Origin: an uncultured Oscillospiraceae bacterium
GTDB taxonomy: Bacteria > Bacillota > Clostridia > Oscillospirales > Oscillospiraceae
Direction of reading: 5' to 3'
Assembly (NCBI GenBank): GCA_947587025.1
Contig: CANPXW010000015.1
Location: 1 to 36,813 of the forward strand
Length of the DNA stretch: 36,813 nt
The first letter of the stretch is position 1, and every line of letters starts with the position of its first letter. The position numbers were made by a program, and so were the translations under genes. Of this stretch, positions 1 through 36,813 are shown one piece after another. Below the pieces are notes generated by a model. That model had not been told where the DNA came from. It made no database searches and saw only the letters and a program-made list of their open reading frames with translations.

Positions 1-134
1 GCGGCCTCGACAGCGTTCATGTCGTCCGGGTTCGTGATGGTCTCCATGCTCGCGCGGTTCAGGGTGCCGTCCGGATTCACAGCCACCTTCCCCGACGTGT
101 CAGGGACCTGCTTCACACATACGATGATCTTCAT
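1..134 (-). CDS. etfB: Electron transfer flavoprotein beta subunit, N-terminal part
   Basis: Only the first 44 codons are in the window; the gene runs off its left edge. The start MKIIVCVKQVPDT and the following NPDGTLNR...NPDDMNAVEA are the typical N terminus of EtfB, the small subunit of the FAD/AMP-binding electron transfer flavoprotein. The ATG has a good ribosome site (GGAGG, then about 10 nt). It lies 18 nt downstream of the acyl-CoA dehydrogenase stop on the same strand, so it is part of that operon. In butyrate-forming Clostridia, EtfAB and butyryl-CoA dehydrogenase form the electron-bifurcating complex that reduces crotonyl-CoA and ferredoxin with NADH; that role here is inferred from neighbours. 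etfA is expected just outside the window. Confidence 0.93.
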   Translation of the reverse strand, partial: MKIIVCVKQVPDTSGKVAVNPDGTLNRASMETITNPDDMNAVEA

Positions 135-152
135 TTCTATTTCTTCCTCCTC

Positions 153-1316
<1,164 letters not shown>

Positions 1317-1337
1317 ATATCTTTACTCCTTCAAAAG

Positions 1338-2174
1338 TTATTTGCTGTAATCGTAGAAGCCCTTGCCGGACTTGCGTCCCAGCAGGCCGCCGCGGACCAT
1401 CTTCTTCAGGAGCAGGGCGGGACGGTACTTGCTGTCGCCGGTCTCGTTGTAGAGGGTCTCCATGATGGCCAGGCACACGTCCAGGCCGATGAAATCGCCC
1501 AGCTCCAGGGGGCCCATGGGGTGGTTGGCGCCCAGCTTCATGGCCTTGTCGATGTCCGCCGGAGAGGCCACGCCGGTCTCCACCAGGCCGATGCCCTCGT
1601 TGATCATGGGGATGAGGATCTTGTTGACCACGAAGCCAGGGGCCTCCGCCACCTCGACGGGGTCCTTGCCGATCTCCTGGGCCAGCTTATAGATGAACTC
1701 GAAGGTCTCCTGGGTGGTATTGGCGCCCCGGATGACCTCCACCAGCTTCATGCTGGGCACGGGGTTGAAGAAGTGCATGCCGATGACCGGGTGCTTCAGG
1801 CCCAGGCCCATCTCCGTCACGGACAGAGAAGAGGTGTTGGAAGCGAAGACCGTCTCGGGCTTGCACAGCTCGTCCAGCTCCTTGAGCAGCTCCTTCTTGG
1901 TGGCCATGTCCTCCTTGACGCACTCGATGACCAGATCGGCGTCGGCGCAAGCGGACTTCTCCTCCACCAGCACGTTGGCGAGCAGGGCGTCCACGGCCTC
2001 CTGGGTCATCTTGCCCTTGGCCACGCGCTTGGCCAGGGAGGCGGCCAGCTTATCCTTGTGCTTCTGCGCGGAAGCCACGGAGCTGGCATACATCAGGGCG
2101 GTGTGGCCCTTCGCGGCGAACACCTGGGCGATACCGCTGCCCATGGTGCCGGCGCCAAATACTGCGACCTTCAT
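1338..2174 (-). CDS. hbd: 3-hydroxybutyryl-CoA dehydrogenase
   Basis: A 278-residue protein, the usual length for the bacterial single-function enzyme. The N terminus carries the Rossmann motif [13 protein letters not shown] (residues 5-17). The middle has the 3-hydroxyacyl-CoA dehydrogenase signature [15 protein letters not shown], including the catalytic His of HFFNP, and the C-terminal dimerisation domain ends in [14 protein letters not shown]. It reduces acetoacetyl-CoA to 3-hydroxybutyryl-CoA. TAGGAGGAAA precedes the ATG. It is the first gene of the hbd-bcd-etfB operon, read from the promoter at 2259-2287. Thiolase (thl) and crotonase (crt) are not in the window, so the cluster is split compared with the classical bcs operon. 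Confidence 0.95.
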
Positions 2175-2258
2175 TGCGTTTCCTCCTATGAATGTAAAAA
2201 TTTTTTAATTGACGAAAACCCGTAGCAGAACAGGCACGGACCTTCCGCGCCATTCGTT

Positions 2259-2287
2259 ATTATAATGGCAATCCCCCGAATTATCAA
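2259..2287 (-). promoter_or_regulatory. Sigma-A promoter of hbd-bcd-etfB
   Basis: On the minus strand a TTGATA -35 box (2282-2287) is followed after exactly 17 nt by a perfect TATAAT -10 box (2259-2264). The predicted leader is about 80 nt and holds a small hairpin (GGCGCGG/CCGTGCC) near its 5' end and an AT-rich stretch before the ribosome site. No good Rex-type dyad was found, although Rex often controls this pathway in Clostridia. Confidence 0.75.
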
Positions 2288-2385
2288 GTGCAATCACAGC
2301 GGAAACCGGCCATTTTTTCTGATTTCTGCATATCGCACAATATGGGGCCGATCCGGTTGGCGGTTTCGTTAATTTTTTGCCACAC

Positions 2386-3258
2386 TCACCCTTCCGCCCC
2401 GGCCCGGCGGGTCCTCTCCCCGATGGCTCTGGCGGCGGGCGCTGCGGCCAGGCCGCCCTGGCCCGTCTCCCGCAGGCTGGCCGGCATGAGCCGTCCCACG
2501 GCCCCCATGGCGTCGATCACCTCGTCGCAGGGGATGGCGGAGCCCACCCCTGCCAGGGCCATATCGGCGCAGGCCATGGCGTTGACCGCCCCCATCACGT
2601 TGCGCTTGACGCAGGGCTCCTCCACCAGGCCCGCCACCGGGTCGCACACCAGGCCCATCACGTTCTGCAGGGCCATGGCGCAGGCGGCGGCCATCTGCTC
2701 CGGCGCGCCGTTTTTGGCCTGGACCAGCGCGGCGGCGGCCATGGCCGAGGCGGATCCTATCTCCGCCTGGCAGCCGCCCTCCGCCCCGGATATGGACGCC
2801 CGGGCGGCGATCACCTGGCCGAAGCCCGCCGCCGTGTACAGGCACCGGACCATGGCCTCGTCGGAGAGCGCCTCCCGCTCCTGCAGGGGCAGCAGCACCG
2901 CCGGCAGCACGCCGCTGGCCCCCGCCGTAGGCGCGGCCACGATGCGGCCCATGCAGGCGTTCTGCTCCGCCACCGCCAGAGCGGCGGCGATCACCCTCTG
3001 CATATATGCCCCGCACAGGGGCGTCTCCAGCGCGGACACCTTCGCCGCCTGGCCGCCGGAAAGGCCGCTGGCAGAGCGCCGGCGTGGGTCATAGTCCGCC
3101 GCCGAGCGGACCATGGCCCGCCACAGGGCCTCCATGCGCTCCAGGCTCTCGCTCTCCGGCACGCCCCGGTCCCGGCAGTCGTCGGCCAGCACCGCCCGCC
3201 ACAGGCTCCCCGCGTCCTTCGCCGCCTCCAGCAGCGCCGATACGGAATCGAATGCCAT
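2386..3258 (-). CDS. sdaAA: L-serine dehydratase, iron-sulfur-dependent, alpha subunit
   Basis: A 290-residue catalytic subunit of the oxygen-sensitive [4Fe-4S] serine dehydratase that turns L-serine into pyruvate and ammonia. Visible family motifs are APTAGASGVLPAVL (about residue 108), GAEGGCQAEIGSA (about 158) and GLVCDPVAGLVEEPC (about 203), which supply conserved cysteines for the cluster. It starts one base after the stop of sdaAB, so the two are translationally coupled. The C terminus is rich in Ala and Arg and shows no extra domain. No convincing terminator was seen in the 100 bases after the stop. Serine catabolism gives pyruvate that could feed the butyrate branch encoded next door; this link is inference from proximity. 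Confidence 0.94.
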   Translation of the reverse strand: MAFDSVSALLEAAKDAGSLWRAVLADDCRDRGVPESESLERMEALWRAMVRSAADYDPRRRSASGLSGGQAAKVSALETPLCGAYMQRVIAAALAVAEQNACMGRIVAAPTAGASGVLPAVLLPLQEREALSDEAMVRCLYTAAGFGQVIAARASISGAEGGCQAEIGSASAMAAAALVQAKNGAPEQMAAACAMALQNVMGLVCDPVAGLVEEPCVKRNVMGAVNAMACADMALAGVGSAIPCDEVIDAMGAVGRLMPASLRETGQGGLAAAPAARAIGERTRRAGAEG

Positions 3259-3259
3259 G

Positions 3260-3925
3260 TCAGCCCTCCTCCATGTCGATATAGGTGCACCGCACCACCC
3301 CGTCCAGCGCGGACAGCGTCGCCCGCAGCGCCGGCGGCAGGGGCTCGTCGCACTCGATGACCATCACCGCCAGGCCGCCCCGCCGGTCCCGGTAAAGCTG
3401 CACAGCGGCGATGTTGGCGCCGCTGTCCGAGAGCATCCGGGTCACCTCCGAGAGCATGCCCGGCCGGTCCTCGTTGCGGATGATCAGGGTGGGCAGCTGG
3501 CTGGAAAAGGCCGCCTCCAGCCCGTCGATGGCGTTGACCCGGATGCGCCCGCCGCCCAGGGAGGAGGCGGACACGGTCAGCGTCCGCTCCTCGGTGTTGG
3601 TGACGGCCAGCAGGGCAGTGTTGGGATGGGCGCCGGGTATCTCGCCGTTGCGGATGGTCACGGCCATGCCCGCTCCCTCCGCCAGCCACAGGCTGGAGGG
3701 GATGCGCTCATCGTCCGGGGCCATGCCCAGCAGCCCCGCCACGATGGCCCGGTCCGTGCCGTGGCCCGCGCCGGTGGCCGCAAAGGAGCCGTGCAGCAGG
3801 ATGTCCGCCCGCACCGGCTGGCTGCCCAGCAGCCGGCGGGCCATGCGCCCGATGCGCACCGCCCCCGCCGTGTGGGACGATGACGGTCCCACCATCACCG
3901 GCCCCATGATGTCGAATATCGTCAT
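3260..3925 (-). CDS. sdaAB: L-serine dehydratase, iron-sulfur-dependent, beta subunit
   Basis: A 221-residue subunit. The N-terminal half starts with IFDIMGPVMVGPSSSHTAGA, the hallmark of the SdaAB domain, and the C-terminal third (about residues 148-221, LIIRNEDRPGMLSEVTRML and following) is an ACT domain, commonly a small-molecule-binding regulatory fold. With sdaAA it forms the two-subunit enzyme found in Firmicutes, unlike the fused enzyme of E. coli. AGGGAG precedes the ATG. The pair forms its own short operon, closely downstream of the terminator-like hairpin at 3958-3980. Its promoter must lie in or near that hairpin region and was not clearly seen. Confidence 0.94.
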   Translation of the reverse strand: MTIFDIMGPVMVGPSSSHTAGAVRIGRMARRLLGSQPVRADILLHGSFAATGAGHGTDRAIVAGLLGMAPDDERIPSSLWLAEGAGMAVTIRNGEIPGAHPNTALLAVTNTEERTLTVSASSLGGGRIRVNAIDGLEAAFSSQLPTLIIRNEDRPGMLSEVTRMLSDSGANIAAVQLYRDRRGGLAVMVIECDEPLPPALRATLSALDGVVRCTYIDMEEG

Positions 3926-3957
3926 TGGCTGACGCTCCCTTCATGCAGGATAAGCGC

Positions 3958-3980
3958 CCCCGGGAGCGATGCTCCCGGGG
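3958..3980 (-). terminator. Terminator-like hairpin after the 3996-5906 gene
   Basis: A perfect 10-bp GC-rich stem (3958-3967 with 3971-3980) and a 3-nt loop lie just past the stop codon of the secreted-protein gene. On the minus strand the hairpin is followed by GCGCTTATCC, so the U-tract is poor. It may end transcription weakly or protect the 3' end. Confidence 0.5.
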
Positions 3981-3995
3981 ACGTGCTATACGCCG

Positions 3996-5906
3996 TCACT
4001 CATACTCGTCGGCCACATCCAGGGACAGGCGCACGGCGAAGAGATACTCCTCCGTATCCTTCACCTGGGCCGAGACCGTCATCTCTATGGTCTCAAAGCG
4101 CTCTATGCCGGCGATGTCCTCGGCCATATCGGCCAGGTCCGGCAGGAACTGGGCCGCCATCGTATAGGTGCCCGCGTTCCACTTTACCGTGGACTGCTGG
4201 CTGCTCTGAGGCTCCACCTCTGTCCCCCAGATGGGGTCATAGTATACGCCGTTGACGGTCACATCCTGCAGGGCGAAGAGGACGGTGCTGTCCGTATCGT
4301 TTTGCAGATACAGCTCCAGACTGGCGGAGTTCCCGTCCGGCTCAAAGCCGGTGGCCGCCATGAGGGCGCCATTCTCCTCCCCCAGCACGACGAACTCCTC
4401 CGGCTCCGCGTCCTCGGCCGCCTTGGCTGCCGCCGCCTCGGCGGCGTCCTCGCCGGTGAAGATGCCCTCAAAGATGGCCGTCACGATGCTGTCGTCCATG
4501 GCGACGCCGCTGTCCGGCAGGAAGGTGTACACCACCTCTGCCGTCACCAGCAGCTGTCCCACCGGCGCGGCGGCGTAGTAGCTCACCTGCTGCGTCTGCT
4601 GGCCGAACAGGTTCACGGACCCCTTGGTGATCCGGGCCCAGGTGACAGGCATGTCGTTGATGGTCTCCGTCACGGGTTCGGTGGCCTCAATCGTCTCTCC
4701 CTCCGAGGCCGTCTCCTGCTTGATCCCGACATTGTAGCTGACCGTTTCCGACACCCAGGCTGCGGGATCGTCTTCGTTCTCAAGGCCCAGATAGGCCCGG
4801 CCCATCCCCACACCTCTGTCGCGGGAGTAGTCCAGCATAGTCAGCACGTTGCTCTGCTGGTCGAACTGTTCAAAGAACGGTCCCTCCGGGAGGACGGCCA
4901 CAACGGTCTCCCCGCCGGCGGACAGAGTGATGGGATCGGAGGTCTCCAGGTCCTCGTCGAACTGCTCCTCTGTGAACGCCGCCCCGGTCTCCTCCACAGG
5001 CGCCTCTGTGGGCGTCGGCTCCTCTGCAGGCTCCTCCGTGGGCGCCGGCTCCGCTGCGGATGCAAGACTGTTCATATCCAGGGTGAATCGCGGCTCATCC
5101 AGGGTCTGTCTGGCCTCGGAGTCCGTGACCGTCAGCCCGAAGTCCACGGTCTCCACCGTGTCGATGCCGGCGGCCTGAAGGTCCTCGATCCGCCAGATGC
5201 AATAGTTGATGCTCATCGCGCCCGGGAGGACCAGCGCCCACCAGGACGGATCGCATGCGGTGCCGTTGAGTTTCACATCGGCGGACCTCAAATGCACGGT
5301 GTGGTCCGTCTCGTTTTTCACGGTGAACCCAAGGCGGAGCATGTCGTCCTGACTGTAGAAGACATCATGGATCACGATGCTCACATCGCCGCTCAGCACC
5401 TCTATGGGCGCAAAGCCGCTGTCCTGGGCAGGTTCCTCCACCGCAGGCCCTCCGTCTCCCGTCCCGGGAACAGACCAGGACAGCACCTCGTTGTATACCT
5501 CGGCATACAAGTCGCCCTCTGGGACGAGGGCATAGAGCTTGACCTGGACGTCCTTCACGTAGCGGATACCTTTCTCTTCCATCTCCTTGGCGGACAAGAA
5601 CAGGATCAGCTGACTGTTCATCTCCGAATTGGCTTCGACGGTCTCATCCATCCCCATGTTCGTCATCACGCCATTGACCGCCAAGCCATCCGTGCCGAAC
5701 GACAGAGGCTGGTCCGTCTTGTTCTCCAGCAGGACCTCGAAGGCGGGACCGTTCCCCCCGGCCGGGTCATAGCCCGTCACCGTGACGGCTAAAATGTCGT
5801 TGTCCGCCAGGACGATCGGCTCAAACTCCACCGCTCCCAGAACGGGGACGGCCCCCAGGGCCAGAGCCATCGTCAGCGCCAGGACCAGCGCCAATATGCG
5901 TTTCAT
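3996..5906 (-). CDS. Large secreted protein with repeated Ig-like modules (paralogue 1)
   Basis: A protein of 636 residues counted from MKRILALVLALTMALALG, a clear Sec signal peptide ending near VLGA. This start is chosen over an upstream in-frame one because GGAGG sits 8 nt before the ATG and the promoter overlaps the upstream codons. Three copies of an all-beta module are visible, each with the pattern DND(I/V)xVTVTG...LLENKTDxPL...VNGVxxDPxW (about residues 35-145, 155-265 and 520-630). Between the second and third lie an acidic Pro/Glu/Thr linker (EEPAEEPTPTEAP) and a different 190-residue domain. No enzyme motif or cell-wall anchor was recognised. It is a tandem paralogue of the 6021-7976 gene. 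Function unknown; probably an extracellular or surface-associated protein. Confidence 0.8.
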   Translation of the reverse strand: MKRILALVLALTMALALGAVPVLGAVEFEPIVLADNDILAVTVTGYDPAGGNGPAFEVLLENKTDQPLSFGTDGLAVNGVMTNMGMDETVEANSEMNSQLILFLSAKEMEEKGIRYVKDVQVKLYALVPEGDLYAEVYNEVLSWSVPGTGDGGPAVEEPAQDSGFAPIEVLSGDVSIVIHDVFYSQDDMLRLGFTVKNETDHTVHLRSADVKLNGTACDPSWWALVLPGAMSINYCIWRIEDLQAAGIDTVETVDFGLTVTDSEARQTLDEPRFTLDMNSLASAAEPAPTEEPAEEPTPTEAPVEETGAAFTEEQFDEDLETSDPITLSAGGETVVAVLPEGPFFEQFDQQSNVLTMLDYSRDRGVGMGRAYLGLENEDDPAAWVSETVSYNVGIKQETASEGETIEATEPVTETINDMPVTWARITKGSVNLFGQQTQQVSYYAAAPVGQLLVTAEVVYTFLPDSGVAMDDSIVTAIFEGIFTGEDAAEAAAAKAAEDAEPEEFVVLGEENGALMAATGFEPDGNSASLELYLQNDTDSTVLFALQDVTVNGVYYDPIWGTEVEPQSSQQSTVKWNAGTYTMAAQFLPDLADMAEDIAGIERFETIEMTVSAQVKDTEEYLFAVRLSLDVADEYE

Positions 5907-5943
5907 CACATTCTCCCTCCTGCAATTGCTCCGTTCTTCCCCA

Positions 5944-5972
5944 CTTATACCATACATAGCGCTCCCATGCAA
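5944..5972 (-). promoter_or_regulatory. Sigma-A promoter of the 3996-5906 gene
   Basis: TTGCAT (5967-5972), 17-nt spacer, TATAAG (5944-5949) on the minus strand. The spacer GGGAGCGCTATGTATGG is nearly the same as in the promoter of the paralogue at 8015-8043, so the promoter was duplicated with the gene. The upstream gene's terminator ends only a few bases before the -35 box. Confidence 0.75.
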
Positions 5973-5979
5973 GCGGAAA

Positions 5980-6008
5980 AGCCCGCCGGAGACACGCTCC
6001 GGCGGGCT
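5980..6008 (-). terminator. Rho-independent terminator after the 6021-7976 gene
   Basis: A perfect 11-bp stem (5980-5990 with 5998-6008), 7-nt loop, and GCTTTTCC on the minus strand. It lies 13 nt after the stop codon and separates the two paralogues into single-gene transcription units. Confidence 0.8.
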
Positions 6009-6020
6009 ACGGTGCCCTGT

Positions 6021-7976
6021 TTATCCTCCCTGGGTCACGTCCAGGGTAACTGTCTTGGAAAACAGCTCCTCCTCGGTGTCCGTCACATAGGCCCGGACGG
6101 TCATGGAGATGGTCTCGAACTGCTCGATGGAATCGATCTCGAACACCATGGCCGCTATATCGGGATCGCTCAGCGCCGCGAACTGCAGGAAGCCCACAGA
6201 CCAGTCGGCGTCGCTTTCCTCGCTGGCGCCCGGGTCCAGCGACGCTGCCCAGTAGGGGTCGTAGGGAATGCCGTTGACGGTCACGTCGTCCAGCGTGAAC
6301 GTGATGTTCTTGTCGGTCTCATTTTCCGCGTACAACCCCATGGTGGCATTATGTCCCCCCTGGTTCTCAAATCCGGTCATAGCCAGGAAGGCGCCGCCGC
6401 CGGAGCCCAGCTCCGTCATCTCCTGCTCGTTCTCCTCCCCACCAGCCGCCTCGGCGGACGCCTCGCCGCCGTCCAGAGCCACATGGCCGAAAATGGTGGT
6501 CACGACGCTGTCGTCAATGGCGCTGCCGTTGTCCATCTGGTAGGTGTACTCCACCTCCGCCGTCAGCAGGAAGGGTCCCGCCTTCGTGGCGGCGCAGTAA
6601 TCCAAAGACTGCACCCGGCTGCCAAAGACGTTGGTGGTCTCGTAGGTGGCCTTGGCCCAGGTGACGGACATGCCGTTGATCTGCTCCGTCACAGCTTCCG
6701 TGGCCTGGATGTTCTCCTCCTCCATGTCCTCCGCGACGCCCTGCCAGTATTCGATCTTATCCGTCACATATCCCTCTGGGTCGCTCTCGTCCACCAGGTG
6801 CAGGCCGGTGCGGCCCGAGCCGTAATCCAGGACGTGGACCATCATGGCGTCCACATTGCTGGACTGGCTGAACTCATCGTAGAGCACGCACTCCGAAGGC
6901 AGGGAAATGGTGACGCTCTGGCCGCCGGTGGAGAGAGTGATGGGGTCCGTCGTGGTCAGCTTCTCCTCCAGTGCCTCATAGACGAATTCCCCGGCCGGCA
7001 CTTCTGCGGGCTCCTCCTCGGGTTTTTCCGCCGGCTCCTCTGCAGGTCCTTCCACGGGTTCCTCCGCAGGTTCTTCCACAGGTTCCTCCGACGGCTCCTC
7101 CGTGGGTGCGGCGGCCTCAAATCCGGTCAGGTCGATCGTCACCGGCTCGCTCGCCCGTTTCTCATAGGTCTCGGAAGAAACGACGGTCATATCGAACTCC
7201 ACCGTCTCAAAGCTCTCGATATGGGCATCCTCCAACTTGCTCTTCATCCAGTAAAAATGGTGCTCATAGGCAGAGGTGCCGGCCGGCAGCGAGCAGCTCC
7301 AGTAGGGGTCGCATATCACGCCGTTGATAGAGGCATTCTCCGTCCGGAACGTCACGTCCTCCTCGGTATTGTTCTCCAGGTAGAAGACAAAGGAGGGTTC
7401 CCCGTCGTCCCAGGGGCCGTCCGGGTCGAAATCCTTGATGACAGCGGTATAGTCCCCGGACATGACCTGGATCTCCTCAAAGCCGCTGTCGAAGGTCAGC
7501 TCGGCCAGCGCCGGCGTCTCAGACACCGCGTTGACGGACCAGGTGAGCAGGTCATCGAACACTGTCTCGATGCTGTCCCCGCCCTCATAGACCCAGAGCC
7601 TCAACATCACGCTGTCGATGTAGTTGACGCCGCTTTTCGCCATGTCGTCATCATACCACTGCAGGACGCAGTATACCTGCTGGCCGGCGGCCACTTCCTC
7701 AGAGCCGTAGCCGTCGCATCTGCGGCCGTTCAGATAGGATTCCTTGGTAGCAAAGTGCAGGTCCCTGTCGCTCTTGTTCTCGTACAGCATACTGAAGGAA
7801 GGCCGGCCGTCATCATCGAGCTCGAATTCCGTCACCGTCACCTTGATGTCGTCGTTGTCCACCAGGACCGTCTCCTCAAAGTCGTACTGCACATCCTCCG
7901 GCGCCGCCAGGGCGGGGACGGCCCCCAGGCTCATGACCATTGTAAGCATCAGGACCGCCGCCAATAAGCGTTTCAT
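6021..7976 (-). CDS. Large secreted protein with repeated Ig-like modules (paralogue 2)
   Basis: A protein of 651 residues from MKRLLAAVLMLTMVMSLGAV, a Sec signal peptide ending near PALA. The start is set by GGAGG 8 nt upstream, the same ribosome site as in the paralogue at 3996-5906. The domain order is the same: two beta modules with DNDDIKVTVTEFELDDD...LYENKSDRDL and FRTENASINGVICDPYWS, a Pro/Glu linker made of EEPxEEP repeats (about residues 290-335), a domain starting TTDPITLSTGGQSVTI, and a third module with FTLDDVTVNGIPYDPYW. Paralogy is clear over the full length, but the sequences have diverged a good deal, so the duplication is not recent. No catalytic motif seen; function unknown. 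Confidence 0.8.
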   Translation of the reverse strand: MKRLLAAVLMLTMVMSLGAVPALAAPEDVQYDFEETVLVDNDDIKVTVTEFELDDDGRPSFSMLYENKSDRDLHFATKESYLNGRRCDGYGSEEVAAGQQVYCVLQWYDDDMAKSGVNYIDSVMLRLWVYEGGDSIETVFDDLLTWSVNAVSETPALAELTFDSGFEEIQVMSGDYTAVIKDFDPDGPWDDGEPSFVFYLENNTEEDVTFRTENASINGVICDPYWSCSLPAGTSAYEHHFYWMKSKLEDAHIESFETVEFDMTVVSSETYEKRASEPVTIDLTGFEAAAPTEEPSEEPVEEPAEEPVEGPAEEPAEKPEEEPAEVPAGEFVYEALEEKLTTTDPITLSTGGQSVTISLPSECVLYDEFSQSSNVDAMMVHVLDYGSGRTGLHLVDESDPEGYVTDKIEYWQGVAEDMEEENIQATEAVTEQINGMSVTWAKATYETTNVFGSRVQSLDYCAATKAGPFLLTAEVEYTYQMDNGSAIDDSVVTTIFGHVALDGGEASAEAAGGEENEQEMTELGSGGGAFLAMTGFENQGGHNATMGLYAENETDKNITFTLDDVTVNGIPYDPYWAASLDPGASEESDADWSVGFLQFAALSDPDIAAMVFEIDSIEQFETISMTVRAYVTDTEEELFSKTVTLDVTQGG

Positions 7977-8014
7977 CACATTCTCCCTCCTGCAATTGTT
8001 TCGTTTTCTCTTCC

Positions 8015-8043
8015 ATCATACCATACATAACGCTCCCCTGCAA
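8015..8043 (-). promoter_or_regulatory. Sigma-A promoter of the 6021-7976 gene
   Basis: TTGCAG (8038-8043), 17-nt spacer, TATGAT (8015-8020) on the minus strand. Fifteen of the 17 spacer bases or more match the promoter of the downstream paralogue, which suggests common regulation. Confidence 0.75.
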
Positions 8044-8046
8044 GCG

Positions 8047-8088
8047 AAAGACCGCCCGTCGGATGTCCCCATCCGGCGGACGGTCTTT
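8047..8088 (-). terminator. Terminator of the spoIIA operon
   Basis: A 19-bp imperfect stem (8047-8065 with 8070-8088, two mismatches or wobbles) and a TCCC loop. The stem starts with AAAGACCG and ends with CGGTCTTT, and overlaps the sigF stop codon. The U-run is short (CTTT), so strength is uncertain. Confidence 0.65.
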
Positions 8089-8794
8089 ATCCGTCCAGCA
8101 TGTCACGCAGCTCCTTCACCGCCCGGCGCTCCAGCCGGGACACCTGCACCTGGCTCACCCCCAGCACCCGGCTGGCCTGCTCCTGTGTCATGCCGTGGTA
8201 AAAGCGCAGGAACACCGCCTGCCGCTCCTTTTCCGGCAGCGCCTCGATGGCCTGGCGCAGGGCCATGTGCTCCACCAGCCGCTCCTCCTCGGTCCAGTCG
8301 GCCAGCATCTGCTCCAGGGCAAAGCCGTCCTCCCCGCCGGGCTGCTGCAGCGACTCCACCGGCACGGTGGCCGTCTCCGCCACGGCGATGTCCTCCGGGG
8401 AGAAGCCGGTCTTTTCCGCCAGCTCCGACACGGTGGGCTCCCGGCCCAGGGCCTGCTCCAGGTCCTTCCGGGCCAGGCGGATGGAGGCGGCCCGCTCCTT
8501 CACGCCCCGGCTGACCTTCACCGCCCCGTCGTCCCGCAAAAACCGGCGTATCTCCCCGGAGATCTTGGGCACGGCGTAGGTGGAAAAGCGGGTGCCGTAG
8601 CGCTCGTCAAAGCCGTCGATGGCCTTCAGAAAGCCCAGGCAGCCCAGCTGGTACAGATCGTCCGGCTCCACGCCCCGGCCGAAGAACCGCCGGGCCACGC
8701 TCCATATGAGCCCGGCATTTTCCTCCACCATGCGGCCCGCCGCCTCCCTGTCCCCGGCCTGGGCCGCCCGCAGCATGGTGATGGTCTCGTCCAA
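8087..8794 (-). CDS. sigF: Forespore sigma factor sigma-F
   Basis: A 235-residue sigma-70-type factor. Region 2 is seen as EPDDLYQLGCLGFLKAID and RFSTYAVPKISGEIRRFLRDDG, region 3 follows, and region 4 has the helix-turn-helix MTQEQASRVLGVSQVQVSRLE. GEIxRFLRDDGxVKVSR is typical of the SigF/SigG group, and location after spoIIAA-spoIIAB identifies SigF. It directs early forespore transcription and is held inactive by SpoIIAB. The start is most likely the TTG at 8794, one base after the spoIIAB stop; an ATG six codons further in is the alternative. Translation is probably coupled to spoIIAB. Confidence 0.95.
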   Translation of the reverse strand: MDETITMLRAAQAGDREAAGRMVEENAGLIWSVARRFFGRGVEPDDLYQLGCLGFLKAIDGFDERYGTRFSTYAVPKISGEIRRFLRDDGAVKVSRGVKERAASIRLARKDLEQALGREPTVSELAEKTGFSPEDIAVAETATVPVESLQQPGGEDGFALEQMLADWTEEERLVEHMALRQAIEALPEKERQAVFLRFYHGMTQEQASRVLGVSQVQVSRLERRAVKELRDMLDG

Positions 8795-8795
8795 A

Positions 8796-9233
8796 TCACG
8801 TCCCCGCCTTCGTCCGGATGCGCTTTTTCATGGTCACGGTGGTGCCCCTGTCCGGGGCCGAGCGCACCCGCAGCCCGTCCATGAAGCTGGTCATGATGGT
8901 GAAGCCCATGCCGCTGCGGTCCTCGCCCCCGGTGGTATACATGGGCTCCATGGCCTTTTTCACGTCCGGGATGCCCCGGCCACGGTCCCGGACGGCGATC
9001 TCCAGCTGGTCGTCGTCCAGGATGCGCATGCGCAGCTGCACCGGCCCGGCCTGGTCCGGGTAGGCGTGCACGATGGCGTTGGTCACCGCCTCGGATACGG
9101 CGGTCTTGATGTCCCCCAGCTGGTCCATGGTGGGGTCCAGCTGGGCGGCGAAGGCCGCCGCAGCGGCCCGGGCAAAGCCCTCGTTCACGCTCCTGGCGGG
9201 GAATTCGATCTTTATGTAGTTGCGTTGTTTCAT
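8796..9233 (-). CDS. spoIIAB: Anti-sigma-F factor and serine kinase SpoIIAB
   Basis: A 145-residue GHKL-type ATPase. The N box is EAVTNAIVHAYPDQ, the G1 box is VRDRGRGIPDV and the G2 region is GGEDRSGMGFTIM, all in the right order. It binds sigma-F and phosphorylates SpoIIAA. The start is set at MKQRNYIKIEF because AAGGAG is 8 nt upstream of that ATG; the ATG two codons earlier lies too close to the ribosome site. It follows spoIIAA after about 30 nt. Length and motifs agree with the family, and the order AA-AB-sigF is the conserved one. Confidence 0.96.
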   Translation of the reverse strand: MKQRNYIKIEFPARSVNEGFARAAAAAFAAQLDPTMDQLGDIKTAVSEAVTNAIVHAYPDQAGPVQLRMRILDDDQLEIAVRDRGRGIPDVKKAMEPMYTTGGEDRSGMGFTIMTSFMDGLRVRSAPDRGTTVTMKKRIRTKAGT

Positions 9234-9263
9234 ATCCATCTCTCCTTATGTACGCGGCGCGGG

Positions 9264-9584
9264 TCACCCCTCCGCCGCAGACGATACCTGTATGAGCCGG
9301 TCGATGCCCGAGGCGTCCAGCACCTTCAGCGGCTGCTTCTTCGCGTTGACCACCCAGGTCCGGCCTCCCGCCGCCCCCATCAGCCGGGATATTTTCAGGA
9401 TGAGCGCGATGCCGGAGGAGTCCATGAAGGTCAGCCCCTCCATGTCCACCGCGCACTCCCGGGGCAGATAGTCGTCCACCGTGCGGCTGATGCGCCGCAG
9501 GGCGGCGGCCGCCTCGTGGTGGTCCAGCTCCCCCTTCAGATACAGCGTCAGCCGCCCGTCCTCATAGCTCGAAAGCACCTGCAT
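9264..9584 (-). CDS. spoIIAA: Anti-anti-sigma factor SpoIIAA
   Basis: A 106-residue STAS-domain protein. The phosphorylation loop FMDSSGIALIL (about residues 54-64) carries the serine that SpoIIAB phosphorylates and SpoIIE dephosphorylates in the known pathway. The start MQVLSSYEDG is chosen because GGGAGGGG is placed just upstream; an in-frame start 14 codons earlier would fall inside the leader hairpin. It is the first gene of the spoIIA operon. In Bacillus this operon is read by sigma-H; no clear sigma-H promoter was identified here. Confidence 0.95.
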   Translation of the reverse strand: MQVLSSYEDGRLTLYLKGELDHHEAAAALRRISRTVDDYLPRECAVDMEGLTFMDSSGIALILKISRLMGAAGGRTWVVNAKKQPLKVLDASGIDRLIQVSSAAEG

Positions 9585-9608
9585 TTTCTTCCCCTCCCAT
9601 ATAAAAGC

Positions 9609-9632
9609 GGCGCTGTGCGTGTGCACAGCGCC
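9609..9632 (-). terminator. Hairpin between the anti-sigma gene and spoIIAA
   Basis: A perfect 10-bp stem (9609-9618 with 9623-9632), 4-nt loop, then GCTTTTAT on the minus strand. It looks like an intrinsic terminator for the upstream ECF sigma/anti-sigma operon. It lies only 25 nt before the spoIIAA start codon, so it would also form the end of, or sit inside, the spoIIAA leader. Confidence 0.6.
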
Positions 9633-9691
9633 ATTGTAGTCATCCTATGCCGCGAAAAGCGTCGTTATGCGCCGCCGGGGCAAAATTATGC

Positions 9692-10300
9692 TTATCCCAC
9701 GCCCGTCCCGGCGGGCCAGGTGTTGAACTCAGACGGGCTGATATACGCCGTATCGCTGCTGGCGTAGCCGTTCTGGTACTTCACGGTCAGGTACTTGGTC
9801 TCGCCGCCGTCCCGAAGCTGCACGTAGCAGACGCCGTCCTCGAACTTGTCCGTGATGTCCACGCCTTTGCCCCGCCACCATACCGTGACGGACCCGTCAG
9901 GGCCATATTCCACCTCCGGAAAATCCAGCTGCTCCACGATCTCCGCCTCGGTCATGGGCCGCTCGCTGCCGTCGGCCTCGAAGGCGACTCCGCCGCCGCC
10001 CTGGGTCCGGGGCTGGCCCTGGCCGTCCGTGTAGGTGAGGGTGTACTCCCCGCCCTGGATGTCCAGCACCGCGTTGGTCTGCTCGCCGTGCAGCCATATC
10101 TGCACCGTGCGCCGGATGCCCCCCACGTCTGCGGCGTAGGCGATGCCCGCCAGGGCCAGCACCAGCGCCGCCGCCGCGCACACCGCCGCCGCTCTGCGCG
10201 TATAACATTTCGTTTTCTTTTCCATGTCTCTTGCCTCCATCGTTTTCGCGGAGGCATGGAGCGCGGAGAACGCCCGCTGGTACCGCTCGTTATTCGTCAT
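9692..10300 (-). CDS. Membrane-anchored anti-sigma factor, putative
   Basis: A 202-residue protein. The first 33 residues are cytoplasmic (NNERYQRAFSALHAS, a pattern common in clostridial anti-sigma proteins). One membrane segment follows (about residues 35-58, AAAVCAAAALVLALAGIAYA), then a 145-residue outside domain. It overlaps the ECF sigma gene by 11 bases, so the two are coupled, which strongly suggests that it binds and inhibits that sigma factor. No zinc-binding ZAS motif (HxxxCxxC) was seen, so it belongs to another anti-sigma class. What the outer domain senses is unknown. Name is by context more than by sequence. Confidence 0.72.
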   Translation of the reverse strand: MTNNERYQRAFSALHASAKTMEARDMEKKTKCYTRRAAAVCAAAALVLALAGIAYAADVGGIRRTVQIWLHGEQTNAVLDIQGGEYTLTYTDGQGQPRTQGGGGVAFEADGSERPMTEAEIVEQLDFPEVEYGPDGSVTVWWRGKGVDITDKFEDGVCYVQLRDGGETKYLTVKYQNGYASSDTAYISPSEFNTWPAGTGVG

Positions 10301-10772
10301 CGTTCCATTCCTCCATCAGCGCGTTTTTCAGGAGCTTCCGTCCTCTTGACAGCCGGCTCTTCACCGTGCCCTCGCGGGTGCCCAGCAGCCGGGCCAGCTG
10401 CGATATGGACATGTCCTCGTAATAAAAGAGGTGTATCACCGTCCGGTACCGCTCCGGCAGAGCCATCACCGCCGCGAACAGGCGGCCGTCGGCGGGCTCC
10501 GCGAAGGGCAGCTCGGTCATGTACTCCTCCCAGGGCGCCCGGTTGCGCCGCCAGAAGGAGCGGGCCAGGTCCCGGGCCCGGTTCACGGCCACCCGCAGCA
10601 GCCACGCTCTGACATGCTCCTCGCTCTGGAAATCCCGCTCATGGGTCATGTACCGCATGAACGTGTCCTGGGTCACGTCGTCCGCGTCCGCCCGGTCCCG
10701 GCAGACGGCGAATGCCGCCGCAAAGACCCGGTCGGCGTACTTTTCATACGCCTGGTCGGCTGAAAGTCTCAT
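10290..10772 (-). CDS. ECF-type RNA polymerase sigma factor
   Basis: A 160-residue sigma factor with region 2 (AYEKYADRVFAAAF...DDVTQDTFMRYM) and region 4 (LPERYRTVIHLFYYEDMSISQLARLLGTREGTVKSRLSRGRKLL). This two-region layout defines the ECF group. The start MRLSADQAYEKY is set by AAAGGAG about 10 nt upstream; an in-frame start 21 codons earlier would lie inside the promoter. It is followed by an overlapping membrane protein gene that is probably its anti-sigma factor. The promoter upstream resembles SigW-type promoters, so autoregulation and a cell-envelope-stress role are likely but inferred. Confidence 0.9.
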   Translation of the reverse strand: MRLSADQAYEKYADRVFAAAFAVCRDRADADDVTQDTFMRYMTHERDFQSEEHVRAWLLRVAVNRARDLARSFWRRNRAPWEEYMTELPFAEPADGRLFAAVMALPERYRTVIHLFYYEDMSISQLARLLGTREGTVKSRLSRGRKLLKNALMEEWNDDE

Positions 10773-10817
10773 AAGAAGAAAAGCTCCTTTGTCCTGTGAA
10801 GGTCCCTTCACATACCA

Positions 10818-10844
10818 TACGATCGGGCCAGGCAAAAGGTTGCA
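10818..10844 (-). promoter_or_regulatory. ECF (SigW-like) promoter of the sigma/anti-sigma operon
   Basis: On the minus strand TGCAAC (10839-10844) followed by CTTTT, then CGTA (10818-10821) after 17 nt. This fits the ECF consensus TGAAAC-N16/17-CGTA with the characteristic AAC and T-rich start of the spacer. It suggests that the factor reads its own gene. Confidence 0.6.
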
Positions 10845-10853
10845 TGGAGGATG

Positions 10854-10885
10854 AAAAATGGCATGGCTGCGGCCATGCCATTTTT
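10854..10885 (-). terminator. Terminator after the 10953-12308 gene
   Basis: A perfect 14-bp stem (10854-10867 with 10872-10885) with a 4-nt loop. A and T runs on both sides make it usable in both directions. It ends the minus-strand secreted-protein gene before the ECF sigma promoter. Confidence 0.82.
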
Positions 10886-10952
10886 TGTGTTTATTCCTTA
10901 CCCCAGGGTCCGGGCCCTGGCGGGATGCGGCGAAAAGCGGCTGTCCGCCGTT

Positions 10953-12308
10953 TTAGTTCTGCACGCCCGTGAGGGACTCCACATGGTAGATATGGCCGTC
11001 GATCACTGCCGCGCCGGCGGGGAACTGGACCGTCACCTCCACCGGGCCGCCGGACCCGAGGTCCATATCAGGGGTCAGGTCCTGGAGGAAGCCGTCCTCC
11101 CCCGCGCCGCCGTAGAAATGCACCCATTCGGCGCTGTACTCGTCTATGGTGTAGGTCACCTCGGCGGGCTCGTCCAGGAAGCAGACGTATATGCCCCGGC
11201 CCTCGAAGTCCCCGGCCAGGGAGTCCACCGTCTGCACGGGGAAGAAGCTGGCGTCGCACATCACGTTCCCGACGGTCATGGTGTACGTGCCGCTGGCCAC
11301 ATCCGTCACCATGTATATCCGCGTCTCTTCTCCGGCGAAGTCCGAAGGAGCGGTGGCCCAGTCCGGCACAGCGGCCAGATCGGGCAGGGCGGGTATATCG
11401 GAGGAGAAGGAGAACTCGTCTCCCTCCCAGTAGGTGGTCAGATCCACGTCCAGGAAGTAATAGCCGTCCCCCTGGATGGTCGCGGTGCCGGTGGTGGGCT
11501 CATCCGCCGAGTGGGAGGAGATGCCGAGACTGTTCTCGTCGCCCTCCACCGCAAATTCGATGGACTCGCCCCTGAGCACGGCGGCCTCGTTGGTGCTCAT
11601 GTCCGCCTCTGCGCCCTCCAGGGTGGCGTCCCGGCCGTTGTCCCTGAAGTCGATGACCACCTCGCCCGGCTCAAAGGAGATGGAGTTCCGGTCCGTATTC
11701 AGCTCCCCCGAGCCTTCCTCGTCCCAGGCCATGACCGAGCCGACCTCGCGCATATCATCCGCCGGGCCGTTATATATCTCCGCGTGGGCGTCTGAGCCGG
11801 TGAGGGTATAGTTGACCGTCATGGCCTCGTCCAATGTGCAGACATACGCGCCCGCCTCCATGGGGTCAAGAACGGACTCGATCGGATAGACCAGCGTCAG
11901 GTCGGCGCTCAGGCTGCAGGCGTTCTCCGCCTGGATGGTATACTCCCCGGCGGTGAGCTCCACCAGGCAGATCACGCTTCCGTTGGCATCTCCGTAAGAC
12001 TCCTGGTCGTTCACCACAGCCAGCGCCTCGTCCGGAGAGGACACGGCCACCGGCGGCTGGGAGGAGTCCATCCAGGCGCCCTCGGCGTACAGGTCCAGCA
12101 GATACGTGCCGTCCTGGGGCACCTGGGCAGTCATCGTCACCGAGGAGGGCTCCTCCGTGTAGAAGCGGTGCTCCCCATCGGCCTCAAAATAGACGGTCAC
12201 CCGCTCCTGGCCGGTCTCCGCCGCTTCCGCCGGGGCCGCCCCCGCCGCCGTGGTCAGCAGCAGGCAGACGGCCAGAAGGGCGGTCATATATTTTCTGATG
12301 TTCTTCAT
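10953..12308 (-). CDS. Secreted beta-rich protein of unknown function
   Basis: A 451-residue protein from MKNIRKYMTALLAVCLLLTTAAG, a Sec signal peptide with probable cleavage near AEA. The start is set by AGGAGG 8 nt upstream. The mature part is acidic and beta-rich, with repeated segments that resemble bacterial pre-peptidase C-terminal folds: GTYLLDLYAEG, GEYTIQAENACSL, GYYFLDVDLTTYW and GTYTMTVGNVMCD. The pair YVCTLDEAMTVNYTL and YVCFLDEPAEVTYTI shows an internal duplication about 230 residues apart. No protease or binding motif was recognised. It is a single-gene unit with its own promoter and terminator. Probably a surface or secreted binding protein; function unknown. Confidence 0.75.
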   Translation of the reverse strand: MKNIRKYMTALLAVCLLLTTAAGAAPAEAAETGQERVTVYFEADGEHRFYTEEPSSVTMTAQVPQDGTYLLDLYAEGAWMDSSQPPVAVSSPDEALAVVNDQESYGDANGSVICLVELTAGEYTIQAENACSLSADLTLVYPIESVLDPMEAGAYVCTLDEAMTVNYTLTGSDAHAEIYNGPADDMREVGSVMAWDEEGSGELNTDRNSISFEPGEVVIDFRDNGRDATLEGAEADMSTNEAAVLRGESIEFAVEGDENSLGISSHSADEPTTGTATIQGDGYYFLDVDLTTYWEGDEFSFSSDIPALPDLAAVPDWATAPSDFAGEETRIYMVTDVASGTYTMTVGNVMCDASFFPVQTVDSLAGDFEGRGIYVCFLDEPAEVTYTIDEYSAEWVHFYGGAGEDGFLQDLTPDMDLGSGGPVEVTVQFPAGAAVIDGHIYHVESLTGVQN

Positions 12309-12341
12309 GGCGATTTCCTCCTGGTGTTTCAAATTTAATTT

Positions 12342-12385
12342 TATTTTTTTATTTTATTATAATATACCCCCCCAGCCAAAAATCA
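12342..12385 (-). promoter_or_regulatory. AT-rich promoter region of the 10953-12308 gene
   Basis: On the minus strand TTGATT is followed by a G-rich spacer and TATATTATAAT. A TATTAT box lies at 16-nt spacing and a TATAAT at 19 nt. The leader after it is almost only A and T, unlike the rest of the window. Exact boxes are uncertain. Confidence 0.5.
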
Positions 12386-12413
12386 AGGCAAAAATTCCCC
12401 CGCAAAGAAAAAT

Positions 12414-12439
12414 GCGGCACAGTCCGAAAACTGTGCCGC
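12414..12439 (-). terminator. Terminator after valS
   Basis: A perfect 10-bp stem (12414-12423 with 12430-12439) and a 6-nt loop, followed on the minus strand by ATTTTTC. It closes the reductase-thioredoxin-valS operon 15 nt after the stop codon. Confidence 0.85.
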
Positions 12440-12454
12440 GAAGCTTTATTGTGT

Positions 12455-15064
12455 TTACCCCAGATTCGCCAGGCTGGCCCGCAGGTTCTCCGCCAGGGCC
12501 TGGGCCTTGGCCAGCTTGTCCCGCTCGGCGGACACCACCCGCTCGGGGGCCCGGGAGACGAAGCTCTCGTTGGCCAGCTTCCGCTGCTGGTTGGCGATGT
12601 CCTGCTCTGCGCGGGCCAGCTCCTTGGCGATGCGCTCCCGCTCCTTGGCCAGGTCCACCAGCTCCGCCAGGGGCATATAGAGCTTGGCCTGGCTGGTGAC
12701 CACCGTCACCATGCCCGCCGTATCGGCGGGGGCCTGGGCCGTCACGTTCACCGCCCCGGCGAAGGCCAGGTCGGACATATACACCGTCCCGGCCCGGAAC
12801 ACGTCCGTCTTCTCCGTGACCAGGGTGATGTGGGGCCGCTTGGAGGGCGGCACGTTCATCTCCGCCCGGCGGCTGCGCACGGCCTTCACCGCCTCCATGA
12901 CCAGCTCGAAGTCCGCCTCCTCCTGGGGGAAGCTGAGCGCCTGGTCGAACTCCGGGTAGGTCTCCACGATCAGGGCCTTGCCGCTGTGGGGGATGGCGCC
13001 GTATATCTCCTCGGTGATGAAGGGCATGAAGGGGTGCAGCAGGCGCAAAACGTCGGTGAGCACGTACAGCAGCACCCGCTGGGCGCTCTCGTCCCCCGCC
13101 CGCAGACGGGGCTTGGTGATCTCGATATACCAGTCACAGAAGCTGTCCCAGATGAAGTCGTATATCTTGGTGGCCGCCAGGCCCAGCTCGTATTTATCGA
13201 AGTTCTCGTTGACTTCGGCGATCAGGCTCTGCAGCTTGGACAGTATCCACTTGTCCTCCAGCTTCAGCTCCGGGGGCAGCTCGTTCTCCCGCACCGTCAG
13301 GTTCATCATCACGTACCGGGCGGCGTTCCACAGCTTGTTGGCGAAGTTGCGCATAGCCTCGCACCGCTCCACGTAAAAGCGCATGTCGTTGCCGGGGGAG
13401 TTGCCGGTGATGAGGTTGAAGCGCAGCGCGTCGGCGCCGTACTGGTCTATCACCTCGATGGGGTCCACGCCGTTGCCGGCGGATTTGGACATCTTCTTGC
13501 CGTGGGGGTCCCGCACCAGGCCGTGTATCAGCACGGTCTTGAAGGGCTCCTTTTTCATGTGCTCCATGCCGGAGAAGATCATCCGGGCCACCCAGAAGAA
13601 GATGATGTCGTAGCCGGTGACCAGCACGTCCGTGGGGTAGAAATATTCCAGGTCCTCGGTCTTGTCCGGCCAGCCCAGGGTGGAGAAGGGCCACAGGGCG
13701 GAGCTGAACCAGGTGTCCAGCACGTCCGGGTCACGGGTGATGTTCTTCGAGCCGCACTTTTCACATTGGCAGGCGTCCTCGCGGGAGACGGTCACGTGGC
13801 CGCAGTCCGCGCAGTACCAGGCCGGTATCTGGTGGCCCCACCAGAGCTGGCGGGAGATGCACCAGTCCCGGACGTTGTGCATCCAGTTGAGGTAGGTCTT
13901 GGCGAAGCGGTCGGGCACGAACTTGATGGTGCCGTCCTCCACCACCCGGATGGCCTCCTTTGCCAGAGGCTCCATCTTCACGAACCACTGGTCGCTGGCC
14001 AGAGGCTCCACGTCGCTGTGGCAGCGGTAGCAGGTGCCCACGTTATGTACGTGCTCCTCCACCTTCACCAGGTAGCCCTGCTCCTCCAGGTCGGCCAGGA
14101 TGGCCTTGCGGGCCTCGTACCGGTCCATGCCGTTATACTTGCCGCCGTTGATGATGCAGCCGTTGTCGTCGATGACGAGAATTTGCTCCAAATTATGCCG
14201 CAGGCCCACCTCGAAGTCGTTGGGGTCGTGGCAGGGGGTCATCTTCACGCAGCCGGTGCCGAAGGCCATGTCCACGTACTCGTCCGCCACGATGGGCATC
14301 TCGCGGCCCACCAGGGGCAGGATGCAGGTCTTGCCAACAATATCCTTATAGCGCTCGTCGTTGGGGTTGACGGCCACGCCGGTATCGCCCAGCATGGTCT
14401 CCGGCCGGGTGGTGGCCACGATCACGTCCCCGGAGCCGTCGGCCAGGGGATAGCGCAGATGCCACAGATGGCCGGGCTTTTCCTCATACTCCACCTCCGC
14501 GTCAGACAGCGCGGTGGTGCAGTGGGGGCACCAGTTGATGATGCGCTTGCCCTTGTAGATGAGGCCCTTCTCATACAGCGAGCAGAACACCTCCCGCACC
14601 GCCTTGGAGCATCCCTCGTCCATGGTGAAGCGCTGGCGGTCCCAGTCGCAGGAGGAGCCCAGGGTCTTCAGCTGCTGCACGATGCGGTCGCCGTACTTGT
14701 TCTTCCAGTCCCACACCCGGTCCAGGAACTTCTCCCGGCCCAGGTCGAAGCGGGTCAGGCCCTCGTTGACCCGCAGATTCTCCTCCACCTTGATCTGGGT
14801 GGCGATGCCCGCGTGGTCGCAGCCGGGCAGCCACAGGGCGGCGTAACCCTTCATCCGCTTATACCGGATGAGCACGTCCTGGATGGTCTCGTCCACGGCG
14901 TGGCCCAGGTGCAGCTGTCCCGTCACGTTGGGGGGCGGTATCACGATGGTGAAGGGCTTTTTGTCCGGGTCGCGCTGGGCGTGGAAATACCCGCCGTCCA
15001 GCCACTGCTGGTAGATCTTCCCCTCCACCTGTTTGGGGTCGTACTGTTTGGGAAGCTCGCTCAT
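12455..15064 (-). CDS. valS: Valyl-tRNA synthetase
   Basis: An 869-residue class I synthetase of normal length that charges tRNA-Val. Seen: [14 protein letters not shown] with the HIGH-type motif at 52-55, the editing domain in the middle, a CxxC...CxxC zinc-ribbon-like insert (CADC and CEKC, about residues 418-440), [14 protein letters not shown] with the KMSKS motif near 523, and a C-terminal coiled coil (about 805-869, [20 protein letters not shown]). The start [10 protein letters not shown] is the ATG that overlaps the thioredoxin stop codon by four bases (ATGA), so a much longer upstream reading is not used. Coupling of valS to thioredoxin genes is unusual. No T-box leader is present, as valS is not the first gene. 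Confidence 0.97.
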
Positions 15065-15363
15065 CGGCACATCTCCTCTATCTCTTCCATACCGGACAGG
15101 CCCACCGTCTTCTTCACGGCCTCGCCGCTCCGGAACACCATCAGCGTGGGGATGCTCATGATCTCGAAGCGCATGGCCAGCGCCGGCTGCTCGTCCACGT
15201 TCACCTTGCACACCTTCACCTCCGGGTGCTTTTCGGCGAAGGCGTCCACGATGGGGCTCTGCATCCTGCAGGGACCGCACCAGGCGGCCCAGAAATCCAC
15301 CAGCGAGGTACCGTCTTTCACGGCCTCGTCGAAGTTCTCCGCTGTCAGTTCGATGACGCTCAT
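15061..15363 (-). CDS. trxA: Thioredoxin
   Basis: A 100-residue thioredoxin with the active site [11 protein letters not shown] (about residues 24-34) and the cis-proline loop [11 protein letters not shown] (about 70). Length is slightly short of the usual 105-110, missing a little at the C terminus. Its start overlaps the upstream reductase stop (ATGA) and its stop overlaps the valS start in the same way, so three genes are translationally coupled. It reduces protein disulfides in the cytoplasm; the adjacent flavoprotein is its likely reductase. Confidence 0.96.
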
Positions 15364-16190
15364 TTGTCCCTCTCCTTCAAATATCCGTCTGCGGCCAGCG
15401 CCGCAGTATTTCCCTGTCCAACGGCCCGGGCGACCTGGTAAGGCCGGCCCACGCAGTCCCCGGCGGCGAACACGCCGGGGATACTGGCGGCCATGTTCTC
15501 GTCCACGGCGATATGGCCGTCCCGCATCGCCAGGCCCGGCAGCAGCGCGCTGGCCGCCACCGTGTCCCGCAGCACGAACACGCCGTCCACGGGATATTCC
15601 TTCCCGCCGACGGCCACGGCCGTCACCCGGTCTGTTCCTATGATCTGCGCGTTTTTCGCCTGGGTCGGGTCGAAGAAAAGGACCTGACAGCCGATGCTCT
15701 CCAAAAATCCGGCGTCCTTTTCTCCCTCGCCGCCCAGGCCAAGTACAGCCACCCGTTTGCCCCGGTACAGCATCCCGTCACAGGTGGCGCACCAGCTCAC
15801 GCCCTTTCCCAGCAGCTCCATCTCGCCAGGCAGAGGCTTCGTGCCCTGACCGGCTCCGGAGGCCAATATGAGGGTCTTCGCCTGGTACACGTCCCGCTCC
15901 GCGCTGACCATGAAGCTGCCGCCGAAGGACACCACGCCGGTGACCCGGCCGGTGATGCGGCGCACGCCCGCCCGCTCCAGGTCTCCCAGCATGGCTGCCA
16001 GCAGGTCCCGGCCGCTCATACCGGCCAGGCCGGGGTAGTTGCCGACGCGCTCCGCCTTCGCCAAAGGGCTGCGCATAGGGTCCGCGCCCAGCACCAGCAC
16101 GGACCGGCCCCGGGCATGGGCAGTCAGCGCCGCCGAGACGCCCGCCGGTCCCGCGCCCAATATGAGGATGTCACAGGCGCTGCCGTCCAT
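15360..16190 (-). CDS. Thioredoxin reductase-like flavoprotein, possibly not NADPH-dependent
   Basis: A 276-residue FAD disulfide reductase. Residues 7-20 form the FAD Rossmann motif [13 protein letters not shown], the redox-active disulfide is C134-A-T-C137, and the FAD-binding [14 protein letters not shown] is near the C terminus. Canonical TrxB is about 310 residues and has a HRRxxxR motif in the NADPH domain for the 2'-phosphate. Here that segment reads [14 protein letters not shown], the HRRxxxR motif is absent and the domain is about 35 residues shorter; the nucleotide loop GLGGEG remains. Clostridial ferredoxin-dependent flavin thioredoxin reductases (FFTR) show the same losses. It is the first gene of the operon with trxA, so the partner is clear; the electron donor is inferred. 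Confidence 0.85.
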
Positions 16191-16225
16191 ATGCCGCCTC
16201 CGTCTTCTCAGTTCGCTAATTTGTT

Positions 16226-16255
16226 ATTGTATCACAGACCATGCGTCCGCCGCAA
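16226..16255 (-). promoter_or_regulatory. Promoter of the reductase-trxA-valS operon
   Basis: On the minus strand TTGCGG (16250-16255), an 18-nt spacer, and TGATACAAT with an extended TG and a TACAAT -10 box (16226-16231). The start codon is 36 bases further on behind GGAGG. Confidence 0.65.
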
Positions 16256-16299
16256 GAGCGCGGCGTGATTTTAGTATGCCCGGACAGGGCGAAAAACTG

Positions 16300-17628
16300 T
16301 CATTTCAGCACGTCGTGGTCCAGCCATTTGTCCCCCCGGAAGCGGACGGCGAAGCATACCGCCCGGACCGCCCAGTCGGCGCACCAGCCTATCCACACGC
16401 CCCACAGGCCCACGGCCGTATACCGGCACAGCGCCCAGCACAGCGCCACCCGGAACAGCCACATGCTCGCCGCGCCGGTCCACATGGTGAAGGACACATC
16501 CCCCGCTGCCCGCAGGCCGTTGGGCAGGGTGAACGCCGTGGGCCAGAACAGCACCCGCATCACCGACACGGCCCAGCTGATGTGGCACACCAGGGCCGCG
16601 CCCGCTGCCGTCAGGGCGGTCATGCGGGTAATGAGCGGTGTGGCGGGCGCCAGCACCGCGCCGATGATGAGCATGACGACCGTGCACAGCCGGGTGAACT
16701 GGCGCATGTACCGCCGGGCCTCGTCGGGCCGGCCCCGGCCGATGCACTGGCCAGCCACAGTGAGCAGGCCCACGCCGATGGCCAGACCTGGCATGCCCAC
16801 GAAGTTGTCCAGCATGGCCGCCAGTGCCTGGGCGGCCATGGCGGTGGTGCCCAAGGTGGAGACGGTGGACTGCACCGCCAGCTTACCGAACTGGAACATA
16901 CCGTTCTCCACCGCCGAGGGCAGGCCGATGCGCAGTATCCGCCGGAGCATGGGCCCGTCCGGCCGCCATTCCGACAGCCGGCCCAGGGAGATGACCTGCC
17001 CCGGTCTTGCCTGGCAGATGAGCAGCGCCGCCGCGCTGAAGATGCGGCTGGCCAGGGTGGCCAGGGCCGCCCCCAGCACCCCCATGTGAAACACGAATAT
17101 GAGCACGGCGTTTCCGATGATGTTCAGCATGTCCGCCGCTGCCGCCGCCAGCATGGGCCGCTTGGCGTCCCCGATGGCCCGGTACAGGGCCGCGCTGGCG
17201 GTGTACACCGCCAGGAAGGGGTAGCTTATCACCGTCACCAGCATGTACACGTCCGCCGCGTCCATGACTTCGCGCTCCACAGAGCCGAATATCAGCCGCA
17301 GCAGCGGCAGGCGCAGAGGTATGAGCACCGCCGCAGCGGCCAGGCTCAGCGCCGCCGCCAGCGCCGTCACCTGCCGGGCGGCATGGCCGGCGTCCGTCTC
17401 GTCCCGGTGGCCGATGTACTGGGCGCAGACGATGGTGCCCCCGGCGGCCAGGGCGGAGAAGAAGTTCACCGCCAGCATGTTGATGGAATCCACCAGCGAC
17501 ACGCCGGATATGGCCGCCTCCCCCACGCTGGAGACCATGAGGGTGTCGGCCGCGCCCATGATGCCGGTGAGTATCTGCTCGGCCACCAGCGGTATCAGCA
17601 GCGCCCGCAGCTCTTTTTTCGTGAACAT
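16300..17628 (-). CDS. MATE family multidrug/sodium antiporter-type transporter
   Basis: A 442-residue membrane protein with the twelve hydrophobic segments of the MATE family in two halves. It begins MFTKKELRALLIPLVAEQILTG, with the MATE-typical GAADTLMVSSVGEAAISG after it. The start is set by a GGAAGGGGG site; the in-frame codons upstream would run through the promoter repeats. Family members export drugs or metabolites in exchange for Na+ or H+; the substrate cannot be read from the sequence. It is a single-gene unit. Its upstream region holds a 49-bp tandem duplication that includes the -10 box, so its expression may be unusual. Confidence 0.9.
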   Translation of the reverse strand: MFTKKELRALLIPLVAEQILTGIMGAADTLMVSSVGEAAISGVSLVDSINMLAVNFFSALAAGGTIVCAQYIGHRDETDAGHAARQVTALAAALSLAAAAVLIPLRLPLLRLIFGSVEREVMDAADVYMLVTVISYPFLAVYTASAALYRAIGDAKRPMLAAAAADMLNIIGNAVLIFVFHMGVLGAALATLASRIFSAAALLICQARPGQVISLGRLSEWRPDGPMLRRILRIGLPSAVENGMFQFGKLAVQSTVSTLGTTAMAAQALAAMLDNFVGMPGLAIGVGLLTVAGQCIGRGRPDEARRYMRQFTRLCTVVMLIIGAVLAPATPLITRMTALTAAGAALVCHISWAVSVMRVLFWPTAFTLPNGLRAAGDVSFTMWTGAASMWLFRVALCWALCRYTAVGLWGVWIGWCADWAVRAVCFAVRFRGDKWLDHDVLK

Positions 17629-17652
17629 GCCGTCCACCCCCTTCCATAGTAA

Positions 17653-17740
17653 TTCGCGTAAAAATCCTATATCATTATAGGAGAGGCTCAAGTCGCAGTG
17701 GTTCGCGCAAAAATCCCATGCCATTATAGGAGAGGCTCAA
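17653..17740. repeat. Tandem 39-bp repeat in the MATE promoter region
   Basis: Copies at 17653-17691 and 17702-17740 (49-bp period) match at 35 of 39 positions. Each carries ATTATAGGAGAGGCTC, which on the minus strand reads GAGCCTCTCCTATAAT and so contains a TATAAT -10 box. The copy nearer the gene also has a dyad, CCTATA-N4-TATAGG (17666-17681), that is degenerate in the other copy. Confidence 0.85.
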
Positions 17741-17751
17741 AACGATTGCAA
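17723..17751 (-). promoter_or_regulatory. Sigma-A promoter of the MATE gene
   Basis: TTGCAA (17746-17751), 17-nt spacer and TATAAT (17723-17728) on the minus strand. The second repeat copy offers another TATAAT at 17674-17679, but only a poor ACCACT at the -35 position. Confidence 0.7.
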
Positions 17752-17765
17752 GCGCGATACCACAC

Positions 17766-17797
17766 AAAAACACGGCCCTCAGATGTCCGGACCGTGT
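17766..17797 (-). terminator. Minus-strand terminator-like hairpin without a matching gene
   Basis: Outer arms ACACGG and CCGTGT enclose a partly paired loop; on the minus strand the hairpin is followed by GTTTTTGTG. No minus-strand protein gene ends here. It could stop a transcript that runs antisense to the non-coding RNA at 17842-18041. Confidence 0.5.
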
Positions 17798-17806
17798 AAA
17801 ATCTGC

Positions 17807-17835
17807 TTGCACTTAGGGGGTGTGCGCGATATAAT
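17807..17835 (+). promoter_or_regulatory. Strong sigma-A promoter of the candidate non-coding RNA
   Basis: TTGCAC (17807-17812), 17-nt spacer, perfect TATAAT (17830-17835). The predicted start is near 17842. No start codon with a ribosome site and a plausible reading frame follows within 250 bases, which supports a non-coding transcript. Confidence 0.8.
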
Positions 17836-17841
17836 GAAAAA

Positions 17842-18041
17842 GGCGAGATGAACAAAGGCAGGGCGCAGGGTGGTCGCAACACCCTACGCCCCTATGCAGG
17901 AGAGGCTCGTTCTCCCACACAGCAGAATAACTGCACCGTTTCGTATTATATCCGTTTTTGTGCGGAAACACAAGAGCGGGAAATACGAGGCTGTGTGGCT
18001 TCTTGTGGTGTAGGGAAAAGTTTCCCTGCACCGCTTTTGTT
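17842..18041 (+). ncRNA. Candidate structured non-coding RNA, about 200 nt
   Basis: The segment lies between a consensus promoter (17807-17835) and an intrinsic terminator (18007-18042). It folds well on inspection. A 12-bp stem with one mismatch is formed by GGGCGCAGGGTG and CACCCTACGCCC around a GTCGCAA loop. GGAGA and TCTCC close a short hairpin containing GGCTCGT, flanked by TGCA on both sides. GTTTC...GGAAAC encloses a TCCG/CGGA helix. No credible protein frame is present on the plus strand. Size, placement and my memory of the conserved stretch CAGGAGAGGCTCGTTCTCCC suggest the raiA-motif RNA of Firmicutes, but this identity was not checked and no raiA gene is nearby. A 72-codon minus-strand frame here (17813-18031) is probably spurious. 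Confidence 0.6.
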
Positions 18042-18042
18042 T
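18007..18042 (+). terminator. Intrinsic terminator of the non-coding RNA
   Basis: GGTGTAGGGA (18007-18016) pairs with TCCCTGCACC (18023-18032) with one G-U pair, then GCTTTTGTTTA. Good position and U-tract. A second strong hairpin, GCCCGGGACAGG with CCTGTCCCCGGGC (18057-18084, one bulge), follows without a U-tract and lies in the leader of the lipoprotein gene. Confidence 0.78.
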
Positions 18043-18126
18043 ATCTCGGCGGGAAAGCCCGGGACAGGTCTCCTGTCCCCGGGCCGGTACTGCCGGAGAA
18101 AAACAAAATAACAGGAGGAAGAAAAC

Positions 18127-18651
18127 ATGAGCAAAACACTGGCCCTTTTGGCGGCGCTGGCGGTCCTGCTGACCGTGCCGGCAGGCTGTGGAGCCGACGG
18201 GAAGAGCGCGGAGGAAAAAGCGACTGCTCTTATCGACGGCCTGGAGGACAAGCTCGACCAGGTAGAGGAAGGGCTCAACGAGCTGGACGACAAGCCGAAC
18301 GGCACAGCGGACGAACAGACAGCCGAACCGGAAGCGACGCAGGCACCGCAGGCGGCGGAGCCTGCGGAAGCGGAAGCGGCGGAGCCTGCCGAGAGCGACA
18401 TCCGCCCGGAGATCAAGGAGGCCATCGACAGCTACGAGGAATTTTTCAACGAGTACGCCGACTTCATGGAGTCCTATGACGCATCGGACCTGAGCGCGAT
18501 GGCGGAGTATCTCTCCATGATGCAGCAGTACACAGAGACCATGGAAAAGCTGGACGACTTGGAAGACGCGGACCTGACCGACGCGGAACTGAATTACTAT
18601 ACCCAGGCCGTGCTTCGCATCGATCAGCGGCTTCTTGAGGTGGCGGGCTAA
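18127..18651 (+). CDS. Small acidic lipoprotein, DUF6591-like
   Basis: A 174-residue protein with a lipoprotein-type signal (hydrophobic LALLAALAVLLTVPAGC; the lipid-bearing Cys would be residue 21, although the -3 residue is Pro rather than Leu). A Glu/Ala/Pro-rich spacer follows (about 55-92), then a helical domain starting IRPEIKEAIDSYEEFFNEY, which resembles the DUF6591 domain of clostridial lipoproteins. AACAGGAGGAAG precedes the ATG. No separate promoter is evident between the non-coding RNA terminator and this gene, so it may depend on read-through from 17807-17835. Function unknown; probably anchored outside the membrane. Confidence 0.78.
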   Translation: MSKTLALLAALAVLLTVPAGCGADGKSAEEKATALIDGLEDKLDQVEEGLNELDDKPNGTADEQTAEPEATQAPQAAEPAEAEAAEPAESDIRPEIKEAIDSYEEFFNEYADFMESYDASDLSAMAEYLSMMQQYTETMEKLDDLEDADLTDAELNYYTQAVLRIDQRLLEVAG

Positions 18652-18663
18652 GCGCAGCGCCAG

Positions 18664-18698
18664 ACCCGGCGGGAGGGACTTCCTTCCCGCCGGGTTTT
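18664..18698 (+). terminator. Terminator after the lipoprotein gene
   Basis: ACCCGGCGGGA (18664-18674) pairs with TCCCGCCGGGT (18685-18695), followed by TTTT. The U-tract runs directly into the pcrA -10 region. Confidence 0.82.
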
Positions 18699-18708
18699 AT
18701 GCTATACT
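18699..18708 (+). promoter_or_regulatory. Extended -10 promoter of pcrA
   Basis: TATGCTATACT contains an extended TG-N-TATACT -10 element (hexamer 18703-18708). The -35 position (TTCCTT) is poor. The hexamer ends six bases before the ATG at 18715, so the transcript should start at or next to the start codon. Confidence 0.55.
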
Positions 18709-18714
18709 GCCCGT

Positions 18715-21126
18715 ATGGATACTTTTACGAAAAACTACATAGACGCGCGGAAAAAGGTCATCGCGAAAAACTTCCCCCGCCTGAACGAGCGGCAGCTGGA
18801 GGCGGTCATGGCCACGGAGGGGCCGCTTCTCATCCTGGCCGGGGCTGGCTCCGGCAAGACCACGGTGCTCATAAACCGGGTGGCAAACCTGATGAAATAC
18901 GGCCGGGCGTCGGACTGCGGCATCCTGCCCCCCGACGCGGACGCAGAAAAGCTGGATCTCATGCGCCGGTACCTGGCCGGGGACGAGAGCGTCAGGCAGC
19001 CGGCGGAGGAGGCCGCAGCCCTGGACCCGGTGGCCCCCTGGCAGATACTGGCCATCACCTTCACCAACAAGGCCGCCGACGAGCTGAAAAGCCGCCTCAA
19101 CGCCATGCTGGGCCCGGCGGCGGAGGACATCTGGGCCCGGACCTTCCACTCCGCCTGCGTGCGCATCCTGCGCAAGGACGCGGCGCTGCTGGGCTACCCC
19201 GCCAGCTTCACCATCTATGACGAGGCGGACCGGGTGGCGGTGATGAAGCGCATCCTCAAGGACCAGAACAAGGACGAGAAGATGTTCCCTCCCCGGTGGG
19301 TGCTGAGCCTCATCGACCGGGCCCGGAACAAGCTGCAGACAGCCGCCGACTTCGCCGACGAGGCCCAAAAGAGCGGCGACATCCGCCTGCGGGGGGCGGC
19401 GGAGCTCTATGAGGACTACGCCAAGCGTCTGATGGACGCCGGAGCCATGGACTTCGACGATCTGCTATATAACACCGTGCGCCTGCTGCGGGAGCACGCC
19501 GACGTGCTGGAGGCGTACCAGCGCAAGTTCAAATATGTGCTGATAGACGAGTACCAGGACACCAACAATCTGCAGTACATGATGGCCACCCTGCTGGCCG
19601 GAGGGCGTAAGAACATCTGCGTGGTGGGCGACGACGACCAGTCCATCTACGCCTTCCGGGGGGCCACCATCGAGAACATCCTGTCCTTCGAGGACCAGTA
19701 CGACCACGCCCGGACCATCCGTCTGGAGCAGAATTACCGCTCCACCGGCCACATCCTGGACGCGGCCAACGCCGTGGTGGCCAATAACAAGGGCCGCAAG
19801 GGCAAGAAGCTGTGGACGAAGGCCGGCAGCGGGGACCGCATCACCCTGTACGTGGCGAAAAACGAGGAGGACGAGGCCCAGTACGTGGTGCGCCAGGTGC
19901 TCCAGGCGGTGGACCAGGGGGACAACCTCAAAGACCACGCGGTGCTCTACCGGCTCAACGCCCAGTCCCGTGCGCTGGAGCAGGCGTTTTTGCGCAACGG
20001 CATCCGCCCCCGCATCGTCAAGGGCAACCCCTTCTTCGAGCGGGCGGAGATAAAGGACCTGATGGCGTACCTGTTCGTGCTGCTCAATCCCGCAGACGAT
20101 CTGCGCCTTTCCCGCATCATCAATGTCCCCGCCCGGGGCATCGGCGCCACCACCGTGGAGCGGGCCGCCGCCATCGCCCAGCGCAACGGCCTGCCCCTGT
20201 TCACGGTGCTGTCCATGGCCGACGCCTTCCCGGAGCTGGCACGCGCGGCGGAGAAGATACGCGCCTTCACGGCCATGATGAACGAGCTGTCCGCCCTGAC
20301 CCGGAGCGGGAGCCTGGAGTCGCTTTACGACGCGCTGCTGGACAAGACCGGCTACGTGCGCATGCTGGAGAGCGCCCATACCGACGAGAACATGAACCGG
20401 CTGGAGAACGTGCGGGAGCTGAAGAGCTTCATCGCCACCTATGTGCGCCAGACCGGGGACGAGACCCTGGCCGGCTTTTTGGACGAGGTGAGCCTCTATA
20501 CCGACCTACAGGCTATGGACGAGGACGAGAACACCGTCACCCTGATGACCATCCACTCGGCCAAGGGGCTGGAGTTCCCCACCGTGTTCATCGTGGGCAT
20601 GGAGGAGGGGGTGTTCCCCTCTCTGCAGGCCATCGGGGAGACGGTCCAGATGGAGGAGGAGCGGCGCCTGGCCTACGTGGCCATCACCCGGGCCCGGAAG
20701 CGGCTTTACATCACCAGCGCCCGGCAGCGGATGGTGTTCGGCCAGACCGCCTCCCACCGGGTCAGCCGGTTCGTGGACGAGATCCCCGCCGAGCACATCG
20801 ACCGGCCCTACAGCGACCTGAAGCCCTCCGGCTGGTTCGACTTCGAGGACGTGCCGGATGCCGACAGGGTCCGCCCCAGCGCCCCGCCCGTCCGGGACTG
20901 GAAGAAGACACAGAAAAAGACCCTCGCCCCGCCCGCGCCGAAAAAGACGGCCGCCGCGCCCCGTTTTGCTGTGGGGGACCGGGTGGAGCACACCGCCTTC
21001 CACGCCGGCACCATCGTGAAGATGACCCCCATGGGCGGGGACCATCTGGTGGAGATACAGTTCGACACCGCCGGTCTCAAGCGCCTGATGCTCAAGGCTG
21101 CGGTGCGGTACATGAAGAAGATATAA
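18715..21126 (+). CDS. pcrA: UvrD/PcrA-type ATP-dependent DNA helicase
   Basis: An 803-residue superfamily 1A helicase that moves 3'-5' on DNA and acts in repair and replication. Seen in order: Q-motif region LNERQLEAVMATEGP, Walker A GAGSGKT (43-49), Walker B IDEYQDT, motif III GDDDQSIYAFRGA, motif IV LEQNYRST, motif V TIHSAKGLEFPTVFI and motif VI RRLAYVAITRARKRLY. The C-terminal 50 residues (FAVGDRVEHTAFHAGTIV...) form the Tudor-like domain of PcrA that contacts RNA polymerase. Length is somewhat greater than usual (about 740), from an insert after Walker A (residues 58-106). There is no ribosome site before the ATG, and the -10 box suggests a leaderless mRNA. Confidence 0.94.
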   Translation: MDTFTKNYIDARKKVIAKNFPRLNERQLEAVMATEGPLLILAGAGSGKTTVLINRVANLMKYGRASDCGILPPDADAEKLDLMRRYLAGDESVRQPAEEAAALDPVAPWQILAITFTNKAADELKSRLNAMLGPAAEDIWARTFHSACVRILRKDAALLGYPASFTIYDEADRVAVMKRILKDQNKDEKMFPPRWVLSLIDRARNKLQTAADFADEAQKSGDIRLRGAAELYEDYAKRLMDAGAMDFDDLLYNTVRLLREHADVLEAYQRKFKYVLIDEYQDTNNLQYMMATLLAGGRKNICVVGDDDQSIYAFRGATIENILSFEDQYDHARTIRLEQNYRSTGHILDAANAVVANNKGRKGKKLWTKAGSGDRITLYVAKNEEDEAQYVVRQVLQAVDQGDNLKDHAVLYRLNAQSRALEQAFLRNGIRPRIVKGNPFFERAEIKDLMAYLFVLLNPADDLRLSRIINVPARGIGATTVERAAAIAQRNGLPLFTVLSMADAFPELARAAEKIRAFTAMMNELSALTRSGSLESLYDALLDKTGYVRMLESAHTDENMNRLENVRELKSFIATYVRQTGDETLAGFLDEVSLYTDLQAMDEDENTVTLMTIHSAKGLEFPTVFIVGMEEGVFPSLQAIGETVQMEEERRLAYVAITRARKRLYITSARQRMVFGQTASHRVSRFVDEIPAEHIDRPYSDLKPSGWFDFEDVPDADRVRPSAPPVRDWKKTQKKTLAPPAPKKTAAAPRFAVGDRVEHTAFHAGTIVKMTPMGGDHLVEIQFDTAGLKRLMLKAAVRYMKKI

Positions 21127-21133
21127 GATCAAC

Positions 21134-21157
21134 GGCCGCAGGCAAATGCCTGCGGCC
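21134..21157 (+). terminator. Hairpin after pcrA
   Basis: A 10-bp perfect stem (21134-21143 with 21148-21157) 7 nt after the stop codon. The following ATTGCTATTG is only a weak U-tract, but the place fits a terminator between converging genes. Confidence 0.6.
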
Positions 21158-21187
21158 ATTGCTATTGTAATGTGCAGAATAGAATGC

Positions 21188-21703
21188 TCACACCAAGTTC
21201 AGCTTATAATAATGGGCATCAAACCAGGTCTCTTCCCCCCATTTTTTATAGCGCGTTTTTCTGTACTCTGAAAACCCAAATTTGCGAAGAAGCGCGACTG
21301 ACGCAAGATTGACATCTGCCACTTCTCCCGTGATGGACCTGCCGCCTTCCGCCTTGACCCAGCGAATAACAGCATCGACCACTTCGGTCCCGAGGCCCTC
21401 TCTCCAATGGTCTTTTGAGATGCAATACCCGATGTCATAATTCCCGTTTTCAGGGAATATGCAACAGGTACCGACAGGCGTACTATCCTCTTTCCATTCA
21501 ACGACCAGATAATATCCCTCGGAGTCGTCTTCCATCTCATCGACACATTTAAGATACGCTTCGTCCATGTTCTCACGGATAGGGTCGCTCATATACTTTC
21601 CGTTTTCTTTGTCCCCCCACAACGACAGCGTAAACTCTTTATCGGATTTCCGCCAGGAACGGATCGTCAATCTTGGTGTTTCTAAGTTCTTGATAAAAAG
21701 CAT
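21188..21703 (-). CDS. GNAT family N-acetyltransferase (RimJ/RimL-like)
   Basis: A 171-residue acetyl-CoA-dependent acetyltransferase. It starts LETPRLTIRSWRKSD, typical of the RimJ/RimL type, and the acetyl-CoA-binding loop region is GYCISKDHWREGLGTEVVDAVI, with the later VNLASVALLRKFGFSE (the xNxxSxxxxxKxGF pattern). The start is MLFIKNLE because GGGAG lies 9 nt before it; the upstream in-frame codon has no site. Base composition and codon use are clearly poorer in G and C than in every neighbour, which suggests recent transfer. Substrate unknown; such proteins modify protein N termini or small amines and sometimes antibiotics. Confidence 0.88.
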   Translation of the reverse strand: MLFIKNLETPRLTIRSWRKSDKEFTLSLWGDKENGKYMSDPIRENMDEAYLKCVDEMEDDSEGYYLVVEWKEDSTPVGTCCIFPENGNYDIGYCISKDHWREGLGTEVVDAVIRWVKAEGGRSITGEVADVNLASVALLRKFGFSEYRKTRYKKWGEETWFDAHYYKLNLV

Positions 21704-21774
21704 TGTGTTTTTCTCCCGCAAAATCCCGATCTATCGCTCTCTTATTCAACGTCCAAGAGCGGCAAAATACCCCC

Positions 21775-23010
21775 TCATTCCTTATACGTATACCTCCCCA
21801 GCAGGCGGCGGAAGGCCAGGCATATGACGACGCCGGCCAGGCCCACCAGGCCCATCGCCAGGGCCGGGCCGGCTGCGCCCGCCAGGGGCACGCATACCTT
21901 ATCCACCAGCGCCCCGCCGGCCAGGGTCCCCACGGGCAGGGTGAAAAACTGCAGAGTGTTCCGGCAGGCGTACACCCGCCCCTGCAGCCCGGCGGGGATG
22001 GTGCTGCGCAGTATCACGTCCATGCAGGCGTTCATCACCGGCACCAGCAGCCAGCCGGCGATCTGGGCCAGGCACCACCACGGGGGCGTCCGGGCAAAGG
22101 CCAGCATAAAGCACTCCGTGCCCAGGGAGAACAGCGCGATGCGCCAGATAAGCCGCACCCTATCCCTGGGCGGGGGCATGGCCGAGGCCAGCAGGCTGCC
22201 CGCCAGCATGGCCAGCCCCGCGCAGGACCCGACAGCCCCCAGCGCAGCCTCGCCCCCGCCGGGGGCGGACAGTACATAGGGCGGCAGCACCGCGTCGAAG
22301 GCCGAGGCGGCCAGGTTCACCCCCGCCATGAACAGGATGAGGGTAAGGATCAGCCCGTTTTCCCGCATATACCCCAGCGCCCCGGCCACGCTCCGCCAAA
22401 GGCTCTCCCGCCGCTGCGTCGGCGCGGATACCGGCGGGATGGGCACGAACAGCGCCAGGGACAGAAACGCCGCCGCGAAGGTGGCCAGGTCCACCCATAT
22501 CACGCCCTCCATCCCCGTCAGGGCGAACAGCGTCGCCGCCAGGGGCGGGTGGATGATGGTGGCGAGGGAATTGGAAAGGGACCGCAGACCGCTGGTGCGC
22601 TGGTACTGGCTCCGGGGCGTGATGAGCGTCATGGCCACCTCGCCGGCGGGCTGCTGCACCGTGTTCATCAGCCCGGCCAGGGCGTTGAGGGCATACAGAT
22701 GCCCCGGCCGCAGCGCGCCGGCCCGCAGCAGGATCAGCACCGCCGCCGAGCAGCAGGCCGCCAGGGTGTCGCAGGCCAGCAGGGTGCGCTTTTTGTCCCA
22801 GCGGTCGCTGAGCGCCCCGGCGAACACGCTGACCAGCACATAGGGCGCATAGGAGCACACGCCCAGCAGCGCCGTCTGCAGCGCCGAGCCGGTCCGCTCA
22901 TACAGCCACAGGGTCAGGGCGAAGTACGTCATCTCGCTGCCCAGCTGGGACAGCGACTGGGTAGACCAGAGGATGAAAAAGGTCCCCAGGCCCGCATATC
23001 GTTTTTTCAT
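21775..23010 (-). CDS. MFS transporter, drug-efflux type
   Basis: A 411-residue membrane protein with twelve hydrophobic segments. It begins MKKRYAGLGTFFILWSTQSLSQLGSEM, and between segments 2 and 3 has the MFS loop GALSDRWDKKR. The pattern is that of the macrolide-efflux-like branch (MefA and relatives), but the substrate is not provable. The start is set by AAGGAG before the ATG; earlier in-frame starts would lie in the regulatory leader. The gene has its own promoter and a 160-nt leader with a 15-codon open frame and alternative hairpins, a layout known from antibiotic-inducible resistance genes. The GNAT gene follows on the same strand after about 70 nt. Confidence 0.9.
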   Translation of the reverse strand: MKKRYAGLGTFFILWSTQSLSQLGSEMTYFALTLWLYERTGSALQTALLGVCSYAPYVLVSVFAGALSDRWDKKRTLLACDTLAACCSAAVLILLRAGALRPGHLYALNALAGLMNTVQQPAGEVAMTLITPRSQYQRTSGLRSLSNSLATIIHPPLAATLFALTGMEGVIWVDLATFAAAFLSLALFVPIPPVSAPTQRRESLWRSVAGALGYMRENGLILTLILFMAGVNLAASAFDAVLPPYVLSAPGGGEAALGAVGSCAGLAMLAGSLLASAMPPPRDRVRLIWRIALFSLGTECFMLAFARTPPWWCLAQIAGWLLVPVMNACMDVILRSTIPAGLQGRVYACRNTLQFFTLPVGTLAGGALVDKVCVPLAGAAGPALAMGLVGLAGVVICLAFRRLLGRYTYKE

Positions 23011-23098
23011 TTTGACCTTGCTCCTTACATTTTGATATTTCATCAAAACCGCAAGGTCAGAGGATATGCGCCGTCGCGCTATCGCTCCGCGCAGCTCC
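23011..23098 (-). promoter_or_regulatory. Attenuator-like leader of the MFS gene
   Basis: In the MFS mRNA, CGCTATCG and CTCCGCGCA inside the leader frame can pair with TGCGCGGAG and CGATAGCG just after it. A second helix is possible between CGCAAGGTTTGAGGA (end of the leader frame) and TCCTCTGACCTTGCG further on (13 of 15 Watson-Crick plus one wobble). The two compete for bases around the leader stop codon. A small hairpin TTTTGAT-GAA-ATCAAAA type lies next to the MFS ribosome site. Stalling on the leader peptide could switch between the folds. Confidence 0.6.
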
Positions 23099-23146
23099 TC
23101 AAACCTTGCGCGGAGCGGAGACGATAGCGAGAGGCAGACAGGGCAT
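23099..23146 (-). CDS. Leader peptide upstream of the MFS gene
   Basis: A 15-codon frame encoding MPCLPLAIVSAPRKV, with an excellent ribosome site AAAGGAGG eight bases before the ATG, better than that of the transporter itself. It starts about 24 nt after the predicted transcription start (promoter 23177-23205) and its last codons are part of both alternative hairpins. Such a frame before a drug-efflux gene fits a stalling peptide, as in the ermC or msr leaders. The sequence does not match a leader I know. The Arg-Lys near the end recalls macrolide-dependent stalling motifs with basic residues, but the inducer is not known. Confidence 0.6.
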   Translation of the reverse strand: MPCLPLAIVSAPRKV

Positions 23147-23176
23147 GATGTTGCCCTCCTTTCAGCCGTTTTTCCC

Positions 23177-23205
23177 ATCATAGCATGTCAGGTGGAGTTT
23201 TGCAA
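23177..23205 (-). promoter_or_regulatory. Sigma-A promoter of the MFS gene
   Basis: TTGCAA (23200-23205), 17-nt spacer, TATGAT (23177-23182) on the minus strand. A BlaI-type operator (23210-23223) starts only 5 bases upstream of the -35 box. Confidence 0.75.
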
Positions 23206-23209
23206 TTTT

Positions 23210-23268
23210 ACTACCACAGTCGTATTGACAAGTTTTTACGACTGTGGTAGTATTACTACAATAGTAGT
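23210..23268 (+). promoter_or_regulatory. BlaI-type promoter and three operators, first module
   Basis: Promoter TTGACA (23225-23230), 17 nt, TAGTAT (23248-23253). Three 14-bp operators surround it: ACTACCACAGTCGT (23210-23223), its exact reverse complement (23238-23251, overlapping the -10 box), and the palindrome ACTAC-AATA-GTAGT (23255-23268). ACTA/TAGT half-sites are those known for BlaI/MecI repressors. The regulator gene follows at once, so negative autoregulation is likely. Confidence 0.85.
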
Positions 23269-23285
23269 AATCAGGAGGACCAGCT

Positions 23286-23645
23286 ATGGACGGCAAGCTG
23301 TACGATTCGGAGCTGAAGGTGATGGACGTGCTGTGGCGGGAGGGGGACTGCACCGCCGCCCACATCGCCCAGGTGCTGACGGGCTCGGTGGGCTGGAACG
23401 TGAACACCACCTACACCCTCATCAACCGCTGCATCAAAAAAGGGGCCATAGAGCGCCGGGAGCCGAGATTCACCTGCCACGCCCTGGTGGAGAAGGCCCA
23501 GGTGCAGGCCGATGAGACGGAGGAGCTGATCGGCAAGCTGTACGACGGCTCGGCGGAGACGCTCTTCGCCGCCCTGCTGGGGCGGAAAAAGTACACAGCG
23601 GACGAGATCGAGCGTCTGCGCAAAATGGTGGATGAATTAAAATGA
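23286..23645 (+). CDS. BlaI/MecI/CopY-family repressor, first module
   Basis: A 119-residue winged-helix repressor. The N-terminal domain reads LYDSELKVMDVLWREGDCTAAHIA and the recognition part VGWNVNTTYTLINRCIKKGAIER, both diagnostic for the family. The C-terminal part is a dimerisation helix pair (ETLFAALLGRKKYTADEIERLRKM). In known systems the repressor is cut or released when a BlaR1-type protease is activated. AGGAGG precedes the ATG. The stop overlaps the start of the protease gene by four bases (ATGA). It is clearly related to the second repressor at 28174-28527 and probably arose by duplication. Confidence 0.94.
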   Translation: MDGKLYDSELKVMDVLWREGDCTAAHIAQVLTGSVGWNVNTTYTLINRCIKKGAIERREPRFTCHALVEKAQVQADETEELIGKLYDGSAETLFAALLGRKKYTADEIERLRKMVDELK

Positions 23646-25396
23646 CGCTGCCGGAGATGTCCATCGCCGGCGGCGCGGTCATCCTGGCGGTGACGGCCAT
23701 CCGGGCGCTGGCGCTGGACCGGCTGCCGAAGCGGACGTTTTTGGTGCTGTGGACGGTGGCGGTGCTGCGGCTGCTGGTACCGGTGCGGGTGCCCTCGCCG
23801 GTGAGCGTATACCGGCTCTTTGACCAGGCGCGGCCGGCAGCGGTGGAAATTGCCATGGCGGAGCCAGCAGCCCTGCCGGAGACACAGCCGGCGGCCGTCC
23901 CCTCGCCGCCGGAGGTCCCCGCCATTGGGACAGAGCCCGAAATATCCATCCCCTGGCTGACCGTCCTCTGGGCGGCGGGGGCCGCCGGGTGCGCGGTGTA
24001 CTTTCTCTTGGGCTACATCGCCGCCCTGGTCCGGTTCCGGGAGGCGGTGGAGGTGCAGGACCCCTTCGTGGACCGGTGGCGGGACAGCTACGGCCTGCGG
24101 CGGCGGGTGTCGGTGCGCCTGTCGGGCCGGGTGAAGGGCCCGGCCGCCTACGGCCTTCTCCGCCCGGTGATATTGCTCAGCGCCGACGTGGACTGGCGCG
24201 ACCGGCAGCGGATGTGGCTCATCCTCTGCCACGAATACACCCACATCCGGCGGCTGGACGGGGCCAAAAAGCTCATCCTCGCGGCCACCGCCTGTCTGCA
24301 CTGGTTCAACCCCCTGGTGTGGCTGATGCTCCTGCTGGCAGGCCGGGACATGGAGCTTGCCTGCGACGAGCAGGTGCTGCGCGCCATGGGTTCCGACGGC
24401 CGGGCCGACTACGCCCGCACCCTCATCGACATGGCCCCTACCCGCCCCGGCGCCTCGCCTCTGGTCACTTATTTTGACAAAAGCGCCCTGGCCGAGCGGA
24501 TAGGAGCCATCATGAAGACGAAAAAGCCCTCTGCCCCGGCGGCTGCGGCGGGGGCGCTGCTGGTGCTGGCGGTGACGGCGGTGTTCGCCGGCTCTGCCCC
24601 GGCGGCAAAGGCGGCTGTCACGGTCCCGGAGCCCTCCGCCCCGGCGGTGCACCGCATCGCCTACACGGCCCCGTCCCCGTCCCCCGCGCCGGCGGAGCCG
24701 GAGGCCACGGCCCGGCCCCGGCCCACGAAAAACGAGGTGCTCTCCGCCCGAAAGCAGGCCCTTGCGGGCATGGCCCAAGTCGACATCGACCGGCTGACAA
24801 GCGTCATCACTTACCAGAACCAATGGTGGGAGAACGAGTACCTCAGCAATATCCTCACCCGGCTGGAGGATGCGGAGGACCTGGCCTGGAACTACTTCGA
24901 CCAGACCGGCGAGATCGAGGTGTCCTACGCCTTCGGCTGGGAGTACGAGGGCGATCTGACCCCGGAGGAGATAGACGCCCAGTGCCTGGCGGAGGGTCTG
25001 TCCAGAGAGGAGTTTTTTACAAAGTACGGCGTCCAGCGTATCAGCACGGTGGCCGTCGAAAACAAGTACTCTGTGGACCAGATCGTCTCCATGCTGGAGG
25101 ACATGCGCTCCACGGTGCAGAACGAGGACCTGCGCACAGACCTTGCCTACCTCTCCCGGCAGATACGCCTGGCCCAGAGGACCCACAGCATGTGGCATGT
25201 GAGCCAGATGTTCAAGCTGCTCCACGACCTGGACTACTACCTGCTGCGCTACGGCCCGGAGGACCAGCCCTCCACCCGGCCGGGGGAGCCCTCCGCCGTG
25301 GGGGTATACTACGGCATGCTCACCATCCTGGGCGCGGACCACGGCCTGGGCCCGGACCCGGACTGGCAGCCCGCCTCTCCGCCGCCCGCTCCGTAA
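23642..25396 (+). CDS. BlaR1/MecR1-like M56 membrane metalloprotease, first module
   Basis: A 584-residue protein. Hydrophobic segments lie near residues 8-25, 33-48, 103-130 and 297-318. The zinc site HEYTH is at 197-201, followed by the family sequences CLHWFNPLVWLM and RDMELACDEQVL, where the third ligand is expected. The last membrane segment is followed by about 265 outside residues: a Pro/Ala-rich stretch, then an alpha-helical part (SVDQIVSMLEDMRS and neighbours). No SxxK or KTG motif of a penicillin-binding sensor domain was seen, so it is not a standard beta-lactam sensor. Signal unknown. Expected substrate is the coupled BlaI-type repressor. Confidence 0.88.
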   Translation: MTLPEMSIAGGAVILAVTAIRALALDRLPKRTFLVLWTVAVLRLLVPVRVPSPVSVYRLFDQARPAAVEIAMAEPAALPETQPAAVPSPPEVPAIGTEPEISIPWLTVLWAAGAAGCAVYFLLGYIAALVRFREAVEVQDPFVDRWRDSYGLRRRVSVRLSGRVKGPAAYGLLRPVILLSADVDWRDRQRMWLILCHEYTHIRRLDGAKKLILAATACLHWFNPLVWLMLLLAGRDMELACDEQVLRAMGSDGRADYARTLIDMAPTRPGASPLVTYFDKSALAERIGAIMKTKKPSAPAAAAGALLVLAVTAVFAGSAPAAKAAVTVPEPSAPAVHRIAYTAPSPSPAPAEPEATARPRPTKNEVLSARKQALAGMAQVDIDRLTSVITYQNQWWENEYLSNILTRLEDAEDLAWNYFDQTGEIEVSYAFGWEYEGDLTPEEIDAQCLAEGLSREEFFTKYGVQRISTVAVENKYSVDQIVSMLEDMRSTVQNEDLRTDLAYLSRQIRLAQRTHSMWHVSQMFKLLHDLDYYLLRYGPEDQPSTRPGEPSAVGVYYGMLTILGADHGLGPDPDWQPASPPPAP

Positions 25397-25432
25397 AGCG
25401 CCGCCGGCTGTTCTAACCGCTCATTCCCGCCG

Positions 25433-25440
25433 CATACACT
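25433..25440 (+). promoter_or_regulatory. Possible sigma-E -10 box of spoIIID
   Basis: CATACACT matches the CATACANT -10 consensus of the mother-cell factor sigma-E, which reads spoIIID in Bacillus. The -35 position, 14-15 nt upstream (TTCTAACC), is weak, so the call is tentative. Confidence 0.4.
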
Positions 25441-25465
25441 GTGGCAAGGTAAGGCAACGGGAGTG

Positions 25466-25720
25466 ATGTGTTTGCGAGAGGACATCGAACAGCGGGCGCG
25501 GGACCTGGCGCTGTACATCGTGGAGAACAACGCCACCGTCCGCGACGCCGCCCAGCATTTTCGGATAAGCAAGTCCACCGTACACAAGGACCTGGCGGAG
25601 CGGCTGCGCCATGTGGACCGGCCGCTGTACACCCAGGCGCGGGCCGTGCTGGAGCGCAACAAGGCCGAGCGGCACCTGCGGGGCGGCGAGGCCACCCGCC
25701 GGAAATACAAAGGCGATTGA
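25466..25720 (+). CDS. spoIIID: Sporulation transcription factor SpoIIID
   Basis: An 84-residue DNA-binding protein matching SpoIIID along its length: ARDLALYIVENNATVRDAA, the helix-turn-helix FRISKSTVHKDLAERL, and the C-terminal basic box AERHLRGGEATRRKYKGD that contacts DNA. It controls mother-cell genes after engulfment. The start is the ATG at 25466 or the GTG directly before it (25463); GGGAG lies very near, so the ribosome site does not settle the choice. It stands between the first M56 gene and an unrelated metabolic operon and has its own terminator, so it is probably a single-gene unit. Confidence 0.95.
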   Translation: MCLREDIEQRARDLALYIVENNATVRDAAQHFRISKSTVHKDLAERLRHVDRPLYTQARAVLERNKAERHLRGGEATRRKYKGD

Positions 25721-25729
25721 AATCGGAAG

Positions 25730-25754
25730 ACCGGGCGCGCACGCGCCCGGTTTT
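25730..25754 (+). terminator. Terminator after spoIIID
   Basis: ACCGGGCGC (25730-25738) pairs with GCGCCCGGT (25743-25751), 4-nt loop, then TTTTCCTT. Confidence 0.8.
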
Positions 25755-25810
25755 CCTTGACAGGGGGACACGCAGATGGTAAGTTATCCGGGGACAAAGG
25801 AGAGCTTGCC

Positions 25811-27097
25811 ATGGAAAAGATGTATGAGGCCCTCGGCATCAGCCGGGAGATATATGAATACGGCCAGGACGTGCTGGCCGGTCTGCAGGAACGGTTCGCC
25901 GCCATCGATGAGACAGCGGAGTATAACCAGGCCAAGGTCCTGCGCGCCATGCAGGAAAACCGGGTCAGCGGGGCGTGCTTTGCCACAAGCACCGGCTACG
26001 GCTACAACGACCTGGGCCGGGAGACCCTGGAGGCGGTGTACGCCTCCTGCTTCCACACCCAGGCCGCCCTGGTCCGGCCCCAGATAAGCTGCGGCACCCA
26101 CGCGCTGGCCTTGGCCCTTTCCGCCGTCCTCCGCCCCGGGGACGAGCTGCTGTCCCCCGTAGGCGCGCCCTACGATACGCTGGAGGAGGTCATCGGCATC
26201 CGCCCCAGTCCCGGCTCCCTGGCAGAGTTCGGCGTCACCTACCGCCAGGCGGACCTTAAGCCGGACGGGAGCTTTGACTGGGACGCCATCCGCGCCGCCA
26301 TCGGGCCGAGAACGAAGCTGGTCACCATCCAGCGCTCCAAGGGCTACGCCACCCGCCACAGCCTGTCGGTGGACGAGATCGGCCAGCTCATATCCTTCTG
26401 CAAGAGCGTCAAGCCGGATATACTGTGCATGGTGGACAACTGCTACGGCGAGTTCGTAGAGCGCATCGAGCCCTCGGACGTGGGGGCGGACATGACGGTG
26501 GGCTCGCTCATCAAGAACCCTGGCGGGGGCCTGGCCGCTGCGGGGGGCTATATCTGCGGCACACAGGAATGCGTGGAGGCATGCGCCCGGCGGCTCACCG
26601 CCCCCGGTCTGGGCAAAGAGGTGGGCGCGAACCTGGGCCAGCTGCCGGCCATGTACCAGGGCTTCTTCCTGGCCCCCACGGTGACCGCCGGGGCCCTCAA
26701 GGGAGCCATATTCGCCGCCAATATCTATGAACGGCTGGGCTTTGCCTGCGTGCCCGATGCCACCGAGCCCCGGCACGACATCATCCAGGCGGTGACCCTG
26801 GGCTCGCCGGAACGGATGGAGGCCTTCTGCCTGGGCATCCAGGCCGCCGCGCCGGTGGACAGCCACGTCACCCCTGTACCCTGGCCCATGCCCGGCTACG
26901 ACAGCGACGTGATCATGGCGGCGGGGGCGTTCGTGCAGGGCTCCTCCATCGAGCTGTCCGCCGACGGGCCCATACGGCCGCCCTACGCGGTGTACTTCCA
27001 GGGCGGGCTCACCTGGTACCACGCCAAGGCGGGCATCCTTATGAGCCTGCAAAAATTATACGAAAGAGGTCTCATGGACCTGAAGAGGGATAGATAG
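25811..27097 (+). CDS. Methionine gamma-lyase-like PLP enzyme (aluminium resistance protein family, YnbB-like)
   Basis: A 428-residue fold-type I PLP enzyme of the family once named aluminium resistance proteins (YnbB of Bacillus), related to cystathionine lyases. Seen: GYGYNDLGRETLE near the N terminus, RPQISCGTHALALAL (phosphate and ring binding), CMVDNCYGEFVE with the PLP-contacting Asp, and the Schiff-base lysine at about 235 in GSLIKNPGGGLA. The start MEKMYEALGIS has AAAGGAG 8-9 nt upstream; earlier codons in this frame lie in the terminator. It shares an operon with the EamA-type transporter, whose start comes 2 nt after this stop. True substrate unknown; a sulfur amino acid is likely by family. 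Confidence 0.88.
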   Translation: MEKMYEALGISREIYEYGQDVLAGLQERFAAIDETAEYNQAKVLRAMQENRVSGACFATSTGYGYNDLGRETLEAVYASCFHTQAALVRPQISCGTHALALALSAVLRPGDELLSPVGAPYDTLEEVIGIRPSPGSLAEFGVTYRQADLKPDGSFDWDAIRAAIGPRTKLVTIQRSKGYATRHSLSVDEIGQLISFCKSVKPDILCMVDNCYGEFVERIEPSDVGADMTVGSLIKNPGGGLAAAGGYICGTQECVEACARRLTAPGLGKEVGANLGQLPAMYQGFFLAPTVTAGALKGAIFAANIYERLGFACVPDATEPRHDIIQAVTLGSPERMEAFCLGIQAAAPVDSHVTPVPWPMPGYDSDVIMAAGAFVQGSSIELSADGPIRPPYAVYFQGGLTWYHAKAGILMSLQKLYERGLMDLKRDR

Positions 27098-27099
27098 AT

Positions 27100-28023
27100 A
27101 TGAGTTGGTTCTGGCTCTCCATCCTGGCGCTGCTGTGCTGGAGCGGCTCCGATGTGTTCTCCAAGCTCGGCTGCCGCGACCAGCAGGACAAGACCGCCCA
27201 CCTGAAAATGGTGGTCGCAGTGGGCGTGGTCATGGGCATCCACGCCGCCGTGGAGGTGTTCGTGCAGGGCGTGGCCATCGACATGCACACCATCGTCACC
27301 TATCTGCCGGTAAGCCTGCTGTACATCTTCTCCATGGCCCTGGGCTACCTGGGCCTGCGGTACATAGAGCTTTCCGTCTCCTCCCCCATCTGCAACAGCT
27401 CCGGTGCGCTGGTGGCCATCCTCACCCTGGCCACGGCGGGGCTGGGGTCCATCTCCGCTCTGCAGCTGGGCGCCACGGCGCTGGTTTGCGCGGGCGTGGT
27501 GGGCCTGGGCTTCGTGGACATGCACGAGGACGATGAGGCCCGGGCCGCCCGGCAGAGCGCCTCCAATTACAAATACGCCAAGAGCTTCATCGCCATACTG
27601 CTGCCGGTGCTCTACTGCGTGCTGGACGCGGCCGGCACCTTTGCCGACAGTCTGGTGCTGGAGACCCTGGACGAGGACAGCGCCAACGTGGCCTACGAGC
27701 TGACGTTCCTGGCGGCGGGGGCGGTGTGCCTGGTGATCCTGCTGGCAAAGCATGCCCGCTTCACCCCCCGGCAGGAGGCCCCCAAGTACATCGGCGCCTG
27801 CTTCGAGACCGCCGGCCAGCTGGCCTACATCTACGCCATCGCGGACAGCGAGCACGTGGCCCTGTCCGCGCCCATCATCTCCGGCTACTGCCTGGCCTCC
27901 GTCATCTGGAGCCGGCTGTTTTTGAAGGAGAAGCTCAGCCGGAAACACTACATCATGATCGCCCTGGCGGTGATCGGCATCATCCTGCTGGGCCTGTCCG
28001 ACGGCCTGACCGGGGACGTGTGA
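27100..28023 (+). CDS. EamA/DMT-type transporter
   Basis: A 307-residue membrane protein with about ten hydrophobic segments in two repeats, as in the drug/metabolite transporter superfamily. It begins SWFWLSILALLCWSGSDVFSKLG and ends with AVIGIILLGLSDG. A soluble loop (HEDDEARAARQSASNYKYAK) separates the halves. It starts 2 nt after the PLP enzyme gene, so both are made from one mRNA, and it may export or import that enzyme's substrate or product. The ribosome site is poor (GAGGGA), which fits coupled translation. Direction of transport and substrate are unknown. Confidence 0.87.
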   Translation: MSWFWLSILALLCWSGSDVFSKLGCRDQQDKTAHLKMVVAVGVVMGIHAAVEVFVQGVAIDMHTIVTYLPVSLLYIFSMALGYLGLRYIELSVSSPICNSSGALVAILTLATAGLGSISALQLGATALVCAGVVGLGFVDMHEDDEARAARQSASNYKYAKSFIAILLPVLYCVLDAAGTFADSLVLETLDEDSANVAYELTFLAAGAVCLVILLAKHARFTPRQEAPKYIGACFETAGQLAYIYAIADSEHVALSAPIISGYCLASVIWSRLFLKEKLSRKHYIMIALAVIGIILLGLSDGLTGDV

Positions 28024-28043
28024 CGGCATTCGACAGACAGAGA

Positions 28044-28080
28044 ACGGCAGCCTGCACAGGGGCTGCCGTCTTTTATTTTT
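28044..28080 (+). terminator. Terminator after the PLP enzyme/transporter operon
   Basis: ACGGCAGCC (28044-28052) pairs with GGCTGCCGT (28061-28069), followed by CTTTTATTTTT, a strong U-tract. Confidence 0.88.
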
Positions 28081-28086
28081 CCTCAA

Positions 28087-28154
28087 ACTATCGGAATAGT
28101 GTTGACAAAGCCAAACTATCGTGGTAGTGTATAGACACAAACTATTGCAATAGT
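28087..28154 (+). promoter_or_regulatory. BlaI-type promoter and three operators, second module
   Basis: Promoter TTGACA (28102-28107), 17 nt, TAGTGT (28125-28130). Operators: ACTAT-CGGA-ATAGT (28087-28100), ACTAT-CGTG-GTAGT (28115-28128, overlapping the -10 box) and the full palindrome ACTATTGCAATAGT (28141-28154). The first two stand in exactly the same register to the -35 and -10 boxes as in the first module (28-bp centre distance). Confidence 0.88.
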
Positions 28155-28173
28155 GTGGAAGGAAGGTCACGAC

Positions 28174-28527
28174 ATGAAGCTGTTCGATTCGGAGCTGAAG
28201 GTGATGGACGTGCTCTGGCGGCAGGGAGACACCACTGCCAAAGAGATAAGCAACATCCTGGCCGGGACCGTGGGCTGGAACATGAACACCACCTACACCG
28301 TCATCAAAAAGTGCGTGGCCAAGGGGGCCATCGAGCGCAGCGAGCCTAACTTTCTGTGCCGCGCCCTCATCACCAAGGACGAGGTGCGCCGCGCGGAGGC
28401 CGGCGAGCTGGTGGACAAGCTGTTCGACGGGGAGCCGGAGCTGCTGTTCGCCTCCCTGCTGGGGAGCAAGCGCCTGAGCCGGGAGCAGATCGCCCGGCTG
28501 CGGGACTGGATAGACAGTCAGGCGTGA
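28174..28527 (+). CDS. BlaI/MecI/CopY-family repressor, second module
   Basis: A 117-residue winged-helix repressor that starts KLFDSELKVMDVLWRQGDTTAKEIS and continues with VGWNMNTTYTVIKKCVAKGAIERSEP, almost the same as in the first module. The recognition-helix area differs mainly in VNTTYTLINRC versus MNTTYTVIKKC, so partial cross-binding to both operator sets is plausible. The start is set by GGAAGGAAGG 7 nt upstream. The third operator lies between the predicted transcription start and this ribosome site. The protease gene follows after 4 nt. Confidence 0.94.
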   Translation: MKLFDSELKVMDVLWRQGDTTAKEISNILAGTVGWNMNTTYTVIKKCVAKGAIERSEPNFLCRALITKDEVRRAEAGELVDKLFDGEPELLFASLLGSKRLSREQIARLRDWIDSQA

Positions 28528-28531
28528 CGCC

Positions 28532-30124
28532 ATGGTGAGCCTGCTTGAAATGAGCCTGGGCGGCTGCGGCATCATCCTGACGGCGGCCCTGCTGCGGCGG
28601 GCGGCGAAGGACCGGCTGCCGGTGGGCATGTTCGAGGCCATGTGGGCCCTGGCATGCCTGCGGCTGACCGTGCCGGTGCGTCTGCCCTTCCGGCTGAGCG
28701 CATTCACCCTGCTCCGCCGGGCCGTGCCTCATACCGCCGGGCCTGCTCCTGTCCCCGCCGCCACACAGCCTGGCCAGGCAGCATCGCATATAGTTGACAT
28801 AATTCAAGGCGTTCCCCAGGTGGACCTGGGCAGGCCCTTCCCCACGGTCACGGTGCTGTGGCTGGCGGGGGCGGCCCTATGCGCCGGGGCATTCCTCGTC
28901 AGCTACATCCGCGCCTGCCGCCGGTTCCGTGACGCAGAGCCCATCAACAATGATTATGTAAACCGATTCATGGCAGAGCATCCCCTCCGCCGGCGGGCGT
29001 CGGTGCTGGTATCGGAGCGCGTCACCGCGCCGCTGACCTACGGCGTGGTGCGGCCGGTGATCCTGCTGCCCCGGTCCATGGACCTGGCCGACAGCGGGAC
29101 GCTGGGCTACGTGCTGGCCCATGAGCTGGCCCACATCCGGCGCTTCGACGCTGCGCGGAAGCTGGCCCTGGCGGCCGTGGCCTGCCTGCACTGGTTCGAC
29201 CCGGCGGTGTGGCTCATGGCCGTGCTGGCGGGCCGGGACATGGAGCGCTCCTGTGACCGGGCGGTGGTGCGCGCCTTCGGCTCCGAAGCGCGGCGGGATT
29301 ACGCCATGGCGCTGCTGACCATGGAGGAGCGGCGGGGCGGCTTTGCGCCCAGCAGCGGCTTTGCCAAAAACGCCATCGAGGAAAGGATACATTCTATCAT
29401 GAAAATAAGACCCAGAACATTTTTGAGCACCCTCCTGGCCTTTGCGCTGGTGCTCACTGCGGGGGCGGCGTTCGCCACCGCCGCGCCGGAGGAGGACGAG
29501 GCGGTCATCGGCGGCGCCGACGGGCCCACGTATATCGTGGTCTCCGACGATATGCCCGCCGCGTTATCCGGCGACGTGACGGTGTCTTCGGACGGGACTA
29601 CAGTGTACGTGTTCACCGGCGAGGGCGAGCCGGTGAGCATGACCCAGCAGGAGTATAAGGTCCTCTTCGAGCCCGTGGAGGTGGAGTGGTGGACCGCCGA
29701 AGAGTACGCCGCCTGGCTGGAGCAGGAGAAAAAAGACCTGCAGGACTGCCTGGGCCAGCGGGCCTGGACCAGCGCCGACGGCTGGTTCACCTGGACCCAG
29801 GAGAAGATCGACGAGACCATCGAGATGTACGAGCAGGTGCTGGAAGAGATCGAGGACGGCCTGCTGGTGTCCAAGACTGTGGACGGCAGAAACGACGTGA
29901 GCCTGATGCAGGGCGGCGGAGATGACCTGTACGACGGCTGGACCACCTACATGACGACCGAGGACGAGGCCGCCGCCATACAGGAGCAGAACGAGGCCAT
30001 GGACGCAGAGAGGGCGCAGTTGGAGCAGCAATTGGCCCGGCTGGACGCAGAGAGGGCCGAGATAGAGGAAAAGCTGGCGTCCATGGGAGAGGCGGAGCAG
30101 CCGGTACAGGAGACCGAGCCGTGA
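28532..30124 (+). CDS. BlaR1/MecR1-like M56 membrane metalloprotease, second module
   Basis: A 530-residue protein with the same plan as the first module: membrane segments near residues 8-22, 33-47, 105-126 and 292-312, and zinc motif HELAH at 197-201, the same position as HEYTH in the paralogue. CLHWFDPAVWLM and RDMERSCDRAVV follow. The outside part (about 215 residues) differs fully from the first one: it begins with IGGADGPTYIVV (326-337), a motif that recurs in clostridial secreted proteins, and ends in a coiled coil with repeated LDAERAEIEEKLA. No penicillin-binding motif seen. It probably senses another signal than the first module. Confidence 0.88.
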   Translation: MVSLLEMSLGGCGIILTAALLRRAAKDRLPVGMFEAMWALACLRLTVPVRLPFRLSAFTLLRRAVPHTAGPAPVPAATQPGQAASHIVDIIQGVPQVDLGRPFPTVTVLWLAGAALCAGAFLVSYIRACRRFRDAEPINNDYVNRFMAEHPLRRRASVLVSERVTAPLTYGVVRPVILLPRSMDLADSGTLGYVLAHELAHIRRFDAARKLALAAVACLHWFDPAVWLMAVLAGRDMERSCDRAVVRAFGSEARRDYAMALLTMEERRGGFAPSSGFAKNAIEERIHSIMKIRPRTFLSTLLAFALVLTAGAAFATAAPEEDEAVIGGADGPTYIVVSDDMPAALSGDVTVSSDGTTVYVFTGEGEPVSMTQQEYKVLFEPVEVEWWTAEEYAAWLEQEKKDLQDCLGQRAWTSADGWFTWTQEKIDETIEMYEQVLEEIEDGLLVSKTVDGRNDVSLMQGGGDDLYDGWTTYMTTEDEAAAIQEQNEAMDAERAQLEQQLARLDAERAEIEEKLASMGEAEQPVQETEP

Positions 30125-30144
30125 GATGAAAAGAGCATAACGAT

Positions 30145-30182
30145 ACCGCCGGAGGCGTCTGCCCCCGGCGGTCCTCATTTTT
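30145..30182 (+). terminator. Terminator after the second BlaI/M56 module
   Basis: ACCGCCGG (30145-30152) pairs with CCGGCGGT (30165-30172), then CCTCATTTTTA. It lies between converging genes and overlaps the stop codon of the minus-strand MATE gene. Confidence 0.72.
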
Positions 30183-31665
30183 ACGCGATGCGGCGGTGGG
30201 GATGGGGCGTGTTCAGCCGGCGGTCCCGGTGGCGGTGCAGCTGCACCGGGTCGGCGTACCAGCGGGCCCGGCTGTGCACGTGGGTCCGCTCCCGCAGCCG
30301 GAACGCCTCCTGCCGCTGGAACCGCTCCCGTCGGCGGTACAGCCGCCGGATGCACACCAGGCAGGCGGGTATCAAAAACAGGTCCGCACTCACCCACGCC
30401 GCCGGCGAGGCGAAGCACACCGCAGAAAAGCCGAAGGCCGGCACCAGCAGCCAGCTCACCGCCATCCGGGCGATCATCTCCATGGCCCCGGACAGGATGG
30501 CCAGGATGCTGTAGCCCATGCCCTGGATGGACATGCGCAGGATGACCACCAGCGCCAGGGGCGGGAAGAAGGCGGTGAGCGTGCGGATGAAGCGGCTCAC
30601 CAGGCCGATCAGCGGGGCGGTATCCTCCCCCGGCTGGATGAACCAGGCCGCGCAGGCCGGGGCAAAGGCCATCATGGCGGCGAAGGCGGCGGCGGACCAG
30701 GCGCAGCCCACCGCAGCGGCGGCGCCCACGCCCTTCCCCAGCCGGTCCAGCTTTGCCGCGCCCACGTTCTGGCCGCAGTAGGTGGCCATGGCCGCGCCCA
30801 GGGCGTCCAGGGGGCAGTACAGCAGATTCTGCAGCTTGGCCCCGGCGGCCTGAGCGGCCACGTACAGGCTGCCCAGCCCGTTGACGGCGGACTGCAGGAT
30901 GATGGAGCCCACGGCGGTGACGGAAAACTGCAGCCCCATGGGCACGCCCATGACGCACAGGTCCCGGCACAGCTTTTTGTCCGGCCGGCGCTCGGCCCGG
31001 CTCAGATGCAGGATGGGAAAGCGCCTGTGCACCGTCCACAGGCAGGCCAGGCCGCTCACCGCCTGGCTGAGCACCGTGGCCAGGCCCGCGCCGGCCACGC
31101 CCAGCCCGCACCAGAGGATGAAGGCCAGGTCCAGGCCGATGTTCAGCACCGAGGACAGGGCCAGGAAGTACACCGGCGTGCGGCTGTCCCCCAGGGAGCG
31201 GAGCACGCCCGCCAGCAGATTGTAAAGATAGGTGGCGGGGATGCCCATGAAGATGATGAAGATGTAATCGTAGGAGTCAGCGAAAATGTCGGCGGGGGTG
31301 TCCATGGCCGCCAGGATGGCCCGGCAGGCAAAGCCGGTGCCGGCGGTCATCACCAGGGCGAAGGCAGCGGAGAGGTAGGCGGCGTTGGCCACGTACCGGC
31401 GCATGGCGCCGTGCTCCCCCGCGCCCATCTGCCGGGCCACGGGGATGGCAAAGCCGCTGCACACCCCGGTGCAGAAGCCGATGATGAGAAAGCTGATGGA
31501 GCCGGTAGCGCCCACCGCCGCCAGGGCGCCCGGCCCCAGCAGACGGCCCACGATCATGGCGTCCACCATATTGTACAGCTGCTGGAACAGCAGCCCGAAC
31601 ATCGTGGGGATGGCAAAGCCCAGGATGAGCTTCACGGGGCTGCCGGCGGTAAGGTTCTTTGTCAT
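30181..31665 (-). CDS. MATE family transporter with a His/Arg-rich C-terminal tail
   Basis: A 494-residue membrane protein with the twelve segments of the MATE family. It begins TKNLTAGSPVKLILGFAIPTMFG and has the family motif LLFQQLYNMVDAMIVGRLLG, as in the NorM/DinF-like clostridial branch. The ATG follows GGAGGG by 8 nt. After the last membrane segment there is an unusual tail of about 45 residues, rich in Arg and His (RERTHVHSRARWYADP, then HRHRDRR and HPHRR), predicted to be cytoplasmic. It is not closely similar to the other MATE protein in the window, so the two are not a recent duplication. Substrate unknown. Confidence 0.9.
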   Translation of the reverse strand: MTKNLTAGSPVKLILGFAIPTMFGLLFQQLYNMVDAMIVGRLLGPGALAAVGATGSISFLIIGFCTGVCSGFAIPVARQMGAGEHGAMRRYVANAAYLSAAFALVMTAGTGFACRAILAAMDTPADIFADSYDYIFIIFMGIPATYLYNLLAGVLRSLGDSRTPVYFLALSSVLNIGLDLAFILWCGLGVAGAGLATVLSQAVSGLACLWTVHRRFPILHLSRAERRPDKKLCRDLCVMGVPMGLQFSVTAVGSIILQSAVNGLGSLYVAAQAAGAKLQNLLYCPLDALGAAMATYCGQNVGAAKLDRLGKGVGAAAAVGCAWSAAAFAAMMAFAPACAAWFIQPGEDTAPLIGLVSRFIRTLTAFFPPLALVVILRMSIQGMGYSILAILSGAMEMIARMAVSWLLVPAFGFSAVCFASPAAWVSADLFLIPACLVCIRRLYRRRERFQRQEAFRLRERTHVHSRARWYADPVQLHRHRDRRLNTPHPHRRIA

Positions 31666-31713
31666 GGGATGGTCCCTCCGGGGAAACGGGTATTCGCTTT
31701 GCGCTGAGAGCGT

Positions 31714-31719
31714 ATTATA
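31714..31719 (-). promoter_or_regulatory. -10 box of the second MATE gene
   Basis: A perfect TATAAT on the minus strand, 48 nt upstream of the start codon. At 17-nt spacing the -35 position reads TGGAAA, which is weak. Confidence 0.5.
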
Positions 31720-31803
31720 GACCCCCGTTTTCCGGATTTCCAGACCAAAAATAGATGATTTTCCGCCGGCCGGACCTGTCCGGTCTGTGGATTTTTACCG
31801 CCT

Positions 31804-32613
31804 TCAGCCGCCCCGGCGCTTCTCCCGCACGGCGTTGGCCCACGCCCCCAGAAACAGCAGGAACAGCGAGCAGTACATCCAGAACAGGGAGATGATGACG
31901 ATGGCCACGCCGCCGTAGATGCTGTAAAAGCCGAACCGGTCCACCGCCCAGGAGTATATCTGGGAGAAGGCCAGCCAGGCCGCCGCCGAGAAGGCCGCGC
32001 CGGGCAGCTGGCGCACGAAGCGCAGCTTTTTGTGGGGCACCGTGGAGAACAGCAGGGCGTTGATGGCGGTGACCATGACGAAGAACGTCAGCCCCCGCAG
32101 CCGCAGCACCGTGCTCCACAGCCGAGCGATGGGGATGAGCTTCTCCCCTATGAACAGCAGCACGATGTTGCCCAGCACCAGCGCCAGCAGCGCTGCGGTG
32201 TACAGCGCGCCCAGCAGCCGCCGGAACAGGAAGTTGCCCGTGACCTTGCCGTCGTAGATCTGGCCGATGCCCCGCATCACCTGGCTGAGGAACTTGCCGG
32301 CGGACCACAGTTCGATCACCACGCCCACGCCCAGGGCCGTGGTGGAGCCGGCGTACACCCCGCCCACCAGGTCCTCCACCAGCTCCTGCACCGGCGCCGG
32401 GGCGTACCCCAGCAGATCCAGCAGCCCGTCCTGCAGCTGCTGCTGGGAGAAGGGCAGATAGGGCAGCAGGCCCAGCAGCAGCACCACCAGCGGGCCCAGT
32501 GAGAAGAACAGGTAATACGCCCCGCTGGCGGCGTACAGGCCGATGCTCGCCTGGCCGTACTCCGCCGCGTACCATGGCAGCCGCAGCGCCGCCATCCGCA
32601 GCTTATCCCGCAT
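31804..32613 (-). CDS. YihY/BrkB family membrane protein
   Basis: A 269-residue integral membrane protein of the YihY/virulence factor BrkB family. It has an amphipathic start, then six hydrophobic segments. Typical stretches are ASGAYYLFFSLGPLVVLLL, the GLTFFVMVTAINALLF area, and the C-terminal FGFYSIYGGVAIVIISLFWMY. Members were once called ribonuclease BN by mistake; the true role is unclear, possibly transport of ions or lipids. A GGGGAGGGG site is 5-6 nt before the ATG. A GC-rich hairpin (32632-32648) lies in the leader just upstream of it. Confidence 0.9.
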   Translation of the reverse strand: MRDKLRMAALRLPWYAAEYGQASIGLYAASGAYYLFFSLGPLVVLLLGLLPYLPFSQQQLQDGLLDLLGYAPAPVQELVEDLVGGVYAGSTTALGVGVVIELWSAGKFLSQVMRGIGQIYDGKVTGNFLFRRLLGALYTAALLALVLGNIVLLFIGEKLIPIARLWSTVLRLRGLTFFVMVTAINALLFSTVPHKKLRFVRQLPGAAFSAAAWLAFSQIYSWAVDRFGFYSIYGGVAIVIISLFWMYCSLFLLFLGAWANAVREKRRGG

Positions 32614-32631
32614 ATCGCTCCCCTCCCCACA

Positions 32632-32662
32632 GGCCGCCCCCGGCGGCCTTTTCTATCTTTTT
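32632..32662 (+). terminator. Plus-strand terminator-like hairpin in the BrkB leader
   Basis: GGCCGCC (32632-32638) pairs with GGCGGCC (32642-32648), followed on the plus strand by TTTTCTATCTTTTT. No plus-strand gene ends here. On the minus strand, where the genes lie, it has no U-tract after it. Confidence 0.45.
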
Positions 32663-32708
32663 ATCTTTACTATCCGACATGTTCCAGTATGCCCCCGCCA
32701 TGGGGACG

Positions 32709-33377
32709 TCATATGTGCAGCAGATATTGGTAAAGGGGCATCAGGGCCGAGTAGATGTCCACCACCTGGTCCAGCAGCTCCCGGCCCGGCGGGTCCGGCT
32801 CGAACCACACCTTTTTGCCCATCTCCACGGCCCGGGCGTTATACCAGGGCCGCAGCAGCGGTCCCGGGTCGCCCTTGGGCTTTTTGTACTCCTCCCAGTA
32901 GGGGGCCAGATCGCCCCGTCTGTTCAGCGCCCGGACGATCTTCGCCAGCCGCTTGGGGTCCGCGTCGATGCTGGCACGCCAGCGCTCCAGCATGTCCCCC
33001 TTCATGTTCCAGCAGCCCATGCCCGCCTCCCAGCTCTTGGCGTCGATGCCGAACCAGAACTGGGGCGTGGGGGTGTATATCTCGGCGGACACCCCCAGGG
33101 AGAACCACATGTGCTCCTTGAAAGGCCCCCGGCCGAACAGCCGCCGGGCGTCCCGCCATATGCGGGAGACGTGCAGCGCCGTGGCCTGGCCGGGGAACCG
33201 CTCGTCCAGCGCGCCGCGCACGTCCTCCGCCAGGGCGTGGATGGGCCCGTTCAGGCAGCGCTCGAACTGGTCCCTGTGCTCGTTGAACCAGGGCCGCTCA
33301 TTATTAAAGGAAAGACCCCACAGAAATTCCGGAAGGTCCTTGGGAAAGCCCTCGAAGGGCGGTATATCCTTTGGCAT
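32709..33377 (-). CDS. DUF2461 domain protein
   Basis: A 222-residue soluble protein covering the full DUF2461 (TIGR02453) domain. It begins with FPKDLPEFLWGLSFNNERPWFNEH, the family pattern FLxxLxxNNxxxWF, and has ALHVSRIWRDARR and FSLGVSAEIYTPTPQFWFGI further on. Biochemical role is not known for the family. The gene lies 95 nt upstream of the BrkB gene on the same strand and could be co-transcribed with it. No signal peptide or membrane segment. Confidence 0.87.
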   Translation of the reverse strand: MPKDIPPFEGFPKDLPEFLWGLSFNNERPWFNEHRDQFERCLNGPIHALAEDVRGALDERFPGQATALHVSRIWRDARRLFGRGPFKEHMWFSLGVSAEIYTPTPQFWFGIDAKSWEAGMGCWNMKGDMLERWRASIDADPKRLAKIVRALNRRGDLAPYWEEYKKPKGDPGPLLRPWYNARAVEMGKKVWFEPDPPGRELLDQVVDIYSALMPLYQYLLHI

Positions 33378-33487
33378 GCTCGCGCCTCCTCAAACAACAT
33401 TATCATATCATAGGACCGGCGGAAAATACAACCTCCCTGTCCGGAGCAGCAATTATGAATAAATTACAAATAATAACGTCTATCCCC

Positions 33488-33516
33488 TTGACATATACTG
33501 ACCGATGTGGTAGATT
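33488..33516 (+). promoter_or_regulatory. Sigma-A promoter of hrcA-grpE-dnaK
   Basis: TTGACA (33488-33493), 17-nt spacer, TAGATT (33511-33516). The -10 box overlaps the first bases of the CIRCE operator. Confidence 0.88.
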
Positions 33517-33541
33517 AGCACTCGAAGGAAAAGAGTGCTAG
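33515..33541 (+). promoter_or_regulatory. CIRCE operator for HrcA
   Basis: TTAGCACTC (33515-33523), a 9-nt spacer, GAGTGCTAG (33533-33541). This is the classic CIRCE inverted repeat with one deviation, G for A at the last base. HrcA bound here blocks the overlapping promoter until heat or misfolded protein occupies GroEL. Confidence 0.95.
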
Positions 33542-33573
33542 CAAAGCACACCAGGGATTGCCAGGAGGCAGCC

Positions 33574-34653
33574 ATGGAACTGAGCGCCAGAAAGAAAAGC
33601 ATATTGACGGCCGTGGTGGAGGGCTACATCGCCACCGCCGAGCCGGTGGGCTCCAAGGCCCTGGCGGAGCGTATCGGCTGTTCCTCGGCCACCATCCGCA
33701 ACGAGATGAGCGAGCTGACCGGCATGGGCCTGCTGGAGCAGCCCCACACCAGCGCCGGACGCATCCCCTCCGCCGCCGGCTACCGGCTGTACGTCAACGA
33801 GCTGATGGAGAAGCAGAAGCTGTCCGAGGCCGAGGCCGCCGCCATCAACGAGAAGCTGGCCCGCAAGGACGAGCAGATCGAAAAGCTCATGGCCGAGGTG
33901 GGACAGCTGACCAGCTCCATGACCCGCTACCCCGCCTACGCCCTGACCATGAAGCCCCCTGTGGCGGCCAAGCGCTTCGACTTCATCTACGTGGACGCCA
34001 ACACCTTCATCGTGGTGGCCCTGCTGACGGACAACACGGTGAAGAACAAGCTGGTGCATCTGCCGTTCTCCGTGCATCAGGAGCAGATCACCACCCTCTC
34101 GGCGCTGTTCAACGCCAACTTCACCGGCGTGACGGACCGGGAGATCACCGACAGCCTCATCCGCTCCACGGAGCGGGCCGCTAGGGACACCTACGGCCTG
34201 GTGGCGGTCATCGCCAGCTTTCTGATGGAGTGTCTGGCGGCGGCGCGCACCGCGCCCATGGAGGTGGCCGGCGCGTCTCAGCTGCTGAACCAGCCGGAAT
34301 TCCGGGACCCGGACAAGGCCCACGCGCTGATGAGCTTCATCTCTGACGGAAGCCGCCTGGTGAGCGATCTGCCCGCCCTGGGCACGGAGCAGGAGGGCCT
34401 GCGGGTGACCATCGGGCCGGAGAACCTGGCCGAGGAGCTGCGGGATTCCAGCGTGGTGATGGCCTCCTACGACGCCGGGGACGGCATGCGGGGCTATATC
34501 GGCGTGGTGGGGCCCACGAGGATGGACTACTCCAGCGTGGCGGCCAAGCTCAGCTACATCGCCGCAGGGCTCAGCCGGCTGTTCGCCGGCACCGACGCCC
34601 CCAAGGGTCTGGATAACAAACTGGTACTGAAGGAAAGTGAACGCCATGAGTAA
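33574..34653 (+). CDS. hrcA: Heat-inducible transcription repressor HrcA
   Basis: A 359-residue repressor. The N-terminal winged helix shows VVEGYIATAEPVGSKALAE and CSSATIRNEMSELTGMGLLEQPHTSAGRIPS, the HrcA signature. The central and C-terminal GAF-like parts end in YIGVVGPTRMDYSSVAAKLSYIA. The start MELSARKKSI has AGGAGG 6 nt upstream. First gene of the operon and repressor of it through the CIRCE site at 33515-33541. It overlaps grpE by 8 bases. Confidence 0.97.
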   Translation: MELSARKKSILTAVVEGYIATAEPVGSKALAERIGCSSATIRNEMSELTGMGLLEQPHTSAGRIPSAAGYRLYVNELMEKQKLSEAEAAAINEKLARKDEQIEKLMAEVGQLTSSMTRYPAYALTMKPPVAAKRFDFIYVDANTFIVVALLTDNTVKNKLVHLPFSVHQEQITTLSALFNANFTGVTDREITDSLIRSTERAARDTYGLVAVIASFLMECLAAARTAPMEVAGASQLLNQPEFRDPDKAHALMSFISDGSRLVSDLPALGTEQEGLRVTIGPENLAEELRDSSVVMASYDAGDGMRGYIGVVGPTRMDYSSVAAKLSYIAAGLSRLFAGTDAPKGLDNKLVLKESERHE

Positions 34654-35188
34654 GAAGGACGAGAAGAAGAACAAGGCCCAGCAGCCGGACGAGCCGGAAA
34701 AGGACGCGGCCGCTCCCGCCCCCGAGGCGGAGCCGGAAAAGGCCCCCGAGATAAGCGAGACCGACAAGCTCCAGGCCAGCCTGGCCGAGGCCAACGACAA
34801 GTACCTGCGCATGCTGGCCGAGTACGACAATTACCGCCGCCGCAGCGCCAAGGAGCGGGAGAACATCTACGCCGACGTGCGGGCCGACACGGTGAAGAAA
34901 TTCCTGCCGGTGTACGACAACCTGGCCCGGGCCGCCCAGCACGAGACCGACGACGAGACGAAAAAGGGCGTGGAGGGCATCCTGGCCCAGTTCAAGACCA
35001 TCCTGGAGAGCCTGGGCGTGACGGAGATCGAGACCGTGGGCAAAAAGTTCGACGCCAATCTCCACGACGCGCTGCTGCACATCGAGGATGAGAAATACGG
35101 CGAGGGCGAGATCGTCCTGGAGCTGGAAAAGGGCTTCAAGCTGGGGGACAAGGTCATCCGCTTCGCCAAGGTCCAGGTGGCCAACTAA
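34646..35188 (+). CDS. grpE: Nucleotide exchange factor GrpE
   Basis: A 180-residue co-chaperone that releases ADP from DnaK. The first 50 residues are charged and low in complexity (Glu, Lys, Ala, Pro). Then comes the long coiled coil DKYLRMLAEYDNYRRRSAKERE, and the beta domain ends with the family motif FDANLHDALLHIEDEKYGEGEIV. The ATG overlaps the hrcA end (ATGAGTAA), so its translation is coupled; an AAGGAAAG lies upstream inside hrcA. Length is at the lower normal limit. Confidence 0.97.
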   Translation: MSKKDEKKNKAQQPDEPEKDAAAPAPEAEPEKAPEISETDKLQASLAEANDKYLRMLAEYDNYRRRSAKERENIYADVRADTVKKFLPVYDNLARAAQHETDDETKKGVEGILAQFKTILESLGVTEIETVGKKFDANLHDALLHIEDEKYGEGEIVLELEKGFKLGDKVIRFAKVQVAN

Positions 35189-35269
35189 AAACGCATATCC
35201 GTCCCGGACGGGACTTTAAACTTAATAAACTTAATAAACTACGAATTTTGCATACAGGAGGAAATAAAA
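35189..35269 (+). other. grpE-dnaK intergenic region with short hairpin and tandem repeat
   Basis: It holds a small inverted repeat, GTCCC-GGAC-GGGAC (35201-35214), and a tandem 10-nt repeat CTTAATAAAC (35221-35240 region). There is no clear promoter. The hairpin is too short for a strong terminator; it may be a weak attenuator or a processing site between the two cistrons. Confidence 0.5.

Positions 35270-36813
<1,544 letters not shown>

Follow-up and report, generated by a model that had tools for sequence, protein, structure and literature searches.

The question raised by this locus is whether a short reading frame in front of an MFS efflux-type gene acts as a switch for that gene and, if so, what the switch responds to. 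In the window, by which we mean the whole stretch of 36,813 nucleotides analyzed here, the minus strand carries the entire unit, a promoter-like site followed by a leader frame and the MFS gene (Table 1). A first-pass annotation of this DNA had proposed a leader-peptide attenuator, with a 15-codon frame and a strong ribosome site lying between a promoter and the transporter gene. That frame is indeed present, preceded by AGGAGGG at 23160-23154, and as far as sequence can tell, a short frame with its own Shine-Dalgarno (SD) sequence stands between promoter-like site and gene, as in an attenuator; the promoter is recognized by consensus match only, and 4.5 kb of DNA, both strands counted, holds five such sites versus 0.9 in shuffled sequences. 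No terminator-like site was found inside the window's leader, so control would act on translation, and transcriptional attenuation was ruled out on this ground. Based on sequence comparison and fold modeling, we propose that the unit is a translational attenuator in which a drug acting at the peptidyl-transferase center would stall a ribosome at the Ile codon of a conserved L-[C/A]-I motif and thereby open the SD of the pump gene. We put the probability of this explanation as a whole at roughly 0.7.

Table 1. Features of the leader and transporter locus in the window
Feature	Position	Strand	Basis
Promoter-like site TTGCAA-17-TATGAT, TG preceding the second hexamer	23177..23205	-	9/12 consensus matches; consensus match only
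Leader-frame Shine-Dalgarno AGGAGGG	23154..23160	-	sequence
Leader frame MPCLPLAIVSAPRKV + TGA, 15 codons, ATG at 23146	23099..23146	-	sequence; counterparts in relatives
Leu-Ala-Ile codons, an instance of the conserved L-[C/A]-I motif	23123..23131	-	conservation and fold scan over many leaders
Ile codon, predicted P-site codon of the stalled ribosome	23125-23123	-	fold scan over many leaders
S1 GCTCCGCGCA, partner of S2	23107..23116	-	folding, covariation
CTCC inside S1, alternative partner of GGAG in the MFS Shine-Dalgarno	23115-23112	-	folding
S1b CGCAAGGTTTGAGGA, end of the leader frame and just beyond, partner of S3 (anti-sequestor)	23096..23110	-	folding, covariation
S2 TGCGCGGAGC, partner of S1; matches the window's Cys-to-Arg codon change	23084..23093	-	alignment, covariation
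S3 TCCTCTGACCTTGCG, partner of either S1b or S4	23050..23064	-	alignment, covariation
Inner stem of the sequestor hairpin, TTTTGAT/ATATCAAAA	23030..23048	-	folding
Transporter Shine-Dalgarno AAGGAG (23026-23021) and S4 GCAAGGTC	23014..23026	-	sequence, covariation, folding
MFS transporter, 411 aa, Mef-like, start at 23010	21775..23010	-	TIGR00900 subfamily below cut-off; Pfam MFS_1, MFS_3

The best NCBIfam model for the pump is TIGR00900, with 154 bits against a cut-off of 320. The Mef models come next and are far under their cut-offs (Mef(C), 71.9 bits versus 870; Mef(A), 71.2 versus 675). Hence, the pump resembles Mef-type transporters and does not reach the curated cut-off for a Mef exporter.

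If the leader is functional, the frame and the paired segments should be conserved before homologous transporters, and the first-pass annotation had named a lack of such conservation as grounds for refutation. A search with the pump gave a match at an E value of 0.001 or better in 17 of 35 genomes of the genus; among 300 genomes of the family, 128 had a match, mostly a distant one. With the window left out of the count, the leader is present before 29 of the 30 assessable MFS homologues of at least 37% identity. In the genus, all 15 loci with at least 54% identity carry it, the window again not counted. Of the 15 further family loci of at least 37% identity that could be assessed, 14 do so, the exception being L032; a locus with no start on its contig (L034) and a 65-residue piece (G139:C72) were not counted. 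Of the distant homologues, the 12 that were retrieved (L017, L018, and L035 to L044) gave no covariance match at an E value of 0.01 or better. The expected conservation is therefore found among the closer homologues, together with covariation of the helices as described below. When the window is included, 26 of the 30 leaders end in APC followed by two or more residues, three in APR, and one in PLC. Individual leaders deviate: L007 and L008 have insertions of approximately 180 to 270 bases within the S1-S2 loop, L010 and L031 have no stop at the usual position, and the S3-S4 part is poor in L029 and L030. In the window's own genome, the covariance model has a single match, the leader at the 23-kb locus itself.

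A separate observation concerns a small hairpin-like insert (AGCTGACGGGAGGC..CACACGTCAGCT) that occurs in several species, in the S1-S2 or S2-S3 loops of L004, L015, and L016, and that is also carried, with a longer stretch inside, by L007 and L008. Perhaps it is a small mobile repeat that is tolerated in the loops of the switch.

The 192-nt leader of the window has a fold z score of -4.06, and none of 200 shuffled sequences was as stable. Its frame end (S1 and S1b) can pair alternatively with S2, with S3, or with the MFS SD itself. The earlier claim that the last codons have two downstream partners thus holds for S2 and S3, whose folds exclude each other, while the third partner, the SD, had been missed. 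S1:S2 and S1b:S3 have bases in common and cannot coexist, and S1b:S3 likewise excludes S3:S4. Covariation was assessed in an alignment of 25 of the 30 leaders (A1), five leaders longer than 170 bases having been left out; L007, L008, L022, and some near-duplicates were excluded from a further alignment (A3), and another (A2) was discarded on account of spurious rows. In A1, S1:S2 and S3:S4 together are paired in 95.1% of 450 cells, compared with 31 to 39% for slid versions of the same helices, and 17 cells carry double changes versus 3.5 in shuffles, with both sides changed in eight pairs. For S1b:S3, 92.5% of 373 cells are paired (slid versions, 27 to 49%), and double-change cells number 36 versus 11.1. 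Weaker are the number of S1b:S3 pairs with double changes, which is seven and was reached by 24 of 500 shuffles, and the number of further pair types, reached by 17 of 500 shuffles for S1:S2 plus S3:S4 and by 44 of 500 for S1b:S3. Covariation and modeling together indicate exclusive helices, one of which hides the SD of the gene, the modeling being weak for the window itself.

Single leaders are informative here. In the window, the consensus Cys codon is an Arg codon and S2 is altered to match; in L024, the peptide reads SPLCKA, again with matching changes in the pairing. Because the partners change along with them, the APC part appears to be held as RNA, and we rejected the idea that APC is kept as peptide. 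At the level of sequence comparison, two things can be regarded as demonstrated, the conservation of a short leader frame and the existence of three helices that compete with one another (S1:S2, S1b:S3, and S3:S4, the last of which includes the SD), and the conserved frame, the competing helices, and the covariation support the proposal of a leader-peptide attenuator before the MFS gene.

The same evidence bears on another reading, in which the upstream stretch is coding, so that the true MFS protein has 57 more residues and the leader has arisen by accident. Its frame does stay open up to an ATG at 23181 (open reading frame 21775-23181), yet this ATG overlaps the -10 box and so would lie upstream of the likely transcript start. 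Moreover, the alignment of homologues begins at the start at 23010, the DNA upstream differs except for the leader elements, and such conservation as it has tracks RNA pairing and the leader frame. We consider this reading most improbable.

Returning to the attenuator, conservation across leaders concerns both the peptide, with the motif L-[C/A]-I-[A/V], and the RNA, with the segment GCTCCATGC. The two were separated in a set of 213 S1-S2 sites, of which 53 had no accepted start (many being mirror matches on the other strand). Those with S1 in frame 0 numbered 127, and removal of four odd peptides and of duplicates left 118 distinct leaders of class A. Of these, 99 have Leu at position -5, with six codons in use; position -4 is Cys in 70 (two codons), Ala in 25, and Ser and Thr in one each; position -3 is Ile in 90, encoded by ATT in 81 of these, and is never Gly; position -2 is Ala in 63 (four codons), Val in 38, and Gly in five; and position -1 is taken by 17 different residues. 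At -5, variation is clearly greater at the third codon position than at the first and second; at -2, it is greater at the third than at the first; and no third-position bias is seen at -4 and -3. The codons GCT CCA TGC are nearly invariant at every position, an invariance that is partly a matter of selection, since S1 was a fixed element of the pattern or model behind most class A leaders, and the 19 leaders whose loci came from protein homology had likewise passed an S1 pattern. From these codon usages, L and [A/V] are most clearly held as peptide and [C/A]-I probably so, and S1 is held as RNA. Since the Ile is written mostly with one codon, its conservation may be partly at the RNA level.

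Not all leaders read S1 in the same frame. In the nine class C leaders that a scripted scan picked up, which precede CD3324 genes, S1 lies in a different frame and MxL[T/V/C/A][I/N] is kept at the same distance within one base (9/9), and in class B leaders (Cfr, Lsa, and other CD3324 genes) S1 is in the third frame and other motifs are found. Many CD3324 leaders carry another motif, such as KRNEV; the Lsa leader is longer and contains ..LTHDNLHIE.. (read by eye); and three of the four CatA-like leaders have Gly at -4 (MKRGLD[A/N/E]APC).

Where a ribosome would have to stop was examined in a fold scan of 107 leaders, in which a 30-nt ribosome footprint was masked at each codon and the accessibility of the SD was computed. 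The mean accessibility was 0.21 without a ribosome; 0.24, 0.35, 0.52, and 0.22 with the P site at -5, -4, -3, and -2, respectively; and 0.14 from -1 on. Of 25 real leaders sampled, 23 had the maximum at -3 or -4, versus 8 of 50 shuffles, the shuffled leaders being more open throughout (0.44 to 0.50). By toeprint convention, the front edge of a ribosome lies 14 to 15 bases past the first P-site base. The assignment to a codon rests on this assumed edge, and a footprint one base longer would favor -4 as the stall codon. Expressed as the last masked base, the peak falls at S1 index 4 to 6 for MFS leaders (n = 45 sampled) and at about 3 to 6 for Cfr (n = 6) and CD3324 (n = 13) leaders; the scan was flat for Lsa leaders (n = 6), and class C leaders were too few (n = 2).

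Pair probabilities over the 107 leaders follow the same course. Without a ribosome, CUCC pairs with the GGAG of the SD at 0.40 and with S2 at 0.50, and S3:S4 stands at 0.55. A P site at -5 gives 0.08, 0.68, and 0.76, in the same order. At -3, CUCC is masked, so that its loss of pairing is imposed by the mask, S1b:S3 reaches 0.78, and S3:S4 falls to 0.33; past -3, S3:S4 rises to 0.99. In the window, CUCC:SD is 0.62 without a ribosome, S1b:S3 is 1.00 at -3, and S3:S4 is 0.91 to 0.99 beyond. The modeled SD accessibility of the window is 0.30 without a ribosome, 0.48 at -4, 0.38 at -3, 0.32 at -1, 0.44 at +3, and 0.34 at +4. Hence, in the model, the pair states of the window follow the same logic, but the effect on accessibility is small.

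The following sequence of events would fit these models. In the absence of a ribosome, the RNA would be divided between two off states, one in which the CUCC of S1 lies on the GGAG of the SD together with S1b:S3 and one in which S1:S2 coexists with S3:S4. A ribosome at the end of the leader would cover S1b, so that S3:S4 closes the SD. A ribosome whose P site is occupied by the Ile codon of L-[C/A]-I would have its front edge over CUCC and leave S1b free; a stall at this site would remove the first lock and weaken the second, and the pump would be translated. The cause of the stall may be an antibiotic at the peptidyl-transferase center that senses the penultimate residue, a step for which we have moderate confidence, with phenicol-like drugs first in line. 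The transporter would then export the inducing drug or a relative of it.

The switch extends beyond MFS genes. The covariance model R1 found the element at an E value of 0.01 or better in 30 of 391 genomes of the class, and model R2, built from 49 sequences, found it in 11 of 398 genomes of the phylum, 51 of 194 in one further family, and 4 of 20 in another. Downstream genes were classed by BLAST against our own reference set, and some sites recur between the counts. The 30 loci read for R1 (two further matches lie outside this count) comprise 20 MFS genes including that of the window, three CatA-like and two Cfr genes, four chance-like matches, and one locus with no readable gene. The 41 read for R2, among them part of the matches in the 194-genome family, comprise 15 MFS, eight CD3324-family, five Cfr, three ceramidase-like, one esterase, and one nucleotidyltransferase-like gene and eight loci with none. 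A further 23 sites gave 11 CD3324, five Lsa, three Cfr, two MFS, and one phosphotransferase-like gene and one with none. The ceramidase-like and esterase labels derive from Pfam, and the nucleotidyltransferase-like and phosphotransferase-like labels were assigned by eye. As distinct sites, there are seven for Cfr and five for Lsa, plus a sixth Lsa leader detected by pattern in L102. Model scores, from one or two examples each, are 678 bits for Cfr (cut-off, 468), 767 for Lsa (750), and 110 and 113 for CD3324 (65); two CatA-like proteins, at 210 and 212 bits, are below the cut-off of 270.

A pattern scan of a collection of named genomes added at least 119 stretches. Among the 80 matches listed, 54 precede MFS genes, 12 CD3324-like genes, and one a CatA-like gene, and 13 precede none nameable by BLAST (three of these being CD3324-like by eye); the 39 further stretches were used in leader scans only. 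Named carriers include Hungatella hathewayi, Ruminococcus callidus, Emergencia timonensis, Breznakia pachnodae, and Paenibacillus turicensis. Some matches were set aside: L071 to L074, L085 to L088, L118, and L119 are weak, chance-like covariance matches, L088 being judged a repeat of L085/L087 (one genome, equal score), and L163, L174, L179, L193, L209, L210, and L215 from the pattern scan look like chance or coding sequence. Leader-like elements with no nameable gene downstream are found at L068, L111, L115, L122, L202, and L216, and at L079 and L092, apparently decayed loci, what look like remnants of a pump gene follow the switch.

In at least three genomes (L121, L136, and L137), Cfr and Lsa-type ABC-F genes stand in tandem, with one copy of the switch each. 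Small HTH (Mor-like) genes of the CD3324 family are frequent targets as well (L080, L106, L140, L141, and others); our literature search returned no paper that pairs the CD3324 name with Clostridioides difficile. The switch precedes only 3 of 24 CatA homologues and is absent before the CatA-like gene of Pusillibacter and before the cfr of pEF-01, in which the upstream region of clinical cfr was read, the Staphylococcus aureus record pSA8589 beginning at base 1 of cfr. As to mobile spread, no phage match was found at an E value of 1e-30. Five plasmid records matched, and the two that were opened, labeled as Subdoligranulum and Monoglobus plasmids, both contain the leader; these records may be chromosomal pieces.

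What would the stalled ribosome sense? The known drugs of Cfr, CatA, and Lsa ABC-F proteins meet at the peptidyl-transferase center. That one switch stands before CatA-like, Cfr, and Lsa genes alike points to drugs of this site, and we assume with moderate confidence that such drugs induce it, phenicol-like ones first. That the inducer is a phenicol-like drug in particular is about an even bet, and we rate some peptidyl-transferase-center drug higher. At the predicted stall, where Ile occupies the P site, the residue at -4 is the penultimate one, Ala in the window and more often Cys elsewhere (see the counts above). The leaders of cat-86 and cmlA have a small residue, T or A, in the penultimate place of their stall. 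According to passages of PMC8987054, arrest by chloramphenicol and linezolid is best with a penultimate Ala and weaker with Ser or Thr. Passages of PMC11832420 give the same penultimate preference for chloramphenicol and add that almost no inhibition is left when Gly occupies position 0 or +1; Cys is not named in the chloramphenicol passages of either paper. Counting against a phenicol are the Gly at -4 of most CatA-like leaders, the scarcity of the switch among CatA homologues, and the several drug classes that Cfr spans.

Given the Mef-like pump, the same attenuator might instead respond to drugs that bind in the tunnel, macrolides or others. Among named exporter models, Mef(C) and Mef(A) come nearest, with about 72 bits each, many CD3324 leaders encode Lys/Arg-rich peptides, and mef/mel has a macrolide-induced leader attenuator, as described in passages of PMC5418344. 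This alternative, which we consider unlikely, is weakened by the distance of the pump from the Mef cut-offs, by a motif L-[C/A]-I that has no charged residue, and by a predicted stalled chain of just 5 residues in the most frequent type of leader, whose start lies 21 nt before S1 (80/118). In addition, CatA-like genes are not macrolide genes. The frequent Cys at -4 (70/118) and the conserved Leu and Ile could also suggest that the leader senses the supply of an amino acid, Cys or a branched-chain one, and not a drug. This seems very improbable, as -4 is Ala in 25 of the 118 leaders, the type of the window among them, such codons are few per leader, and the nameable downstream genes are mostly of resistance type, not biosynthetic. 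A stall provoked by a drug at the peptidyl-transferase center remains our preferred explanation.

Comparison with known systems places the switch in a familiar class. The peptide, which the first-pass annotation had not recognized, resembles no leader that we know of, and Rfam gives no family either: a search of 601 window bases against Rfam 15 returned only two unrelated miRNA models, both below threshold, and 11 loci gave no match. A literature search found no description of the leader; its scope excludes most subscription papers and all bioRxiv preprints, so the leader may be described elsewhere. The suggested ribosome-stalling plan of erm genes stands in part. Exclusive folds and a leader frame are found; the four-segment layout with its 2:3 pairing is not, since S3 pairs with S1b or S4. 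Whereas the four-segment plan of ermC includes an S2:S3 pairing, here there is none, the anti-SD segment has its partner in the final part of the leader frame, the leader CUCC can pair with the SD directly, and the peptide is unrelated. The likeness to ermC, as portrayed in passages of PMC10219788, lies in two exclusive folds and in the sensing of ribosome position.

Leader attenuators of cat, cmlA, fexA, erm, and other genes are already known, as passages of PMC5418344 set out. The phenicol-induced cat, cmlA, and fexA systems described there share with our locus a short leader frame; in them, a drug-stalled ribosome frees the SD of a phenicol transferase or exporter, as we propose a stall to do for the pump gene. 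In contrast, peptide and RNA are different here, the leader end lies on the anti-SD segment, the SD has a modeled second lock, and, mostly in Clostridia, one switch is common to MFS, CatA-like, Cfr, Lsa, and CD3324 genes. The streptococcal mef/mel(msrD) system has a Mef-type MFS pump under leader control, as proposed here (passages of PMC4335068 and PMC5418344), but that control is transcriptional and uses a terminator, and no terminator hairpin with a U run was found here. The upstream open reading frames of cplR, vmlR, and lsaA resemble the present case in serving resistance genes of Clostridia and other Gram-positive bacteria and in SD sequestration. Following passages of PMC10201436, their consensus is a different one, MR[I/M], MIN, or MAGN, with a terminator in the case of cplR, and the leader before our Lsa genes is the longer one noted above.

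What appears to be new, within the literature searched, is the modeled double lock, the recurrence of the switch before different gene families, and the use of one RNA in three frames; the kind itself is known. We would give somewhat less than even odds to a broader proposal, that all these elements are one double-locked, band-pass sensor of ribosome position, mostly of Clostridia, serving at least five resistance-type or unknown gene families in three reading frames, with exchangeable short motifs setting the inducer and with M-x-L-Cys-Ile as a new penultimate-Cys stall context. Such a sensor would open the SD only with a ribosome halted within about one codon of a fixed place and would stay off both without ribosomes and under full translation. 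If true, this would be a widespread control of inducible resistance in Clostridia, so far unnamed in the searched literature, and would help to predict which ribosome drugs turn on which pumps, rRNA methylases, and protection factors. It would also provide a sequence signature by which inducible genes that are still hidden, pumps and CD3324-family members among them, could be recognized, and over 100 natural candidates for arrest motifs, from which the reading of nascent chains by drug-bound ribosomes could be mapped.

Finally, the pump gene has a divergent neighbor, and the main switch could be transcriptional, operated by a BlaI/MecI-type repressor and an M56 sensor, with the leader adding little. 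We regard this as highly unlikely: operator-like palindromes do lie between the pump and repressor genes, but among loci L001 to L075, with flanks of approximately 1.5 kb or less, a BlaI-like gene stands beside the pump only in the window and in L007 (70.6% identity) and, weakly, in L024, whereas the leader is nearly universal in close homologues. The neighboring genes, which occupy 23286-25396, encode a BlaI-like repressor (Pfam Penicillinase_R) and, after it, an M56 peptidase of the BlaR1 type. Between them and the pump unit, 23209-23271 holds two perfect inverted-arm sequences, TACTACCACAGTCGTA..TACGACTGTGGTAGTA and ATTACTAC-AATA-GTAGTAAT, which overlap the promoter-like site of the repressor and end a few bases from the -35 box of the pump, so the repressor may also touch pump control.
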